DNA of 64,000 nt from Arcanobacterium urinimassiliense. GTDB lineage: Bacteria; Actinomycetota; Actinomycetes; Actinomycetales; Actinomycetaceae. The stretch lies in assembly GCF_900119495.1 (NCBI RefSeq), contig NZ_LT632435.1:1503205-1567204 (forward strand), read 5' to 3'. The notes beneath the pieces were generated by a model. That model had not been told where the DNA came from, ran no database searches, and saw only the letters and a program-made list of their open reading frames with translations. The position numbers and the translations under genes are program-made. Shown in pieces: positions 1 to 64,000 of this stretch (positions are counted from its first letter, which is position 1; each line of letters starts with the position of its first letter).

Positions 1-568
1 GGAAGAAAATTGCACCGGCTAAGTTCCCCCATGCCAATATTTCTGCACTGGAGCCATCGAGGGAAAGCCGGCGCCCAATAATTATATATATCGCCCAGCA
101 TACTCCTGCAGCGAGCGCAAAGAGCACCCCGATACGAATAGAACTCTGCGATATATCCACCCCTATCCACGAGATGAGGAATACTCCGAGTAAAGCAAGC
201 AGAATTCCTAGGCGCACTCGCCAATTGCGGCCCGTAAAAGCCGAGAGTAAAACCGGCCCGATGTATTCAAGAGCCACCGCTGCTCCTAGTGGAATCCGGC
301 TCAGTGCAAAATAAAAAACCACATTCATACCGGTGAGAGCCAGGCCAAATACTATTGGTATCCAGATACGGCGCAGATCAAGATGCGGCCGCCGCCAAAT
401 TAGCAGGATGATTGCCGCGCCAGCCATTCTTCCCCACGCTACGGCTCCAGCTGGAGCTGCCGCAAAAAGCCCGATGGCAAGGGAAGCTCCAATATATTGG
501 ATGATTGCCGCCGATATTAGAACGGCAGGGGCAGTAGAAGAATTGAGAGCTAGTTTTGGTTTTTTCAT
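1..568 (-). CDS. EamA/RhtA-like multidrug or metabolite exporter (3' end outside window)
   Basis: Integral membrane protein of the drug/metabolite transporter type; the family exports small metabolites such as amino acids. About 189 residues are visible and the C-terminal half lies beyond base 1. The translation starts MKKPKLAL and shows successive hydrophobic helices separated by short basic loops. The segment around residues 95-115, reading FYFALSRIPLGAAVALEYIG, is typical of the first EamA repeat (the conserved Ala/Glu-Tyr region of RhtA-like proteins). The start codon at 568 overlaps the stop of the upstream AEC transporter gene in a TGATG arrangement, so the two are probably translationally coupled. 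The substrate cannot be read from the sequence. Confidence 0.8.
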   Translation of the reverse strand, partial: MKKPKLALNSSTAPAVLISAAIIQYIGASLAIGLFAAAPAGAVAWGRMAGAAIILLIWRRPHLDLRRIWIPIVFGLALTGMNVVFYFALSRIPLGAAVALEYIGPVLLSAFTGRNWRVRLGILLALLGVFLISWIGVDISQSSIRIGVLFALAAGVCWAIYIIIGRRLSLDGSSAEILAWGNLAGAIFF

Positions 569-1503
569 CAAAATACCGCCGCAATTAGAAGTAATACTGG
601 CATGGAAAGCAGAGTGGAGAGTACTACCGTATCCCGCGCTAGTTCCACTCCCGTTTCATAACGATGAGCAAAGATAAATACGTTATTAGCCGAGGGGAAA
701 GCTGATACCACCATGGCGGTTAGCAACATAGCGGGAGAGAGCGCAAAAGCTTTAGCGAGGAAAAAAGTGAGCAGCGGACTGGCAAAAACTCGTATAAAAA
801 CCGCTACATAAGTGGCTATATTCGCTTTTAATAGATGCCGTAGCGAGATACTTCCGAGGGAAACTCCCATCGCTAGCATTACCAAGGGCACGGCGCAGTG
901 GCTGAGCATATTCACCGGTTGATAGATGACAGCGGGTAGCTTCCAGCCACTTACACTGACTAATAAGCCCAGCACCACCGCAATTACTGGAGGCTGGAGA
1001 AGAGCGCGCAATACTATGCGGCCAATGTTGAGATGAGACGGCGAAAAATTACCTTGGGTGCTGCGCTGCTTTTCCAGCACGATAAAGACGATAGGAGCCA
1101 CAATGAGAAGTTGGAAAAGCATAACAGGTGCACTGGCAGCGGCGTCGCCGGTAATTGCCATTAGATAGGCAATCCCTAAATTTCCGGCATTTACATAAGA
1201 AGCGGAAAGCGCTCCAATAGTCTGCTCTCCAGCACGGAGCTTAAATATCTTCACTGCGAGCAGGTAATAGAAGAAAAAGAGAATAACGCTATTGATGATT
1301 CCCACTGCAGCGGTGAGGGAGAAGACCACCGCAATATCTGATTCACACATAGCCAAGAAGACCAAAGCCGGCATCGTGAGCATAAAAACGATGCGGGAAA
1401 TTTCTTGATCAAAATTCTTCGGCACTATCCGGAATTTGACTAGCAGTATGCCGGAAATGAGTAGCGCTATTAGCGTCCAAAATCCCAGCAATACATTTTC
1501 CAC
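568..1503 (-). CDS. AEC family transporter (auxin efflux carrier type)
   Basis: 311-residue membrane protein with about ten hydrophobic segments, of the normal length for the bacterial AEC (Mem_trans) family, which transports organic acids or malonate-like anions. Family-like features are the N-terminal LLVKFRIVP segment, the NAGNLGIAYL motif near residue 105, and VVSAFPSANNVFIFAHRYE near residue 270. The start is GTG. The gene overlaps the following EamA-type gene by one base (TGATG), and the pair probably forms a two-transporter operon. Substrate unknown. Confidence 0.85.
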   Translation of the reverse strand: MENVLLGFWTLIALLISGILLVKFRIVPKNFDQEISRIVFMLTMPALVFLAMCESDIAVVFSLTAAVGIINSVILFFFYYLLAVKIFKLRAGEQTIGALSASYVNAGNLGIAYLMAITGDAAASAPVMLFQLLIVAPIVFIVLEKQRSTQGNFSPSHLNIGRIVLRALLQPPVIAVVLGLLVSVSGWKLPAVIYQPVNMLSHCAVPLVMLAMGVSLGSISLRHLLKANIATYVAVFIRVFASPLLTFFLAKAFALSPAMLLTAMVVSAFPSANNVFIFAHRYETGVELARDTVVLSTLLSMPVLLLIAAVF

Positions 1504-1574
1504 ACCTCTGAGGATACTCGGAAAAGCAACGAAAGGCTCCCTGCCTATAAGAGATATTCCTCGCTATCGTGCAC

Positions 1575-2552
1575 TTATAGCGAATCTTCTAAGCTGGCTT
1601 CGGCTAGCAATAAACAGTGATCAGAAATAGCAAAAGGCAATGCCGCTTGATAACTAATTTTTACTCCGCGCCCCAGAATATGGTCGATGGGGTAACGCGG
1701 CGTAGATGCTGGATAAGTAGGTAAAGAACTGGATTCCGGAGCAAAATCCTGCATATATGGGCTACTAGCTCGCACTTTCTCCACCGAAGGCGCGCGCATA
1801 TTAAAATCGCCCGCAAGAATAGCAGGTAATGCAGTTCCTTCAGGTAGCTCACTCTGCGCAAATCGATCAGACTCAGCCGGCTGCACCCCATGTGCTGGTA
1901 GCTCAGCCCCCGCCGCTGGTTTGCGAAATCCAAAACACTTTTTCTCTAGTTGCGCAAAACCCGCAGCAGCTTCAGCTAGCTGCGCCATACCAGCCCTTGG
2001 CTCGGTAGAAAGATGGGTAGAAGCAAAAAGTAGCGGCCGCGGAAATCCCGGCACGGCTATCTCGGCATAAACACAACGCCGCGGCTCCGTAATATGCACT
2101 CGGTACTTACAGAGTGAATCCGTATTTTCGCGCCGGCGCCAAAACTGCCATTCTTCTGCTAAACGTTGTGAATACACCTGCCGTACTGGATAGCGAGATA
2201 ATAACGCTATTCCATACGTTCCAGAGGCTTCTTCCCCTAAGGGCTGCAAAGTAGAAAATACCGGTTTCCAACTGCGCGCGACCGGCACAAAATATCCCTG
2301 CATTCCCAGCTCTTTCGCCAAATAAGCAGTCTGCTGCTGGCGCGCAGAGCGAAAACGCCCATTATCTACCTCTTGCAAAGCCAATAAATCTAGTTTTAGC
2401 TCCGCAATTTTTCGAGCAGTAGCTGCGAAAGCAGCCCTCCGCTCTGCCGGAGAAATTAAAAAAGCAGCCGCATTGGGCGGAAGAGAAGATTGCGCTGCAT
2501 TGGGTAATCCCCACTGTAAATTAAAAGTACCGATACGCAATTTTCTTTGCAT
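1575..2552 (-). CDS. Endonuclease/exonuclease/phosphatase (EEP) family protein
   Basis: About 325 residues forming one EEP domain, the fold shared by exonuclease III, DNase I-like nucleases and inositol phosphatases. Visible catalytic motifs are IGTFNLQW near the N-terminus, LLALQEVDN (metal-binding Glu), ILAGDFNMRAP (Asp/Asn) near residue 240, and the C-terminal YPIDHIL plus ISDHCLLL (catalytic Asp-His). There is no clear signal peptide, so it is probably cytoplasmic. The reading frame opens at 2567, but the ATG at 2552 has a GGAAGA ribosome-binding site just upstream and is preferred. A middle insertion (about residues 170-230) is not part of the core fold. Substrate unknown; it is distinct from the exonuclease III at 25.4 kb. 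Confidence 0.8.
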   Translation of the reverse strand: MQRKLRIGTFNLQWGLPNAAQSSLPPNAAAFLISPAERRAAFAATARKIAELKLDLLALQEVDNGRFRSARQQQTAYLAKELGMQGYFVPVARSWKPVFSTLQPLGEEASGTYGIALLSRYPVRQVYSQRLAEEWQFWRRRENTDSLCKYRVHITEPRRCVYAEIAVPGFPRPLLFASTHLSTEPRAGMAQLAEAAAGFAQLEKKCFGFRKPAAGAELPAHGVQPAESDRFAQSELPEGTALPAILAGDFNMRAPSVEKVRASSPYMQDFAPESSSLPTYPASTPRYPIDHILGRGVKISYQAALPFAISDHCLLLAEASLEDSL

Positions 2553-2631
2553 TTTTCTTCCGCCCATTTAACTGATTTCCAGCTATTAAATTAATATGCA
2601 CCTGCTTAAAGGCATATTTTTCAAAGAATAG

Positions 2632-3105
2632 TCATTTCGACTCTCCGGGCTCTACACCCGGCACATTCTCCGCATCCGGTGTGCTCTCTCTATCCACTAT
2701 GCTTTCTGCATCTGGAACAAAATATAAGGCCAGCGAATTCATGCAGTAGCGCAGTCCAGTAGGAGTTTGGGGAGCGTCGGGAAATACATGACCTAAATGC
2801 GAGCCACAGCTACTGCAGAGCACTTCCGTGCGCACTTGTGCTAAAGAATTATCTTCCCGATAAAGCACTGCCGCCGGACGCAGTGGCGCAAAAAATGCAG
2901 GCCATCCGCAGTAAGAAGTAAATTTCTCATTTGCTCTAAATAGCGGTGCGCGGCATGCTCCGCAATAATAAATCCCAGGGCGGTCTTCATCGAGAAGTTT
3001 GCCACTACCGGGTGGCTCGGTACCGGCTTCCCGTAAGACGTGATACGCTTCCGCGCTGAGTTCTTTGCGCCACTGCGCAGCGCTCTTCACCACCTGATAT
3101 TCCAC
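2632..3105 (-). CDS. msrB: Peptide-methionine (R)-S-oxide reductase MsrB
   Basis: Repairs oxidised methionine by reducing the R-sulfoxide. The 157-residue product has the two zinc-binding Cys pairs (YYCGACRAPLF and CSSCGSHLGHVF) and the catalytic cysteine in RYCMNSLALYF (the family usually has RYCINSA). The frame is open to 3201, but that start would overlap the mscS gene by 74 bases. The GTG at 3105 has an AAGGAGAG ribosome-binding site seven bases upstream and leaves 22 bases after the channel gene, so it is preferred. It is probably cotranscribed behind the MscS channel gene. The acidic C-terminal tail after about residue 130 looks like an extension outside the domain. Confidence 0.9.
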   Translation of the reverse strand: MEYQVVKSAAQWRKELSAEAYHVLREAGTEPPGSGKLLDEDRPGIYYCGACRAPLFRANEKFTSYCGWPAFFAPLRPAAVLYREDNSLAQVRTEVLCSSCGSHLGHVFPDAPQTPTGLRYCMNSLALYFVPDAESIVDRESTPDAENVPGVEPGESK

Positions 3106-3127
3106 AATCTTCCTCTCCTTGCCCAGC

Positions 3128-4981
3128 CTAGTTTTCGACAGTTTTACCGCCGTCTTTTTCACTGCGAGAGCCCTCTGCGGAATCAGATACTTCTGTAGCA
3201 TCTGTAGCAGCTATATCCGCTGCTTTTCCTCCAGCAGCGCTTTCCACTTCTTCTACTTCGTCTTCATCTTCACCTTCGCGCTTTCCCGAAAAATTCTTGC
3301 GCCGGGCCTCTGCTGCTATCGAGCCAGTGAAAAGGGAAGCTTCATGCCCCTCCCGCACGGCAGTAGAAATTTTCTCTTGTTGCCCAGTAAGAGCCGAGCC
3401 ATCTGCGGCCAAAAGCACTCCCGGACTCGCATTCGTATCCGCACTCGCACTTTTAGCAGTATTCGGTGCCCCATCCTTAGCAATATCTGCACCAGCGCCT
3501 TTATCTGCACCTTTACCAGTATTCATGCTCTTACCAGCACTCTTAGCAGTACCCTTACCGGCGCCCTTAGCAATACCTTTACCAGTACCCTTCGCAGTAC
3601 CCTTAGCAGCTTTCGAACTCTTTTCCGGCACTTCCCCCGCCAAAGCAGCGGTTATTTTTGGCATAACTTGCGTCTTATCTATTCCACTATCGCTGGGTAC
3701 TCCATTTTTTGCCTTCTCAGAGAAATCTTCTATATCAGTTAAAGAGAGCGTAACAGTGCGTTCCTCATCACTTTGCAAAATTTCTGCTACCTGCCCTTGA
3801 TCGGCTGGCAAATAAAGCACCGGCTTTTCTTTATCTAAACGCGCCGCCATCTTCCGGAGAGTTTCCTCCTGTGCAGCTTGAAAATCAGCGGCATTTCCGC
3901 CACATTTGCGAATATGAGGTATCGCTTGCGGAGCTTCTTCTTGAATCCACTGCACCATTTTTTCCCGCACATAATTTTGCAAATCGGTCAAAGTAGCGGA
4001 ATCTTTCGCCGATACCACTGCTCGCATCCGCAAACGATAATTTTCTGCCGCTTTAATTTGCAGAATCCCTGTCTTTCCATTCCATAAATCAGTCTGACTA
4101 AGTAGGTATTCCAACTGCTTACGAGCGGCCGTGATGGGCAAATCCCAATCGACTTCCCAAATTACTTCTCCCGTCATTTCCGGAGCTCGCCGCGTCCAAT
4201 TTTCAAAAGGCTCCGTAACCATTTTCGTAGAAGGCACAATTATGCGCCGGCCGTCCCAGACTTCTAGCACCACATAGGTGAGAGTTATTTCTTCGACCGA
4301 AGTATAAGCCCCTTGGTAATACACGATATCCCCGACGCGGAGTGAATCCGAAAAAGCCAGTTGTAAGCCAGCAAATACATTACTGAGCGTAGTTTGAGCT
4401 GCTAAGCCGGCTACCACCGACACAACTCCGGCAGAGGCCAAAACCGAGGCACCCGCCGCGCGCGCCCCCGGGAAAGTCAAAAGCACACCGGCAATTCCCA
4501 ATAACCAAATTCCCACTACAATCACGCGCTGGAGAATTTGGGTCTGGGTCTGTACTCGTTTAGCGCGGCGAGCCGAAGATTGCCGAATAGCAGCGTGAAT
4601 AATCCCTACCACGCCGTTCACCATTCCTACTATCAACCAAGTGGTAGCAAGAATTATCAGAATTAAAAATATGTGATCAATTTTTCCGAGCCAGTTGGGC
4701 GCGGCAGCAGATTCTAAACGGCTGAGCGAATAGTCAGCACCCGTCCAAGCTCCAATTAAAGAGAGTAGTACCACAATTTTTTTCGAAGTAGCACTGTACA
4801 CCGGGCGCAGCTGCGGGTTACGCGCCGGGAAAATACGCAACAGCGCCAGCAAAATAAAAGCCACCAAAAATCCCGCTATGAATCCGATTGCTAAGCCTGC
4901 TATTAATTGCAGCACGTCAAAGGTAGTTTCCACCGCTTCTGCCGCAGGGCTTCCGCCGTCAATTTCGAAAAAAATCTGCAT
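3128..4981 (-). CDS. MscS-family mechanosensitive ion channel with long C-terminal tail
   Basis: Releases solutes on osmotic downshock (family knowledge). The 617-residue protein has hydrophobic helices near residues 22-50, 62-80, 92-118 and 145-170. The pore helix and beta domain carry VVSVVAGLAAQTTLSNVFAG, then LRVGDIVYYQG, then IIVPSTKMVTEPFENWTRR, the standard MscS signature. After about residue 380 the protein becomes a hydrophilic tail of roughly 230 residues. It holds a Lys-Gly-Ala-Thr block (about residues 450-510, bases 3454-3632) followed by an acidic segment ending EKDGGKTVEN. A typical MscS is under 350 residues, so the tail is unusual. It lies upstream of msrB by 22 bases, probably as one operon. 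Confidence 0.88.
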   Translation of the reverse strand: MQIFFEIDGGSPAAEAVETTFDVLQLIAGLAIGFIAGFLVAFILLALLRIFPARNPQLRPVYSATSKKIVVLLSLIGAWTGADYSLSRLESAAAPNWLGKIDHIFLILIILATTWLIVGMVNGVVGIIHAAIRQSSARRAKRVQTQTQILQRVIVVGIWLLGIAGVLLTFPGARAAGASVLASAGVVSVVAGLAAQTTLSNVFAGLQLAFSDSLRVGDIVYYQGAYTSVEEITLTYVVLEVWDGRRIIVPSTKMVTEPFENWTRRAPEMTGEVIWEVDWDLPITAARKQLEYLLSQTDLWNGKTGILQIKAAENYRLRMRAVVSAKDSATLTDLQNYVREKMVQWIQEEAPQAIPHIRKCGGNAADFQAAQEETLRKMAARLDKEKPVLYLPADQGQVAEILQSDEERTVTLSLTDIEDFSEKAKNGVPSDSGIDKTQVMPKITAALAGEVPEKSSKAAKGTAKGTGKGIAKGAGKGTAKSAGKSMNTGKGADKGAGADIAKDGAPNTAKSASADTNASPGVLLAADGSALTGQQEKISTAVREGHEASLFTGSIAAEARRKNFSGKREGEDEDEVEEVESAAGGKAADIAATDATEVSDSAEGSRSEKDGGKTVEN

Positions 4982-5080
4982 ATCTTCAGCCTATTGCATT
5001 CCCAAACATTAAGCGTACAGTTATGCTTTTTTTCGCGCAGGTCGGAACGTGAGTAAAGGCACAAGGGTTCTGGTTTTGCA

Positions 5081-5110
5081 TTTACCCCCCTTTATCCTTT
5101 AAGCTAATAC
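5081..5110 (+). promoter_or_regulatory. Candidate promoter of the tRNA cluster
   Basis: TTTACC (5081-5086) and TAATAC (5105-5110) are separated by 18 bases, and the -10 lies 30 bases before the first tRNA. The arrangement fits a sigma-70-type promoter for the Glu-Asp-Phe cluster. Read by eye only. Confidence 0.4.
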
Positions 5111-5140
5111 CCGTTCCCTTTGAGAAAAGTGGACATCTTC

Positions 5141-5213
5141 GCCCCTGTCGTCTAGTGGCCTAGGACACTGGCCTTTCACGCCGGTAACACGGGTTCGAAT
5201 CCCGTCGGGGGTA
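5141..5213 (+). tRNA. tRNA-Glu (anticodon TTC)
   Basis: 73-base cloverleaf. The acceptor stem pairs GCCCCTG with CGGGGGT (G:U at both the first and sixth pairs), the anticodon loop reads CTTTCAC, and the T arm contains GGTTCGAATCC. The discriminator is A and no CCA is encoded. First gene of a three-tRNA cluster. Confidence 0.96.
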
Positions 5214-5277
5214 CGGTTTTCCGAAATATCTTCAGTGATATATACTTTGGAAGACACCAAGAGCTCTGGCTCTGTCT

Positions 5278-5351
5278 GGCCCTGTAGCGCAGTTGGTTAG
5301 CGCGCCGCCCTGTCACGGCGGAGGTCGCGGGTTCAAGTCCCGTCAGGGTCG
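5278..5351 (+). tRNA. tRNA-Asp (anticodon GTC)
   Basis: 74-base cloverleaf. The acceptor stem pairs GGCCCTG with CAGGGTC, the anticodon loop is CTGTCAC on a GC-rich stem, and the T arm contains GGTTCAAGTCC. The discriminator is G and no CCA is encoded. It lies 64 bases after tRNA-Glu. Confidence 0.96.
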
Positions 5352-5358
5352 CAGAAGG

Positions 5359-5393
5359 CACCGGCCGAAAGATTTTCTATCGGCGGTGTTTTT
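5359..5393 (+). terminator. Hairpin with T-run between tRNA-Asp and tRNA-Phe
   Basis: CACC plus GCCGA pair with TCGGC plus GGTG around an AT-rich loop (one bulged G), followed directly by five T. It looks like an intrinsic terminator inside the tRNA cluster, so tRNA-Phe may depend on read-through or a separate start. Confidence 0.65.
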
Positions 5394-5399
5394 CTATCT

Positions 5400-5475
5400 G
5401 GCTCTGTAGCTCAGTTGGTAGAGCGAACGACTGAAAATCGTTAGGTCACCGGATCGACGCCGGTCGGAGCCACCA
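5400..5475 (+). tRNA. tRNA-Phe (anticodon GAA)
   Basis: Cloverleaf with acceptor stem GGCTCTG paired to CGGAGCC, anticodon loop CTGAAAA and discriminator A. Unlike its two neighbours it encodes the 3' CCA (5473-5475). Confidence 0.96.
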
Positions 5476-5520
5476 ACAAAGCCGCTTCGGTTCTTAGAAC
5501 GGAAGCGGCTTTGTTATTTT
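5475..5520 (+). terminator. Intrinsic terminator after the tRNA cluster
   Basis: A 14-base perfect inverted repeat (5475-5488 with 5502-5515) is followed by ATTTTTAA. On the other strand it also lies just downstream of tpx, so it may serve both convergent transcripts. Confidence 0.88.
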
Positions 5521-5553
5521 TAACCTTTTAATTCTTTGCTTTACTGCAATATT

Positions 5554-6048
5554 TTAAAGTGCAGCTAAAGCAGCTTCATAATCCGGCTCAGTAGTAATTT
5601 CTGGCACCAGCTGGGTGTATTTTACTTTCCCATCTTTGTCGATAATCACCACGGCACGCGCTAATAGACCGCGCAGCGGCCCATCTTCCTGACGCACTCC
5701 GTACTTCTGCGCAAAATCAGAACGGAAAGCCGATCCCATTTCCACATTCTCAATTCCTTCTGCGGCGCAGAAACGACCCATCGCGAAAGGTAAATCCATA
5801 GATATGCAGAGCACCACTGTATCAGCTAGCTCCGCTGCACTTTTATTGAATTTCCGCACACTGAAGGCACATACTTCGGTGTCGAGAGAGGGGAAGATAT
5901 TTAGTACGACGTTCTTACCCTGAAAATCGCGGAGATTGATATCCGAAAGATCTTGCGCAGTAAGCGTAAAATCGGGAGCTACACTGCCCACTTGCGGTAA
6001 AGAACCAGATAGTTTTACTTCTTTTCCAGAAAATGCTGTAGTATTCAT
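5554..6048 (-). CDS. tpx: Thiol peroxidase Tpx (2-Cys peroxiredoxin)
   Basis: Reduces hydrogen and organic peroxides using thioredoxin-type donors in the cytoplasm. The product has about 164 residues, the usual Tpx length. The peroxidatic cysteine is in [17 protein letters not shown] and the resolving cysteine in [12 protein letters not shown], both in the expected places (about residues 58 and 92). The frame is open to 6057, but TATAAT (6061-6056) sits seven bases before the ATG at 6048. Transcription would then start on that codon, giving a leaderless mRNA; no better ribosome-binding site is seen. Monocistronic, ending toward the shared hairpin at 5475-5520. Confidence 0.93.
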
Positions 6049-6055
6049 ACCTCCC

Positions 6056-6061
6056 ATTATA
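6056..6061 (-). promoter_or_regulatory. -10 box (TATAAT) of tpx
   Basis: A perfect TATAAT on the minus strand lies seven bases from the chosen ATG of tpx, which implies a leaderless transcript. No good -35 hexamer is seen at 16-18 bases. Confidence 0.5.
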
Positions 6062-6313
6062 GGGAATAGCTAATATTTTTGGCTTAAATAAGCCTATTCT
6101 CCTCCCAGAGCTGAATAGCGGAAACTCAAAATTCTGCTGCTCGCGCACTTTCCCATTTTTCTTCTATGTATAATAGATATCCGGCGTATGATAGATACTG
6201 GATGAGGAAATTTTCCTTAACTTAATTATCTATCCCATTAATGCAGAACTATGGCAGAGGCACCGAAAGCCTAGTAGTATTGCGCTATAAACGGATATTA
6301 AAGGAGATATATC

Positions 6314-6748
6314 GTGAGCAGCACGGATCAATTTACTTCCCCCGCTCCTAATACGGAGAATTCGGGAGCGCGACCCAGCATTGGGGAACTGGTAGGAAAA
6401 ATTTCTGCCCAAGTCTCCACCCTGGTGCGCGATGAAATTAAGCATGCCGGCATTCAGATGAAAGCGAAAGTTTCTAAACTAGCCGTCGGCGGAGCGCTAA
6501 TTATAGTAGCGGCCATCTTGGCACTTTATATGCTCTCCTTGCTGCTCTTTGCTGCCGTAGCCGCCTTTGCAAAGATTACTAGCCTCTGGCTCGCTTTCTT
6601 GATTGTAGCCGGCATTCTCCTCCTGCTGATAGTCATTTTGCTGCTAGTAGGCCTAAATCGAATAAAAGCATCGGAAAAGCATGAATTTAATCCCCAAGAG
6701 GGAATTGGGAAAGATATCGATGCTGTAAAGAAGGGATTAAACAAGTGA
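6314..6748 (+). CDS. Act-Holin-X-like (phage-holin family) membrane protein
   Basis: 144 residues. An N-terminal amphipathic region reads SIGELVGKISAQVSTLVRDE (about residues 24-43), and two long hydrophobic helices follow at about 56-82 and 90-116, with a charged C-terminus. This is the layout of the actinobacterial putative holin-X family, whose cell role is not established; the family is chromosomal and is not evidence of a phage here. The GTG start has AAGGAG upstream. The next gene starts inside its stop codon (GTGA overlap), so the two are coupled. Confidence 0.75.
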   Translation: MSSTDQFTSPAPNTENSGARPSIGELVGKISAQVSTLVRDEIKHAGIQMKAKVSKLAVGGALIIVAAILALYMLSLLLFAAVAAFAKITSLWLAFLIVAGILLLLIVILLLVGLNRIKASEKHEFNPQEGIGKDIDAVKKGLNK

Positions 6749-7107
6749 GTAAAGCCATGACCAAATCAGAATTGGATAATCTCGCCGCTGCTCCCTTAGC
6801 TGCCCAGTTCAAGACTGCCGCAGATTACGGAGCCCCCGAGCCGGATAATCGCAGCCCACAAGAGATAGAAGCAGATTTAGAGCAGGTACGCCGGGAGCTG
6901 GAAGCTACCGTTAATGAACTAGCTGAGCGACTTTCTCCCGCCCAGTTGGCGCAAGACGCCAAGACGAAAGCCATGAAATCCGTACAGCAAGCGGGAGCAA
7001 AGCTGCGCGAATTTACAGACGCATTAGTTAATTTAGATCCGCGGGCGCTGAAGATAGCCGGCGGAGCGCTTTTAACTTTGCTGGCCTGGAAAATACTGCG
7101 CAAATAA
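6745..7107 (+). CDS. DUF3618 domain protein
   Basis: 120 residues. The segment PQEIEADLEQVRRELEATVN (about residues 32-51), continuing with ELAERLSP, is the DUF3618 signature. It is followed by an amphipathic stretch and a C-terminal hydrophobic segment ending WKILRK. Such proteins commonly sit beside holin-X-like genes in Actinomycetota and are predicted to be membrane-associated; the function is unknown. The GTG start overlaps the stop of the preceding gene by four bases. Confidence 0.8.
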   Translation: MSKAMTKSELDNLAAAPLAAQFKTAADYGAPEPDNRSPQEIEADLEQVRRELEATVNELAERLSPAQLAQDAKTKAMKSVQQAGAKLREFTDALVNLDPRALKIAGGALLTLLAWKILRK

Positions 7108-7254
7108 AATAAAGACCAATTAAATTAAAATTCTTACGCATCCTGCTCTCACGTGGAGATAGCCGGCAATTCGTTGTATGGTAGATGCGTGAAGAAAAAT
7201 CCGGAATGGAGTGATTTTATTTCGCTCCACGAGTAGTTGAGGGGGGTCGACCCG

Positions 7255-7512
7255 ATGGGGCGCGGCCGTCAAAGAGCCAAACAGCGAAAAGTCGCACGCG
7301 ATTTAAAGTATTACAGTCCAAAAACGGATTTCAGCGCGCTAGCCCGCGAACTCTCATCCGCTGGCGGGCGGGAGAATAACAGTTGGGATTCTGCCGACGC
7401 TTATGAAGATGAAATGGAGAGTGCCACCGAGCAGAATGACGCTGATTACAGCGATGAATATGCCGCTTATGCGGAGTATGCCGCTAAGTATGGGGACGAC
7501 GAGGAATCCTAA
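7255..7512 (+). CDS. DUF3073 domain protein
   Basis: 85 residues beginning MGRGRQRAKQRKVARDLKYY, the hallmark start of the small DUF3073 family. The basic N-terminus is followed by a very acidic, Ala/Asp/Glu/Tyr-rich tail. The frame opens at 7237, but the ATG at 7255 matches the family start and has a purine-rich AGGGGGG upstream. Function unknown; widespread in Actinomycetota. It stands alone, with about 245 bases of AT-rich sequence behind it in which I see no gene. Confidence 0.85.
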   Translation: MGRGRQRAKQRKVARDLKYYSPKTDFSALARELSSAGGRENNSWDSADAYEDEMESATEQNDADYSDEYAAYAEYAAKYGDDEES

Positions 7513-7756
7513 GATTACAAAATTTCTAGCTTAATACCCACATATCATTATGTACCCGTATACCACAGGTATTAGGGCATAAAATTCGTAATTTAGTGCA
7601 AAAAATCAGAGTGCTACAAAAGTAGTACGCGCGTAGCAGAGATAATACTTCGTTTTTATATTTACTTCTTACCCAAACGAAGCTGCACTGGAGTAACCAA
7701 GTAATCTATTACCGCGCACTCCCCTTCTAGCGCATTCTATTTCAGCGCATTTATTT

Positions 7757-8128
7757 CTAGCGCTCTTCTTCCGATACCGACGCTAAAATATCCGGAAGCG
7801 GAAAATAAGCAAATATATCTGCTTGTACGCCGGAGCACGCTATAGCAGCAGGTCGATATTTACCAGTCAGCACTAGCTGCAGCCAAGTATTTCCATCCAT
7901 CTCCACCACATTAGGTGGAGTGCCCCGCCGATGATTCACTCCGGGTAGAGCTTGCACCGCTCCTACCCATGGAATTCTTATTTCTACTGCCCGCCCTGGA
8001 TGCAGCGCAGCAAAATATTGCAGAGAATAGCGCACAGCCAGTTGCATTTCTTCCTGGCTCAGTACACCTCCCTGCGAATATTTTTGCAAACACTGCTGCG
8101 CTGCTTTCGCATCCAGTTTAGGCAACAT
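7757..8128 (-). CDS. Sterol-carrier-family protein (bacterial SCP orthologue)
   Basis: 123 residues. The central RIPWVGAVQALPGVNHRRGTPPNVVE and the following TWLQLVLTGK stretch match the actinobacterial SCP-orthologue family (SCP2-like fold). Ligand and role are unknown. It starts 23 bases after the stop of gdhA on the same strand, so it is probably cotranscribed with it. No strong ribosome-binding site is visible before the ATG. Confidence 0.75.
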   Translation of the reverse strand: MLPKLDAKAAQQCLQKYSQGGVLSQEEMQLAVRYSLQYFAALHPGRAVEIRIPWVGAVQALPGVNHRRGTPPNVVEMDGNTWLQLVLTGKYRPAAIACSGVQADIFAYFPLPDILASVSEEER

Positions 8129-8151
8129 TAATCTGGAAAATCTTTAGAGCT

Positions 8152-9489
8152 TTAGATGATACCTTGCTCTAACATAGCATCCGCTACGATCTTAAATCCG
8201 GCCACATTCGCTCCCACTAGATAATCGTAGGGGCGACCCATCTTATCTGCCGTTTCAAGACAGGTAGTATGGATATCTTCCATAATCCGATCCAAGCGAT
8301 TGTTCACTTTATCAAAATCCCAGTGCTGCAGCATTGCGTTCTGCTGCATCTCCAGAGCCGAAGTAGCTACACCTCCTGCATTGGCTGCTTTCGAAGGCGC
8401 ATAGAGCAAATTAGCTCGCTGGGCAATCTCAATTGCTCCCGGGGTGAGTGGCATATTTGCCCCCTCTACCACTATCTGGGCGCCGTTGGCGATAAGAGTG
8501 CGCATATCCGAAGAACGCAATTCATTCTGCGTAGCACAAGGCATAATTACTTCTCCCGGCACGTCCCAGACTTTCTTTCCGGGGCGATATTCGGCGTGCG
8601 GGCGCCGCTGGGCATATTCAGATACTCTCCCGCGTTCTACTTCTTTCACCTGCTTCAGAAGCTCTAAATCGATGCCGTCCGGATCGTATACTGCTCCAGA
8701 AGAATCGGAAATCGTCAGTGCCTGTGCCCCGAGTAACTGTGCCCGCTCTATTGCGTAGATAGCTACGTTGCCAGAACCGGAAACGATTACTTTCTTGCCG
8801 GCAAGGTCTTCATTACGCTCCTGCAACATAGAAAGAGCAAAAGCGACTACTCCGTAGCCCGTAGCTTCCTTTCGCGCTAAGGAACCACCCCAGCCGAGGC
8901 CTTTTCCAGTGAGCACACCCATCTCATTACGATTTGTGAGGCGCTTATACTGCCCATATAGATAACCAATTTCGCGCGCCCCAACCCCAATATCACCAGC
9001 GGGCACGTCGCAGTCAGCACCAATATGCCGAGAAAGCTCCGTCATAAAAGCTTGACAGAAGCGCATTACTTCCATATCTGATTTACCGTGCGGATCGAAA
9101 TCGGAGCCACCTTTGCCGCCCCCGATTCCCTGCCGCGTAAGCGCATTCTTAAAAGTCTGCTCAAATCCTAAGAACTTAATAATAGAAAGATTCACCGACG
9201 GGTGGAAGCGCAATCCCCCTTTATAAGGCCCTAAAACGGAACTAAATTGCACCCGGTAGCCCCGATTTATATGTATTTTGTGCTCATCGTCTTCCCAAGC
9301 TACGCGGAACATGAGCTGACGCTCTGGCTCCACCATACGCGCCAAGATACTAGCATCTGCGTAATCTTTCTCGCGTAGCAACAGCGGTTCCACGCTGTCA
9401 ATAACTTCCCGCACTGCTTGTTGAAACTCCGGCTCGGTGGGGTTTCTCCGTACAGATTCTTGATAAATTTCCTCTAAGCGTGCGTCCAT
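8152..9489 (-). CDS. gdhA: NADP-specific glutamate dehydrogenase
   Basis: Converts 2-oxoglutarate, ammonia and NADPH to glutamate. The 445-residue length and sequence fit the hexameric family-I enzyme. GPYKGGLRFHPSVN (about residues 88-101) and GGKGGSDFDPHGKSD (about 122-136) carry the substrate-binding and catalytic lysines, and SGSGNVAIYAIE (about 236-247) is the Rossmann nucleotide site. GGAGAAAATAGT precedes the ATG. The SCP-like gene follows 23 bases downstream. Confidence 0.96.
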   Translation of the reverse strand: MDARLEEIYQESVRRNPTEPEFQQAVREVIDSVEPLLLREKDYADASILARMVEPERQLMFRVAWEDDEHKIHINRGYRVQFSSVLGPYKGGLRFHPSVNLSIIKFLGFEQTFKNALTRQGIGGGKGGSDFDPHGKSDMEVMRFCQAFMTELSRHIGADCDVPAGDIGVGAREIGYLYGQYKRLTNRNEMGVLTGKGLGWGGSLARKEATGYGVVAFALSMLQERNEDLAGKKVIVSGSGNVAIYAIERAQLLGAQALTISDSSGAVYDPDGIDLELLKQVKEVERGRVSEYAQRRPHAEYRPGKKVWDVPGEVIMPCATQNELRSSDMRTLIANGAQIVVEGANMPLTPGAIEIAQRANLLYAPSKAANAGGVATSALEMQQNAMLQHWDFDKVNNRLDRIMEDIHTTCLETADKMGRPYDYLVGANVAGFKIVADAMLEQGII

Positions 9490-9636
9490 ACTATTTTCTC
9501 CAGTTCGGTAACGTATAAAACCAGATAATTCCGGAATTAAACTGTTTACTATTGGAATTACTTTACTAATCGTAAGGCATAAAAAGTCCGGAAAGGTACT
9601 TATAAAAAAGAGTGAGATGCGCTATACGCCGATTCT

Positions 9637-10395
9637 CTAATTGGCAATTACGCTTTCATTATCAGTAAAAGCTGCCAAAACGCCGCCCTGTACCCACACA
9701 AAAATGTGGTCAATTACCTCATCACGGCTGAGTTGCGCCACATAATAATCAGAGACGGAAAGTTCAAAATTGGGATAGTCTTGCGGGCGTTCTAATACCC
9801 GGCGCGAGAAAAGCCAAGCTTCTGCTACATTGCGAATCATCGACACCAGCGCCACCGAACCAATATGCCCACGCACCAGCAAAGAAATTTGCTCAGAATT
9901 TAAGTTATTGTCGAGGGAATCAGCTTTCTTTCCTACATCGATATTGTGTGCATCGAGAGCGGTGCGCAGAATTACCTCATCGAAATCCAGCATTTTGGTG
10001 CTGCCAGGTTCTCCTTCTAAATCCCCAATTCGCACGAAAATATAGAGATCTAGGTTGTTTTCCATAAAGTCTAGATATTCTTCAATAGCAGCCTTTATCA
10101 TTTGGGCCGGATTTTCATAGCGCAACATCGCCTCTTTAATCTGCTGCACTAAGTTCCCTACCACGTAGCTTCCTACCGCATACTGCAGGCTCAATTTATC
10201 CGGGAAATAACGGTACAGAATCGACTTAGAAGTTTTAGCATATTCAGCTATCTGATCCATAGAGACCTGGTAACTATATTTCCGCACCGCCTCGCACGTA
10301 ATCTCAATAAACTTACGAGTACGCTCTTCGCGATGCTTTACCCAACGTAAAGCACGCCCATCGACTTTATCGGTCTCCCCGTTTAGTGCCTCCAT
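9637..10395 (-). CDS. TetR family transcriptional regulator
   Basis: 252 residues. The N-terminal helix-turn-helix spans about residues 25-75 and includes VSMDQIAEYAKTSKSILYRYF, a textbook TetR recognition region. The C-terminal ligand domain resembles no specific subgroup I can name. It is oriented away from gdhA, and purC, on the same strand, ends 199 bases upstream of its start. Several operator-like palindromes lie in its upstream region (10406-10431 and 10521-10581), suggesting autoregulation. Target genes unknown. Confidence 0.88.
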   Translation of the reverse strand: MEALNGETDKVDGRALRWVKHREERTRKFIEITCEAVRKYSYQVSMDQIAEYAKTSKSILYRYFPDKLSLQYAVGSYVVGNLVQQIKEAMLRYENPAQMIKAAIEEYLDFMENNLDLYIFVRIGDLEGEPGSTKMLDFDEVILRTALDAHNIDVGKKADSLDNNLNSEQISLLVRGHIGSVALVSMIRNVAEAWLFSRRVLERPQDYPNFELSVSDYYVAQLSRDEVIDHIFVWVQGGVLAAFTDNESVIAN

Positions 10396-10405
10396 GCACT
10401 CTCCA

Positions 10406-10431
10406 TATCTAATAGAGATTCTAGATATCTA
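10406..10431. promoter_or_regulatory. Inverted repeat just upstream of the tetR gene (candidate operator)
   Basis: ATATCTA (10406-10412) and TAGATAT (10422-10428) form a perfect 7-base inverted repeat with a 9-base spacer, overlapped by the palindrome TAGATATCTA (10422-10431). The site is 11-36 bases before the regulator's start codon, a typical autoregulatory position. Confidence 0.45.
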
Positions 10432-10520
10432 CGAATTTATATGTAACATTTTCTAGAAGCTATATCCATAGTTTAATAAGAAAAAGCACATATTTGAATT
10501 TTACGCCTCTCTTAATGCTC

Positions 10521-10581
10521 TTTTGTGCAAAATCTCTTTGTTAATTTTGTACAAAATCCGCTTATCGATTTTTTGCGCAAA
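10521..10581. promoter_or_regulatory. Three spaced TTTTGyrCAAAA-like palindromes upstream of tetR
   Basis: TTTTGTGCAAAA (10521-10532), ATTTTGTACAAAAT (10544-10557, perfect) and TTTGCGCAAA (10572-10581, perfect) share one consensus, with centres 24 and 26 bases apart. The array lies between the end of purC and the tetR start. It could be an operator array for the TetR protein or for an unrelated regulator. Confidence 0.5.
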
Positions 10582-10593
10582 TTCCCGTGGCTG

Positions 10594-11508
10594 CTATTTT
10601 TCCAATCCAGATTTTCCGGTAAGTATTTTCGCCACCTGTAAATACTTTTCTTGAATATCCTTAGCTACCGCTGCGGGCAAGGGTGGCGGGGCAGTACTTT
10701 GGAAAGACCACCCTCCAGCGTCATTCATTAACCAATCACGAATAATCTGTTTATCGAAAGAAGGCTGCGGGCGGCCTGGCTCATAATCATCTGCCAACCA
10801 ATACCGAGAAGAATCCGGAGTTAGCACTTCATCTCCCAGTATGACCTGCTCCTCCCCTTGATTTATCGAAGCACCAAATTCAAATTTCGTATCCGCCAAA
10901 ATAACTCCGCGGGAAAGGGCAATCTTATGTGCTTGGTTGTAGAGCTGCAGAGAATAATCCCGCACCTTTTCCACCAATTCAGCTCCCATTAATTCACTCA
11001 TAGTAGCCGGAGTAATATCTACGTCATGCCGGCCATCTAAAGCTTTTGTAGAGGGGCAAAAAATCGGAGTAGGCAATTGCTCAGCTTCTTTTATACCAGA
11101 TGGAATACGCTGGCCAGCCACCGCACCGCTCTCTTTATACTCTCGGTAATACTGCCCGGTGAGATAACCCCGCACGGTACATTCAAAACGGTACATCCAC
11201 AACCGCTGCACCACCATCGCCCGATTTGCTACTTCGGCCGGCGGAAGAATTTGCAAGAGATGATGCGGCACTTGCCCGTCAATCTGACTAAACCACCAGC
11301 GGCTTAAATGCGTAAGCACAATACCTTTATTTTTAATTACCGAAGGGAGCACATAACCATAGGCACTAATGCGATCAGAAGCCACTACCAACAGAGTTTC
11401 CATACCGGAAGGCTTACTAAATCCCGCAGGCACATAGAGATCGCGCACTTTTCCGGAATAAATCCTCGTCCAGCCCGGTATATTCGCCATATTTGCTGCG
11501 GTGATCAT
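10594..11508 (-). CDS. purC: Phosphoribosylaminoimidazole-succinocarboxamide synthase (SAICAR synthetase)
   Basis: Purine biosynthesis: ligates aspartate to CAIR using ATP. The 304-residue product has IYSGKVRDLYVP (about residues 17-28), SDRISAYG, RFECTVRGYLTGQ, and KFEFGASINQGEEQVILGDEVLTPDSSRYW (split here: KFEFG, then GDEVLTPDSSRYW), all expected in PurC. AGGAGA precedes the ATG. The gene stands alone, away from other de novo purine genes except purA at 15.1 kb. Confidence 0.96.
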   Translation of the reverse strand: MITAANMANIPGWTRIYSGKVRDLYVPAGFSKPSGMETLLVVASDRISAYGYVLPSVIKNKGIVLTHLSRWWFSQIDGQVPHHLLQILPPAEVANRAMVVQRLWMYRFECTVRGYLTGQYYREYKESGAVAGQRIPSGIKEAEQLPTPIFCPSTKALDGRHDVDITPATMSELMGAELVEKVRDYSLQLYNQAHKIALSRGVILADTKFEFGASINQGEEQVILGDEVLTPDSSRYWLADDYEPGRPQPSFDKQIIRDWLMNDAGGWSFQSTAPPPLPAAVAKDIQEKYLQVAKILTGKSGLEK

Positions 11509-11680
11509 GAAAATCTCCTCTCACCCTCTCCGTAATAAAATTCTAATCAGAAATAACCACGCTTTCTAGAGTTGACCAATTAAAAGTGGAAAATTTCGAT
11601 TAGTTTCTTAGCTAATTTTCTAGCTAAATTCTCAGCTCAATTCCCCTAGTTCGTTCCCAATTATCTTCTTATTCGACCTA

Positions 11681-11720
11681 TAAAAACGAGGGGCGGGATA
11701 CCTTTCGGTACCCCGCCCCT
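11681..11720 (-). terminator. Intrinsic terminator of pckG
   Basis: AGGGGCGGG (11689-11697) pairs with CCCGCCCCT (11712-11720), with an inner TACC/GGTA pairing around a TTTC loop. Read on the minus strand it is followed by CGTTTTTATA, a good T-run. Confidence 0.88.
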
Positions 11721-11790
11721 GCAATAGCTTCAGCTACGCGCGACTTTATCAGTGATTACGCGTAGTTAAAGCGAAAACGGAATTTTCCGT

Positions 11791-13665
11791 TTAGTTCTTG
11801 GCAGCTGCAATCCGCTCTTTCAGATTATTCAGCTCTTCTACCAAAGCTGCTGGCAGCTTGTCGCCAAACTTCTGGAAGTATTCGGCAGTGTCTGCTGCTT
11901 CAGCTTCCCAAGCTTCCGGATCAATCGTGTACATAGCTTCCCAATCAGCTTCGGAAACGCCTGCACCTTCCAGATTGAAATCTTCACGCTTCGGATAGAG
12001 ACCCGTCAAGCCTTCTACTGCTTCTACTTCACCAGTTGCCCGGCGTACGATCCAGTCCAGTACGCGCGAGTTATCGCCGTAGCCCGGCCACAGGAACTTG
12101 CCTTCGGCATTCTTGCGGAACCAGTTCACCTGGTAAATCTTCGGGAACTTATCGCCCAGCTTCTCTTGCATCTCGAGCCAGTGACCCCAGTAATCGGCCA
12201 TGTTGTAGCCACAGAAGGGGAGCATAGCGAAAGGATCGTGACGCAGAGCGCCTGCCTTGACGTCCAGCGCAGCAGCAGTTACTTCGGAAGACACATTAGC
12301 GCCAATGAATACGCCGTGTGCCGGAGTGTACTGCTCAGCTACCAACGGTACGTTGGTGGCGCGGCGGCCGCCGAAGAGGATGGCGTCAACCGGTACACCT
12401 TCCGGAGCTTCCCAATCGGGGCAAATAATCGGGCACTGAGAGGCCGGGGTGGTAAAGCGGGAATTCGGGTGAGCGGCCTTCTTGCCGGCTTCCGAATCAG
12501 CCTTGGTGAAATCATTACCCTGCCAATCGATGAGGTGCTCTGGCTGTTCGCCGTCGATGCCTTCCCACCACACATCGCCGTCATCGGTGAGTGCCACATT
12601 GGTGAAGATGGTGTTGGAACGCATGGTATCCATAGCCATCGGGTTCGTATCGTAAGAAGTACCCGGAGCTACGCCGAAGAAGCCAGCTTCTGGGTTGATG
12701 GCACGCAGACGGCCGTCTTTACCAGGACGCATCCAGGCGATATCGTCACCAATGGTCTCTACCTTGTAGCCGTCAATGGTCGGCTGTAGCATAGCGAGGT
12801 TGGTCTTTCCGCAGGCAGAGGGGAAAGCAGCGGTTACGTGATACTGCTTGCCGGTCTGCTCATTGGTCAGACGCAGGATGAGCATGTGCTCTGCCATCCA
12901 GCCATCCCGCCGAGCCATCGTAGAAGCAATACGCAGAGCGTAGCACTTCTTGCCAAGGAGCGCGTTCCCGCCGTAGCCAGAACCGAAGGACCAAATTTCG
13001 TTAGTTTCGGGGAAGTGCGTAATGTACTTGGTGTCATTGCACGGCCAAGCCACATCTTCCCGAGTTTCGCCAGCTGCATCAACCAGCGGATAACCTACGG
13101 AGTGTACAGCCGGTACCCAAGGCTTTCCTTCACCGATCAGCTTCAGAGCAGCTGCACCCATCCGGGTCATAATACGCATATTTACTACTACATAAGGAGA
13201 ATCGGTGAGCTCGATACCCAGCTGGGAAATCGGTCCACCCAAGGGGCCCATGGAGAACGGAATCACGTACATGGTGCGGCCACGCATAGCACCGCGGAAT
13301 ACGCCCTTTTCACCAATGAGGGTTTCTTTCATTTCCTTAGGATCAGCCCAGTGATTGGTCGGGCCAGCATCTTCTTCCTTTTCGGAGCAAATAAAGGTAC
13401 GAGATTCTACTCGTGCCACGTCCGAAGGTAGAGAGCGCGCTAAGAACGAATTGGGGCGCTTCTCCGGATTAAGACGCGTAAACATACCGCTTTCCACCAT
13501 TTTATCGGTTAAGCGCGTCCACTCTTCATCAGATCCATCTACCCATTCGATGCAATCTGGAAGTGTAATATTTGCAACCCCGGTCACCCACTTTACAAGC
13601 TCTTCAGTGGCCGCTGCCGGTGCACTCTTCTGCACCTCTTCGACAGTATAGGTCTTATCAGTCAT
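11791..13665 (-). CDS. pckG: Phosphoenolpyruvate carboxykinase (GTP)
   Basis: Interconverts oxaloacetate + GTP and phosphoenolpyruvate + GDP + CO2. The 624-residue product has the GTP-type signature: [13 protein letters not shown] (P-loop with the catalytic cysteine, about residues 280-292), [20 protein letters not shown] (about 135-154), [12 protein letters not shown] and the C-terminal [15 protein letters not shown] precedes the ATG. It is monocistronic, with a strong terminator 71 bases downstream. In fermentative actinomycetes this enzyme often runs toward oxaloacetate (inference). Confidence 0.97.
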
Positions 13666-14013
13666 TGCATTTCCTCCTATAAATTGGTAATGCGCTTGCT
13701 GGTTTTTTGCACTCCCTGATGCAGTACAAAATCTCCAGCATGGGTACCATTATTCCCATTCCCTTCTATTCTCACACTACCGAACTTTTATTTCTGCCTC
13801 TGTGAAGTAATTTCCCTCATAAAGAACAAAATTATCTTTCCAAAAAAGCGATTAATGAGACTTTTTTAGGATAAAGTGCCCAGACAACCCCGAAAGATTA
13901 AAAACTAAAATAAAATCCCACTTTTATTGGTCTTCTCCATTTATAATGGATGGCAACTATTGGCTATCTCTTTAGCTGTTATTAGTTTTAGTTAATCGAA
14001 GAACGGATGCGTA
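13666..14013. other. Intergenic region between divergent pckG and the LppM-like gene
   Basis: 348 AT-rich bases without a supported gene. They must hold the pckG promoter (leftward) and that of the LppM-like gene (rightward). A TATAAT at 13942-13947 on the plus strand is the only good -10 hexamer I see for the rightward gene, and it lacks a convincing -35. Confidence 0.5.
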
Positions 14014-14955
14014 ATGAAATCTCCAACTTTTTCACCTGCTCTCCGCAAGATAGCCATTCTACTCTTGCCATTTACCCTCCTCCTAGCCGCCTGCGAATCA
14101 ATAAATACCTTGGAATTCTCCGCCGACGGCACCCCCACTTTCACAATGACTCTAAAAGACTCTTCTGGTTTTCTGAAAATGGGTGGTTTGAAATCCTGTA
14201 ATGACTTAACTAATTCTTCCCCCTTCGCAGATAATCTAGGTTTAGACGGAATATGGGGCACAGACTCTAGCGCGAACGATAACGATAGATACAGCACTAA
14301 AGTAGTAGATAAATCTAATGATAAAACCATAGATTGTACAGTTACTTTTACCGGTAAAAAATCTGCTCTAGACGGTAATTTACTGAAAGAAGAGGGAGAT
14401 ACACTCGTCTTTAATCCTCCGACTGATACCTCTGAAGAATTCGATGAAAAAAGCTTAGAGGCCTTCGGAATAGTAGATTACAAATTTTCCTTTACCGTAA
14501 TAATGCCTGGAAAAATTATTTCCGCCGAAGGTGCCAATATTGACGGAAATAAAGCCACCTATGATTTAGCTGGGCTCTCCAAAGGAATCAAGGTCGTAGC
14601 GGAAAAAAAGAGTTCTCCTTTAAGCTCTGCTCCTAGCTATACCTGGATTATTGCTGCCGGAGCAGTTCTAGCTTTAGTAGCAGCCTTGGGCTTTTTTGCC
14701 AGTCGGCGCGCAAAGCACGCCGCTCCCACTTTGCCGGAAACGCCTACGCCACCAGCGGCTGAAACCCTAGCTCCCCCAGCTGTAGCTACTGCGCCAGGAG
14801 CGGATGCAACGGCCGACCCTGTCGATTCAGCTAGCTCCGCCGATTCGGCCTACCTAGATGAATCTGATAACTCTGCCGACTCGGCTGACCCGACTGATGC
14901 ATCCGCAGAAATACTCCCAGCAGCGGATTCCACCCCGCCGTCGGCAGAAAATTAA
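14014..14955 (+). CDS. LppM-like lipoprotein with C-terminal membrane anchor
   Basis: 313 residues. An N-terminal signal peptide ends in the lipobox LLAACES (Cys about residue 27). A beta-rich domain of about 180 residues follows, then a hydrophobic helix (about 208-228) ending in SRRAKH, then a tail of about 80 residues rich in Pro, Ala, Asp and Ser. This order (lipobox, soluble domain, membrane helix) is that of the actinobacterial LppM family, surface lipoproteins of unknown biochemistry. The low-complexity tail would be cytoplasmic. Alternative: an unrelated lipoprotein of similar layout. Confidence 0.7.
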   Translation: MKSPTFSPALRKIAILLLPFTLLLAACESINTLEFSADGTPTFTMTLKDSSGFLKMGGLKSCNDLTNSSPFADNLGLDGIWGTDSSANDNDRYSTKVVDKSNDKTIDCTVTFTGKKSALDGNLLKEEGDTLVFNPPTDTSEEFDEKSLEAFGIVDYKFSFTVIMPGKIISAEGANIDGNKATYDLAGLSKGIKVVAEKKSSPLSSAPSYTWIIAAGAVLALVAALGFFASRRAKHAAPTLPETPTPPAAETLAPPAVATAPGADATADPVDSASSADSAYLDESDNSADSADPTDASAEILPAADSTPPSAEN

Positions 14956-14960
14956 AATAA

Positions 14961-15000
14961 TTTATTGGCGCTATAAATTTTTATAGCGCCAATAAAATTT
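14961..15000 (+). terminator. Intrinsic terminator, probably bidirectional
   Basis: A 16-base perfect inverted repeat (14962-14977 with 14980-14995) is followed by AATTT on the plus strand and flanked by AAATAATT on the other side. It closes the LppM-like gene and may also stop leftward transcription from purA. Confidence 0.85.
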
Positions 15001-15111
15001 AGTAGCTCTAATAAATAGGAGTATCTAAACCAGCGCTAAAAATGCATTCATGGCACCAGCTATGAAACTTCATCAATATGAAGCTCCTATATTAGTGAAA
15101 TTCAGCAACCA

Positions 15112-16404
<1,293 letters not shown>

Positions 16405-16600
16405 TTATTTACTTCCTATTTGACCACCGGAAATGTATAGCACAAATTCAGCGGCCAGCGCATTTTACCGCTATAGTCTAGCATCTCCCTTTACACAGTA
16501 AATACCGTCCGCCATATGAGAGAAAATAACCTGAAAGCGGAACACATAATGAGACGATAAAATCACCTGCACAGAAACTACCGAAGCTACAGAGAACAGA

Positions 16601-16640
16601 AAATGCAACGGGGCGAGCCAGCCGCTGCTGACTCGCCCCG
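16601..16640 (-). terminator. Hairpin downstream of fba
   Basis: CGGGGCGAG (16609-16617) pairs with CTCGCCCCG (16632-16640), with an inner CAGC/GCTG stem. On the minus strand it is followed by TTGCATTTTC, a moderate T-run, 31 bases after the fba stop. Confidence 0.68.
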
Positions 16641-16670
16641 CCGAATTACCTAATAATTTATAGGCTCAGA

Positions 16671-17696
16671 TTACTTCATCTTGGTGCCTACCGAGCCTAA
16701 ACGCTCGCAGGCTTCCAGTACCCGCGCGGCCATGCCGGCTTCTGCCGCCTTGCCCCAGCTCCGCGGATCGTACATCTTCTTATTTCCTACTTCATGCTCT
16801 ACCTTCAGCACTCCGTCGTAGTTGCGGAACATATGATCAACTACTGGGCGGGTGAAGGCGTACTGAGTATCGGTGTCGATGTTCATCTTGATGACGCCGT
16901 TACGCACCGCAGTAGCGATTTCTTCGGCAGTGGAACCGGAACCACCGTGCATTACCAAATCGAAAGGACGATCGCCCACATTGAACTTGGCACCTACTGC
17001 CTCCTGGATTTCTCCGAGCAGCTCGGGGCGCAGCTTCACGGCACCGGGCTTGTACACTCCGTGCACATTACCGAAGGTAAGAGCCGTAATATAGCGACCC
17101 TTCTCTCCTAATCCCAGCGCTTCAACCGTCTTAATACCATCTTCGGCAGTGGTGTACAGCTTCTCGTTAATTTCTGCCTTTACACCGTCTTCTTCGCCGC
17201 CGACTACGCCAATCTCAATTTCGAGAATGGTATTAGCAGCCTGCGAAAGCTCTAATAGCTCCTGCGCAATCTCCAGATTTTCTTTCAAAGGTACTGCCGA
17301 GCCGTCCCACATATGCGACTGGAAGAAAGGCAAACGACCTGCCTTTACCTCTTCGGCTTCCAGCTCAAGCAAGGGGCGAACCCAAGAATCGATGTTCTGC
17401 TTCGCGCAGTGATCAGTATGCAAAGCTACCGTCACTGGATAGTTCTTCGCTACTTCTTTCGCATAAGCGACCATAGCCAAAGATCCAGCTACCCGATCTT
17501 TAATAGTAGAACCGGCCCAGTATTCGGCACCTCCTACCGAAACCTGAATAATGCCATCGGATTCTGCTTCAGCAAAACCCTGCAGAGCAGCGGTTAAGGT
17601 CTGCGAGGACGTCACATTAATAGCCGGGTAAGCAAATTTATTTTCCTTTGCCCGGTTGAGCATTTCTGAATACACTTCAGGGGTTGCGATTGCCAC
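16671..17696 (-). CDS. fba: Class II fructose-bisphosphate aldolase
   Basis: Glycolysis/gluconeogenesis: cleaves fructose-1,6-bisphosphate using zinc. The 341-residue product has the metal and catalytic motifs ALHTDHCAK (about residues 95-103), FGNVHGVYKPG (about 208-218) and HGGSGSTAEEI followed by NGVIKMNIDTDTQ, as in class IIA aldolases. The start is GTG, with AAAGGAG nine bases upstream. The 414-base region upstream is shared with the divergent sugar importer. Confidence 0.97.
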   Translation of the reverse strand: MAIATPEVYSEMLNRAKENKFAYPAINVTSSQTLTAALQGFAEAESDGIIQVSVGGAEYWAGSTIKDRVAGSLAMVAYAKEVAKNYPVTVALHTDHCAKQNIDSWVRPLLELEAEEVKAGRLPFFQSHMWDGSAVPLKENLEIAQELLELSQAANTILEIEIGVVGGEEDGVKAEINEKLYTTAEDGIKTVEALGLGEKGRYITALTFGNVHGVYKPGAVKLRPELLGEIQEAVGAKFNVGDRPFDLVMHGGSGSTAEEIATAVRNGVIKMNIDTDTQYAFTRPVVDHMFRNYDGVLKVEHEVGNKKMYDPRSWGKAAEAGMAARVLEACERLGSVGTKMK

Positions 17697-17857
17697 GGTA
17701 CAAACTCCTTTTATTTATAGATAACCTAGCGTTCTAATTATCTCACTAAAGTTCCTTTTGCTCCACACCAACGAAAAAAGAAATTTTGCAGAAATTACAA
17801 AACTCCCCCGCCTGCTCCGCACATTTTTCAGTTTCTTAAAAATCAGAAAGCAGAAAC

Positions 17858-17871
17858 GGCTATATATAGCC
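17858..17871. promoter_or_regulatory. Perfect palindrome GGCTATATATAGCC
   Basis: A 14-base perfect palindrome flanked by GAAA on the left and TTTTC on the right, about 160 bases upstream of fba. Candidate operator; alternatively a weak terminator-like hairpin. Confidence 0.35.
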
Positions 17872-17908
17872 ATTTTCTCGAAATGAAAAAGTAAAAATTT
17901 TGCAAGAA

Positions 17909-17923
17909 TGTAAATTATTTACA
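17909..17923. promoter_or_regulatory. Operator-like inverted repeat TGTAAATTATTTACA
   Basis: TGTAAAT and ATTTACA are exact inverted complements around a single T, about 190 bases before the sugar-binding protein gene. It is the sort of site a carbohydrate regulator could use. It lacks the central CG usual for LacI-type operators, so the regulator class is open. Confidence 0.4.
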
Positions 17924-18110
17924 ACTTTACTGCCAAGGCGAAAAAAATATGATTGAATTTGAAGCAAGTACCGGACCGCAATGCTGCGGATACGGGCAAA
18001 GATACGGGTTCAATTCTGAATCTAATGCCGTAAGGAGAGCAGAAAAGCAGAAGACGGCTACCGCCTATTCTGACTACTGAAATCCGCAGGGCATATACTA
18101 AGGAGGAAAA

Positions 18111-19439
18111 ATGTCGAGAATCAAGCGGTTTACTGGGCTAGCTCTTACCGCTGCACTCGCCGTGGCCGGTCTAGCTGCCTGCGGTGGAGATGAAAAAGCA
18201 GAGAGCGCTGGCTCCGTTTACTATCTGAATTTCAAGCCGGAACAAGAGGAAGCTTGGAAGAAGATTGCTAAGGCCTATACGGACGAAACTGGAGTAAAGG
18301 TAAAGATTGTAACTGCCGCCTCCGGTCAGTACGAAAAAACTTTAAAGACGGAAATTGAAAAAGAAGATGCTCCGACTATTTTCAATATTAATGGTCCGGT
18401 AGGATTGAAGAACTGGAAGAATTACACTCTCAATCTGGCTGATTCGGAAATCTACAAGCAGCTCAGCGATCAAAATATGGCTGTGAAAGATGGCGACGGA
18501 GTATATGGTATCCCCTTCGTAGTAGAAGGATATGGCCTCATCTACAATGACGCTATTTTGCAGAAGTACTTCGCCATGAGCGGAGCCAAAGCAAAGTCAG
18601 TAGCCGAAATCAACAACTTCGAGAAGCTGAAGGAAGTAGCCGAAGATATGCAGGCGAAGAAGGCAGAGCTCGGAATTGACGGCACTTTCGCTTCCACTTC
18701 TTTCGCTCCGGGTGAAGATTGGCGCTGGCAGACCCATTTGGCCAACTACCCCGTATACTACGAACTCAAAGATAAGAACGTAGCCGATTCCGATAAGCTG
18801 GAATTCACCTACGGAGATAACTACAAGAACATTCTCGATCTTTACGTGAAGAACTCCACGGTAGCACCGGAGCAGGCAACTGCGAAGACCGTTACCGACT
18901 CCATGGCTGAATTTGCCCTCGGCAAGGCAGCTTTCGTGCAGAACGGAAACTGGGGATGGAGCCAGATTGCTGAAGTAGCAGGCAACACTGTGAAGGAAAG
19001 CGATGTACACTTTATGCCGATTTATACGGGCGTAAAGGGCGAAGAGAAGACGAGCATTGCCGTAGGTACCGAGAACTTCCTCGCGGTAAATGCCAAGACC
19101 TCCGAAGCCAACCAGAAGGCCTCGCTGGACTTCATCAACTGGGTATTCACCTCTGAAAAGGGCAAGAAGATGGTAGTAGAAGACCTCAAGTTCATTGCTC
19201 CTTTCAAGTCCTTCGGTAAAGACGAAGTACCGAATGATCCGCTTGGAAAAGAAGTTAAAGCGGCAGTAGACAACCCGGATTTGCAGACCATTAACTGGGT
19301 ATTCCCGATCTTCCCCTCGCAGGAATTCAAGGATGGTCTCGGCCAGCAACTCGCTCAGTACATTTCCGGCAAGAACAGCTGGGATAACGTCAAGAAGTAC
19401 TTCGTTGACGAGTGGGCAGCTGCAAAAGCAGGCAAGTAA
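18111..19439 (+). CDS. Sugar ABC transporter substrate-binding lipoprotein
   Basis: 442 residues. The signal peptide ends in the lipobox AGLAACGG (Cys about residue 24), followed by a family-1 extracellular solute-binding domain. AYTDETGVKVKIVTAASGQYE, YGIPFVVEGYGLIYND and GKAAFVQNGNWGWSQI are typical of oligosaccharide binders. AAGGAGG precedes the ATG. It is followed by a strong hairpin and then the two permeases. The sugar cannot be read; MsmE/MalE-like binding is an inference from the family. Confidence 0.9.
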   Translation: MSRIKRFTGLALTAALAVAGLAACGGDEKAESAGSVYYLNFKPEQEEAWKKIAKAYTDETGVKVKIVTAASGQYEKTLKTEIEKEDAPTIFNINGPVGLKNWKNYTLNLADSEIYKQLSDQNMAVKDGDGVYGIPFVVEGYGLIYNDAILQKYFAMSGAKAKSVAEINNFEKLKEVAEDMQAKKAELGIDGTFASTSFAPGEDWRWQTHLANYPVYYELKDKNVADSDKLEFTYGDNYKNILDLYVKNSTVAPEQATAKTVTDSMAEFALGKAAFVQNGNWGWSQIAEVAGNTVKESDVHFMPIYTGVKGEEKTSIAVGTENFLAVNAKTSEANQKASLDFINWVFTSEKGKKMVVEDLKFIAPFKSFGKDEVPNDPLGKEVKAAVDNPDLQTINWVFPIFPSQEFKDGLGQQLAQYISGKNSWDNVKKYFVDEWAAAKAGK

Positions 19440-19480
19440 ACTGCGCAAATAAGGGTTCTTTTCCTTATGTAAATAATGAC

Positions 19481-19511
19481 GGTGGCGCAGCTGAACTTTA
19501 GCTGCGCCACC
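19481..19511 (+). promoter_or_regulatory. T-less intercistronic hairpin after the sugar-binding protein gene
   Basis: A perfect 12-base stem (19481-19492 with 19500-19511) with a 7-base loop. No T-run follows, so it is more likely a 3' stabiliser or partial terminator that gives more binding protein than permease. Confidence 0.7.
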
Positions 19512-19570
19512 GCGCATAATTGAGTAAACTGCATAAAGAAATAGCCGCCTCCGCCTTCTTAGGAAATGTG

Positions 19571-20416
19571 ATGACGAAAACCTTAAAGAAATATATGCCC
19601 ATATTTACTGGGCCTACGCTAATCGCCTTTATTATTGCTTTTCTAGCTCCCTTTGTAATCGGTCTCTACCTTTCCTTTACGGAATTCACCACTATCTCGG
19701 ATGCCAATTGGGTGGGGCTGGAAAACTATATGCAGGTATTCACCGCTCGGCAGGGCTTCATCGGAGCTCTTCTCTTTACCGCTCTCGTTTCGGGCGTGTC
19801 CATTATCAGCGTCAATGTCGGAGCTTTCTTCCTCGCGTATCTATTGACGCGCAAACTTCCCGGTACTAATTTTTTCCGCACCATCTTCTTCATGCCTAAC
19901 CTAATCGGCGGCATCGTACTGGGATACACCTGGCAAGTAATGCTTAATTCTATTCTTTCCCGCTGGAATATGACGCTCCTATTAGACTGGCGGCTCGGCT
20001 TCTGCGGAATGGTAATGCTCATAAACTGGCAGCTAATGGGATACATGATGATTATCTACATTGCCGGCCTTCAAAATGTGCCACCGGAGCTAATAGAAGC
20101 AGCCAAAATAGACGGAGTGAATAAACGGCAGATGCTGCGCAATGTAACTTTGCCGATGATTGCTCCTTCTATTACTATCTGCCTCTTCCTCACCTTGGCA
20201 AATACCTTCAAGATTTACGATCAAAACCTCGCTCTCACTGCCGGCAACCCCTTAGGCCAGACAGAGATGGCAGCGCTGAATATCGTAAAGACTATGTATG
20301 ACGCCTTCGGGCAGGAAGGCATAGGGCAAGCAAAAGCCGTTATGTTCTTCCTAATTGTGGGGCTGATTGCTTTCATACAGTTACGCTATACCCGGGCAAA
20401 GGAGATTGATCAATGA
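19571..20416 (+). CDS. Sugar ABC transporter permease (MalF/MsmF type)
   Basis: About 281 residues with six hydrophobic segments. The EAA loop reads ELIEAAKIDGVNKRQMLRNV (about residues 170-190), the contact site for the ATPase. The frame opens at 19520 with TTG, but the ATG at 19571 has AGGA six bases upstream and is preferred. Its stop overlaps the next start (ATGA), coupling the two permeases. Confidence 0.9.
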   Translation: MTKTLKKYMPIFTGPTLIAFIIAFLAPFVIGLYLSFTEFTTISDANWVGLENYMQVFTARQGFIGALLFTALVSGVSIISVNVGAFFLAYLLTRKLPGTNFFRTIFFMPNLIGGIVLGYTWQVMLNSILSRWNMTLLLDWRLGFCGMVMLINWQLMGYMMIIYIAGLQNVPPELIEAAKIDGVNKRQMLRNVTLPMIAPSITICLFLTLANTFKIYDQNLALTAGNPLGQTEMAALNIVKTMYDAFGQEGIGQAKAVMFFLIVGLIAFIQLRYTRAKEIDQ

Positions 20417-21321
20417 GCACCTTAGTGAAGCAAGAAGTTGCCGCTACGGATACAGCGGCAAATGTGGAAGCTAATCATCTCCCTCTCGGACGGAAGATTG
20501 GCCGCGGGACGCTTATAGCATTTCTCCTAGTGCTAGCAGTGATATTCTTAATCCCCATTCTCTTCATATTCTTAAACTCTTTTAAGGGAAAGTTTTTTAT
20601 CGCCGATAGCCCCTTCTCGGTACCGCTGGGCGATACTTTCGTGGGGATTGCTAACTACAAAACCGGCCTAGAATTATCTGGATTCGCCTATGCGATTGGC
20701 TGGTCTTTCTTCATCACAATTTTCTCGGTCGTAGCGATTGTATTCTTCACCGCCATGACTGCCTACTACATCACCCGAGTGAAAACTTGGTGGACGAGCG
20801 CGCTCTACTATATGTTTGCGTTCTCAATGATTGTACCTTTCCAGATGGTAATGTTCCCGACTGTGAAGCTAGCCGATATGCTTTCGCTGAATTCACCTTG
20901 GGGCATGATTGTGCTCTATCTAGGATTTGGCGCCGGACTGGCGGTATTCCTTTACTCGGGATTCGTGAAGTCAATTCCGCTGGAGATTGAAGAAGCAGCT
21001 CTGATTGACGGTTGCTCTCCTCTACAAAACTACTTCCGGGTAGTGATGCCGATTCTTAAGCCCACTGCTATCACCGTAGCTATTCTGCAAGCGATGTGGG
21101 TATGGAACGACTACCTGCTCCCCTATCTGGTAATCGGCGTATCTACCAAGTACAAGACAATCCCCGTAGTGATTCAAATGCTGGTGGGATCGAACGGTAA
21201 CCGAGATATGGGAGCCCTTATGGCCATGTTGGTGCTGGCCATCTTCCCAATTATTATCTTCTACCTCTTCTCTCAGAAATATATTATCGAGGGAGTAGCC
21301 GCCGGTGCGGTGAAGGGTTAA
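20413..21321 (+). CDS. Sugar ABC transporter permease (MalG/MsmG type)
   Basis: 302 residues, six membrane segments after a hydrophilic N-terminus of about 30 residues. The EAA loop is EIEEAALIDGCSPLQNYFRV. It ends with EGVAAGAVKG, the usual MalG-type C-terminus. The start overlaps the preceding permease by four bases. No ATPase gene follows; a shared MsmK-type ATPase elsewhere is expected. Confidence 0.93.
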   Translation: MSTLVKQEVAATDTAANVEANHLPLGRKIGRGTLIAFLLVLAVIFLIPILFIFLNSFKGKFFIADSPFSVPLGDTFVGIANYKTGLELSGFAYAIGWSFFITIFSVVAIVFFTAMTAYYITRVKTWWTSALYYMFAFSMIVPFQMVMFPTVKLADMLSLNSPWGMIVLYLGFGAGLAVFLYSGFVKSIPLEIEEAALIDGCSPLQNYFRVVMPILKPTAITVAILQAMWVWNDYLLPYLVIGVSTKYKTIPVVIQMLVGSNGNRDMGALMAMLVLAIFPIIIFYLFSQKYIIEGVAAGAVKG

Positions 21322-21351
21322 AGATAACCAATATTTCTGCTATTGATTAGC

Positions 21352-21393
21352 AAGAGTGGAGGCGGGAAAAATTCTCCCGTCTCCACTCTTTTA
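21352..21393 (+). terminator. Intrinsic terminator of the sugar ABC operon
   Basis: A 16-base stem (21352-21367 with 21375-21390 region, one G:U pair) is followed by TTTTATT. It separates the importer from the YesL-like gene. Confidence 0.88.
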
Positions 21394-21430
21394 TTAGCAC
21401 TTATGACTAGAAGAAAAGTAGACTGCAGTT

Positions 21431-22054
21431 ATGGCCGGACTTCTCTCTCCTGATTCACGTTTCTATCAAAGCTGGGCAAGCGCTGCCGATTTAGTAATCC
21501 TCAATTTGCTTATGATTCTGGGGAGTTTGCCTCTTTTCACCGCCGGAGCAGCTTTCACTGCCACCACCCGTATCACTGCCGAAATGGTACGAGAAGAAGA
21601 AACCTATGTGTGGAAAAGCTGGTGGCGAGCTTTCCGCGAAAATTTCCGCCTCGCCACCTTGGTGTGGGTGCCCGCCTTGGTGCTACTGAGCGGATTCTGG
21701 CTAGAAGAACGCTGGATATCCACCATGCGTAATTCCTTATTGGTAAGTGTATTTTTAGCTTTTATTCTGCTGGGGGTAGCTCTAATAGGCGCCTTTTTAC
21801 TCTGGTATTTTCCCCTTATCTGCCACTTTGAAAACAATTTAACTACTCACGCGGCAAATGCCGTGCGCTTGGCACTCGGCTATCTTCCCCGCACTCTGCT
21901 CTGCTTGGCGTTAATTTTTCTCCCCGTGCTATTGGCGCTACTACTGCCGCAGATGCTAAATGCAATCGGAATTTTTATGGTGGCAATTGGTGGATCTTTT
22001 ATTTTCTATCTAATTGCCCTAATACAAAAACCAGTACTAGCTCGGCTAAGCTAA
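21431..22054 (+). CDS. YesL-like (DUF624) membrane protein
   Basis: 207 residues with four to five hydrophobic helices. The N-terminal half (NLLMILGSLPLFTAGAAFTA, then TTRITAEMVREEETYVWKSW and WRAFRENFR) matches the YesL family. These proteins accompany sugar ABC importers in many Gram-positives; their role is unknown. It follows the importer's terminator by about 40 bases, so it may rely on read-through or its own promoter. No strong ribosome-binding site is seen. Confidence 0.75.
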   Translation: MAGLLSPDSRFYQSWASAADLVILNLLMILGSLPLFTAGAAFTATTRITAEMVREEETYVWKSWWRAFRENFRLATLVWVPALVLLSGFWLEERWISTMRNSLLVSVFLAFILLGVALIGAFLLWYFPLICHFENNLTTHAANAVRLALGYLPRTLLCLALIFLPVLLALLLPQMLNAIGIFMVAIGGSFIFYLIALIQKPVLARLS

Positions 22055-22085
22055 TAAGTAAGAGATACCCAATAAAGGAAACCTT

Positions 22086-23426
22086 GTGGAGAAAAACTGC
22101 TTAGAATCAACTGCCGCGCCCGATTTTGACGTAGTAATCGTCGGAGCGGGAGTGGCTGGATGCGTAGCCGCGATTGAATTGGCAAAGCAAGATTATTCGG
22201 TAGCGCTAATAGAACGCGGAGAGACACCTGGCGCTAAGAATCTTTCGGGGGGAATTTTTTATACCCGGGTAATGGAAGAAGTAATTCCCGATTTTCTCCG
22301 TACTGCTCCGTTGGAACGCGCTATTACTACTAATAATCTCTCTTTTCTCAATAAAGAATCAGCGGTGACTATCTCTTATCAAGATACCCGTCTGCAAGAT
22401 CCAGTAAACGCAGTGAGCGTACTGCGCGCCAAATTAGATTCTTGGTTAGCTGAACAAGCAGAAGAAGCTGGAGTGCTGGTAATGCCCGGTGTGAAAGTGG
22501 ATGAACTGCTTATGGAAGAAGGACAGATTTGCGGTATCCGCGCTGGTGATGAGGAAGTGCGCGCCCATATTACTATATTGGCCGACGGAGTAAATTCTTT
22601 CTTAGCCACTGCCGCGGGGATTCGCAGCAAAGCTCCTAATTCTGCGCTCGCCTTAGGAATAAAAAGTGTAATTGAAATCGGGGAGAAGGCTATCGAAGAG
22701 CGTTTTCACCTAGATAGCACCGCAACTACCTCCGGACTACCTAACGGCGCAGCTTTTTCTTTCCTCGGAGATGCCACCTGCGGCGGAGCGGGAGGCGGTT
22801 TCCTTTATACAAATAAAGAGTCCCTTTCGCTAGGGGTAGTACTCCGACTAGATGATTTAGTGAAAAAAGAACTCTCCGCTCCTGATATCCATGATTATTT
22901 CTTCAATCATCCCGTCTTAGCTCCCTATATTAAAGACGGAAAAGTCTTAGAGTACGGCTGCCATTTAACGATTGAAGACGCCCCCAGCCTCACCGCCCAG
23001 AAACTTTATGCCCCCGGGTTACTCATTATTGGAGATGCAGCAGGATTTACCCTAAATACGGGAATAGCTATTCGCGGCATGGATTTAGCTGCCGAATCTG
23101 CTCGCTGCGCCGCACAGGCCGCCCACACTGCTTTAGTTAAAGAAGATTTTTCAGCTGCGTCTCTTCGCTCCTACCAAAACTTTATTGACGAATCTTGGCT
23201 CGGAAAAGATCTTGCCACCTACCGGAGAGCACCGCAATTTTTTGAAAATGAACGCCTCTACCGCGATTATGGAAAGTTCCTCGGAGATACCTTTTTTGAT
23301 CTTTATTCTCTGGATTTGCAGCCCCACCGTCCGTTACGCCAAGTAGTGATGAACAATCTGCAAAAATCTGGAATTAAAATGACGACGCTTATAAAAGACG
23401 CTTTCCGCGCCGGGCGAGCACTCTGA
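22086..23426 (+). CDS. fixC: FixC-like flavoprotein (ETF-quinone oxidoreductase family)
   Basis: 446 residues. The N-terminal FAD-binding motif reads VVIVGAGVAGCVAAIELA (about residues 17-34), followed by GETPGAKNLSGGIFYTRVME, a FixC/ETF-QO signature, and the C-terminal FAD contact IIGDAAGFTLNTG. FixC takes electrons from the FixAB flavoprotein and passes them to quinone or, with FixX, to low-potential acceptors. GTG start with AAGGAA six bases before it. fixX follows after 15 bases. No fixA or fixB is in this window. Confidence 0.85.
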   Translation: MEKNCLESTAAPDFDVVIVGAGVAGCVAAIELAKQDYSVALIERGETPGAKNLSGGIFYTRVMEEVIPDFLRTAPLERAITTNNLSFLNKESAVTISYQDTRLQDPVNAVSVLRAKLDSWLAEQAEEAGVLVMPGVKVDELLMEEGQICGIRAGDEEVRAHITILADGVNSFLATAAGIRSKAPNSALALGIKSVIEIGEKAIEERFHLDSTATTSGLPNGAAFSFLGDATCGGAGGGFLYTNKESLSLGVVLRLDDLVKKELSAPDIHDYFFNHPVLAPYIKDGKVLEYGCHLTIEDAPSLTAQKLYAPGLLIIGDAAGFTLNTGIAIRGMDLAAESARCAAQAAHTALVKEDFSAASLRSYQNFIDESWLGKDLATYRRAPQFFENERLYRDYGKFLGDTFFDLYSLDLQPHRPLRQVVMNNLQKSGIKMTTLIKDAFRAGRAL

Positions 23427-23441
23427 GAGGCAGGAGAAAAA

Positions 23442-23711
23442 GTGCGGAAACAACTGGCATATACCCAGTTTAAACTGGATGAAAACACTCATATAAAAAT
23501 AACTAAAGAACTGGCCACAGATAAAGAAAGTAGTGCGGCTCTTATCCGCTGCTGCCCAGCCGGAGTATACAAAATCGATAAAGACGGAGAATTAACTGCC
23601 GACTATGCCGGTTGCCTTGAATGCGGCACTTGCCTCCAAATAGCTCCCGCCGGCACTTTATATTGGCATTACCCCAGCGGAGGCTACGGAGTCAGTTACC
23701 GGCAAGGCTGA
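23442..23711 (+). CDS. fixX: FixX-like ferredoxin
   Basis: 89 residues. The cysteines occur as CCPAGVY and GCLECGTC, enough for one [4Fe-4S] cluster as in FixX, and the C-terminus GGYGVSYRQG matches the FixX ending. It is the electron-carrier partner of the flavoprotein 15 bases upstream. GTG start with AGGAGA before it. The FixX identity rests on the cysteine pattern, the ending and the linkage. Confidence 0.85.
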   Translation: MRKQLAYTQFKLDENTHIKITKELATDKESSAALIRCCPAGVYKIDKDGELTADYAGCLECGTCLQIAPAGTLYWHYPSGGYGVSYRQG

Positions 23712-23837
23712 GTAAAGCTTAAATAAAGTAGCAGTAATAGCCGAAATATAATCCCTAGACCTTGGGTTACGTTGGCTTGGATTACTTTGGGTTGGTATTT
23801 CTCTGCAGTTTTAGCTTTTGCCAATTTTTGCGTTTAT

Positions 23838-24575
23838 CTAGGCGTCCGCGCGGTATTGGGCAATCCACCAATGCATAGCGATTGCCGCCGCTGCCGCTAC
23901 ATTCATCGAGCGAGTGGAACCAAATTGGGGAATATACACCATACCGGCGCAAAGCTCTCGGAGCTCTGGCGAAATTCCCCGCGATTCTTGCCCAAATACG
24001 AGCAAAGCGCGCCGCGGTAAACCGGTGCGTTCCAGCTGGGTGGAACCTTCCGTATTATCAATGGCAATTAACTCATAGTTATTTTCCGCCGCCCACTCCG
24101 CCAAATCTGCCGGTTGCGGGTGATGCAGTATATGCATATATCTATCTGTGACCAGTGCTCCTCGTCTATTCCATTTCCGCCGGCCGACTATATGAACAGC
24201 TCCCACATTAAAGGCATTACCCGTACGCGCAATAGATCCGATATTCAGATCGTGCTCTAAATTCTCAATCGCAATATGCAATTCACTGCGGCTAGAATCT
24301 AAATCCGCTTTTATAGCTTCTACGCTCCAGTAGCGGTATTTATCCACCACATTACGGGTATCGCCTTTTTCTAGTAGTTCTCTATCGAAGCGTGGATCAT
24401 CCGGATATTCTCCTATCCACGGCCCTACTCCTGGAGACTGCGTCTGATAGTAAAGGTCATTCTGATCGAGAATACGTGGCGCTTCGGTATTTTCCACAGC
24501 TGGCGTAGCATCGGGCGCTAAATAGTCCATATTTACTGCGCTTTCAGAGCCGCCCGGATCTTTTCGAACCCGCAT
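23838..24575 (-). CDS. TrmH/SpoU-family RNA 2'-O-methyltransferase
   Basis: 245 residues. The SPOUT knot motifs are HIAIENLEHDLNIGSIARTG (about residues 100-119), LLVFGQESRGISPELRELC and FGSTRSMNVAAAAAIAM near the C-terminus; these bind S-adenosylmethionine. The target (tRNA or rRNA) cannot be assigned. The frame from 24575 overlaps the upstream SDR gene by 32 bases; an internal ATG at 24530 would avoid this, so the start is uncertain. Confidence 0.88.
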   Translation of the reverse strand: MRVRKDPGGSESAVNMDYLAPDATPAVENTEAPRILDQNDLYYQTQSPGVGPWIGEYPDDPRFDRELLEKGDTRNVVDKYRYWSVEAIKADLDSSRSELHIAIENLEHDLNIGSIARTGNAFNVGAVHIVGRRKWNRRGALVTDRYMHILHHPQPADLAEWAAENNYELIAIDNTEGSTQLERTGLPRRALLVFGQESRGISPELRELCAGMVYIPQFGSTRSMNVAAAAAIAMHWWIAQYRADA

Positions 24576-25311
24576 ATTTCCGTACTAATGCGCGCGGAGC
24601 AAATTTCAAAGCGACATAAGTGGCTTTATAGAGCATAGAGGGAATCACCAATACTTTTCCGGCCCGCACTCCGTCTAGGGCAGCCCGCGCCACTTTCCGC
24701 GGCTTAATAAACATCCACTCTGCCCACTGCCCGGCATCTACATGCACCCGCTGATGGAACTCTGTATGCATAAGCCCGGGCATGACAGCAGTGATATTTA
24801 CCCCGGTGCCGGCCAAATCATCAGCTAGGCCTTCTGTAAATACTTTCACCCAAGCTTTATGCGCAGAATATGTGCCCTGCACCGTCATAGAGGTAATAGA
24901 GGAAACATTGATGATTTGCCCAGACCCCCGCGCCACCATTGCGCCCACTGCGGCATGAGTGAGGACTAACAGTGCATTTACCATTAAGTTAGCTGCCGTG
25001 AGCTCTTGGGCTATAGAACCACCTACAAATTCTTGCCCGAGACCCATACCAGCGTTATTAATAAGTAAATCTACGGGATTTTCGGTATCTTGCAAGCGCA
25101 AAGCCACTTTTTCTACTTCGTCTGCCATAGTTAAATCAGCTGGTAAGACTTCTACCTGCACTCGGAAACGCCGTTCCATCTCCGCTGCCAAAGCGCGGAG
25201 ATTCTCTTCGTTGCGCGCTACGATTACTAAATCGCTGCCTTCTGCCGCAAGTAACTGCACAAATTCTTTACCTAGCCCCGAGCTGGCTCCGGTGACTAAC
25301 GCTAAACTCAT
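24544..25311 (-). CDS. Short-chain dehydrogenase/reductase
   Basis: 255 residues with the classical SDR elements: TGASSGLGKEF (cofactor site, about residues 7-17), NNAGMG (about 84), the catalytic Ser in INVSSIT and YSAHKAW (Tyr-x3-Lys, about 148-154). The C-terminal 40 residues are basic and hydrophobic (YVALKFAPRALVRKYAG). GGAAGG precedes the ATG. Substrate unknown. It probably shares a transcript with the TrmH-type gene. Confidence 0.9.
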   Translation of the reverse strand: MSLALVTGASSGLGKEFVQLLAAEGSDLVIVARNEENLRALAAEMERRFRVQVEVLPADLTMADEVEKVALRLQDTENPVDLLINNAGMGLGQEFVGGSIAQELTAANLMVNALLVLTHAAVGAMVARGSGQIINVSSITSMTVQGTYSAHKAWVKVFTEGLADDLAGTGVNITAVMPGLMHTEFHQRVHVDAGQWAEWMFIKPRKVARAALDGVRAGKVLVIPSMLYKATYVALKFAPRALVRKYAGSKRSGRL

Positions 25312-25421
25312 AGTATTCCTTCCCCTGTACTTTCCTTCTAGGCTACTCGTTTTCTGAGGCAGGAAAAACTCCGCAAGCTTTTTTGAAAAAATTTTCGAAA
25401 AAATCTCGCTAAGCTGAGACT

Positions 25422-26234
25422 ATGAGAATAGGTACTTGGAATGTAAATTCGGTGCGCGCCCGCCTAGAGCGTATTTGTGCGGTGCTCTCCCGCCACGATT
25501 TAGATGTATTGGCGCTCCAAGAAATTAAATGTAAGACCGAGCAATTTCCGGAAGCAGAAATTCGGGCGGCCGGCTACGAGGTAGTCGCCCACGGCCTAAA
25601 TCAATGGAATGGCGTGGCGATAATTTCGCGCTTAGGTATGGAAAATGTGCGCTATTCTTTTCCCGGCCAGCCTGGATTCTTAAAAGGCGAGCCACCGGCA
25701 GGTCAAGGCTATATTTCTCATACTAGCCCCGAAGCGCGCGCCCTCGGCGTCACCACCGGCGGTATCGATTTTTGGAGTCTCTACGTACCGAATGGGCGGG
25801 CTGTAGAAGATCCGCACTACTACTACAAACTAGATTTTCTCCATCAACTAGCTATCTTTGCAGAAGAAAGTGCCCGCGATTCCCAAGCTCAAATCGCTTT
25901 AGCAGGAGATTGGAATGTAATCCCTACCGACGCCGACGTCTGGGATGCCACCGCCCTCGAAAGCGATATTTATATGACGGAAGCGGAACGAGCGGCCTTC
26001 TTTAATTTCTCCGAGATAGGCTATAGCGAAATTACGCGCCCCTTTACAAAGAATTATACTTTTTGGGACTACCAGCGCCTGCGCTTTCCGCGCAATGAAG
26101 GTATGCGCATTGACTATATTTATGCCTCTCCCGCTCTCGCGGCGCGAGCTCAAGCGGCACATATAGATAGAGATGAGCGAAAAGGAAAAGGCGCCTCCGA
26201 CCACGTGCCGGTAATAGTAGATTTAGCTGACTAA
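25422..26234 (+). CDS. xthA: Exodeoxyribonuclease III (AP endonuclease)
   Basis: Base-excision repair nuclease that acts at abasic sites. 270 residues, with MRIGTWNVNSVRARLERI at the N-terminus, LALQEIKCK (metal Glu), ALAGDWNVIPTDADVWD, GMRIDYIYAS and KGASDHVPVIVDL (catalytic Asp-His), in order and at the usual spacing. No ribosome-binding site is seen. TAAGCT lies six bases before the ATG, so a leaderless mRNA is possible. Its 3' flank holds the short direct repeats at 26242 and 26300. Confidence 0.95.
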   Translation: MRIGTWNVNSVRARLERICAVLSRHDLDVLALQEIKCKTEQFPEAEIRAAGYEVVAHGLNQWNGVAIISRLGMENVRYSFPGQPGFLKGEPPAGQGYISHTSPEARALGVTTGGIDFWSLYVPNGRAVEDPHYYYKLDFLHQLAIFAEESARDSQAQIALAGDWNVIPTDADVWDATALESDIYMTEAERAAFFNFSEIGYSEITRPFTKNYTFWDYQRLRFPRNEGMRIDYIYASPALAARAQAAHIDRDERKGKGASDHVPVIVDLAD

Positions 26235-26241
26235 AGCTCTG

Positions 26242-26318
26242 CCCACCCCATACTGTTGCAAACACTTTAAGACCGATATGGTGCAGGATTCTCAGACCGC
26301 CACCCCGTACTGTTGAAA
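26242..26318. repeat. Two imperfect direct repeats (CCACCCCrTACTGTTG type)
   Basis: The repeats start at 26243 and 26300, are about 18 bases long with one or two mismatches, and lie 57 bases apart in the xthA-ino1 interval. A third partial copy (CACCCCCGTACTGTT) occurs at 38590, beside the surface-protein terminator. Meaning unknown. Confidence 0.4.
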
Positions 26319-26460
26319 AAATGCCGCATTAATGCCAAAATTTTATTTGTAATGACATATAGTCAAGACATTTACTTGCGCTGTTTGCCTGGAAAAATAA
26401 GGTAAAACAGCTAAATATCTTGCAAATATCCGGCTGCGCGGCAGCTACAAGGAGATAATA

Positions 26461-27540
26461 ATGAGCAAAATTCGCGTTGGAATCGTAGGAGTAGGAAACT
26501 GTGCCTCTTCTTTTGTACAAGGAGTGCATTTCTACCACGACGCTAAACCCACCGATAAAGTACCGGGGCTTATGCACGTAAACTTTGGCGGTTACCATAT
26601 AAATGATATTGAGTTTGTAGCAGCTTTTGACGTCGATGCGGAAAAAGTAGGAAAAGACCTTTCCGAAGCTATCTGGGCCAGCCAAAATAACACCTATAAA
26701 TTCTGCGATGTGCCCCCACTCGGCGTCACCGTACAGCGCGGAAAGACTCTCGACGGTCTCGGAGATTACTATCTAGACACCATAACCGAATCCACCGCTC
26801 CAGAAGTAGATGTGGTAAAAACCCTCCAAGAGAAGAAAGTGGATGTATTGGTTTCCTACCTGCCGGTAGGTTCGGAAGAAGCCGATAAGTTCTATGCACA
26901 ATGCGCCATAGACGCGAAAGTGGCTTTCGTGAACTGCCTACCTGTATTCATTGGCTCTAATAAAGAATGGGCACAGAAATTCCAAGACGCTGGGGTGCCA
27001 ATTGTCGGAGACGATATTAAATCCCAGTATGGAGCCACTATTTCGCACCGAGATATTGTCCGCCTTATGGAAGAGCGTGGTGTACGGATTGACCGCACCT
27101 ATCAGCTGAACGTAGGCGGCAATATGGACTTCATGAATATGTTGCAGCGCAACCGGTTAGAATCGAAGAAAATTTCCAAGACTAATGCTGTCACTTCCAA
27201 TATGGAACGCCAGCTAGATCCACATGATATTCATGTCGGCCCCTCTGACTATGTGCCGTGGCTGGAAGATCGGAAATTCGCTTTTGTGCGCGTTGAAGGC
27301 ACCACCTTTGGCGAAGTACCGATCCAGATTGAATACAAGCTGGAAGTTTGGGATTCACCAAATTCCGCCGGAATTGTGATTGACGCTGTCCGCGCAGCCA
27401 AGATTGCTCTCGATCGCGGTATTGGCGGCCCCATCCTTTCCGCAGCGTCTTACTTTATGAAGTCTCCTATGGAGCAGCGCCACGACAACGATGCGCGCGC
27501 TTCGGTAGAAGCCTTTATTAAAGGAGAGATAGAACGCTAA
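26461..27540 (+). CDS. ino1: Inositol-3-phosphate synthase (actinobacterial type)
   Basis: Converts glucose-6-phosphate to inositol-3-phosphate, the entry to phosphatidylinositol and mycothiol-type inositol compounds. 359 residues, the short actinobacterial form. It starts [20 protein letters not shown] (NAD site) and has [15 protein letters not shown] (about residues 181-195), [12 protein letters not shown], and [24 protein letters not shown] precedes the ATG at a good distance. Monocistronic. Confidence 0.95.
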
Positions 27541-27641
27541 GCGTGCTACTAAAGCCCTAATAAGGCACAAAGAGCACTAAAAATAGAGCGCTCAGCAATT
27601 TCTACTTGAAATAAAGCGCTATCGCCTTTGCGAAGCAATAC

Positions 27642-27684
27642 GTAGCCGCTCCTTTCCACTATGCGGGAAAGGAGCGGCTACTTT
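27642..27684 (+). terminator. Hairpin between convergent ino1 and clpB
   Basis: A perfect 16-base stem (27642-27657 with 27666-27681) with an 8-base loop, followed by TTTAG on the plus strand. It probably ends ino1 and may also block leftward read-through from clpB. Confidence 0.75.
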
Positions 27685-27734
27685 AGTAAATGCCTATTCA
27701 CCTCACCAAAATAATCTGGCTCGGCGTAGTTTTC

Positions 27735-30371
27735 TCAGTCCGGCCGTTCCACAGAAAGCTGTAAGCGATGCTCCCGCTCGCCACCTTCTAAAGCTCCGGT
27801 ATCCAGATCAGCTACATCTACGCGCACAGTATCGCCATCCGTAATCTTGCCAGCAAGAATCTGCTTTGCCAGCTGATCGCCAATTTCGCGCTGAATAAGC
27901 CGCCGCAGCGGGCGCGCTCCAAAGGCAGGATCATAGCCCTCTACCGTGAGCAAATCTTTTGCCGCTTCGCTAATGTGCAGGTGCAACTGCCGGTTCTGCA
28001 AACGCCGCACCAATTGCTCCAGCTGCAAATCCACAATCTTACCAATCTGCTCGATAGTGAGTGGACGGAACATAATTACATCGTCGAGACGATTCAAAAA
28101 TTCCGGCTTAAAATGCTCCCGCACTAATTTCCATACTGCGGCATCTTTTTCGCTATCATCCAACTCTGCATCACTGAGATACTGCGAACCTAAATTGGAA
28201 GTGAGAATCAAGATAGTATTGCGGAAATCGACCGTACGCCCCTGCCCATCAGTCAAGCGACCATCGTCAAGCACCTGCAATAAAATATCAAATACTTCCG
28301 GATGCGCTTTCTCTACTTCGTCGAGCAGAATTACCGCATAGGGACGCCGGCGCACCGCCTCCGTAAGCTGGCCACCTTCTTCGTAGCCCACATATCCCGG
28401 AGGAGCTCCTACCAAGCGAGCTACCGAGTGCTTCTCTGCGTATTCCGACATATCGATGCGCACCATCGCCCGCTCATCGTCAAAGAGAAACTCTGCTAGC
28501 GATTTAGCTAGCTCGGTCTTTCCCACGCCAGTCGGACCTAAAAAGAGGAAAGAGCCAGACGGACGATTCGGATCAGCGATACCTGCCCGCGAGCGGCGCA
28601 CCGCATCGGCGACACTCTGTACCGCTTTCTCTTGGCCGATAAGACGCTCTCCGATGTGTTTCTCCATCGAGAGCAGCTTCTCCGTCTCTCCTTGCAGCAA
28701 TCTTCCCACTGGAATACCCGTCCAGGAAGCTACCACTTCGGCAATACCTTCCGCATCTACTCTCTCCGCAATCATGGGCTCAGTAGAATCTGCTTCTCTA
28801 TCCGCAGATTCTGCTGCAGCTATTTGCCGCTCTACCTCTGGAATATCTCCATTCTGCAACCGGCCTGCATCTTCATAGCGACCTTCTCGTACCGCTTTTT
28901 CTAATTCGGTACGCAGTTTATCGAGCTGTACTCGCAATTCTCCCACTTTATTGCGGCCGGCTTTTTCTAGCTGCCAACGAGCATTAAGGGTAGCGAGCTC
29001 TTCGGATTTATCCGCCAGCTCCGCTTCGAGTTTTTCTAAACGTTGCGCAGCAGCTACATCGGTATCGTCCTCTTCCGTATCTTCCAGATAGGCTTTCTCC
29101 ATTTTCAGCCGATCTACCTGCCGCTGCAATACGTCAATTTCTTCTGGAGAAGAATCTAATTCCATACGCAGGCGCGAGGCCGCTTCGTCGATTAAATCAA
29201 TAGCCTTATCGGGGAGCTGCCGCTCGGTAATATAGCGATCCGAAAGCGTCGCTGCCGCCACTAGCGCTCCATCCGAAATAGTCACCTTATGGTGGGCTTC
29301 ATATTTCGGAGCGATGCCGCGCAAAATAGCTACCGTGTCTTCTACACTCGGTTCTCCTACGTAAATTTGCTGGAATCTACGCTCTAGAGCAGGATCCTTT
29401 TCGATATTTTCGCGATACTCATCCAGAGTAGTAGCGCCCACCAGCCGTAGTTCGCCACGCGCCAGCATTGGCTTCAGCATATTGCCGGCATCCATAGCCC
29501 CATCAGCTCCGCCGCCAGCTCCCACTACCGTATGTAGCTCATCGATAAAAGTTACTACTTCTCCCGCAGAATCTTTTATCTCCTGTAGCACGGCCTTAAA
29601 ACGCTCTTCAAATTCACCGCGATATTTCGCACCAGCCACCATGGCCGCCACATCTAACTGAATCAGCCGCTTTCCCCGCAGCGATTCCGGCACATCGCCA
29701 TCTACAATACGCTGCGCCAAGCCTTCCACTACAGCAGTTTTACCGACTCCCGGCTCGCCAATCAGCACGGGGTTATTTTTAGTACGCCGCGAAAGCACCT
29801 GTACTACGCGGCGAATTTCGCTATCCCGCCCGATTACCGGATCGAGTTTGCCTTCCCGCGCCATTTGGGTCAAATCGCTACCATATTTTTCCAGAGCCTG
29901 GAAAGTACCTTCCGGATCGGGGTTATCCACTTTTGCACTTCCCCGCACCTGCGGCAAAGCAGCTGCTAGCTGCTCCCGCCCAGCTCCGGCCGTACGTAAA
30001 ATCTCTCCCGCCGATTGCGCCGAATCAGCCAAGGCGAGCAGCAGATGCTCCGTGGAAATATAGCTATCACCTAAAGCGGTAGCTTCTTTTCCGGCGTTGC
30101 TGAGAATTAAAGAAAAATTACGGGAAACTTGTGGCTGGCCTACATTCGCTCCACTTGCTCCCGGAAGTGCCGCTAATACTGCCTGTACCCGCTGGGCAAT
30201 AACGTTTTTATCTACCCCTACTGCCTCGAGTAAAGCTACAGCTATACCCGCAGGTTGATTTATTAATGCAGCTAAGAGGTGAGTTGGCTCCAGCTGCGGA
30301 TTTCCGGCTGCAGCAGCGCTCTGCATAGCTGCAGATACCGCTTCCTGCGCCTTTGTAGTCATCTTATCCAT
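27735..30371 (-). CDS. clpB: ATP-dependent disaggregase ClpB
   Basis: Hsp100 chaperone that rescues aggregated proteins with DnaK. About 878 residues: Clp N domain (1-145), AAA1 with [10 protein letters not shown] (about 205), a coiled-coil middle domain (about 400-530), AAA2 with [10 protein letters not shown] (about 615) and a C-terminal domain with [13 protein letters not shown]. The frame opens at 30401, but the ATG at 30371 ([11 protein letters not shown]) has GGAGGT seven bases upstream and matches the family start. A HAIR box lies 76 bases upstream, so HspR control is expected. Confidence 0.97.
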
Positions 30372-30446
30372 CTTATAGACCTCCGTCTTACGCACCGGCA
30401 TACCGGAGCGCTAAATTTTGTATTCATATACTGTAACGCAGAAAAC

Positions 30447-30467
30447 TTTGAGTCTATTCCACTCAAG
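30447..30467. promoter_or_regulatory. HspR operator (HAIR) upstream of clpB
   Basis: TTTGAGT-N7-ACTCAAG. It matches the HAIR consensus CTTGAGT-N7-ACTCAAG at 13 of 14 arm positions. It is 76-96 bases before the clpB start. Confidence 0.88.
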
Positions 30468-30566
30468 TTTAAATAGAGAGTGAACCGCCTCACCCTGAGC
30501 GCGCAACTGAATTCTTATTTCTTATTCGAAGCTTTTTCAGTACTTATTTTGGTATTTTTCAGGCAC

Positions 30567-31526
30567 TTATTCTGGCGCTTTTTCGGCTCCCACTCCCGGC
30601 CACCGCCACGCCACCGGCGAAATTTGCTCCGGAGTAAATACCTCTAAAAATTCGCTACTGCTCCGCACTTCTTCCCAACCCAAAGAAGCCGCGAGAAGCT
30701 GCACAATATCTGCCGCTTGCAACCCTAAATCCCGTAACTGGCTGAGGGTAACTGCACCATCTCTCTTGGCTAGGCGTTGCCCCGCCATATTCAAAACTAA
30801 AGGTACGTGGCAGTACTCTGGCCGCGGTATCCCCAACAGCTGCTGGAAATACACTTGCCGCGGCGTGGAGGGCAATAAATCATCTCCTCGTACTATCTGT
30901 GTAATTCCCATATCGCCGTCATCCAGCACCGATACAAAATTATAGGAATATACTCCGTCACCGCGTTTAAGCACGAAATCATCTACTAAACCGCAATATA
31001 ATCCCAGATTTTTATCATGCACTTCCAAGTGCTGATTTTCCGCTCGTAAACGCCACGCCACCTGCCGCCCAGGGCGCGCCGCAGCCCGCTCTGCGCGCTC
31101 TTCCGGCGATAAATTCCGGCAAATACCTGGATAAGCACCCGGCGGGGTATGCGGAGCAGAGGCAATTTCCGCTAATTCGCGGCGAGTACAGTAGCACGGA
31201 TAGAGTAAATCTTGGCCTTGCAACTCTTGAAAATAGTGATCATAAAAATCTTGCCGCTCCGACTGCTTTATCGGCGTAGCATCCCAGGTAATCCCCAGCG
31301 CTTCTAAATCATGCAATTGCCTATCTACATATAGCGGCCGCGAGCGCGTATCCAGATCTTCGATTCGTAAATAAAAATTCTTCCCCGCTTTTCGCGCATA
31401 AGCCCAAGCTAATAAGGCCGTACGCAAATTCCCTAAATGCAAATCGCCGGACGGAGAAGGCGCGTAGCGCCCCGCACCCGCACCGCAGATTTTTGCTTGC
31501 CAAAAAGCGGTATCTGGAAAATCCAT
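30567..31526 (-). CDS. gluQ: Glutamyl-Q tRNA(Asp) synthetase
   Basis: Truncated GluRS paralogue that attaches glutamate to the queuosine base of tRNA(Asp). 319 residues. The HIGH-type motif is YAPSPSGDLHLGNLRTALLA (about residues 21-40), the KMSKS loop is degenerate (RLAKRDGAVTL), and the zinc-site cysteines appear as CYCTRREL and YPGIC. It lacks the anticodon-binding domain, which separates it from a full GluRS. It is upstream of clpB on the same strand, but the HAIR-containing gap makes a separate clpB transcript likely. Confidence 0.9.
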   Translation of the reverse strand: MDFPDTAFWQAKICGAGAGRYAPSPSGDLHLGNLRTALLAWAYARKAGKNFYLRIEDLDTRSRPLYVDRQLHDLEALGITWDATPIKQSERQDFYDHYFQELQGQDLLYPCYCTRRELAEIASAPHTPPGAYPGICRNLSPEERAERAAARPGRQVAWRLRAENQHLEVHDKNLGLYCGLVDDFVLKRGDGVYSYNFVSVLDDGDMGITQIVRGDDLLPSTPRQVYFQQLLGIPRPEYCHVPLVLNMAGQRLAKRDGAVTLSQLRDLGLQAADIVQLLAASLGWEEVRSSSEFLEVFTPEQISPVAWRWPGVGAEKAPE

Positions 31527-31689
31527 ACTCTTATTCTGAAACAGGGCTACCTGAGGAGCAAACCATAGCGCTATTTTCGAGCGGATATACTGCTATTAAC
31601 TCTGCAATGTCGAAAAAATATTAGACGTAGCTAGCCACAGCCAATAGTATTAAATAGCGAGTACGGTACAGAACAATAAAGGCAGAAAA

Positions 31690-32403
31690 ATGCAGATTCA
31701 CACTTTTGCAGAAGTAATCTCTCCCGAAATAGATAATGCCTTATATCGCGCAACTATTGAGAATTTACAAACTCTGGGAACTCCAGTAAAGGCAGAATTT
31801 CCGGGAGAAATTCCCGGGGCGGCTGCAAAAATAGCTGCTATTTGCCCGCAATTTTACTGTGTAGCTGCCGGCGCACCCATAGCCGAGCAAGCCCCCACAG
31901 ATGCGCCTACAGATACACCAACAGACGCACCGAACGCAACTGTGAAAAATGCGCCGTATCAATACGTCGCAGTACTGGAGAGCCAAAAGTTTTCCGTAGC
32001 AGCCGCCACACTCGGCGATTTACCTCTTATATGTTTAATAGACGCCCAAACACATCCACAGGAGGCAGCACAAGCTGAAAACTGGGCAGCTAAATACCCT
32101 TGGCAGGTGCTCGTCTGCGAAAAAGATGGCCGCTGGACGCTACACCAAAAAGCACATACTCCACACACTTTGCCAGCTTTTACGCAAACTGAAACTGCTG
32201 GTAACACAGGATCTACTAGCGATATCGGAACTACCATTACTAGCGGAGCTAATAGCGAAACCACAGGTTTCGCGAACTGGGCAGGATTTGTAGCTGGATT
32301 CCTCAATGCGCTCTCTGCTGGATTAGATATAGAGCGCGCCGCTCTTTTTGCACAGTACATAGCGGCAGGGATGGGTGATTTTCCCAGCGGATTATTATCC
32401 TAG
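31690..32403 (+). CDS. Hypothetical protein, faint PfkB-kinase-like C-terminus
   Basis: 237 residues of unknown function. The N-terminal 60 residues look like a mixed alpha/beta fold, and a Thr/Pro/Asp-rich linker sits at about residues 66-82. The C-terminal FVAGFLNALSAGLDIERAAL (about residues 202-221) resembles the helix after the catalytic GAGD motif of PfkB/ribokinase-type kinases, but the aspartate position is not conserved (the text before it reads FANWAG). No other kinase motif is seen. AAAGGCAG lies before the ATG. It is divergent from gluQ and convergent with hspR. Possibly a decayed or rapidly evolving protein. Confidence 0.65.
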   Translation: MQIHTFAEVISPEIDNALYRATIENLQTLGTPVKAEFPGEIPGAAAKIAAICPQFYCVAAGAPIAEQAPTDAPTDTPTDAPNATVKNAPYQYVAVLESQKFSVAAATLGDLPLICLIDAQTHPQEAAQAENWAAKYPWQVLVCEKDGRWTLHQKAHTPHTLPAFTQTETAGNTGSTSDIGTTITSGANSETTGFANWAGFVAGFLNALSAGLDIERAALFAQYIAAGMGDFPSGLLS

Positions 32404-32516
32404 TCCTTTCCTAAACTCTTTCCCCTAGATTTACCCTAAACTCTCTCCTCAAATCTCCCTTCTTCGGGGAATTTTCTCTGCGAAATTTTCTCTAAGGAAT
32501 TTTCAGAGCAATTATT

Positions 32517-33020
32517 TTACGAAGGAAAAAGCGTAAGCCGCCGGGGATTCCAGACCACTAAATCTTGCGAATCGCTCTGCCCTTGCCGGCGTAAAGCAGC
32601 CCGTAATTGATCTAAACGCTCTGCCATCATCACTTGGCCTTCGGCGCTGGCGGCAAATACCCGATTATCTTTCCGGTATTGCCGCTCTAATTCTGCCCGC
32701 ATGATTTCTCCCAATTGGCTCATGCGCTCTAGCTGCTTTTCCAAATGCACGCGGGTAGCTTCTAATTTTTCTACTTCCCGCTTCAATTCAAGGATTCGAG
32801 CAATACCTGAAAGATTTATACCTTCTTCTTGGGAAAGACGCTGCACCTCAATTAGTTTATCTACATCTGTAAGAGAATAACGCCGTCCGCCGCCGCGTGC
32901 GCGGCGCGCCGGCACTAAGCCTAAGCGATCGTACTGGCGCACCGTCTGAGCATGCATTCCCGCCAGCTCCGCAGCGACAGAAACGGTGAGGATAGGGGCA
33001 CTTCGCGATACTTTAGCCAT
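32517..33020 (-). CDS. hspR: Heat-shock repressor HspR (MerR family)
   Basis: Represses the dnaK operon and clpB through HAIR sites. 167 residues; a MerR-type winged helix occupies about residues 9-80 (ILTVSVAAELAGMHAQTVRQ, then YDRLGLVPARRARGGGRRYS), followed by a coiled coil (about 75-120). It is the last gene of dnaK-grpE-dnaJ-hspR, the actinobacterial order, so repressor level is tied to the operon. AGGAG precedes the ATG. Two HAIR boxes in the window (36777 and 30447) are the expected targets. Confidence 0.93.
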   Translation of the reverse strand: MAKVSRSAPILTVSVAAELAGMHAQTVRQYDRLGLVPARRARGGGRRYSLTDVDKLIEVQRLSQEEGINLSGIARILELKREVEKLEATRVHLEKQLERMSQLGEIMRAELERQYRKDNRVFAASAEGQVMMAERLDQLRAALRRQGQSDSQDLVVWNPRRLTLFPS

Positions 33021-33052
33021 CTTTTCTCCTATTTTCTCCGAAACCCTATCCC

Positions 33053-34063
33053 TTACAGTTTAGCCATTTCCTTTAGCTTTTCGCGCGGATCTGCTCCTTC
33101 AGCACTGCGGCGGAATTCTTCTACCGCGGCGCGGCTCGCTTCCGAAAGTTTCTTCGGCACCACTACCTTTAGACGCACATATAAATCGCCTTGCTTACCT
33201 TGCACATTACGCAGACCCTTACCACGCACGCGCAGCAGCTTATCGGTAGAAGACCCGGCAGGTACTTTCACTCCCACGATTTCTCCAGAAATCGTCGGCA
33301 CTTCAATAGTCGCTCCCAGAGCCGCCTCATCGAAAGAAATTGGCACGTTTTCGTACACATCTCTTCCCTGCACCTCAAATACAGGGTGAGGCTCCACCGT
33401 CACCTGTAGAATAATATCTCCTGGGGCTCCCCCATTTATTCCCGGCTGTCCTTTACCGGCAATACGAATTTTTTGCCCATTCGTCACTCCGGCCGGCACG
33501 CGCGCCGTAACTGCAGAATTACCGTTTTGCACTTTTACTGTAGTGCCAGCTACTGCCTCTCGAAGCGGAATCGATACTTGGGAATTAATATTGGCCCCGC
33601 GCTCTGAGCGACGGCGTGAATTAAAACCATTAAAGCCACCGAAACTTCCCGCACTGGCATAACCGTTTCCAGCACGAGCACCGCCTCCGAACATCGACGA
33701 AAGAACATCTTCAAAGCCAGCTCCACCGCCACTGGTAGAAAAGCGCACTTTTCCACCTGGACCACTGAACATAGAAAACATATCTTCGAAACTGCCATCA
33801 CTTCCGGGAGCAAAACGAGCTCCTCCGCCTGCCATGGCGCGAATAGCATCGTATTCCTTGCGCTTCCCGTCATCGGACAGCACCTGATAGGCTTCGGCTA
33901 CTTCTTTAAACTTTTCTTCGGCTTTCTTATCGCCCGGATTCTGATCGGGGTGATATTTACGTGCCAGCTTCCGATAGGCTTTTTTAATATCCTTAGCATC
34001 GGCATCTTTCGCTACCCCGAGTACTTGATAAAAATCTTTTGCCATCCAATCTTGATTAGCCAT
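33053..34063 (-). CDS. dnaJ: DnaJ-type co-chaperone without zinc finger (CbpA class)
   Basis: Stimulates DnaK ATPase. About 336 residues: J domain at the N-terminus with [10 protein letters not shown] (HPD intact), a Gly/Phe-rich segment (about 75-150), and two C-terminal substrate domains. None of the four CxxCxGxG zinc repeats of classical DnaJ is present, so it is the type II form. The frame opens at 34072 with GTG; the ATG at 34063 sits seven bases after GGAGGT and is preferred. It lies between grpE and hspR. Confidence 0.92.
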
Positions 34064-34119
34064 CACGCTCACCTCCTATTTCTATAAAATTTTGCGCCTA
34101 GCAATATCTCCACCAATTT

Positions 34120-34698
34120 TCACTCCGGAGATACCACTCCTACCCGGGCTGGACGCAGTACCTTTTCTCCCGTCCGATATCCCGGCTGCATAAGCTGGGC
34201 TATTTCTTCTTTTTCCACCTCTGCCGAAGTCTGATGCATCAACGCTTCATGCAACTGTGGATCAAATTCATCGCCCGCCTGTCCGTAGCGCTCTAATTGA
34301 AAATTAGTTTTTAAGGTATTTTCCAGCTCTTCCACCACAGCTCCAGCCGAACCTTGCAAATCACCGTGCACCCGAGCTAGCTCCGCATTGTCCAGCACTC
34401 CGAGGAGGCTTTCCAAGACTTTCTGCACCCCAATTTCCTGGTAACGCAGATTTTCCTGCTTTGCCCGTTTCACATAACCGTTATACTCCTGCTGTAGGTT
34501 GTAGTTATCAGCTTGAGCACGCGCTAATTTATCTTTTAGCTCGGTTACTTCCAATAAGGCCTGATCTAACTCCGAAAGCTCCGCAATCCCCTCCGCAGCC
34601 GGTTCGCCCTTATCTGCTGCACCGGCTAGGTCAGCAGCTAAATTTTCCGGCTCTTGTGGCGAAAAATTTTGCTCTTGCTCTTTTTTCTCTTCCGACAT
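34120..34698 (-). CDS. grpE: Nucleotide-exchange factor GrpE
   Basis: Exchanges ADP on DnaK. About 192 residues: acidic N-terminus, long coiled coil (about 60-110), then the beta domain ending with PGYRTGEKVLRPARVGVV, the family signature. The frame is open to 34740; the ATG at 34698 (MSEEKKEQEQ) has AAGGAGA upstream. Preceded by the T-less hairpin that follows dnaK. Confidence 0.94.
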   Translation of the reverse strand: MSEEKKEQEQNFSPQEPENLAADLAGAADKGEPAAEGIAELSELDQALLEVTELKDKLARAQADNYNLQQEYNGYVKRAKQENLRYQEIGVQKVLESLLGVLDNAELARVHGDLQGSAGAVVEELENTLKTNFQLERYGQAGDEFDPQLHEALMHQTSAEVEKEEIAQLMQPGYRTGEKVLRPARVGVVSPE

Positions 34699-34722
34699 TC
34701 CACTTCTCCTTACAGCTCTCTC

Positions 34723-34757
34723 CCGGGGCAGAGTATCCAAAAGATACTCTGCCCCGG
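34723..34757 (-). promoter_or_regulatory. T-less intercistronic hairpin between dnaK and grpE
   Basis: A perfect 15-base stem (34723-34737 with 34743-34757) and a 5-base loop, without a T-run on the minus strand. It probably stabilises the dnaK message or partly stops transcription, keeping DnaK in excess of GrpE and DnaJ. Confidence 0.78.
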
Positions 34758-34786
34758 TATTTAATTACTAATAGCCGCCGCGCGGA

Positions 34787-36661
34787 TTAGTTTTTATCGC
34801 CTTCTTCGTCCACGATTTCGGCATCGACTACGTCATCTTCTCCTGCTTGCGCATTCTGCGCCGCTTCGCTCCAGCCATCTTGGCCAGCTTCTGCTTGCGC
34901 CGCTTGCGCTTGGGCATAGAGAGCCTGCCCAATTTGCTGCGCCTTCTGATTCATCTCTTCTTGCGCAGCTTTAATGGCTTCAACATCGTCGCCTTCCAGC
35001 GCTTTCTTCAGTTTCGCCGCTGCTTCGCTCACTTCACTGCTCACAGCTTCATCGAGCTTGTCTTTATTGTCTGCCAACAATTTCTCGATGCTGTACACCT
35101 GCTGCTCAGCAGCATTGCGTAATTCAGTTTCTTCCTTACGCTTCTCATCTTCCGCAGCGTGCTCTTCTGCTTCCTTCACCATCCGGTCGATATCTTCTTT
35201 CGAAAGTGCCGATCCGCCGGTGATAGTCACAGACTGCTCCTTGCCCGTACCCAAATCCTTTGCAGATACGTGCACAATGCCGTTGGCGTCAATATCGAAA
35301 GTAACTTCAATCTGCGGTACTCCGCGCGGTGCCGGTGCAATTCCCGAAAGTTCGAAAGTGCCGAGCAACTTATTATCGCGCGCAAAAGAACGCTCACCCT
35401 GGTACACCTGAATGAGTACCGAAGGCTGATTATCAGCTGCCGTCGAGAATAGCTCACTCCGCTTCGTGGGGATAGCAGTATTCCGCTCAATTAGCTTGGT
35501 GAGAATACCACCGTTAGTTTCAATTCCGAGCGAAAGCGGGGTGACGTCGATCAAGAGTACGTCATTGCGATCGCCGGTAATTACTCCAGCCTGCAGAGCA
35601 GCTCCTACTGCTACAACTTCGTCCGGATTTACTCCCTTATTAGGCTCTTTACCGCCCGTCAGTTCCTTAACCACTTCGGTAACTGCCGGCATCCGGGTGG
35701 AGCCTCCTACCATTACCACATGGTCAATTTCGGAAAGCTTAATATCAGCATCTTTTATTACATTCTGGAAAGGTACCTTGGTGCGCTCCAGTAAATCTTT
35801 CGTCATATCTTCGAACTTGGCCCGGCTCAACTTCTCATCGAGATGAATCGGCCCATTCTCACTCATCGAGAGATACTGCAGAGTGATATTTGTGGTCGTA
35901 GCAGAAGAGAGCTCTTTCTTAGCTTGTTCTGCTGCTTCCTTTAAACGCTGTAGAGCGATCTTATCCTTTGAAAGATCCACACCGTCTTTATTCTTCACTT
36001 GGGTAATCAGCCAATCTACGATTCGTTGATCCCAATCATCGCCGCCGAGTTTATTATCGCCCGAAGTGGCGCGCACCTGAATAGTGGAGAATCCATCGTC
36101 ATCTTTTCCGACTTCCAGTAAAGACACGTCAAAAGTGCCACCACCCAAATCGAATACCAAGATGAGTTCATCTTCCTTACCTTTTTCCAAACCATAAGCG
36201 AGCGCTGCCGCCGTCGGTTCGTTCACAATGCGCTGCACATTCAATCCAGCAATCTGCCCGGCATCCTTCGTGGCCTGCCGCTGAGCATCATTGAAGTAGG
36301 CTGGCACAGTAATTACTGCGTCCGTCACTTTTTCACCTAAATAGGCCTCGGCGTCTTTCTTTAATTTCTGCAAAATAAAAGCCGAGATTTGCTGCGGAGT
36401 GTAATCCTTGCCGTCAATTTCAATCTTCCAGTTCGGATCGCCCATATGCCGCTTTACCGAAGATACCGTCCGATCCACATTGGTGACGGCCTGTCGCTTA
36501 GCGATTTCTCCTACTAAAATTTCACCACTCTTAGAAAATCCCACTACCGAGGGAGTGGTGCGCTGCCCTTCCGCATTGGCAATTACCGTGGGTTCGCCGC
36601 CTTCGAGGACGGAGACCACAGAATTCGTAGTTCCTAAATCAATTCCTACTGCCCGAGTCAT
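34787..36661 (-). CDS. dnaK: Chaperone DnaK (Hsp70)
   Basis: 624 residues. It starts [18 protein letters not shown] and has the phosphate-2 motif [15 protein letters not shown] (about residues 170-184), the hinge [11 protein letters not shown] and a typical C-terminus ([12 protein letters not shown]). The frame is open to 36727, but the ATG at 36661 has AAAGGAGAAG upstream and matches the family start. First gene of the heat-shock operon; a HAIR-like site lies 116 bases upstream. Confidence 0.98.
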
Positions 36662-36776
36662 TTCTTCTCCTTTACTAGCCGGCGAAGCGCTTACTCGCGA
36701 TTCTCCGCTATACTTCTTAACTTTCACTTCAAGTCTGCCTTATCAATTGAACTTATGTCCAATCGGTACATCATTT

Positions 36777-36797
36777 CTTGAGTCCAATAAGCTCAAC
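36777..36797. promoter_or_regulatory. HspR operator (HAIR) upstream of dnaK
   Basis: CTTGAGT-N7-GCTCAAC: the left arm is perfect and the right arm differs from ACTCAAG at its two end bases. It sits 116-136 bases before the dnaK start codon, in a 357-base gap with no other gene. Confidence 0.8.
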
Positions 36798-37006
36798 TCT
36801 TAAGCGAGAAATTTTATTCCCACATCTTGCAAATGCTGCTTTTTATTTCCCTGCCCCCTTTCCAGCACCAATAAAATTGCAGGAAAAAATCCCAGTTCAG
36901 CGGGTTATTTTTTCAGTTACCGCTTTTGATTTTTCTAAAAAGTGATAAAGGTCATAGCTTAATTTTGCAGGCTGAGTAAATTGCCTTGCTCGCCCACCCT
37001 ATATGC

Positions 37007-37012
37007 CATAAT
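37007..37012 (+). promoter_or_regulatory. -10-like box (CATAAT) of the glucokinase gene
   Basis: CATAAT ends seven bases before the ATG at 37019 and there is no ribosome-binding site, so the message may be leaderless. Confidence 0.35.
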
Positions 37013-37018
37013 GAAGCT

Positions 37019-37966
37019 ATGAGCTTGAGTATCGGAGTAGATATCGGCGGCACAAAGATAGCCGCCGGCGTAGTAGACGAAGCGGGCACGATTCTCGCAC
37101 GCCGCCGGCGCCCGAGTCCGGCAGATGATTCCAACGCTGCCCTCCGGATTACTACCGAAATAGTGCAGGAATTAGTTGCAGAGTTCCCGGTGGCCACGAT
37201 TGGCATCGGTGTGCCCGGATTCGTAGATCCTAGCCAGAAAAAAATCATTTTTGGCCCTAATATCGACTGGGACGGTGCCGATATCGGCGGGCAAGTAGCC
37301 ACCGCCACCGGCTTAGCTTGCTATTTAGAGAATGATGCCAACGCCGCTGCTTGGGGGGAATATAAATTTGGCGCCGCTAGCTCCTATCACTCTCCTATTA
37401 CAGTAACTATCGGTACCGGAATTGGGGGCGGCATTATTATTGACGGTAAACTCCTGCGCGGCGCCAGCGGGTTTGCCGGAGAAATCGGACATATGGAAAT
37501 AGTGCCCGACGGATTACCGTGCGGATGCGGGCAAAAAGGTTGCTGGGAAGTATATGGCTCTGGCAATGCGCTCACTGCCACGGCGCGCAAATTAGCGGCG
37601 AGCTACCCCGCACGCGCAGCGCGCCTACTGGAACTCGCCGGTGGAAAAGTGGAAGCAATTAGCGGATTACTAATCACCGAAGCCGCACAGCAAGGAGATA
37701 GCGCCGCGCAAACTGCCTTTAGCGAAACTGGAAAATGGATTGGAAAAGGACTCGCCAACTTAGCCGCAATTTTCGATCCGGACGCTTTTGTACTCTCAGG
37801 TGGGGTTTGTGAAGCCAAAGATTTACTCCTTGCACCCGTGCAGAGCACTTTCACCGCAAATCTGACTATGGCGGCACACCGCCCCCAGCCGGATTTAGTG
37901 ATTGCCCAGCTAGGAAACGAAGCCGGACTAATCGGAGCAGCTGATCTTGCTAGGTGCCATCCCTAG
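37019..37966 (+). CDS. glk: ROK-family glucokinase
   Basis: Phosphorylates glucose for glycolysis. 315 residues from the ATG at 37019 (the frame opens at 36986). It starts SLSIGVDIGGTKIAAGVV (ATP site) and contains ENDANAAAWGEY (catalytic Asp), TIGTGIGGGIIIDG, and the ROK zinc motif CGCGQKGCWE (about residues 164-173). No helix-turn-helix is present, so it is a kinase and not a repressor. Other ROK sugar kinases are possible, but this length and zinc pattern favour glucokinase. It is the last chromosomal gene before the composite insertion. Confidence 0.88.
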   Translation: MSLSIGVDIGGTKIAAGVVDEAGTILARRRRPSPADDSNAALRITTEIVQELVAEFPVATIGIGVPGFVDPSQKKIIFGPNIDWDGADIGGQVATATGLACYLENDANAAAWGEYKFGAASSYHSPITVTIGTGIGGGIIIDGKLLRGASGFAGEIGHMEIVPDGLPCGCGQKGCWEVYGSGNALTATARKLAASYPARAARLLELAGGKVEAISGLLITEAAQQGDSAAQTAFSETGKWIGKGLANLAAIFDPDAFVLSGGVCEAKDLLLAPVQSTFTANLTMAAHRPQPDLVIAQLGNEAGLIGAADLARCHP

Positions 37967-38028
37967 ATAAAACTTCCCGAATGCTGCCTCAAGCGCGAAC
38001 TAGTAAAACTAGCGGGGGCTACCGGTTT

Positions 38029-38056
38029 TGAACTAGCCCCTGAAAGTTGGACTGGT
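38029..38056 (+). repeat. Solitary IS3-type terminal repeat
   Basis: Matches the left end of the complete IS (45582-45608) at about 22 of 27 positions, including the core CCCCTGAA and GTTGGACT. No IS coding sequence adjoins it; the nucleotidase remnant begins ten bases further in. Confidence 0.7.
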
Positions 38057-38065
38057 TTAATTCTA

Positions 38066-38408
38066 GGCGGTTAGGGCTTCAAGGCCGTAGTTGAATTCGT
38101 GGTTACCAGCACCCACCGCATCGTATTTCAAGTAGTTGAACACACTAGCCATCAGGTCAACAGTGCTATCTGTCCGGTTCGCGTGGTACACCATTTCGAT
38201 TCATGAGCCCTGCGCAGCGTCGCCGTTGTCTAGAAGCAGCACGGCGTTCTTACCTTTTTCTTCACGAACGTTCTGGATTGCCGTTGAGGGGTGATCCATA
38301 CCGCGAACATTTTGGGGTTTGGAAGAGCCAAAGGGCTGCCCGGTGAAGTAGTCGTGGTCCACTAGGGTGCCATAAATGAAGGTTTTGGTTTTCAAAACAA
38401 AACAGGCA
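38066..38408 (-). pseudogene. Remnant of a 5'-nucleotidase / metallophosphatase gene
   Basis: The minus-strand translation keeps the order of a UshA/CpdB-type N-terminus: GTLVDHDYFTGQPFG, VLLLDNGDAAQGS, then YLKYDAVGAGNHEFNYGLEA. An in-frame TGA at 38201-38203 interrupts it directly after the NGD motif, and the frame ends within the IS-like terminus (TAG at 38063-38065). The first metal-binding motif, normally DVHGTL, reads FIYGTL, so Asp and His are both lost. The C-terminal half, the signal peptide and the promoter are missing. A dead fragment left by rearrangement. Confidence 0.8.
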
Positions 38409-38564
38409 AGGTTACTTTTGTACTTTAACTTCACTTGAGATGCAGGTCTTACAAATTTGCGCTCGTACATATCGCGGATTTGGCCGGGCGGAGCAAACAA
38501 CGTCGTTGTGGTGCCTCACCGAAATTTCGTTCAGCACTGTTCGGACTATAAGAGAAATTGGCGA

Positions 38565-38596
38565 CGGGGGTGAGACCGTTTAAGGTCTCACCCCCG
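38565..38596 (-). terminator. Hairpin downstream of the surface-protein gene
   Basis: A perfect 13-base stem (38565-38577 with 38584-38596) with a 6-base loop, 33 bases after the stop. On the minus strand the following sequence is CGCCAATTTC, a poor T-run, so termination may be partial or factor-assisted. Confidence 0.65.
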
Positions 38597-38629
38597 TACT
38601 GTTATGCCGGTGTTTCGTCGGCTAGGCGA

Positions 38630-41600
38630 TTAGTTCTCCTCGCCTTCTCGACGGCGTCGCACGAGCGCCAAGCCAAGGCCTGCTACGCCCATTGCGGCTG
38701 CGATACCAACGAGTCCTGCTACCTGCGCGCCGGTGCGTGCAAGCTTAGGCTTCTTGACTCCCGGCTCGGTGGTCATATCGCCAGCGGCAGGCTTCTCAAC
38801 GGTGACCGTCACGCGATCAATCTCGTTGCCGTTCTTGTCCTTGACGATAACTACGATCTTGTCACCAGGCTTAGCGTTGTCGTCGATGTCAACAACGAGG
38901 TTGCCGTCGCCATCGATTTTTGCCTTGCCGGGGCCGTCGGTGTCGACCGTCGTGCCGTCCTCAACAGGGCCGCCATCGTTCGGGATTACGACCTTGCCAC
39001 CCGGTTCGCCAGAGCCATCCTTCCAGTCTGGCGTCTTGGTGTCAGGTTCGCCAACCGTGACAGTGACGTCAACGTTGTCCTTGGTGCCATCGGGGTAGGT
39101 CACTACAACCGGAACCTTGATCTTGTCACCAGGCTTAGCATCCCCAGGAATAGTCACCTTGATGGAACCATCCTCGTTAACGGTCACGCCGTCAGGCGTG
39201 CCCTCACCAGGAGTGAACTTGGTGTCCGCCGGAGGCGTTACCTTGTTGCCATCGCGGTCCTTGAAGGTCGGTTTGTCGATCGTAACATCCTCACCAGGCT
39301 TACCGGTGCCATCCTCGTACTCAGGCTCGTACTTCTCGTTGTCCTTGATTTCAGGAACGTTGCAGACTTTGTTCTGCATGGTCGTGTACGTCCAAGTGGT
39401 CTTCACCCCTTGGGGGAAGGTGAAGCCCACAGCAGGGCTGGCTTCGACCTTGACGGTCTGACCGTACTCATAGACGTACTTGCCTTTAGCGTCAGGCTGC
39501 AGCTCCACGCCACCAACGGTGACCTTGTATACAACACCCTCGGTCTTCTTGACGGTGACGAACGGAGGCATCTTACAGTTTGCCGGGTCGTCTGCAGATG
39601 CGCCCAGAGACGGGTTGTACTCAGTCGGCTCACTCGGCGTTACCGGAGTTGCGTCCTTCTCAGTCACGGTAATCGTGACAGTCACGTTGTCCTTGGTGCC
39701 ATCGGGGTAGGTCACTACAACCGGAACCTTGATCTTGTCACCAGGCTTAGCATCCCCAGGAATCTTCACCTTGATCTCACCAGTGTTCTTATCAATGGTC
39801 ACACCACCAGGCGTTTTATCACCAGGAGTGAACGTGGTGCCAGTCGGAGGCGTGGTGTCCTTACCGTCCTTGTCCTTAAACGACGGGGCAGGAACCGTCA
39901 CCTCAGTACCAGGCTTACCCGAACCATCGGTGTACTCCGGCTGGAAGTGATCATTCGCGTTCGGAACCTTCGGATTAGAGTCATCACCATCGGGGATGCC
40001 GTCATTATCGTCATCAGGATCAGTCACATCAGGCTTGCCATCACCATCAGTATCCAGCTTAAAGTTAGCCTTCACCTCATCAGTGCTGCCATCCTTATAC
40101 GTCACCTTAACAGGAACATCAAACACCTCAACAGTGTCCTTATTCAGCTTCGACTTATCCGGGAACGTAACCGTAATCACACCAGTGTTCTCATCGATCT
40201 TAACTACATAGCCCTCAGGAGCCTTGTAATCACCAATCGAGAACTTCGAACCCTCAGGAACATCTACACCCTTACCATCCTTACCAGTAAAGGAAGGAGC
40301 AGACTTCGTCTCCTTACCAGGAACAACCAACTTACCCTCATACTTAGGCTCGTAAACGCCGTTATCCTTATCGGTCACCGTGACCGTGACAGTCACGTTG
40401 TCCTTGGTGCCATCGGGGTAGGTCACTACAACCGGAACCTTGATCTTGTCACCAGGCTTAGCATCCCCAGGAATCTTCACCTTGATCTCACCAGTGTTCT
40501 TATCAATGGTCACACCACCAGGCGTTTTATCACCAGGAGTGAACGTGGTGCCAGTCGGAGGCGTGGTGTCCTTACCGTCCTTGTCCTTAAACGACGGGGC
40601 AGGAACCGTCACCTCAGTACCAGGCTTACCCGAACCATCGGTGTACTCCGGCTGGAAGTGATCATTCGCGTTCGGAACCTTCGGATTAGAGTCATCACCA
40701 TCGGGGATGCCGTCATTATCGTCATCAGGATCAGTCACATCAGGCTTGCCATCACCATCAGTATCCAGCTTAAAGTTAGCCTTCACCTCATCAGTGCTGC
40801 CATCCTTATACGTCACCTTAACAGGAACATCAAACACCTCAACAGTGTCCTTATTCAGCTTCGACTTATCCGGGAACGTAACCGTAATCACACCAGTGTT
40901 CTCATCGATCTTAACTACATAGCCCTCAGGAGCCTTGTAATCACCAATCGAGAACTTCGAACCCTCAGGAACATCTACACCCTTACCATCCTTACCAGTA
41001 AAGGAAGGAGCAGACTTCGTCTCCTTACCAGGAACAACCAACTTACCCTCATACTTAGGCTCGTAAACGCCGTTATCCTTATCGGTCACCGTGACCGTGA
41101 CAGTCACGTTGTCCTTGGTGCCATCGGGGTAGGTCACTACAACCGGAACCTTGATCTTGTCACCAGGCTTAGCATCCCCAGGAATCTTCACCTTGATCTC
41201 ACCAGTGTTCTTATCAATGGTCACACCACCAGGCGTTTTATCACCAGGAGTGAACGTGGTGCCAGTCGGAGGCGTGGTGTCCTTACCGTCCTTGTCCTTA
41301 AACGACGGGGCAGGAACCGTCACCTCAGTACCAGGCTTACCCGAACCATCGGTGTACTCCGGCTGGAAGTGATCATTCGCGTTCGGAACCTTCGGATTAG
41401 AGTCATCACCATCGGGGATGCCGTCATTATCGTCATCAGGATCAGTCACATCAGGCTTGCCATCACCATCAGTATCCAGCTTAAAGTTAGCCTTCACCTC
41501 ATCAGTGCTGCCATCCTTATACGTCACCTTAACAGGAACATCAAACACCTCAACAGTGTCCTTATTCAGCTTCGACTTATCCGGGAACGTAACCGTAATC

Positions 41601-44600
41601 ACACCAGTGTTCTCATCGATCTTAACTACATAGCCCTCAGGAGCCTTGTAATCACCAATCGAGAACTTCGAACCCTCAGGAACATCTACACCCTTACCAT
41701 CCTTACCAGTAAAGGAAGGAGCAGACTTCGTCTCCTTACCAGGAACAACCAACTTACCCTCATACTTAGGCTCGTAAACGCCGTTATCCTTATCGGTCAC
41801 CGTGACCGTGACAGTCACGTTGTCCTTGGTGCCATCGGGGTAGGTCACTACAACCGGAACCTTGATCTTGTCACCAGGCTTAGCATCCCCAGGAATCTTC
41901 ACCTTGATCTCACCAGTGTTCTTATCAATGGTCACACCACCAGGCGTTTTATCACCAGGAGTGAACGTGGTGCCAGTCGGAGGCGTGGTGTCCTTACCGT
42001 CCTTGTCCTTAAACGACGGGGCAGGAACCGTCACCTCAGTACCAGGCTTACCCGAACCATCGGTGTACTCCGGCTGGAAGTGATCATTCGCGTTCGGAAC
42101 CTTCGGATTAGAGTCATCACCATCGGGGATGCCGTCATTATCGTCATCAGGATCAGTCACATCAGGCTTGCCATCACCATCAGTATCCAGCTTAAAGTTA
42201 GCCTTCACCTCATCAGTGCTGCCATCCTTATACGTCACCTTAACAGGAACATCAAACACCTCAACAGTGTCCTTATTCAGCTTCGACTTATCCGGGAACG
42301 TAACCGTAATCACACCAGTGTTCTCATCGATCTTAACTACATAGCCCTCAGGAGCCTTGTAATCACCAATCGAGAACTTCGAACCCTCAGGAACATCTAC
42401 ACCCTTACCATCCTTACCAGTAAAGGAAGGAGCAGACTTCGTCTCCTTACCAGGAACAACCAACTTACCCTCATACTTAGGCTCGTAAACGCCGTTATCC
42501 TTATCGGTCACCGTGACCGTGACAGTCACGTTGTCCTTGGTGCCATCGGGGTAGGTCACTACAACCGGAACCTTGATCTTGTCACCAGGCTTAGCATCCC
42601 CAGGAATCTTCACCTTGATCTCACCAGTGTTCTTATCAATGGTCACACCACCAGGCGTTTTATCACCAGGAGTGAACGTGGTGCCAGTCGGAGGCGTGGT
42701 GTCCTTACCGTCCTTGTCCTTAAACGACGGGGCAGGAACCGTCACCTCAGTACCAGGCTTACCCGAACCATCGGTGTACTCCGGCTGGAAGTGATCATTC
42801 GCGTTCGGAACCTTCGGATTAGAGTCATCACCATCGGGGATGCCGTCATTATCGTCATCAGGATCAGTCACATCAGGCTTGCCATCACCATCAGTATCCA
42901 GCTTAAAGTTAGCCTTCACCTCATCAGTGCTGCCATCCTTATACGTCACCTTAACAGGAACATCAAACACCTCAACAGTGTCCTTATTCAGCTTCGACTT
43001 ATCCGGGAACGTAACCGTAATCACACCAGTGTTCTCATCGATCTTAACTACATAGCCCTCAGGAGCCTTGTAATCACCAATCGAGAACTTCGAACCCTCA
43101 GGAACATCTACACCCTTACCATCCTTACCAGTAAAGGAAGGAGCAGACTTCGTCTCCTTACCAGGAACAACCAACTTACCCTCATACTTAGGCTCAAAGA
43201 TCGTTGCATCGCGTTCCGCTACCTTGAACGGGGCATCGGCATGGGCAACAACGCGGCCTTGGGTCTTCGGCTGGCCGTCGTCACCCTTCACCGGATCGCC
43301 GTTCTCGTCGAGAACCGGGACCTGCAGGTCCTCGTTGCGCATCATAACTGGGAACTTGAACGTCTTACCAGTCTGGTCAGCATTCGGAGTGAAGGTCACA
43401 ACACCGGTTGCGGAATCAACCGAAACCTGATCCTTAGTGACGCCCTCTGGCAGTGTGCCAAGTTCAAACTTTGCCTTTTCAGGCTTGGTTTCTTTACCGT
43501 CGGTAGCCGGATTGTCGAACTTTGGCTTGGAGGAAGTAGCCTCTCCAGACTTCGCCTGGACCTCGTCGTACTCAAGGTATTCACGCGCCACAGCGAAGGC
43601 ATCCAGAGCCAGAACCAGGTCGTTCGCTGGATCTGAATCACCATCAGTAAGCTTCAGGCGAGCAGTGTACGTATCACCAGTTTGGGCTTCTGCCGGAACG
43701 GTGAACGGACAGCTTGGGATCTTGGTTGCGGCATCAGCTTTAGCGGTGTCACAGGTCTTGACGACTTTGCTGTTCTTGTCTACCCACTGGATGTAGTAGG
43801 TCAGATCCTGGGAAATCGGCAGACCGGAGGTATCCGTCTGAACCGTATCGCCGACCGTGGCCCAGTTATCAGTAGTGTTCTTATCCACTACATCGAACTT
43901 CAAGGCTTGCGGCGCAAGCGCGATGTTCCAGCCCGTGTAGCCATCAGTGGTGTTACCAATGAGGGCGCCGTCGCCACCGAAGAGCTGTGCGTTACCGCCA
44001 GCGTTCAAATCAGCGCCGAAGCCCGGGCCCGCCCACTGGCCAAGAGCCCACGGATACAACGCACCGATATTGTCCGGTAGCGGTTTACCATCCTTACCGT
44101 AGACGCTGAGGTAGCTCCAGTGCATATTGACGTGCTTGGAGTCAAGTGCGCCGTTAGTCCAACGGCCTTCGTTCCACGAACCAGCCAGCTTGTGCCACTT
44201 GTCAGCCGGCACGATACCCCGGCTAGAGTGGTCGTTACCGTAGATGCCCTTCCAGAACAGCTGGAACGTACCATCAGCGCCAGTAGTGGTCGTGACCGTC
44301 TCGGCAATCCAGCCTTCTGGATCCGCAGCTACCTGCTCATTAATCCAGCGCTGCAAGCCCTCTTCATCAGTAGGAGTCCAATCAGACCCACGCAGAGTCT
44401 TACCCGCAAAGTTATCCTTTGCGTACTGTTCAATCTTGGTCACGGCCTCGTCGTTGAGGTAAGAGCCAACCACTTTCAAACCAGCGGCAGCAACGTCCTT
44501 ACCTCCAAAGGCACTGACAGTGTTGTGGTTTTTCGCGCCCTGCAACACATCAAGGTTCCAAAATGCCCGACCAGCATAGGTGCCTTGGTTACTGGAGTTT

Positions 44601-45283
44601 CCAACACTCTCTACCCACTTGTTTTCCGGAAGGTGCTGTGGCAGTTTGTCCTTCTGCGCGTACTGGATGGTCACACCCGAGACTTTGTTGTCACCCCACT
44701 GGCCGTCACCCTGGGTATTGGGAGTGGTGTTTGCGCCAATACCAGGGAAGATACCAGCCGCCGGCTGGTGCACCAGACGATACTTATCCGTCAAATCATT
44801 CGGTAGCTCCGTCCACATACGGATCTTCTCACGGCGTTGATCACGCCGACCGGCAGGGTCACCTGTCGTAAGGCCAACACTGGCATCCGCAGCGAACGTG
44901 CGGGTCACGCCGGCAGCATCAGTGTACGGCCCCATCTTGATGGTGAAGTTACCGTTAGCATCGCTCTCGGTGTAGTACACCGGGGACGAATGCTCCGTGT
45001 TGACGCCCTCATACCACTGGGCGTATACCTTCACACCCTTCCCCATTGGCCTACCGGCATCCTGAACGTTCTTGAAACCAACGGCCGCCTTCACAATCTC
45101 CTTGACAGAGCCAGAGATCGTGCCTTTTTCGCTCGCCTTACCAGGAGAATAGATGGCCTGATCCTGCGCATTAGCAGCCGGAACGAGCGGAGATCTGGGC
45201 ATTACCGCGAAGGCAATGGCCAGAGAGAAAACAGCAGCTAAAATCGCCGTACCTCGACGACGGATCGCGTTTTGCTTTACCAT
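38630..45283 (-). CDS. Giant repeat surface protein with LARTG wall anchor (Rib/YPDG-type adhesin)
   Basis: 2217 residues. Layout: signal peptide (1-40, ending PAANAQ); a unique N-terminal region with carbohydrate- or collagen-binding-like beta domains (about 41-690); five tandem 237-residue units; a divergent sixth partial unit; and the C-terminal sorting signal LARTG, hydrophobic helix, RRRREGEEN. Each unit holds two Rib/YPDG-like beta domains (one ends VTYPDGTKDNVTVTVTVT) and a calcium-binding thrombospondin-3-like stretch reading DTDGDGKPDVTDPDDDNDG. Such proteins mediate adhesion; LAxTG anchors are used by class E sortases in actinobacteria. AAGGAAG precedes the ATG. The base composition is more GC-rich than the neighbours and the gene sits beside IS sequences, suggesting transfer. 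No sortase gene is in the window. Confidence 0.93.
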   Translation of the reverse strand: MVKQNAIRRRGTAILAAVFSLAIAFAVMPRSPLVPAANAQDQAIYSPGKASEKGTISGSVKEIVKAAVGFKNVQDAGRPMGKGVKVYAQWYEGVNTEHSSPVYYTESDANGNFTIKMGPYTDAAGVTRTFAADASVGLTTGDPAGRRDQRREKIRMWTELPNDLTDKYRLVHQPAAGIFPGIGANTTPNTQGDGQWGDNKVSGVTIQYAQKDKLPQHLPENKWVESVGNSSNQGTYAGRAFWNLDVLQGAKNHNTVSAFGGKDVAAAGLKVVGSYLNDEAVTKIEQYAKDNFAGKTLRGSDWTPTDEEGLQRWINEQVAADPEGWIAETVTTTTGADGTFQLFWKGIYGNDHSSRGIVPADKWHKLAGSWNEGRWTNGALDSKHVNMHWSYLSVYGKDGKPLPDNIGALYPWALGQWAGPGFGADLNAGGNAQLFGGDGALIGNTTDGYTGWNIALAPQALKFDVVDKNTTDNWATVGDTVQTDTSGLPISQDLTYYIQWVDKNSKVVKTCDTAKADAATKIPSCPFTVPAEAQTGDTYTARLKLTDGDSDPANDLVLALDAFAVAREYLEYDEVQAKSGEATSSKPKFDNPATDGKETKPEKAKFELGTLPEGVTKDQVSVDSATGVVTFTPNADQTGKTFKFPVMMRNEDLQVPVLDENGDPVKGDDGQPKTQGRVVAHADAPFKVAERDATIFEPKYEGKLVVPGKETKSAPSFTGKDGKGVDVPEGSKFSIGDYKAPEGYVVKIDENTGVITVTFPDKSKLNKDTVEVFDVPVKVTYKDGSTDEVKANFKLDTDGDGKPDVTDPDDDNDGIPDGDDSNPKVPNANDHFQPEYTDGSGKPGTEVTVPAPSFKDKDGKDTTPPTGTTFTPGDKTPGGVTIDKNTGEIKVKIPGDAKPGDKIKVPVVVTYPDGTKDNVTVTVTVTDKDNGVYEPKYEGKLVVPGKETKSAPSFTGKDGKGVDVPEGSKFSIGDYKAPEGYVVKIDENTGVITVTFPDKSKLNKDTVEVFDVPVKVTYKDGSTDEVKANFKLDTDGDGKPDVTDPDDDNDGIPDGDDSNPKVPNANDHFQPEYTDGSGKPGTEVTVPAPSFKDKDGKDTTPPTGTTFTPGDKTPGGVTIDKNTGEIKVKIPGDAKPGDKIKVPVVVTYPDGTKDNVTVTVTVTDKDNGVYEPKYEGKLVVPGKETKSAPSFTGKDGKGVDVPEGSKFSIGDYKAPEGYVVKIDENTGVITVTFPDKSKLNKDTVEVFDVPVKVTYKDGSTDEVKANFKLDTDGDGKPDVTDPDDDNDGIPDGDDSNPKVPNANDHFQPEYTDGSGKPGTEVTVPAPSFKDKDGKDTTPPTGTTFTPGDKTPGGVTIDKNTGEIKVKIPGDAKPGDKIKVPVVVTYPDGTKDNVTVTVTVTDKDNGVYEPKYEGKLVVPGKETKSAPSFTGKDGKGVDVPEGSKFSIGDYKAPEGYVVKIDENTGVITVTFPDKSKLNKDTVEVFDVPVKVTYKDGSTDEVKANFKLDTDGDGKPDVTDPDDDNDGIPDGDDSNPKVPNANDHFQPEYTDGSGKPGTEVTVPAPSFKDKDGKDTTPPTGTTFTPGDKTPGGVTIDKNTGEIKVKIPGDAKPGDKIKVPVVVTYPDGTKDNVTVTVTVTDKDNGVYEPKYEGKLVVPGKETKSAPSFTGKDGKGVDVPEGSKFSIGDYKAPEGYVVKIDENTGVITVTFPDKSKLNKDTVEVFDVPVKVTYKDGSTDEVKANFKLDTDGDGKPDVTDPDDDNDGIPDGDDSNPKVPNANDHFQPEYTDGSGKPGTEVTVPAPSFKDKDGKDTTPPTGTTFTPGDKTPGGVTIDKNTGEIKVKIPGDAKPGDKIKVPVVVTYPDGTKDNVTVTITVTEKDATPVTPSEPTEYNPSLGASADDPANCKMPPFVTVKKTEGVVYKVTVGGVELQPDAKGKYVYEYGQTVKVEASPAVGFTFPQGVKTTWTYTTMQNKVCNVPEIKDNEKYEPEYEDGTGKPGEDVTIDKPTFKDRDGNKVTPPADTKFTPGEGTPDGVTVNEDGSIKVTIPGDAKPGDKIKVPVVVTYPDGTKDNVDVTVTVGEPDTKTPDWKDGSGEPGGKVVIPNDGGPVEDGTTVDTDGPGKAKIDGDGNLVVDIDDNAKPGDKIVVIVKDKNGNEIDRVTVTVEKPAAGDMTTEPGVKKPKLARTGAQVAGLVGIAAAMGVAGLGLALVRRRREGEEN
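39641..43195 (-). repeat. Five tandem 711-bp repeats inside the surface-protein gene
   Basis: Identical sequence features recur exactly every 711 bases (for example at 39729, 40440, 41151, 41862 and 42573), encoding 237 residues per unit. Copies look nearly base-identical, and the last unit in gene order ends with a slightly changed sequence (VTITVTEKD). Such arrays change copy number by recombination and can be miscounted in assemblies. Confidence 0.95.
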
Positions 45284-45452
45284 ATTATCGAGTCTTCCTT
45301 CCGAGAAGATACTTTGGACGTAGAGAGAGTCCGAAGGCTCTACCTGAATACCCGCATCTGTTGATGGTGGAGTTAGCTATGCCGACCTTACGACCGGCAA
45401 GAATCGCATAGAGCAACTATCAGTGCTATAGCAACCCTTAATAATGGCAATC

Positions 45453-45472
45453 AAGTAGGACCAAAGTAGGAC
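45453..45472. promoter_or_regulatory. 11-bp-spaced direct repeat upstream of the surface-protein gene
   Basis: AAGTAGGAC occurs at 45453-45461 and 45464-45472, one helical turn apart, 170-190 bases before the start codon. It could be a paired regulator site. The rest of the 298-base gap to the IS is AT-rich with no gene. Confidence 0.45.
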
Positions 45473-45565
45473 TGAACTACTATAGACTACAATATTTTTC
45501 TTGTAATCACAACGCCCTATATGAAAACAGCTTTTGGTACTTTTCCCAATAACGGCAAGGATTCT

Positions 45566-45580
45566 CCCCCCTCCCCCCCC
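45566..45580. repeat. Poly-C tract (C6-T-C8) between the surface-protein gene and the IS
   Basis: A homopolymer-like run immediately outside the left IS end and about 290 bases upstream of the surface-protein start. Such tracts are prone to slippage, but the distance makes direct on/off control uncertain. Confidence 0.7.
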
Positions 45581-45623
45581 TTGAAGTTTCCCCTGAATGT
45601 TGGACTAGTTAAATGGTAGTCCT

Positions 45624-46270
45624 TTAGGCTGCGAGGGCATGATTCCGATATTCGTTCGGGGTCATGCCCTCGAGTCGTTCCTGGATGCGTTTGTTGTTGT
45701 ACCAGTGGATGTATGCCTTGATCTGGTTGACCAGGTGCTCAGTGGATGTGAAGGTGTTGTTGTAGAACATCTCTGATTTGAGGTGGCCGAAGAAGTTCTC
45801 GGCTACGGCGTTGTCGTAACAGTTTGCCTTGCGAGACATTGACTGGACTGCGTGGGAACGGCTGAGTGATCGAACAAGTCGATGATTGGTGAGAGATAGA
45901 TCTTGGACGATCCGAGACGGAACTCGGTAACGTCAGAGACCCATTTTTGGTTCGGGCTAGTAGCAGTGAAGTCGCGGGCTAACACGTTTGGGGCAATGGT
46001 CGATAGTATGCCTCGGTAAGAGTTATAGCGTTTCTTCTGACGGACCAGGCAGGTCAGTCCTTCACGCTTCATAAGCTTGGCGACGAGTTTACGAGAGACC
46101 ACCAGGCCCTGGCGGTGTAGGGCGAGTCGGATCCTACGGTGACCATACCGACCGCCCGAAGCTTCAAAAATTGTTCTGATCTTGGCTCGAAGATCAGCAT
46201 GTTTATCTGGCTGTCCTAGGCGGGCTTGATGGTAGTAGAACGTTGATCTGGCCAATCGCGCTACCCGCAA
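45624..46270 (-). pseudogene. IS3-type transposase OrfB, internally deleted
   Basis: The N-terminal part (ARSTFYYHQARLG, then GRYGHRRIRLALHRQG and WVSDVTEFRLGSS with the first catalytic Asp) is in one frame, ending near 45803. The C-terminal part (NCYDNAVAENFFGHLKSE with the catalytic Glu, ending in HWYNNKRIQERL) is in another. The first Asp and the Glu are only about 46 residues apart, against about 95 in intact IS3 enzymes. The middle Asp region is therefore missing and the frame shifts near 45845-45875. Not functional. Confidence 0.88.
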
Positions 46271-46323
46271 AAGAACATCGAGATCATGGTGGGACTTGAG
46301 TGTAACGATTACTCGAGCTCGGT

Positions 46324-46803
46324 CTATTGCTCGTTGTTCATCAAGTCCCTTAATGCTTTTAGGTAGGCGTTCTCCGCTTCTAAGTCCCTGATCCGTTGTT
46401 CAAGTTCCTTAGTTTGAGATAACACCCGGGGACCGGTCTTAGGTCGCCTGCCCTTAGGCTTAGGGCGCAAGCCGTCTTCGCCTTGGTCGCGATAGATCCG
46501 CACCCAGCTCGTCACCACGTTGACAGAAGCCAATCCCAAGTCCTGCGCGATACTCATCCGGGTCTAGCCGGCCAGAAAGCGTTGAACAGCATCACGTTTG
46601 ACTTCAAAGGTAAAAACTCGCTTATGTGACTTATTCACAAGAACAAGCCTGCCATGAATACGCCACCGATTATAGAAACGATCGCACGGCTTGAAACTCA
46701 AGCCAAGGCAAGAAGCAGCCGCTGCGGCACCACACCCCTGCTCAAACAAAGCAACTAAACGCGTCTGATCAGACTCAGTCAATGAAGATAAAGAAGAAAC
46801 CAT
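46324..46803 (-). pseudogene. IS3-type transposase OrfA interrupted by an amber codon
   Basis: Starts MVSSLSSLTESDQTRLVALF and continues through two helix-turn-helix units and a leucine-zipper-like end (ELEQRIRDLEAENAYLKALR). A TAG at 46564-46566 falls within the expected LAGETRMSIAQDLG, where a Glu codon GAG probably became TAG. Translation would stop after the first half. Confidence 0.85.
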
Positions 46804-46808
46804 GAAAA

Positions 46809-46858
46809 TGTCCCCCGGAAAAAGAAACTGAATAATCCAGTCCAACTTCCGGGGGACA
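46809..46858 (-). promoter_or_regulatory. IS-end hairpin covering the orfA ribosome-binding site
   Basis: TGTCCCCCGGAA (46809-46820) and TTCCGGGGGACA (46847-46858) are perfect inverted complements. The GGGGGA before the orfA start lies in one arm. Transcripts entering from outside would therefore hide the start, a known way for IS elements to avoid activation by read-through. Confidence 0.6.
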
Positions 46859-46920
46859 CTTCATTTCGGCAGTCCCCGCGTTCTTAGTTTTAATTATGCT
46901 TCTTTGCTTCGATTCTGTTT

Positions 46921-47349
46921 CTAATCTTCATTCGGATCCAAAGCAGCATCTTTTGCCTCTGGATGTACTGTACCTGCCACATGATCTGGCCCAGCATAAA
47001 TCGTATACAGCTGCATAGGTACATCACCGATATTGGTGACGTTGTGCCACATATCAGCGGGAACGAAAATAGCGTCGTCATCTTCTACTTCTTTACGGAA
47101 GCTGAGGTCATCTTCCGCCGGCCCCATTTCACACAGACCCTTGCCGGCTTCGATACGTAGGAACTGATCAATTCCCTCGTGAACCTCTAAGCCAATTTCG
47201 CCGCCAACCGGAATACTCATTACCGTCATCTGCAGTTTTTCACCCGTCCACATGGTGGTGCGGAAATTCTGGTTATCTAAGGTCTCTTTTTCGATATTTA
47301 CTACCCACGGCTGCTTGCCCTTGTCGTCGTACTGATGCGCGTAGTCCAT
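46921..47349 (-). CDS. Cupin-domain protein
   Basis: 142 residues forming one double-stranded beta-helix. GGEIGLEVHEGIDQFLRIEA (about residues 49-68) and FVPADMWHNVTNIGDVPMQL (about 96-115) are the two cupin motifs. Compared with the canonical form, the first metal His is at LEVHEG and the second at MWHNV. No enzymatic activity can be assigned. GGAGGTAGGGGA precedes the ATG. It lies just outside the right end of the composite segment and is probably native. Confidence 0.82.
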   Translation of the reverse strand: MDYAHQYDDKGKQPWVVNIEKETLDNQNFRTTMWTGEKLQMTVMSIPVGGEIGLEVHEGIDQFLRIEAGKGLCEMGPAEDDLSFRKEVEDDDAIFVPADMWHNVTNIGDVPMQLYTIYAGPDHVAGTVHPEAKDAALDPNED

Positions 47350-47397
47350 TCCCCTACCTCCTCACCACTCTACGAGCGGCAGTAGTTTTGTACCTTG

Positions 47398-48723
47398 TTA
47401 CAATCTCAGTCTACTATTTTTTTCATGGCGCTGGCCGTCAAAAATCCAGAATAACGCTGCTAGCAGAAGAATTCCGCCAGATATCCAGTATGCAAGGGTG
47501 AAGCCCGAAATGTCGATGAGGAATCCGGCGACTAGCGGGCCAATTATTTGCCCAAAATCGCCTGCCATCTGGAAAAAGGAGACTACGCTGTTGCCGGAGC
47601 GGTCTCCAATTATATCGGCCACTGCTCCTTGCTGAGAAGGCTGTACGCATCCAGAACCGAAGCCACCCCAAAAACTCAGTAGCAGCAGTACCCAGTCGGC
47701 AGTAAAAATCCCCATTCCGAGCGTAAAAAATCCGGAAAGCAGCAGGCCGAAGATGACGGGGTGCCGCCGGCCGGATAAATCCGACCATTTACCGGCCACC
47801 CAGAGCGCAAGCGCATTCCCAAAGGCAAAGGTAGTCAAGAGGCCGCCGGCAAGCCACGGTGCGGCCGTGGGGAGGGAAAGTGCCAGCAACGGAATTACGG
47901 AAACGCGCACCCCCATATTCGTCCACCCTTGGGAGAAGGCAGTCAATAAGGTAATGCGAAAACGCCGCAGCTGGAGAGCTTCTCGCACCGTGATTACGGG
48001 GCGAGCAGAAAGATTGGCCGCTTTTTCCGCTTTCTCCGCTTTTTCCGCTTTCTCCAATTTTTCGGGCGGAAGTGGCGAATTAGCGGGGAGAAATACGTCC
48101 GGACCAATAGCTATTTTCACTATCAACCACGCAATAATTAAAAAGCAGCCATAAATAAGAAAAGGCCACCGATAGCCCAAACCAGAGAGTAAGGCTCCTA
48201 CAGCTGGGCCAGCGATATTTCCAATTAAGAAACCTGCTCCGTAGGCGGCAGAAGCTCGCCCGCGCATAGTAGGAGGAGCGAGCTTAAAGATCATCGACAT
48301 CGCCGCTACGGAAAAAGTAATGGAGCCGATGCCGCCGGCCGCCCGGAAAATCAATAACTGCAGATAGCTCTGCGCAAAAGCCGAAGCAAAAGAAGAAATC
48401 ATTACGATGGCGATGCCAAACAGGTACATCCGGCGCTCCCCGAATTTGGTGGAAAGCCAGCCCGAAGCAGGTGCGAAGCTCAAACGCAGGAGCGCGAAAG
48501 CAGAAACTACAAAAGTAGCGGCCAGGTTAGTGACCGAAAAACTCTTGGCATATTGCGGCAATACCGGAGCCACTATTCCGTAACCTAAAGCTATCGCCAC
48601 TGCCGCCGCCACCAATACCCAAATTGCGCGGGGAAGTCGCTCTTCTTTTACACCAGCATCCATACTATTTGGTCTATCAAAGTTCTCTGGAAAATCCATC
48701 TTTAATAAATCAACCTCACACAC
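47398..48723 (-). CDS. MFS transporter (multidrug-efflux type)
   Basis: 441 residues and twelve hydrophobic segments, with GWLSTKFGERRMYLFG (motif A-like, about residues 90-105) after the second helix. Start choice is uncertain: the GTG at 48723 has AGAGGTGAAA before it, while internal ATG codons at 48699 and 48663 would shorten the N-terminus. The central loop carries a repeated Glu-Lys-Ala stretch (about residues 230-245). Substrate unknown; drug or metabolite export is typical. It is divergent from the DUF4921 gene. Confidence 0.85.
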   Translation of the reverse strand: MCEVDLLKMDFPENFDRPNSMDAGVKEERLPRAIWVLVAAAVAIALGYGIVAPVLPQYAKSFSVTNLAATFVVSAFALLRLSFAPASGWLSTKFGERRMYLFGIAIVMISSFASAFAQSYLQLLIFRAAGGIGSITFSVAAMSMIFKLAPPTMRGRASAAYGAGFLIGNIAGPAVGALLSGLGYRWPFLIYGCFLIIAWLIVKIAIGPDVFLPANSPLPPEKLEKAEKAEKAEKAANLSARPVITVREALQLRRFRITLLTAFSQGWTNMGVRVSVIPLLALSLPTAAPWLAGGLLTTFAFGNALALWVAGKWSDLSGRRHPVIFGLLLSGFFTLGMGIFTADWVLLLLSFWGGFGSGCVQPSQQGAVADIIGDRSGNSVVSFFQMAGDFGQIIGPLVAGFLIDISGFTLAYWISGGILLLAALFWIFDGQRHEKNSRLRL

Positions 48724-48806
48724 ACTTTCACCTCTGGCTCAGCAGTTATATATAATTAGAGTGCCCAGCCAAATGGGCAAAATTTCTTTAATAGTAGAGT
48801 GAGAAT

Positions 48807-50129
48807 ATGAATTTCCCGATACGCGAGCCTTTAACGAGAATGGCCGACGGCACCATCAAACAGTGGAACCCTTTTTCCGGTACTGAGGTCTGGACGGTAC
48901 CTGGCAGAGCTAACCGCCCTTTGGATATAAAACTTTCCGACCCCCATCCGCTAAATCCGAAAGAGCTCGGGCATCACTGTGCTTTTTGTACCCAGCGAAT
49001 TCTCGAAACTCCACCGGAGAAAGCGCGCCTCGTAAAGAAACGCGACGACGCCGTCATATATAAATCCACTAGCGTAGAGATGCTCACCCGCGAATGGGAA
49101 TTCCGCCGCGTGCCAAATCTTTTTGAGATAGTTTCTTTCGATTATTGGGAAAAAAATTATGGCTACCAGCTCTCTCCGGCAGCCCAGCACAATATGGATT
49201 CCTATATTGCCGACCCGGCCGGGCGCGCACATGTACTGAATGTATTGCGCGTTAAACTCGGGGCGCAATACAGCGAAGAAGCGTGGGAGCAGCTATCTGA
49301 TAGAGAAAAAATGCAGTACGCCCGCGCACTTTTTGGTTCCGGGCACGATTTAATCATCGCTCGCCGACACTTCGTAGACGGAGCAGAAAACGATAGTCAG
49401 TTGGCTTCTGCAGGCACACTCACCCCACAAGAGCACCTCTGGTATATTCGCCTCACTATCGATGCGATGAAAGATCTCTATGATGCAAATCGCTACGCTC
49501 GTTATATTCAGGTATTCCAAAATTGGTTAAAACCAGCGGGAGCCTCTTTTGACCACCTACACAAGCAATTAGTGGCTATTGACCAGCGCCCTATTAACGG
49601 GCAGATGGAGCTCAAGAAAGTCCGGCAAAACCCCAATCTCTACAATGAGGCAGCTGTAGACTACGCCGGCTACCACAATTTAGTGATTGCCGAGAATAAG
49701 CATGCAGTAGCTATTGCCGGATTTGGCCATCGCTACCCAACTTTGGAAGTGTGGTCGCGCTCTAGTCACTGCCAACCTTGGGAGCATAGCCGGGAAGAAA
49801 TTGCCGCTATGTCGGATTTGATTCACGCTATGCACGCTGCCACCGGCCCGCTCGTGCCCTGTAATGAGGAGTGGTATTGCAAGCCAATTGACGCCGATGT
49901 GAATATGCCCTGGCGAGTCTTGCTGAAATGGCGCGTATCTACTTTGGCCGGTTTCGAAGGGGGCACAAAAATTTACGTAAATACCATTGACCCCTGGCAT
50001 GTGCGCGATCGCGTAGTGCCGCGGCTATTGGAACTGCGCGCCGAAGGAAAAATTTCGCAGAGTATAAATATCTCTACCGAATGTAGCTGCCGCGTAAATT
50101 CCCTCCGGTACAACCCGGCTCTCCAATAG
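48807..50129 (+). CDS. DUF4921 family protein (GalT/HIT-superfamily-like)
   Basis: 440 residues. MNFPIREPLTRMADGTIKQW at the start and HHCAFCTQRILETPPEKARL (about residues 53-72, a zinc-like Cys pair) mark the DUF4921 family, seen mainly in Actinomycetota. ASFDHLHKQLVAIDQRP (about residues 249-265) resembles the GalT/HIT active-site His motif, and CSCRVNSLRYNP ends the protein. It probably acts on a nucleotide or sugar phosphate; the reaction is unknown. GAGTGAG precedes the ATG. Confidence 0.8.
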   Translation: MNFPIREPLTRMADGTIKQWNPFSGTEVWTVPGRANRPLDIKLSDPHPLNPKELGHHCAFCTQRILETPPEKARLVKKRDDAVIYKSTSVEMLTREWEFRRVPNLFEIVSFDYWEKNYGYQLSPAAQHNMDSYIADPAGRAHVLNVLRVKLGAQYSEEAWEQLSDREKMQYARALFGSGHDLIIARRHFVDGAENDSQLASAGTLTPQEHLWYIRLTIDAMKDLYDANRYARYIQVFQNWLKPAGASFDHLHKQLVAIDQRPINGQMELKKVRQNPNLYNEAAVDYAGYHNLVIAENKHAVAIAGFGHRYPTLEVWSRSSHCQPWEHSREEIAAMSDLIHAMHAATGPLVPCNEEWYCKPIDADVNMPWRVLLKWRVSTLAGFEGGTKIYVNTIDPWHVRDRVVPRLLELRAEGKISQSINISTECSCRVNSLRYNPALQ

Positions 50130-50248
50130 ATACCGATAAATACCAGTAGGAGCTGCTTTTAGGGCTACTTTCACTTCACGAAAGTGGTTACGTATATACT
50201 TTTGCCTGCGCTTTTTGCCTTGCACCTTTTGCCACCGAAATACGCCAG

Positions 50249-50908
50249 CTAGTTTTCGCGCAAATAGCCTTTCTCCATGACGATGACCCGATCTGCCATT
50301 ACATCTGCTTCGTCGTGATCATGGGTGACGAATATAGCCGTAATCCCCGTGCGTTTAATTATCTCTCGCAACTGCACTGCCAAAGTTTCGCGCAGATTGC
50401 GATCAAGCGCCGAAAGTGGTTCGTCGAGCAAAAGTAGCTGTGGAGAAGGAGCGAGCGAGCGAGCTAAAGCCACCCGTTGCTTCTGCCCACCCGAAAGCGT
50501 AGATATTTGCCGCTCCCCGTAGTCCGCTAAATCTACTAGCTGCAGTAATTCAGCTACCCGCGCTTTTATTTGGGCACGCGGCATCCGGTGCATTTCCAAA
50601 CCGTAGCTGATATTCCGCGCCACATTGCGATGAGGGAAAAGCTGCCCGTCTTGAAATACCATGCCGACATTTCGCTTGTGCACCGGCACGTGCGCTAAAT
50701 CTTTGCCATAGAGATAAATATTTCCGGCCGTCACCTGCTCTAAGCCAGCTATTGCCCGCAATAAAGTGGATTTCCCCGAACCAGAGGCACCGAGCAAAGC
50801 CACTATCTCCCCTTCGGGTACCTGCAAACAGGCACCGTGCACAGCAGTAAAGCCATTAGAGTAAGTGACATCTGCTTCTTTTACCACTAAAGCATAATTT
50901 TCATTCAT
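50249..50908 (-). CDS. thiQ: Thiamine ABC transporter ATP-binding protein
   Basis: 219 residues. Walker A GASGSGKSTLL (about residues 38-48), signature LSGGQKQRVALARSL (about 138-152), Walker B LLLLDEPLSALD (about 158-169) and the switch His in VTHDHDEA. The frame opens with GTG at 50911, which overlaps the permease stop by one base; the ATG at 50908 follows directly. Third gene of the thiamine operon, so it energises the ThiP-type permease upstream. Confidence 0.88.
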   Translation of the reverse strand: MNENYALVVKEADVTYSNGFTAVHGACLQVPEGEIVALLGASGSGKSTLLRAIAGLEQVTAGNIYLYGKDLAHVPVHKRNVGMVFQDGQLFPHRNVARNISYGLEMHRMPRAQIKARVAELLQLVDLADYGERQISTLSGGQKQRVALARSLAPSPQLLLLDEPLSALDRNLRETLAVQLREIIKRTGITAIFVTHDHDEADVMADRVIVMEKGYLREN

Positions 50909-50910
50909 CA

Positions 50911-52560
50911 CTATATTTGTCCGATTCTTTGCTCGTCGCGATTCCGCGATCCAATAAATTCTGCACTAATGATTACGAACGCCGTCACCACTGCTAATAG
51001 CACTGCTCCGGCCAACGCCATACCGTAATTATTCTGCCCAGCTCGCGAGAGCAGCTTTACAATCACTACTGGCAAGGTCAAATAAGCCGGATCAGCGAGG
51101 AAAGATGTAGCTCCGAATTCGCCGAGTGAAACAGCGAAAGCAAAGCCCGCCGCCAGCCCGATACCGCGCAATAAAAATGGCATATCAATGGTGCGAAGTA
51201 CTTGCGCAGGAGTGGCACCTAAGACGCTAGCAGCTTCCCGCATCCGCGGATCGATAGCACGCAACAGCGGCACTAAAGATCGGATAACCAGTGGTAAGGC
51301 TACTACTGATTGTGCTAAAGGCACGATGAGACCGGAATTAGCTATATCGGTACCGGCGAAAGTTATTAAAAATCCAAAACCAACCGTAACTGCGGAGACC
51401 CCGAGCGGCAGCAAGGTGACACCGTCTAAGAAACGTTGTGCTTGTAGCCATTTTCCTTGGACGCGCCGCGAAAGTACCAATGCCAAAGGTACGCTCACCA
51501 GTAAGGCAAAAATCATGGAATCGAAAGCGATGCGTACCGAGTGGTCGATAGCTTCTAGTACCGAAGTGCCCCCCGAAAATCCGAACCCGGTAGTAGAAAG
51601 AAGACGGTAGTTATCGAGTGTCCAATGACCTTGATACCGGAAAGAATTGAGAATAAGGGAAACAATAGGAAAAAGCACCAGGAATACTGCCAGTACGGTG
51701 ATTATTTTTGGCAGCAGCGGCGCCTGGCGCAGCGAACGGCGGGAACGCGGGCGCACTTGCAGGGCCGTTTCCGTGCGGGCAGTGAGGCGCGTACCCACAA
51801 TCAGAGCCAGAAGCACGATTATAAATTGCAGCACCGAGAGCATAGCTGCTTTATCAAGATCAAAGAAAGTGACGGTCTGAATATATATTTCCGTCTCAAT
51901 AGTGCCATATCCCGGATTACCTAGCGTGGTCACGACTCCGTATGCGGTAGAGCAATAGAGGAAAGCCAGACCGCCTGCCGCTGCTATCGCCGGAGCTAAT
52001 TGCGGCAAGGTGATGCTGAAGAATGCTCGGTAGGGGCTGGCTCCGAGAGTACGAGCCGCCTGTTCCGTACATGGATCGAGACTGGCCCACATATTTCCTA
52101 CCATGCGGGTAATGAGCCCGCAGTTGAAGAACACCATGGCGAGCACTACTGCCCACGGAGTATTAGCCATATTTAGAAAAGCGAGCGGGCCGCCCAGCAA
52201 GGAGCGAAAAGCGATACCTACTACCACTGTGGGGAGCACAAAGGGAATTGTCAACAACCCCCGCAGTAGCTGCCGGCCAGGGAAATCGTGTAGATATAGC
52301 AAATAGGCAGCGGGTACGCCGCAAAGTATGGAGAAAAATGCACCCGCAACGGCCATCCAGAGAGTTTGCCAAATAATCTGCCAAGTGCGCTCTTCGCGCA
52401 GTAAATCCACCATGCCGCCCAGGAAAGAAGCTTCAGCTGCATCTACTCCGAATAGCCCGCGGAGCAGCATCGCTCCGACCGGCCACATAAAGAAAATAAT
52501 TAAAAAGGCTAGGGGCAGTGCTACGGCACTGCCCCAGCCTATTTTAGAAATCAGCTTCAT
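50911..52560 (-). CDS. thiP: Thiamine ABC transporter permease (fused two-domain, ThiP type)
   Basis: 549 residues and about twelve membrane helices in two homologous halves. Each half has an EAA loop: EQAARTLGASPYRAFFSITL (about residues 168-187) and REAASVLGATPAQVLRTIDM (about 440-459). The fused form is typical of ThiP and FbpB-type permeases. The TPP riboswitch upstream of the operon and the neighbouring binding protein favour thiamine. Confidence 0.88.
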   Translation of the reverse strand: MKLISKIGWGSAVALPLAFLIIFFMWPVGAMLLRGLFGVDAAEASFLGGMVDLLREERTWQIIWQTLWMAVAGAFFSILCGVPAAYLLYLHDFPGRQLLRGLLTIPFVLPTVVVGIAFRSLLGGPLAFLNMANTPWAVVLAMVFFNCGLITRMVGNMWASLDPCTEQAARTLGASPYRAFFSITLPQLAPAIAAAGGLAFLYCSTAYGVVTTLGNPGYGTIETEIYIQTVTFFDLDKAAMLSVLQFIIVLLALIVGTRLTARTETALQVRPRSRRSLRQAPLLPKIITVLAVFLVLFPIVSLILNSFRYQGHWTLDNYRLLSTTGFGFSGGTSVLEAIDHSVRIAFDSMIFALLVSVPLALVLSRRVQGKWLQAQRFLDGVTLLPLGVSAVTVGFGFLITFAGTDIANSGLIVPLAQSVVALPLVIRSLVPLLRAIDPRMREAASVLGATPAQVLRTIDMPFLLRGIGLAAGFAFAVSLGEFGATSFLADPAYLTLPVVIVKLLSRAGQNNYGMALAGAVLLAVVTAFVIISAEFIGSRNRDEQRIGQI

Positions 52561-52591
52561 AGAATATTTCTTCTATGTAGGTATTTAGCAG

Positions 52592-53620
52592 TTACTTAGT
52601 GGATTCCTGGTATATCTTGGAATACTCATCCAGCCAAGCTTTCCGCTCCGCGCCCACTTTCTGAATATCTGCTTCAATTACCGTAGTCGGAAGTGGTGCA
52701 TAGGTCGCCCACTCTTTCGGCAGCTCTATATTCTTCTTATAGGGGTAGACGTACATATTTTCCGGAATGGATTTCTGCACTTTATCCGTGAGTAAGAATT
52801 CGATAAATGCTTTTGCTCCATCTGCATTCTTAGCTCCCTTGGTCACGCCGGCGTACTCAATCTGCTTGATGCAAGTATCATTCAGAGAAGAAGTAGCGCC
52901 TTTCTCATAGGCGGGGGAAGAAGAATAGCTGAGCACTATCGGGTAGGCTCCTTTTCCTTCCGAACCAGAGAACTCAGTGTAATAAGCAGTAGACCAATCC
53001 TTTACCACTTTAGTGCCGTTGGCCAGCAAATCCTTCCAGTATTCAGTCCACTTATCTCCATAGGTGGAAACGGTGGCCGCGAGGAATGCCATACCGGGGG
53101 TGGACTGCAAGGGGTCGGTGAGTACCGTCAAATTCTTATACTCTGGCTTCAATAGGTCGTCAAAAGATTTCGGAATATCGATATTCTTATCGGCAAACCA
53201 CCGGTTATCGGCATTCAAGCAGACATCGCCGCGGTCAATAGGAGCCAATTTCCCGTCCACGGTATCGGATTTTTCCAGACCTTTCGGCACAAATTCCTCT
53301 GCCAAGCCCGAGTTAATCACTTCGGCAGCCTGGAAAGTATCTACGCCGTAGAAGCCATCTACTACCGGCTTATCTTTGTTAATCAACAGCTGGTTAAGTA
53401 CAGTACCGTCACCGGCGGAAACCGTCTTGAGCTGGTAACCGCTCTCCTCTTGGAAAGCTTTAATATCTTCTTCCGAAATCTTGAAAGAATCGTGGGTGAG
53501 AATGGTGACGACTTTATCGGCGCCGTCAGCTTTCTTATCTCCTGAATTAGCGGCGCTGCACCCAGCTAGCACCAGCGCAGCGGCAGCCAAAGCCACAGCC
53601 GTCTTCTTTAATGAAATCAT
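52592..53620 (-). CDS. thiB: Thiamine ABC transporter substrate-binding lipoprotein
   Basis: 342 residues. The lipobox LVLAGCSAAN ends the signal peptide, followed by a ThiB/TbpA-type domain (VTILTHDSFKISEEDIKAFQ, later YKNLTVLTDPLQSTPGMAFL and YAGVTKGAKNADGAKAFIEF). The frame opens at 53638, but the ATG at 53620 has AGGAGGAAAA just upstream. It is first in the operon and directly follows a TPP riboswitch, which predicts repression when thiamine pyrophosphate is plentiful. Confidence 0.92.
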   Translation of the reverse strand: MISLKKTAVALAAAALVLAGCSAANSGDKKADGADKVVTILTHDSFKISEEDIKAFQEESGYQLKTVSAGDGTVLNQLLINKDKPVVDGFYGVDTFQAAEVINSGLAEEFVPKGLEKSDTVDGKLAPIDRGDVCLNADNRWFADKNIDIPKSFDDLLKPEYKNLTVLTDPLQSTPGMAFLAATVSTYGDKWTEYWKDLLANGTKVVKDWSTAYYTEFSGSEGKGAYPIVLSYSSSPAYEKGATSSLNDTCIKQIEYAGVTKGAKNADGAKAFIEFLLTDKVQKSIPENMYVYPYKKNIELPKEWATYAPLPTTVIEADIQKVGAERKAWLDEYSKIYQESTK

Positions 53621-53696
53621 TTTTCCTCCTACAATCATCTATTCGGAGGGGTATTCCGGATATATAGCCTGCCGCAGCAAACCGCGCCCAGAATTG

Positions 53697-53786
53697 AGAA
53701 ACCCGACTCCCTTCGCCGGCATTATCCGGATCAGGTGCGAGGGTATTGGCTTAACGCAATCTCAGCACCGCAGTGGCGCTCCCCTG
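53697..53786 (-). ncRNA. TPP (THI-box) riboswitch
   Basis: Read on the minus strand: GGGGAGCGCC, GCTGAGATTGCG, ATACCCTCG, then ACCTGATCCGGATAATGCCG and GCGAAGGGA, all conserved THI-element blocks in order. It lies about 77 bases before the start of thiB and should switch the transport operon off when TPP binds. Confidence 0.96.
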
Positions 53787-53846
53787 TCGTATTTCTAAGT
53801 ATATAACAAGCAAAAATTATTACATACTTCTAGTAGTAGATATACC

Positions 53847-54089
53847 TTAAAGCCACGGAAGAGCTTTTCGGCCTTTTTCCTCCAGAAGTAATCGAATACC
53901 CGCACTTACTGCGGCACTCACAGCGGTGAATATGAAAAGCTGCACTCCGATTTTTCCTGAATTAGCTACCCCTTGCTGTGGAAGTTCCCTGTGTAAACCT
54001 TTTTTCCAAAAAAGCGTCAACAAATTCTCAGCTAAAAATCCAGTTACCGAGCCTAAGCCATAACTTAAAATTTTCTTTCCTATATACAT
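53847..54089 (-). CDS. Small membrane protein, DUF4235-like
   Basis: 80 residues with two hydrophobic stretches (about residues 8-26 and 48-66) and a basic middle (FWKKGLHREL). The layout and the AVSAAVSAGIRLLLEEKGRK end resemble DUF4235 proteins, small actinobacterial membrane proteins of unknown role. It lies 26 bases behind the Mrp operon on the same strand and may be its last member. Confidence 0.6.
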   Translation of the reverse strand: MYIGKKILSYGLGSVTGFLAENLLTLFWKKGLHRELPQQGVANSGKIGVQLFIFTAVSAAVSAGIRLLLEEKGRKALPWL

Positions 54090-54115
54090 CGGAATATCCT
54101 TTCCAATTACTCTCT

Positions 54116-54481
54116 TTACATTTGCACGTATTCAGTACCGCGGTCTATATCCTCTTTTAATTCATCTATGACTAATTCTGCCGGCTGCACCCGCCCAGTA
54201 CGGTAGCCAGAGCGAGACAGCATGTGTGCGGAAATCGGCGAAGAAACCAATTGAAAGGCTATCACTAAAAGCAGCGTCCAGGTCATAGAAGCCTCTCGCA
54301 CCAAAAGAATCACTCCTAGCATAAACATAATGAGAGAGAATACTTGCGGCTTGGTAGCTACGTGTTGGCGAGAAAGCAGATCCGGATAGCGCACCATGCC
54401 AATCGCCGCAATCAAAGTAAAAATACTGCCAACTACCAGGAAAATTGCTCCTAGGACATCCGCTATCATACCAGCGCTCAC
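54116..54481 (-). CDS. mrpG: Mrp antiporter subunit MrpG
   Basis: 121 residues, three hydrophobic helices. IGMVRYPDLLSRQHVATKPQ (about residues 26-45) is the MrpG/MnhG signature. It overlaps mrpF by four bases. Structural subunit of the multi-protein cation/proton antiporter in the membrane. Confidence 0.93.
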   Translation of the reverse strand: MSAGMIADVLGAIFLVVGSIFTLIAAIGMVRYPDLLSRQHVATKPQVFSLIMFMLGVILLVREASMTWTLLLVIAFQLVSSPISAHMLSRSGYRTGRVQPAELVIDELKEDIDRGTEYVQM

Positions 54482-54897
54482 AGCTGCTCCTTCCCCGCGT
54501 GTTCCGAATCAGCCCCCGAGGTGCGATTTTTCGAAGTGGCCGCGGGGTGCTGGCTCGGGCGTAAATCGGTAAAAGGCTGTGATTGGTGCAGCTCTTCAGC
54601 TCTTTCCGCCGCCCGCCGCGCCAATTTTTGCCGCAGTTGCGGAGCAATTGGCGGCATAAAACGTGCCAAAGTGGTCGAACCGATAAAACCGATAAGAGAA
54701 AGCACTACCAATACCGGCAAGAGATCGCCGCGGCGCGAGCTCGCCGCTAAAAGTGTAAAACCGCCGATTAAAACTGCCGTCATCATATCTACTCCGACCA
54801 TACGGTCTAGCGAAGTAGGCCCTCTCACTATGCGATAGAGGACTAAAACGGCGGCACAAAAAAGCAATACTGCGCAGCCAATAAGTACATAAATCAT
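54478..54897 (-). CDS. mrpF: Mrp antiporter subunit MrpF
   Basis: 139 residues. The N-terminal 90 residues form three helices with IVRGPTSLDRMVGVDMMTAV, typical of MrpF/MnhF. The hydrophilic C-terminal tail of about 45 residues (RRAAERAEELHQSQP) is longer than usual. It overlaps both neighbours by four bases, as expected for a tightly coupled operon. Confidence 0.92.
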   Translation of the reverse strand: MIYVLIGCAVLLFCAAVLVLYRIVRGPTSLDRMVGVDMMTAVLIGGFTLLAASSRRGDLLPVLVVLSLIGFIGSTTLARFMPPIAPQLRQKLARRAAERAEELHQSQPFTDLRPSQHPAATSKNRTSGADSEHAGKEQL

Positions 54898-55544
54898 AGT
54901 GTTTCTCCTGCTCTACGCGGTTCACCGCTCGGAGGAGCATAGGGAGTAGGAAGCCTACCCGCCTGCGGAGAATCTCCCGGCACATATCCGGCATCTATCA
55001 GCTCCTCGTGAGAAGCCAAGGCGCGCAAGACCCGCTCTTCTTGTTCGAGCACCGTGGCGTGAATACCGTCTATACCACCTGCTAAATCCATATCGAATAC
55101 GTGCACATAGAGAGTGCCGGTGGCTCGATGCGCATCTACCACTACCGACCCAGGCACCAAACCCGTCATTCCTGCCACGATTGCCAAGTATACATCCGAA
55201 TGCGAACGCAGTTTCACTCGAATAATGGCGCCGCGCGGCACGCGCCCTCGGAGAATAAATTTTCCTTGCATCCACGAAGCCCGTAAAATATCGGCGAAAA
55301 ATATGAAAAGGAGCCGCCCGAGAGCCCGCGGGCGAAATCGCCCGTCGTAGGGAGTAGCCGGGAAAGGAGCCAAAGTAGTAATAAATAAAGCCAGTAAAAA
55401 TCCCGCTACGAAATTACCTACTGAGATATCTCCCCAGATTAACACCCACGCCAAAGTGAGCCAGAGAATTAACCCCATCGAGGCATGCGGGAAACGAGCC
55501 GGATGGAACCGAGAACGGCGAATAGCAGCTGCCGATTTACTCAT
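54894..55544 (-). CDS. mrpE: Mrp antiporter subunit MrpE
   Basis: 216 residues. The frame opens at 55583, but the ATG at 55544 has GGGAGGAAG upstream and reduces the overlap with mrpD to eight bases. Membrane segments at about residues 20-60 are followed by the soluble domain with AGMTGLVPGSVVVDAHRATG, the MrpE signature. The C-terminal 40 residues are hydrophilic. Confidence 0.9.
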   Translation of the reverse strand: MSKSAAAIRRSRFHPARFPHASMGLILWLTLAWVLIWGDISVGNFVAGFLLALFITTLAPFPATPYDGRFRPRALGRLLFIFFADILRASWMQGKFILRGRVPRGAIIRVKLRSHSDVYLAIVAGMTGLVPGSVVVDAHRATGTLYVHVFDMDLAGGIDGIHATVLEQEERVLRALASHEELIDAGYVPGDSPQAGRLPTPYAPPSGEPRRAGETL

Positions 55545-57126
55545 GACTTCCTCCCTCGTTTTGCCGTGTACTTTGCCGCTCATTCTGCATTTCTTTTTCC
55601 ACTACCTGCGGCGATATCCCTTCTCCGCGGGCGTTTTCCGGGAATACAGCTACCACGTATGGCATACGCTGCGTGAGCTCCATTCCCGCCGCTTGCGTAT
55701 AGGAATTTATCGGGCCGGCGAAGAGCGAAATACCTAAAGTAATAGCTACCAGCACTCCCGTGGCATAAGTAGTACCGGGGACGCTTTTCACCTGGGGCAA
55801 CTCCTCCGGAGGAATTTGCCAGAAAGCCATATTCCACGCCCGCATGACGGCGTAGAGCGTGAGGAGTGAAGTGATGATGCCTCCGGCTATTAAAGCCCAA
55901 TCAATCCACAATCCACGCTCGAGAGAAGCCTGCATAAGCCCAACTTTTCCAAAGAATCCCGAAAAAGGCGGAATACCAGCTAGATTTAAAGCGGGAAGCA
56001 TATAGAACACGGCGATGAGAGGCGCGGTTTTAGCGAGGGATCCCAGTTTAGTCAAAGAAGTAGTGCCCCCGTGCCGCTCAATTAAGCCCACCACCAGGAA
56101 AAGCGTGGTCTGTACTACGATGTGGTGCATTGTGTAATAAATCGCTGCGCCCAGCCCGTGCACCGAAGATACGGAGATTCCCCAAATCATATAACCGATA
56201 TGCGATACCAGCGTAAAGGAAAGCAAGCGTTTAATATCCACCTGTGCCACGGCACCGAGGATTCCGATCAGCATCGTGAGCAGCGCAAAAACTCCCAGAA
56301 TAATCCCGAGCCGGTTGTAGGGGAAGAGTAATACTTGCGTGCGAATAATGGCGTAGACCCCGACTTTAGTCAGTAATCCGGCGAATACCGCGGTGACCGG
56401 TGCCGGAGCAGTGGGGTAGGAATCCGGCAGCCAAGCCGAAAGTGGGAAAATAGCAGCTTTAATTCCGAAAGCTACTAAGAGCAAGGCTTGAATTGCGAGG
56501 CGTACCCCCGGATCAATATCCGGAATCCGCAAAGCGAGCTGCGCGATATTTACGGTACCGGTGGAAGCATATATGAGCGCGACGGCAACCAAGAAAACTA
56601 CTGAAGATATAAGGGAAACTACTATATAGATAGTGCCTGCCCGCATCCGATCTCGGGTACCGCCCAGCGTAATGAGCACAAAAGAAGATACCAGCAGCAT
56701 CTCAAAGCCCACATACATATTGAAGATATCGCCCGCTAGAAAAGCATCTGATACCCCGGCAGAAAGAATTAAAAATGCGGGGTGGTAGACGGCAATAGGT
56801 GCAGCATCATCTCCGTCTGCGGCACCTTGAGCAAGAGAATAAAGCAATACCAGCAGTGTGACAGTGATAGAGGTGAGGAGCATAATTGCCGATAATTTAT
56901 CGGCTATAAGCACGATACCTACTGGAGCAGCCCACGAACCAATATTCAAAACTACGGGTGCTTCGCTAGACATTACGACTAGAGCAATTGCCACTCCCAA
57001 CGCTATCGCTAATACAGTGGCGGAAATTATGCCCTGCAGCCGGCGAATAGAAGCAAAAGCTAAGGAAAGCCCCGCTCCGAGCAGCGGCAACACTATGGGA
57101 ATGGCGAGCAAAAAGTTCCAATTCAT
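55537..57126 (-). CDS. mrpD: Mrp antiporter subunit MrpD
   Basis: 529 residues, about fourteen membrane helices, homologous to NuoN/NuoM-type proton channels. FNMYVGFEMLLVSSFVLITL (about residues 130-149) holds the conserved helix-5 Glu, and FGIKAAIFPLSAWLPDSYPT (about 215-234) the helix-7 Lys. The start overlaps mrpC by four bases. Couples cation movement to the proton gradient. Confidence 0.93.
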   Translation of the reverse strand: MNWNFLLAIPIVLPLLGAGLSLAFASIRRLQGIISATVLAIALGVAIALVVMSSEAPVVLNIGSWAAPVGIVLIADKLSAIMLLTSITVTLLVLLYSLAQGAADGDDAAPIAVYHPAFLILSAGVSDAFLAGDIFNMYVGFEMLLVSSFVLITLGGTRDRMRAGTIYIVVSLISSVVFLVAVALIYASTGTVNIAQLALRIPDIDPGVRLAIQALLLVAFGIKAAIFPLSAWLPDSYPTAPAPVTAVFAGLLTKVGVYAIIRTQVLLFPYNRLGIILGVFALLTMLIGILGAVAQVDIKRLLSFTLVSHIGYMIWGISVSSVHGLGAAIYYTMHHIVVQTTLFLVVGLIERHGGTTSLTKLGSLAKTAPLIAVFYMLPALNLAGIPPFSGFFGKVGLMQASLERGLWIDWALIAGGIITSLLTLYAVMRAWNMAFWQIPPEELPQVKSVPGTTYATGVLVAITLGISLFAGPINSYTQAAGMELTQRMPYVVAVFPENARGEGISPQVVEKEMQNERQSTRQNEGGSHE

Positions 57127-57668
57127 GCTTGCTCCTCCGACTGCATAGTTGCCACTATATTAGCTGGCTGCTGGCGGGGTTTATCGAAGACTGGATCTAT
57201 TTCTCCCGTGAGCTCCGTATCTTCTAGCTCCCCTTCCGTATCGTCATGTGCCTGCGGCGCATCTTCTTCTACCCGAGCCGCTCCCTCCGCCCGCGCGGCG
57301 AGCCGGGCGCGCTCTGCGCGGCGCAAAATTCGTCTATCTTCTAAATCGTCTTGCACTTCGTCATTCCCATTTAATTGCCAGGAACGATATCCAATCGCAA
57401 GCAAAAACGCCGTAGTGCCGAGACCAATAACGATGGCCGTGAGCATCATCGCTTGCGCCAAAGGATCTGACATAGTCTGCGGATCAGTTTTCCCGACTAA
57501 CGGCGGGTTCCCCGTCCTCCCACCGGCGATTAAGAAAAGAATATTTACTCCGTTAGTTAAATTGGTAAGTCCGAGCACGATGCGAGAAAGCGAACGCTCC
57601 AGAATTAGATACACTCCCACGGAGATCAGTACCGCCGCCAGCACTAAAAGAGCTAAAGAACTAGGCAT
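57123..57668 (-). CDS. mrpC: Mrp antiporter subunit MrpC
   Basis: 181 residues. Three NuoK-like helices in the first 110 residues (VGVYLILERSLSRIVLGLTN, then DPLAQAMMLTAIVIGLGTTA) are followed by a charged tail of about 70 residues. The frame opens at 57692; the ATG at 57668 has GAGGAGGAAG upstream and overlaps mrpA by eight bases. Confidence 0.92.
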   Translation of the reverse strand: MPSSLALLVLAAVLISVGVYLILERSLSRIVLGLTNLTNGVNILFLIAGGRTGNPPLVGKTDPQTMSDPLAQAMMLTAIVIGLGTTAFLLAIGYRSWQLNGNDEVQDDLEDRRILRRAERARLAARAEGAARVEEDAPQAHDDTEGELEDTELTGEIDPVFDKPRQQPANIVATMQSEEQA

Positions 57669-60600
57669 GAGCTTCCTCCTCATCTGCTGCATAACGAGCT
57701 GCCGCTTCGGCCGCTTCCGCCGCTGCCCGGCGTATATCCTCGCGCGGTAAAAGTGCCATCTCTACTTCGTCAGAAATTCCTTCTTTTTCACCGTGTCTAT
57801 CTATTTCCGCACCGAGAGAACGCAGAATATCTAGCACTAAACCGACGACGATGAAGAATACTCCGATATCGAAGAAAATGGCGGTGGCCAGATTTACCGG
57901 CCCGAACAAAGGAAGAGAGAAATGGAATTTCGCGCTCTGTAGAATCGTACCGCCGAAAAAGGTGGGAGCGAGCGCGGCGATGGCAGCCAAGGCTAAACCT
58001 CCCCCGAGGAGATGACCCGGGTGGAGCGGTATAGCAGTTCCAAGTTCATAGCGCCCACCTGCTACGTAGCGCAGTACCAGCGCAGTGCCAGCCATTATTC
58101 CGGCCGCAAAACCGCCTCCCGGATTGTTGTGACCAGCTAAGAGGAAATAGAGGGAAAGAAGAATAATCGTATGGAATACGAGCCGCGTGCCTACCTCCAG
58201 GATTACCGAACGCCGCGGGCTGGATAGAGAAGTGCTGCCGGCTAGCCAGAGCCGATTGCGCCCAGAGGCCCGTACGGTAGATTCGATTTGCCGCGCACGC
58301 CGTGCGTCCCAAGCAGGAGCTTCTCCCTTTTTATCTTGGGGGTGCTCCCAGACGCGCACCGAATTCCCGGGCTGGAGCAGGTTGCGGAAACGGTCGATAC
58401 GAGCTTTTCTATCTCTAATAAATAGTAGCGAAGAAATCCCTACTGCGGCTGCCACCACTACCGATATTTCGCCGAGCGTATCCCCGGCGCGAATATCTAC
58501 TAGCGTCACATTTACGATATTGCTGCCATAGCCGTAGTAGTAGGCTTCGGCGGGGAACTGCTGAGATATTGGGGTAGCCGTGCGTGCCCCGGCTGCCAGC
58601 CAGGTGATTAGTGCCGCACTTATTCCAATCGCGCAAGCTAGCAGAATTCGCATTTGCCGGATTAAGCGGAGCGGTCGATTAGAAAAATATATGGGCAGGC
58701 GGCGCAATACTAAAATAAAGACCACTAGACTCATGGTTTCAGCCAGAGTCTGAGTGAGTGCTAAATCAGGAGCTCCGTATAGTTCATAGATAAAAGCGAC
58801 CGCATAGCCCGATACTCCAATTAACAGAACTGCTTTGATGCGGTGCCGCGCGCGGGCGCCGAAAATAGCGGCCAGCGCAGCTATTACCGCTACCGCCAGC
58901 TGCGCGGGTGTATCGAATAGCCGAATTGCGGGGCGAATCTGCAAATTACCACCCAGCAGGGCCGCTCCCCCCACCAGTAGGGTGAAAAATAGAATTGAGG
59001 AGAGGTAAGCAGGCAGAGAACCGCGCTGAGTAAAACCAGTGACATATCCGGAAAGATTCTCTAAACCGTCGATACTCTTCTGATAAAGACCGGAGGCGCG
59101 CAGGGGAAACTCCAGTTTCTCAGTGATTCTCTCCCACGGGCGGCGCAGCGCAAATATCGCGAACCCGCTCAAAAGTACTAGGAGCGTGATTAGGAGAGCC
59201 CAACTGAAACCACTCCACAACAGCAGATGGCCACTTTCGCCGGGTAGAGACTCCACATAAGGGAGGAGGAGCCGCTCTAAAGACGGCCCGCCGATTATAC
59301 CGACCAGTAATCCCGAGAGGGAAAGTATAATTACTGGCCCGAGCAGCATCCAAGAGCGCTCTTTTACCGCTAGTTCTACTACATTCTCCTTATCGGCAAA
59401 AGCTCCCCAAAGGTAGCGCAACGTATAAGCGACGGTAAAAGCTGAACCAAGGGCAATGGCAATCCAAGTAACTGTGGCACGAAAATCACTGCCAATTAGA
59501 GTATGTAAGGCAGCTTCTTTTGCCACAAATCCGGCAAAAGGCGGTAGGCCCATCATTGAAGCTCCGGCGAGCGCCGAGAAGAGCGCCGTCACCGGCATTT
59601 TCTTACGCAACCCAGTGAGCTGGCGTAAATCTCGTGTCCCGACTGCCCAATCGATAATGCCGATAGAGAGGAAGAGAGCTGATTTGAAGAGGGCGTGTGC
59701 CAGCAACATCATTAAGCCGGCCAGGAGCATGGCCGAGGTGCCGTAGCCGACAAGAATCATTAGTAAACCCAGCTGAGAAACGGTGCCGAAAGCGAGTACC
59801 AGCTTCAAATCGTACTGCCGCAGCGCCCGATAGCCGCCCAACAATAAGGTACAGATTCCAAATAACGGAATACCAATCTGCCAGATGGAATAGCCAGCAA
59901 AGCCGGGGGCGAAACGCGCCACCAAGTAGACGCCAGCTTTTACCATAGCGGCCGCATGTAAGTACGCAGATACTGGCGTGGGGGCAGCCATGGCAGCGGG
60001 GAGCCAAAAGTGGAAAGGAATTATGGCGGATTTTGTAAAAGCTCCGGCCATGAGAAGCACAACTGCCGTATTCAAAAGCGCAGTGGCAGTGTGGCCGGTG
60101 AGTTGATCGACTCCGAGGCGATTGCTCTGAATACTAGCTAATAATTCGGTAATTTCATAAGATCCACCGGGTAATTCCCCGAGAATTATGATTCCTACCA
60201 GCATTGCTAGACCACCAGCGGTGGTGAGAATAATTGCCTGCATAGCGGCACGGCGGGAAACACTCGTATGGTAATTATGGCCGATGAGTAAAAAAGAAAA
60301 TACGGTGGTGAGTTCCCAGAAAAGATAGAGGGAAAGAGTGTTGTTGGTGGTCACTAAACCGAGCATCGCTGCTGCAAAAGCTGTGAATACCGCGGCAAAA
60401 CGAGGTACTCCGCGCGCCGTCGCCGAAAAATACCGACTGCAGTAGAACAGTACGAGTGCCCCGACGCCGGTAACTATCAGAGCCATGAGCCAAGAGAGCT
60501 GATCTATTCGAAAGCTGAGATTCATCCCCAGTTGCGGCGCCCAAGGCCAAAACTCACTGCTGCTTTTTCCGCGGAAAATGCCGGGAGCTAGCGAGAGCAG

Positions 60601-60717
60601 ATAACAAAAAATAGCGGCCGGAATGATGGAGAGCACTACGAATCCGAGGCGGCCTTTGCGCATCAAGGGGGGTGCAAGCAGAGCTCCCGCCATGAATAAC
60701 GCCAGACATATCAGCAT
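57661..60717 (-). CDS. mrpA: Fused Mrp antiporter subunit MrpA-MrpB
   Basis: 1018 residues. The first 500 residues are a NuoL-like proton channel (TTNNTLSLYLFWELTTVFSF near residue 120, with FTKSAIIPFHFWLPAAMAAP near 225). A DUF4040/MrpA C-terminal part follows (ALTQTLAETMSLVVFILVLR), and then a MnhB domain from about residue 840 (LAGHNNPGGGFAAGIMAG). The fusion explains why no separate mrpB gene exists. AAGGAG precedes the ATG. First gene of mrpACDEFG; the operon should export Na+ or other cations and support pH homeostasis. Confidence 0.94.
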   Translation of the reverse strand: MLICLALFMAGALLAPPLMRKGRLGFVVLSIIPAAIFCYLLSLAPGIFRGKSSSEFWPWAPQLGMNLSFRIDQLSWLMALIVTGVGALVLFYCSRYFSATARGVPRFAAVFTAFAAAMLGLVTTNNTLSLYLFWELTTVFSFLLIGHNYHTSVSRRAAMQAIILTTAGGLAMLVGIIILGELPGGSYEITELLASIQSNRLGVDQLTGHTATALLNTAVVLLMAGAFTKSAIIPFHFWLPAAMAAPTPVSAYLHAAAMVKAGVYLVARFAPGFAGYSIWQIGIPLFGICTLLLGGYRALRQYDLKLVLAFGTVSQLGLLMILVGYGTSAMLLAGLMMLLAHALFKSALFLSIGIIDWAVGTRDLRQLTGLRKKMPVTALFSALAGASMMGLPPFAGFVAKEAALHTLIGSDFRATVTWIAIALGSAFTVAYTLRYLWGAFADKENVVELAVKERSWMLLGPVIILSLSGLLVGIIGGPSLERLLLPYVESLPGESGHLLLWSGFSWALLITLLVLLSGFAIFALRRPWERITEKLEFPLRASGLYQKSIDGLENLSGYVTGFTQRGSLPAYLSSILFFTLLVGGAALLGGNLQIRPAIRLFDTPAQLAVAVIAALAAIFGARARHRIKAVLLIGVSGYAVAFIYELYGAPDLALTQTLAETMSLVVFILVLRRLPIYFSNRPLRLIRQMRILLACAIGISAALITWLAAGARTATPISQQFPAEAYYYGYGSNIVNVTLVDIRAGDTLGEISVVVAAAVGISSLLFIRDRKARIDRFRNLLQPGNSVRVWEHPQDKKGEAPAWDARRARQIESTVRASGRNRLWLAGSTSLSSPRRSVILEVGTRLVFHTIILLSLYFLLAGHNNPGGGFAAGIMAGTALVLRYVAGGRYELGTAIPLHPGHLLGGGLALAAIAALAPTFFGGTILQSAKFHFSLPLFGPVNLATAIFFDIGVFFIVVGLVLDILRSLGAEIDRHGEKEGISDEVEMALLPREDIRRAAAEAAEAAARYAADEEEAHA

Positions 60718-60989
60718 GCCGCTCCTTTAAAATGCGCTTCGAAAATTTTTGCACCGGCGAGGTATACCGCGGAAAGCACACTTTACTGGTATGCGCTGCA
60801 CCTGCGGTACGCCGATAAGAAGATATTTCTGCCAGTATCCCCTCTCCATACTAGTGAAACTAAGTGCGAGCTTCCAGCGGAAGAAGCGAGGAAGCTCCGG
60901 CAAAAAGCCAGTTATCGGTAAAATAGGTCTATCCGGAGCTGGAACGAGAAAAGAGCGGAGCCAGCGCGAAAAGAGGAAGTAAAAATCCC

Positions 60990-61577
60990 CTAGAGCTCGC
61001 GCGAAGTATCTACGCGATGAAAATTTAGATATGAGCGCGAAGCGGTAGGCCCACGCTGCCCTTGATAGCGAGAATGAGCTGCTCCTTGTCCGTAGGGGCG
61101 CAGGGCTGGCGAAGAGAGCTGGAAGAAGCAGAACTGCCCCACTTTCATGCCGGGATAGAGCTTAATCGGCATAGTGGAAGTATTAGAGAGTTCCAAAGTC
61201 ACGTGCCCGGAGAAACCGGGATCTATAAAACCAGCGGTAGAGTGCGTGAGTAAACCCAATCTCCCTAGGGAAGATTTACCTTCTAAACGAGCAGCTATAT
61301 CGGCAGCTAGAGAAATTCGCTCATAAGTGGAACCTAAAACGAACTCCCCCGGATGCAACACAAATACGCCATCTGCCGGCACTTCGAGCAGCGCAGTTAA
61401 TTCTTCCTGCTCCGCCGCTGGATCTATTACTTCATAGCGGTGATTATTGAACAGACGAAAATATCTATCTAAATGAATATCTATCGAAGATGGCTGCACC
61501 ATTTCCGGATCCCAAGGATCTAAAGAAATTTTCCCGGATTCTACGTATGCGTATATATCGCGATCTGAAAGTAACAC
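60990..61577 (-). CDS. dcd: dCTP deaminase (bifunctional, dUMP-forming type)
   Basis: 195 residues starting [17 protein letters not shown] (GTG start), with [20 protein letters not shown] (about residues 103-122) and GHVTLELSN (catalytic Glu). The [13 protein letters not shown] stretch is that of actinobacterial and archaeal enzymes that convert dCTP directly to dUMP; monofunctional enzymes differ there. So it probably supplies dUMP for thymidylate without a separate dUTPase. The 272 bases to mrpA hold no supported gene. Confidence 0.94.
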
Positions 61578-61739
61578 CCTTTGATTCTGGCATTTTTTTC
61601 GCCTTTTAGGAAATCAAATTATGAGAAATGCGCTTCTTTATAGCTCTTGTATTTCCCTCTCTCTAGCTTGACTGTTAGGCTAAAAGAGTCTTTTATGCTC
61701 AGGCGGGCACAGCCTGCGGTTGATAGAAAAGGTAAAAAT

Positions 61740-62555
61740 ATGAAACTGAAAAAAGTATTAGCTCTGGGAGTTGGGCTACTATTAGCATTTTCGCTTATGT
61801 CCTGCGGAAATGATGATTCAAAGGCAAAGAATGCCGGAAAAGCAGAAGGCGATACTTTCACCATCGGCTTCGATGCTAATTTCCCACCCTATGGCTATAA
61901 GCAGGGCGATGATTACGTCGGCTTCGATATTGATTTAGCGCAAGAAGTAGCTAATCGTAACGGCTGGAAACTGGTAAAGCAGCCTATTGACTGGGATTCT
62001 AAAGATATGGAGCTCAACTCCGGTACCGTAGATTGCCTGTGGAACGGCTTTACTCTTACTGGGCGGGAAGATAAATACACTTGGAGCTCCCCGTATGTAG
62101 ATAATTCCATCGTCGTCGTGACCAAGAGCGATTCTGGAATTAAAACTCTGGCAGATTTAGCTGGGAAAGTAGTAAATGTACAGGCTGATTCCTCAGGTCT
62201 GGCCGCATTGAAAGATGCAAAGAATAAAGATTTAGTGGCGAGTTTTAAGGAACTCACCGAAGTGGCAGAATACAACACCGCTTTTATGAATATCGAAGCG
62301 GGTGCAGCCGACGCTATTGTAGTTGATTTGGGAGTGGCTCATTTCCAGCTCGATAAGCGCCAAGCTGGTGCTTTCACCATCATGCAGCCAGAACTACAGA
62401 CTGAACAGTACGGAATTGGCTTTAAGCTCGGCAACGAAGCACTGCGCGATCAGGTGCAGAATACCCTCGACGAAATGCGCAGAGATGGCACCTTCCTCAA
62501 ACTGGCGGAAAAGTACGGTTTGCAAGATGCGGTGATTAACGAACCGGCTAAGTAA
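61740..62555 (+). CDS. Polar amino-acid ABC transporter substrate-binding lipoprotein
   Basis: 271 residues. The lipobox SLMSCGND ends the signal peptide and the domain begins FTIGFDANFPPYGYKQGDDY, followed by GFDIDLAQEVANRNGWK, the HisJ/GlnH-type (PBP family 3) pattern. The frame opens at 61647, but the ATG at 61740 has AAAAGG before it and a proper signal peptide. It is followed by a T-less hairpin, then the permease and ATPase. Amino acid not determined. Confidence 0.92.
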   Translation: MKLKKVLALGVGLLLAFSLMSCGNDDSKAKNAGKAEGDTFTIGFDANFPPYGYKQGDDYVGFDIDLAQEVANRNGWKLVKQPIDWDSKDMELNSGTVDCLWNGFTLTGREDKYTWSSPYVDNSIVVVTKSDSGIKTLADLAGKVVNVQADSSGLAALKDAKNKDLVASFKELTEVAEYNTAFMNIEAGAADAIVVDLGVAHFQLDKRQAGAFTIMQPELQTEQYGIGFKLGNEALRDQVQNTLDEMRRDGTFLKLAEKYGLQDAVINEPAK

Positions 62556-62604
62556 GGCATAAGTAAGGCAGAATCTTTCCTACTTCTACCGTAGTAAGGT
62601 AGCT

Positions 62605-62639
62605 GGGCGCGCCTAGGTTGCAACCATGTGGGCGCGCCC
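62605..62639 (+). promoter_or_regulatory. T-less intercistronic hairpin after the amino-acid-binding protein gene
   Basis: GGGCGCGCC (62605-62613) pairs with GGCGCGCCC (62631-62639), and the loop itself holds GGTTGCAACC. There is no T-run. It sits 24-58 bases before the permease start, mirroring the hairpin in the sugar importer operon. Confidence 0.7.
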
Positions 62640-62662
62640 GGTTACAGCAAAAAGAGAAAATT

Positions 62663-63319
62663 ATGGATCTAATAAGTACCTATATGCCGGAACTGCTAGG
62701 CGGAGCAGTAAATACCGTAATTATTTTTGCTCTCACCCTCGTGCTTTCTATGCCGCTGGGTTTAGTTGTATACGGTGGGCGAGTATCTCGGTTAAAACCG
62801 CTGGCCTGGCTCACGCAGTTCTATATCTCTCTTATGCGTGGCACTCCGCTGATGCTGCAATTAATGGTGGTGTACTTCGGACCTTATTTCCTTTTCGGCG
62901 TACAAATTAGCTCTGCTTACCGTTTTTATGCAGTGGTAATCGCTTTCGCCATAAATTACGCAGCCTACTTCGCCGAAATTTATCGGGGAGGCTTTCAAGC
63001 AATCCCCAGCGGGCAACGCGAAGCTGCCTACGTACTGGGTTACTCACGTGCTCGCACTTTTCTATCAATCGAACTCCCTCAAATGTTTCGCACGGTATTA
63101 CCCTCTATCACCAACGAAGTAATCACCTTGGTGAAAGATACTTCGCTCGCCTTCGCCATTGCCTACGCGGAGATATTCACTATTTCTAAGCAGATTGCCG
63201 CAGCTCACGCCACTATGGTGCCTTTTATTGCGGCCGGAGTATTTTATTGGGTATTCAATCTGCTAGTGGCTACCTTTATGGCCCAAATCGAAAAACGCCT
63301 CGGCGTCTACCATATTTAA
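62663..63319 (+). CDS. Polar amino-acid ABC transporter permease
   Basis: 218 residues, about five membrane helices. LISLMRGTPLMLQLMVVYFG is the family hallmark, and the EAA region reads GQREAAYVLGYSRARTFLSI (about residues 128-147). The frame opens at 62618; the ATG at 62663 follows AAAAAGAGAAAA, a weak ribosome-binding site, and matches the family start. It lies between the binding protein and the ATPase. Confidence 0.93.
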   Translation: MDLISTYMPELLGGAVNTVIIFALTLVLSMPLGLVVYGGRVSRLKPLAWLTQFYISLMRGTPLMLQLMVVYFGPYFLFGVQISSAYRFYAVVIAFAINYAAYFAEIYRGGFQAIPSGQREAAYVLGYSRARTFLSIELPQMFRTVLPSITNEVITLVKDTSLAFAIAYAEIFTISKQIAAAHATMVPFIAAGVFYWVFNLLVATFMAQIEKRLGVYHI

Positions 63320-63332
63320 GCGAGGAACTGCT

Positions 63333-64000
63333 ATGGAAGCATTAGCTATTAATAATATGGAAAAAAGCTTCGGCACCAATAAAGTGCTGCAGGGAGTTTC
63401 GCTGCGCGTAGAAGAAGGAGAAGTAGTAGCCATTCTCGGACCTTCTGGATCTGGAAAATCTACTCTTCTGCGCTGCGCCACTTTTCTTGAAGAAATGGAT
63501 AACGGCGAGATCTGTTATTTTGGCGAGCAGGCTTTCAAAAAAGAAAACGGCGAAAAAGTATCGACAGGAGACCCGCGGCGCTTTCGCCATGACTTTGGTT
63601 TAGTGTTCCAGGATTTTAATCTTTTTCCGCACTGGAGCGTACTACGAAATCTGATGGATTCCCCTTGCAAAGTACAAAAACGCAATCCAGAAGAAGTGCG
63701 CAAAGAAGCCCTCGCTCTTTTGGAACGCATGAATCTGAGCGATAAGGCCGACGCCTACCCCAGTGAGCTTTCCGGAGGTCAGCAGCAGCGCGTAGCTATT
63801 GCGCGTGCACTGGCGCGCCGCCCGCGTATGCTTTATTTCGACGAACCTACTTCCGCCTTAGATCCAGAACTCACCGGAGAAATTCTCCATATTATTCGTG
63901 CTCTCGCTGCCGAGAATATGACTATGGTTATCGTGACGCACGAGATGGATTTTGCCGCAGAAGTAGCTGATACGGCACTGTTTATAGACGGAGGTGTCGT
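63333..64000 (+). CDS. Polar amino-acid ABC transporter ATP-binding protein (3' end outside window)
   Basis: About 222 residues are visible. Walker A GPSGSGKSTLLRC (about residues 35-47), signature ELSGGQQQRVAIARALARRP, Walker B LYFDEPTSALDPEL and the switch His in VTHEMDFA. GlnQ/HisP type. GAGGAA precedes the ATG, 13 bases after the permease stop. Only the last few tens of residues should be missing. Confidence 0.95.
   Translation, partial: MEALAINNMEKSFGTNKVLQGVSLRVEEGEVVAILGPSGSGKSTLLRCATFLEEMDNGEICYFGEQAFKKENGEKVSTGDPRRFRHDFGLVFQDFNLFPHWSVLRNLMDSPCKVQKRNPEEVRKEALALLERMNLSDKADAYPSELSGGQQQRVAIARALARRPRMLYFDEPTSALDPELTGEILHIIRALAAENMTMVIVTHEMDFAAEVADTALFIDGGV

Follow-up and report, generated by a model that had tools for sequence, protein, structure and literature searches.

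Genes and insertion sequences at the locus

The window, by which we mean the whole analysed stretch of 64,000 nucleotides of Arcanobacterium urinimassiliense, carries the gene of a giant putative adhesin between two convergent genes, glk and cupin, together with parts of other genes and insertion sequences (Table 1). The C-terminus of the adhesin, read by eye, is of the LARTG type, and YPDG and Rib/alpha repeats were also matched in this protein. The neighbouring fragment, described in the earlier note as a dead nucleotidase, is indeed such a remnant: 307 bp are left, and in G121, a genome of a third genus, a gene of 669 aa contains this stretch at 92% DNA identity. It overlaps the adjacent IS end by 13 bp (38072-38084).

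Table 1. Features of the glk-cupin region, in positions of the window
Feature	Position	Strand	Evidence
glk-type ROK sugar kinase, left neighbour, outside the unit	36986..37966	+	Pfam ROK 2.9e-84
Left arm of split terminator-like hairpin	38012..38024		pairs with 46867-46879 once the unit is removed
TTT, left copy of target-site duplication	38026..38028		sequence; TSD test
Solo 56-bp IS3-type outer end (IS-C variant), left terminus	38029..38084	+	96% to IS of the same genome; 0 mismatches to core motif
Nucleotidase-gene fragment (surface-anchored in G121)	38072..38378	-	92% to G121:C3:1570848-1571154, inside 669-aa gene
Stretch inside the 98.6% block common to G158	38379..38562		alignment to G158
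Hairpin downstream of adhesin, travelling with the cargo	38563..38599		G121 alike at 57/58 bases, 38563-38620
Rib/RibLong-repeat surface protein, 2217 aa, putative adhesin	38630..45283	-	ORF open; RibLong 4.4e-240, Rib 3e-56
Five near-identical 711-bp repeats within adhesin gene	39654..43208	-	repeat analysis
Upstream region of adhesin, similarity to G121 persists	45284..45571	-	alignment 42803-45571, 79%
Broken IS3-type element IS-B, right part; outer end 46863	45582..46863	-	rve_2 and HTH_21 above Pfam cut-off, rve below
TTT, right copy of target-site duplication	46864..46866		sequence; TSD test
Right arm of split terminator-like hairpin	46867..46879		pairs with 38012-38024 once the unit is removed
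Cupin-domain protein, right neighbour, outside the unit	46921..47349	-	Pfam Cupin_2 4.2e-11

Two inverted IS3-type termini had been proposed to bound this segment. The pair 38029-38059 and 46833-46863 (31 nt, 81% complementary) is the longest inverted repeat within 36000-49000, and both ends are real; however, they belong to different IS variants, IS-C at the left and IS-B at the right, and the left one is a mere 56-bp remnant. The suspicion that the 38029 end is a chance match is dispelled by its 96% identity (38029-38084) to the end of an IS located elsewhere on this chromosome set (C2:184436-184491), and likewise to an IS of G113. In addition, the core end motif, when up to 3 mismatches are allowed, is matched 7 times in the whole genome, against 2 for its reversed control. 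At another place in the genome, an IS-C copy has two frames that look open, and two open frames are also present in an IS of G112.

The right element was rightly called broken. It measures 1282 bp versus 1440 bp in its complete G112 relative, carries an internal deletion near 45846-45854 and has lost part of the catalytic region; its first frame ends at a premature stop, while that frame is open in G158, a genome of a different genus. Its HTH_21 and rve_2 domains exceed their Pfam cut-offs, while rve (26.1 bits) stays under its cut-off of 32.6. The two-frame transposase with an HTH and an rve (DDE) core places the group in the IS3 family; G158 orfA matches the IS3 model at 2.7e-09 and 36.8 bits, the whole-protein cut-off being 160. 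The left part of the right IS (45582-45848) is 72-79% like other copies and has no counterpart in G158, and the remainder is 99% like G158. This had prompted the idea of a chimera of two IS, which we dropped, because the internal deletion of one IS suffices.

The insertion site and a second copy in another genus

The TTT reported at both outer flanks is there (Table 1), and we read it as a target duplication, its 3 bp being the length typical of this IS group, although the match of TTT alone is little informative. More can be learned from the adjoining bases. With the unit removed in silico, the glk and cupin genes, which converge, are separated by a rejoined terminator-like hairpin, and thus the unit sits in the loop of this hairpin. 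The restored structure has -27.6 kcal/mol and a z of -4.36, and none of 200 dinucleotide shuffles was as good. The earlier view of an insertion into the gap between the two genes is upheld, with the correction that TTT lies within a terminator-like loop. On a simple stem score devised for this analysis, the outer flanks reach 30 and the inner IS 8; of 3000 control positions between genes, 0.8% attain the former value and 88% the latter. Taken alone, the inner IS (45582-46863) has neither a matching flank, in agreement with the first description, nor a target hairpin.

A second copy of the unit was found in G158, which carries 38029-38876 at 98.6% identity (12 differences in 848) and 45854-46864, within the right IS, at 99.2% (8 differences in 1010 compared). 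Outward, the homology ends at 38029 and one chance T beyond 46863; elsewhere, window positions 36901-47500 are unmatched at the G158 locus, save for a palindrome within the block itself. The G158 copy is flanked on both sides by TAAG, a repeat of 4 bp and not the usual 3, and it does not lie in a hairpin (score 10, attained by 68% of controls). The second frame of its right IS is cut off by another IS. The segment 38029-46863 is thus a single mobile unit of 8.8 kb whose two outer boundaries recur in another genus between different flanks, and the claim that the whole segment moved, and not the IS alone, gains direct support.

Searches for an empty site of the G158 copy matched its right-neighbour gene in 9 of the 35 genomes of that genus, G158 included; the best other match (G169, 64%) gave no alignment across the join. 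The junction pattern of IS end and nucleotidase had no matches in genome_contigs and viral_contigs, and the joined left end was met in none of 213 family genomes beyond G158. Near-mode searches gave no junction match in phages, and in plasmids the IS end alone was matched, in 2 Corynebacterium records. Since the junction is unmatched outside G158, only two copies of the unit are known.

The recurrence bears on a simpler scenario, in which the adhesin was already resident, the right IS inserted beside it by itself, and the 38029 end is left over from an older, unrelated IS. The different IS variants of the two ends would fit it. However, the inner IS has no target-site duplication or target hairpin of its own, the two ends also occur as a pair in G158, and relatives of the adhesin within the genus are distant (33% identity for the best match, and at most 39% over part of the protein). 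We regard this scenario as largely refuted and most improbable. The same distance means that no relative was found with this adhesin at the same place but lacking the IS, the finding that would have spoken against an insertion. The adhesin of the glk-cupin gap looks to have been brought in by a decayed transposon, not vertically kept in place.

Is the unit a composite transposon, as first supposed? Outward-facing ends of related IS bound the cargo, a target-site duplication surrounds the whole unit (TTT in the window, TAAG in G158), and the unit recurs at an unrelated site, the G158 locus. In contrast, complete IS on both sides are lacking, the left being a 56-bp end and the right internally deleted, and no working transposase lies inside the unit, as both frames of the right IS are broken in the window. 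With this IS broken, the window copy is probably immobile by itself; the unit is probably now fixed, unless the open-framed IS-C elsewhere in the genome acts in trans.

Target preference and gene order in relatives

The wider listing of the IS group (end motif with at most 6 mismatches) has 28 rows and takes in the inner IS of the window, the two units, the G077 and G071 elements, and L071, L073, L075 and L076, whose end motif is more distant. At no more than 5 mismatches the last four drop out and, with the inner IS and the units set apart, 23 copies form the first set, which includes both IS of the G074 unit (L063 and L135). L154, L159, L180 and L064 (the same as L181) also stand within another set of 5 copies, so these sets overlap. 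The hairpin idea arose from the first copies; the fresh set comprised 20 loci, of which 2 had no complete copy, leaving 18.

Hairpins of the top 1% (at or above the 99th percentile) hold 15/23 copies of the first set and 13/18 of the fresh one. The target rule is thus a preference, with the other 8/23 and 5/18 single copies lying outside such hairpins. Target-site duplications of at least 3 bp accompany 16 of the 23 and 16 of the 18 copies, respectively; duplications of 3-4 bp are typical for the IS3 family. A hairpin-forming target, as in elements aiming at REP sequences or palindromes, is found for the IS group and the window unit, not for the G158 unit. Several target sites within one genus resemble each other.

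In G121, the surface protein shares 81% of amino acids with the N-terminal 684 residues of the adhesin (a 684-residue query). Its gene and that of the nucleotidase stand in the window's order, 5 kb apart, with a second surface protein between them, and in the same relative orientation. The comparison of related genomes that the earlier note had called for gave a partial answer: glk and cupin are directly adjacent in 3 of 9 genus-mates (G001, G003 and G009), each with a hairpin in the gap. Relatives are too diverged for base-by-base alignment of the gap, and the genomes compared included no empty site of the same species. In G002 the same gap holds an unrelated giant surface protein, with neither these IS ends nor long hairpin arms across its flanks, which indicates that the gap can be filled by another route too.

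IS elements are common substrates of recombination. The adhesin block could accordingly have come by homologous recombination or in a larger island, with the border IS ends as secondary insertions or recombination points, and the G002 gap agrees with such a route. Against it, the outer IS termini delimit both surviving blocks in two genera whose flanks are unrelated, and the outer flanks, unlike the inner IS, show a 3-bp repeat and the hairpin target of the IS group. We consider this origin improbable.

Proposed history and related systems

On the strength of the two termini, their TTT flanks, the rejoined hairpin, the site preference of the IS group, the G158 copy with its repeat and the donor-like gene order, we consider it very likely that 38029-46863 is a decayed composite transposon which moved whole into the glk/cupin terminator loop. 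In a G121-like donor, two related IS3-type elements would have bracketed a chromosomal block of the nucleotidase, probably the second surface protein, and the Rib-repeat adhesin. Deletions, in an order we can only suggest, would have reduced the left IS and the nucleotidase to remnants and taken out the second surface protein. An IS3-type transposase would then have used the two remaining outward ends together, so that the whole block moved as one piece into the loop and TTT was duplicated. Which transposase acted, the direction of transfer between genera and the carrier between cells are inferred. A circular copy-out/paste-in intermediate is known for the IS3 family, and may be supposed for the unit.

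Within this history, we give about even chances to IS-C having moved the unit in trans, or to its transposition with a single IS and a surrogate end, as against transposition while two complete IS were present; this estimate is conditional on the decayed-transposon reading and is not to be added to those for the other alternatives. The truncated left end and the nucleotidase-adhesin join are already common to both copies, which makes transposition with a solo end the simpler order, and the genome has an IS-C with two open frames and an outer end 96% identical to the left end. However, two copies cannot give the order of decay and movement, and the right end is of IS-B type, which the IS-C transposase might not bind.

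Partial parallels are known. ISApl1 is a member of the IS30 family, differing from the IS3-type ends here. The ISApl1-mcr-1 composite transposon is similar in that it also occurs with one IS or none, its cargo left fixed, and differs in cargo and hosts (PMC5821093). The IS3-family composite transposon ("megacircle") of Burkholderia thailandensis spans about 210 kb, has IS2-like elements at both ends and inserted beside an existing IS copy, and copy-out/paste-in is given as the family mechanism (PMC6350997). It shares with our unit a cargo between two IS3-family elements, moved as one; in contrast, the window unit has 8.8 kb, a 56-bp end on one side, a terminator-like loop, a 3-bp repeat and occurrence in two genera. 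IS1397 and ISKpn1, also of the IS3 family, insert in REP palindromes, and likewise aim at palindromic extragenic sequences (PMC1525189). However, they target a repeated host REP sequence (PMC1525189), whereas targets across genera here share a stem-loop shape and not one sequence, and the unit inserted here bears a cargo gene.

A recurrent class of IS3-type composites in Actinomycetaceae and neighbours, targeting terminator loops of convergent genes and shuttling secreted or sortase-anchored surface proteins between genera, is a tentative proposal that we hold at somewhat below even chances. Narrow full-text searches, with most subscription journals outside them, returned no account of composite units of IS3 type that target terminator loops. 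The unit offers a concrete, testable route for giant cell-wall-anchored surface proteins between actinobacterial genera, and these proteins likely determine host and tissue contacts. A terminator loop between convergent genes is a site of low insertion cost; the loop preference suggests how a transposon can insert without gene breakage and where to seek more units.

The proposed class has two further candidate members, in G071 and G074. The 2.9-kb element of G077 was rejected as a composite, its IS being interrupted by another transposase-like gene. The 3.5-kb candidate in G071, with an ATG repeat, carries a membrane protein together with a secreted one that looks trypsin-like by eye; on its rfbB-like side the flank aligns in 5 relatives and the left flank does not, so it remains a candidate. 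In the candidate of G074, a 5.1-kb unit, a 664-aa protein whose C-terminus is of the sortase type lies between two identical IS; the unit sits in a terminator that is intact in three relatives.

Boundaries of the unit and its second copy

The window was placed at C2:1503205-1567204 of its own genome, which comprises 1.68 Mb in two contigs. The earlier note had claimed that two inverted IS3-type termini bound the gene of the giant adhesin, a nucleotidase fragment and a broken IS. These termini form the longest inverted repeat within 36000-49000, and the 56-bp left terminus is 96% identical to another IS of the same genome. Judged by this likeness, the left member is a genuine IS end and not the chance match at 38029 that had been named as a possible refutation. 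The general end motif, with at most three mismatches, was present in 54 of the 213 family genomes, and the reversed control pattern gave four matches in total across the same set. Presumably the ends resemble those of the IS150 group. The sequence TTT stands at both outer sides of the unit, and no matching repeat was revealed when the flanks of the inner (right) IS alone were compared, both as had been claimed. The right IS is indeed broken: it has 1282 bp versus 1440 bp in its complete relative from genome G112, part of the catalytic region is gone, and the first frame has a premature stop, while the counterpart frame in G158, a genome of another genus, is open.

The claim that the whole segment, rather than only the IS, had moved gained support from a second copy in G158. 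Two blocks of the window are present there at 98.6% (left) and 99.2% (right) identity, in the same order and orientation. The outer limits of the alignments are 38029 and one shared T beyond 46863, and the G158 unit has TAAG on both flanks. Movement of the entire unit would be expected to give copies that, like these two, agree in their outer boundaries and differ in their flanks. In G158 an unrelated IS has inserted between the two blocks, where the greater part of the adhesin is missing and the right IS has lost its left part. Window 36901-47500 gave no other matches to the G158 locus, except a palindrome inside the first block.

Features of the unit and of the loci compared with it (positions without prefix are those of the window)
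Feature	Location	Strand
Left IS-C-type terminus	38029-38084	
Inverted repeat pair	38029-38059 / 46833-46863	
Nucleotidase fragment	38072-38378	-
Segment from nucleotidase fragment to adhesin hairpin	38379-38562	
Range of pieces aligned with G121	38563-45571	
Adhesin gene, 2217 aa	38630-45283	-
Five 711-bp repeats	39654-43208	
C-rich run directly beside inner IS end	45566-45580	
Right (inner) IS, IS-B	45582-46863	
Blocks present in G158	38029-38876; 45854-46864	
Unrelated IS between G158 blocks	L089 5030-6298	
Match to outer end of right IS, G112	L098 3900-3972	
Second relative of adhesin, own genome	G000:C2:199718-201475	
IS-C, own genome	G000:C2:183053-184491 (L021 5054-6492)	
Surface protein in glk-cupin gap, G002	L018 4255-14361	
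Candidate unit, G074	L135 3745-8802	
Candidate unit, G071	L133 145-3648	

Relatives of the cargo

The closest relatives of the N-terminal 684 residues of the adhesin come from G121 (81%) and G085 (79%), which represent two other genera. The best match from the genus of the window has 33% identity, with at most 39% over a part; 35 of the 213 family genomes match at an E-value of 1e-10. A second, diverged relative of this region (31-35%) lies elsewhere in the window's own genome. The repeats within the adhesin gene are 98-100% alike over the compared 300-bp stretches.

Two further proteins come after the adhesin in G121: first one of 1514 aa whose C-terminus is of the sortase type, then a nucleotidase-like one of 669 aa ending in LPKTG (both C-terminal motifs judged by eye). 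On the latter, nucleotidase models score below their own cut-offs. The nucleotidase fragment claimed for the unit was recovered in this comparison, with 92% identity to the G121 gene over 307 bp and its relative orientation kept. The other aligned pieces comprise the downstream hairpin, the adhesin gene and its upstream region, and the similarity stops 10 bp short of the right IS. The segment between nucleotidase fragment and adhesin hairpin had no match in the G121 locus. Where the left IS end meets the nucleotidase fragment, 13 bp belong to both, which suggests that this junction arose by short-homology deletion.

In G112, from the genus of G121, a stretch of 73 bp matches the right IS at its outer end (98.6%), and the rest of this IS has no match at that locus; the left end type occurs in G113 of the same genus (96%). 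These likenesses of the cargo and of both IS end types trace the unit's parts to this genus, although the left end type is widespread, and the direction of transfer is inferred.

Landing site and target preference

When the flanks are joined with one TTT, they form a hairpin of -27.6 kcal/mol (z -4.36), and none of 200 dinucleotide shuffles folded as well. Its position between the convergent glk and cupin genes would be as expected for a bidirectional terminator. In the proposed comparison with related genomes, the two genes were adjacent in three of nine genus-mates: the best stem in the gap scores 32 in G001, 31 in G003 and 47 in G009, against 30 in the window, a value reached by 2% of 300 stretches of 217 bp drawn at random from these loci. 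The gap of the genus-mate G002 is filled by an unrelated surface protein of 3368 aa, which has DUF11-type repeats, and IS ends of the unit's type are absent there. Surface-protein genes may thus be tolerated in this gap. In G004 the cupin gene lies beside a gene resembling feoB by eye and no glk match was found at E 1e-60; G005-G008 had neither a cupin nor a glk match at this threshold.

Many ends of other IS copies were seen to lie in palindromes, an observation that prompted scoring of the best stem with the insertion point in its loop against 3000 intergenic control positions. In the first set, 15 of 23 complete copies were at or above the 99th percentile of controls and 16 had a target-site duplication (TSD) of at least 3 bp; in a fresh set fetched later, the counts were 13 and 16 of 18. 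This IS group therefore favours hairpin loops strongly but not invariably. For the window unit the score was 30 (reached by 0.8% of controls), with TTT as TSD, and the inner IS alone scored 8 (88%) without TSD. The G158 unit, with a score of 10 (68%) and TAAG, is an exception to the preference. The left end motif was found in 44 stretches of named genomes, and Corynebacterium and Rothia together account for 38. Paired ends were obtained from only five: three score at least 29, a fourth 22, and the fifth, a questionable pair spanning 1960 bp, 9. REP palindromes are described as insertion targets of IS1397 and ISKpn1, also of the IS3 family (PMC1525189).

Other candidate units and a possible route of movement

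The suggested search for such ends around other cargo yielded two candidate units. In G074, two identical inverted 1444-bp IS enclose a protein of 664 aa whose C-terminus is of the LAQTG type, and the joined outer flanks give a near-perfect palindrome (stem score 35). Three of four relatives (G069, G072, G073) align across this join with the hairpin undisturbed, and the fourth, G075, aligns on the left side only. Local duplication could also account for this arrangement, since the flanks show no 3-bp TSD and the cargo is similar to the adjoining gene. The 3.5-kb candidate of G071 is bounded by two decayed IS that show 72-78% identity to IS-C, and it has an ATG repeat; its stem score, 22, was reached by 2.4% of controls. 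No empty site for it was recognised in its relatives. Its cargo is a membrane protein and a secreted protein, the latter trypsin-like by eye and without a match in NCBIfam.

Copy-out/paste-in through a circle is described for the IS3 family, as is an IS2-like composite moving as a circle in Burkholderia (PMC6350997). By this route, a transposase of the IS3 type would bring the unit's outer ends together, giving a circle of the whole unit that would then be pasted into a hairpin loop. Narrow literature searches did not find a composite unit combined with terminator-loop targeting and a giant surface protein across genera. As read from its sequence, the present window copy has no working transposase. 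In principle, one could be supplied in trans by the IS-C copy of the same genome, which lies in a hairpin loop with an ATT repeat and whose two frames both look open. As to carriage between cells, a complete IS of this type is present on a mobilizable Corynebacterium plasmid.
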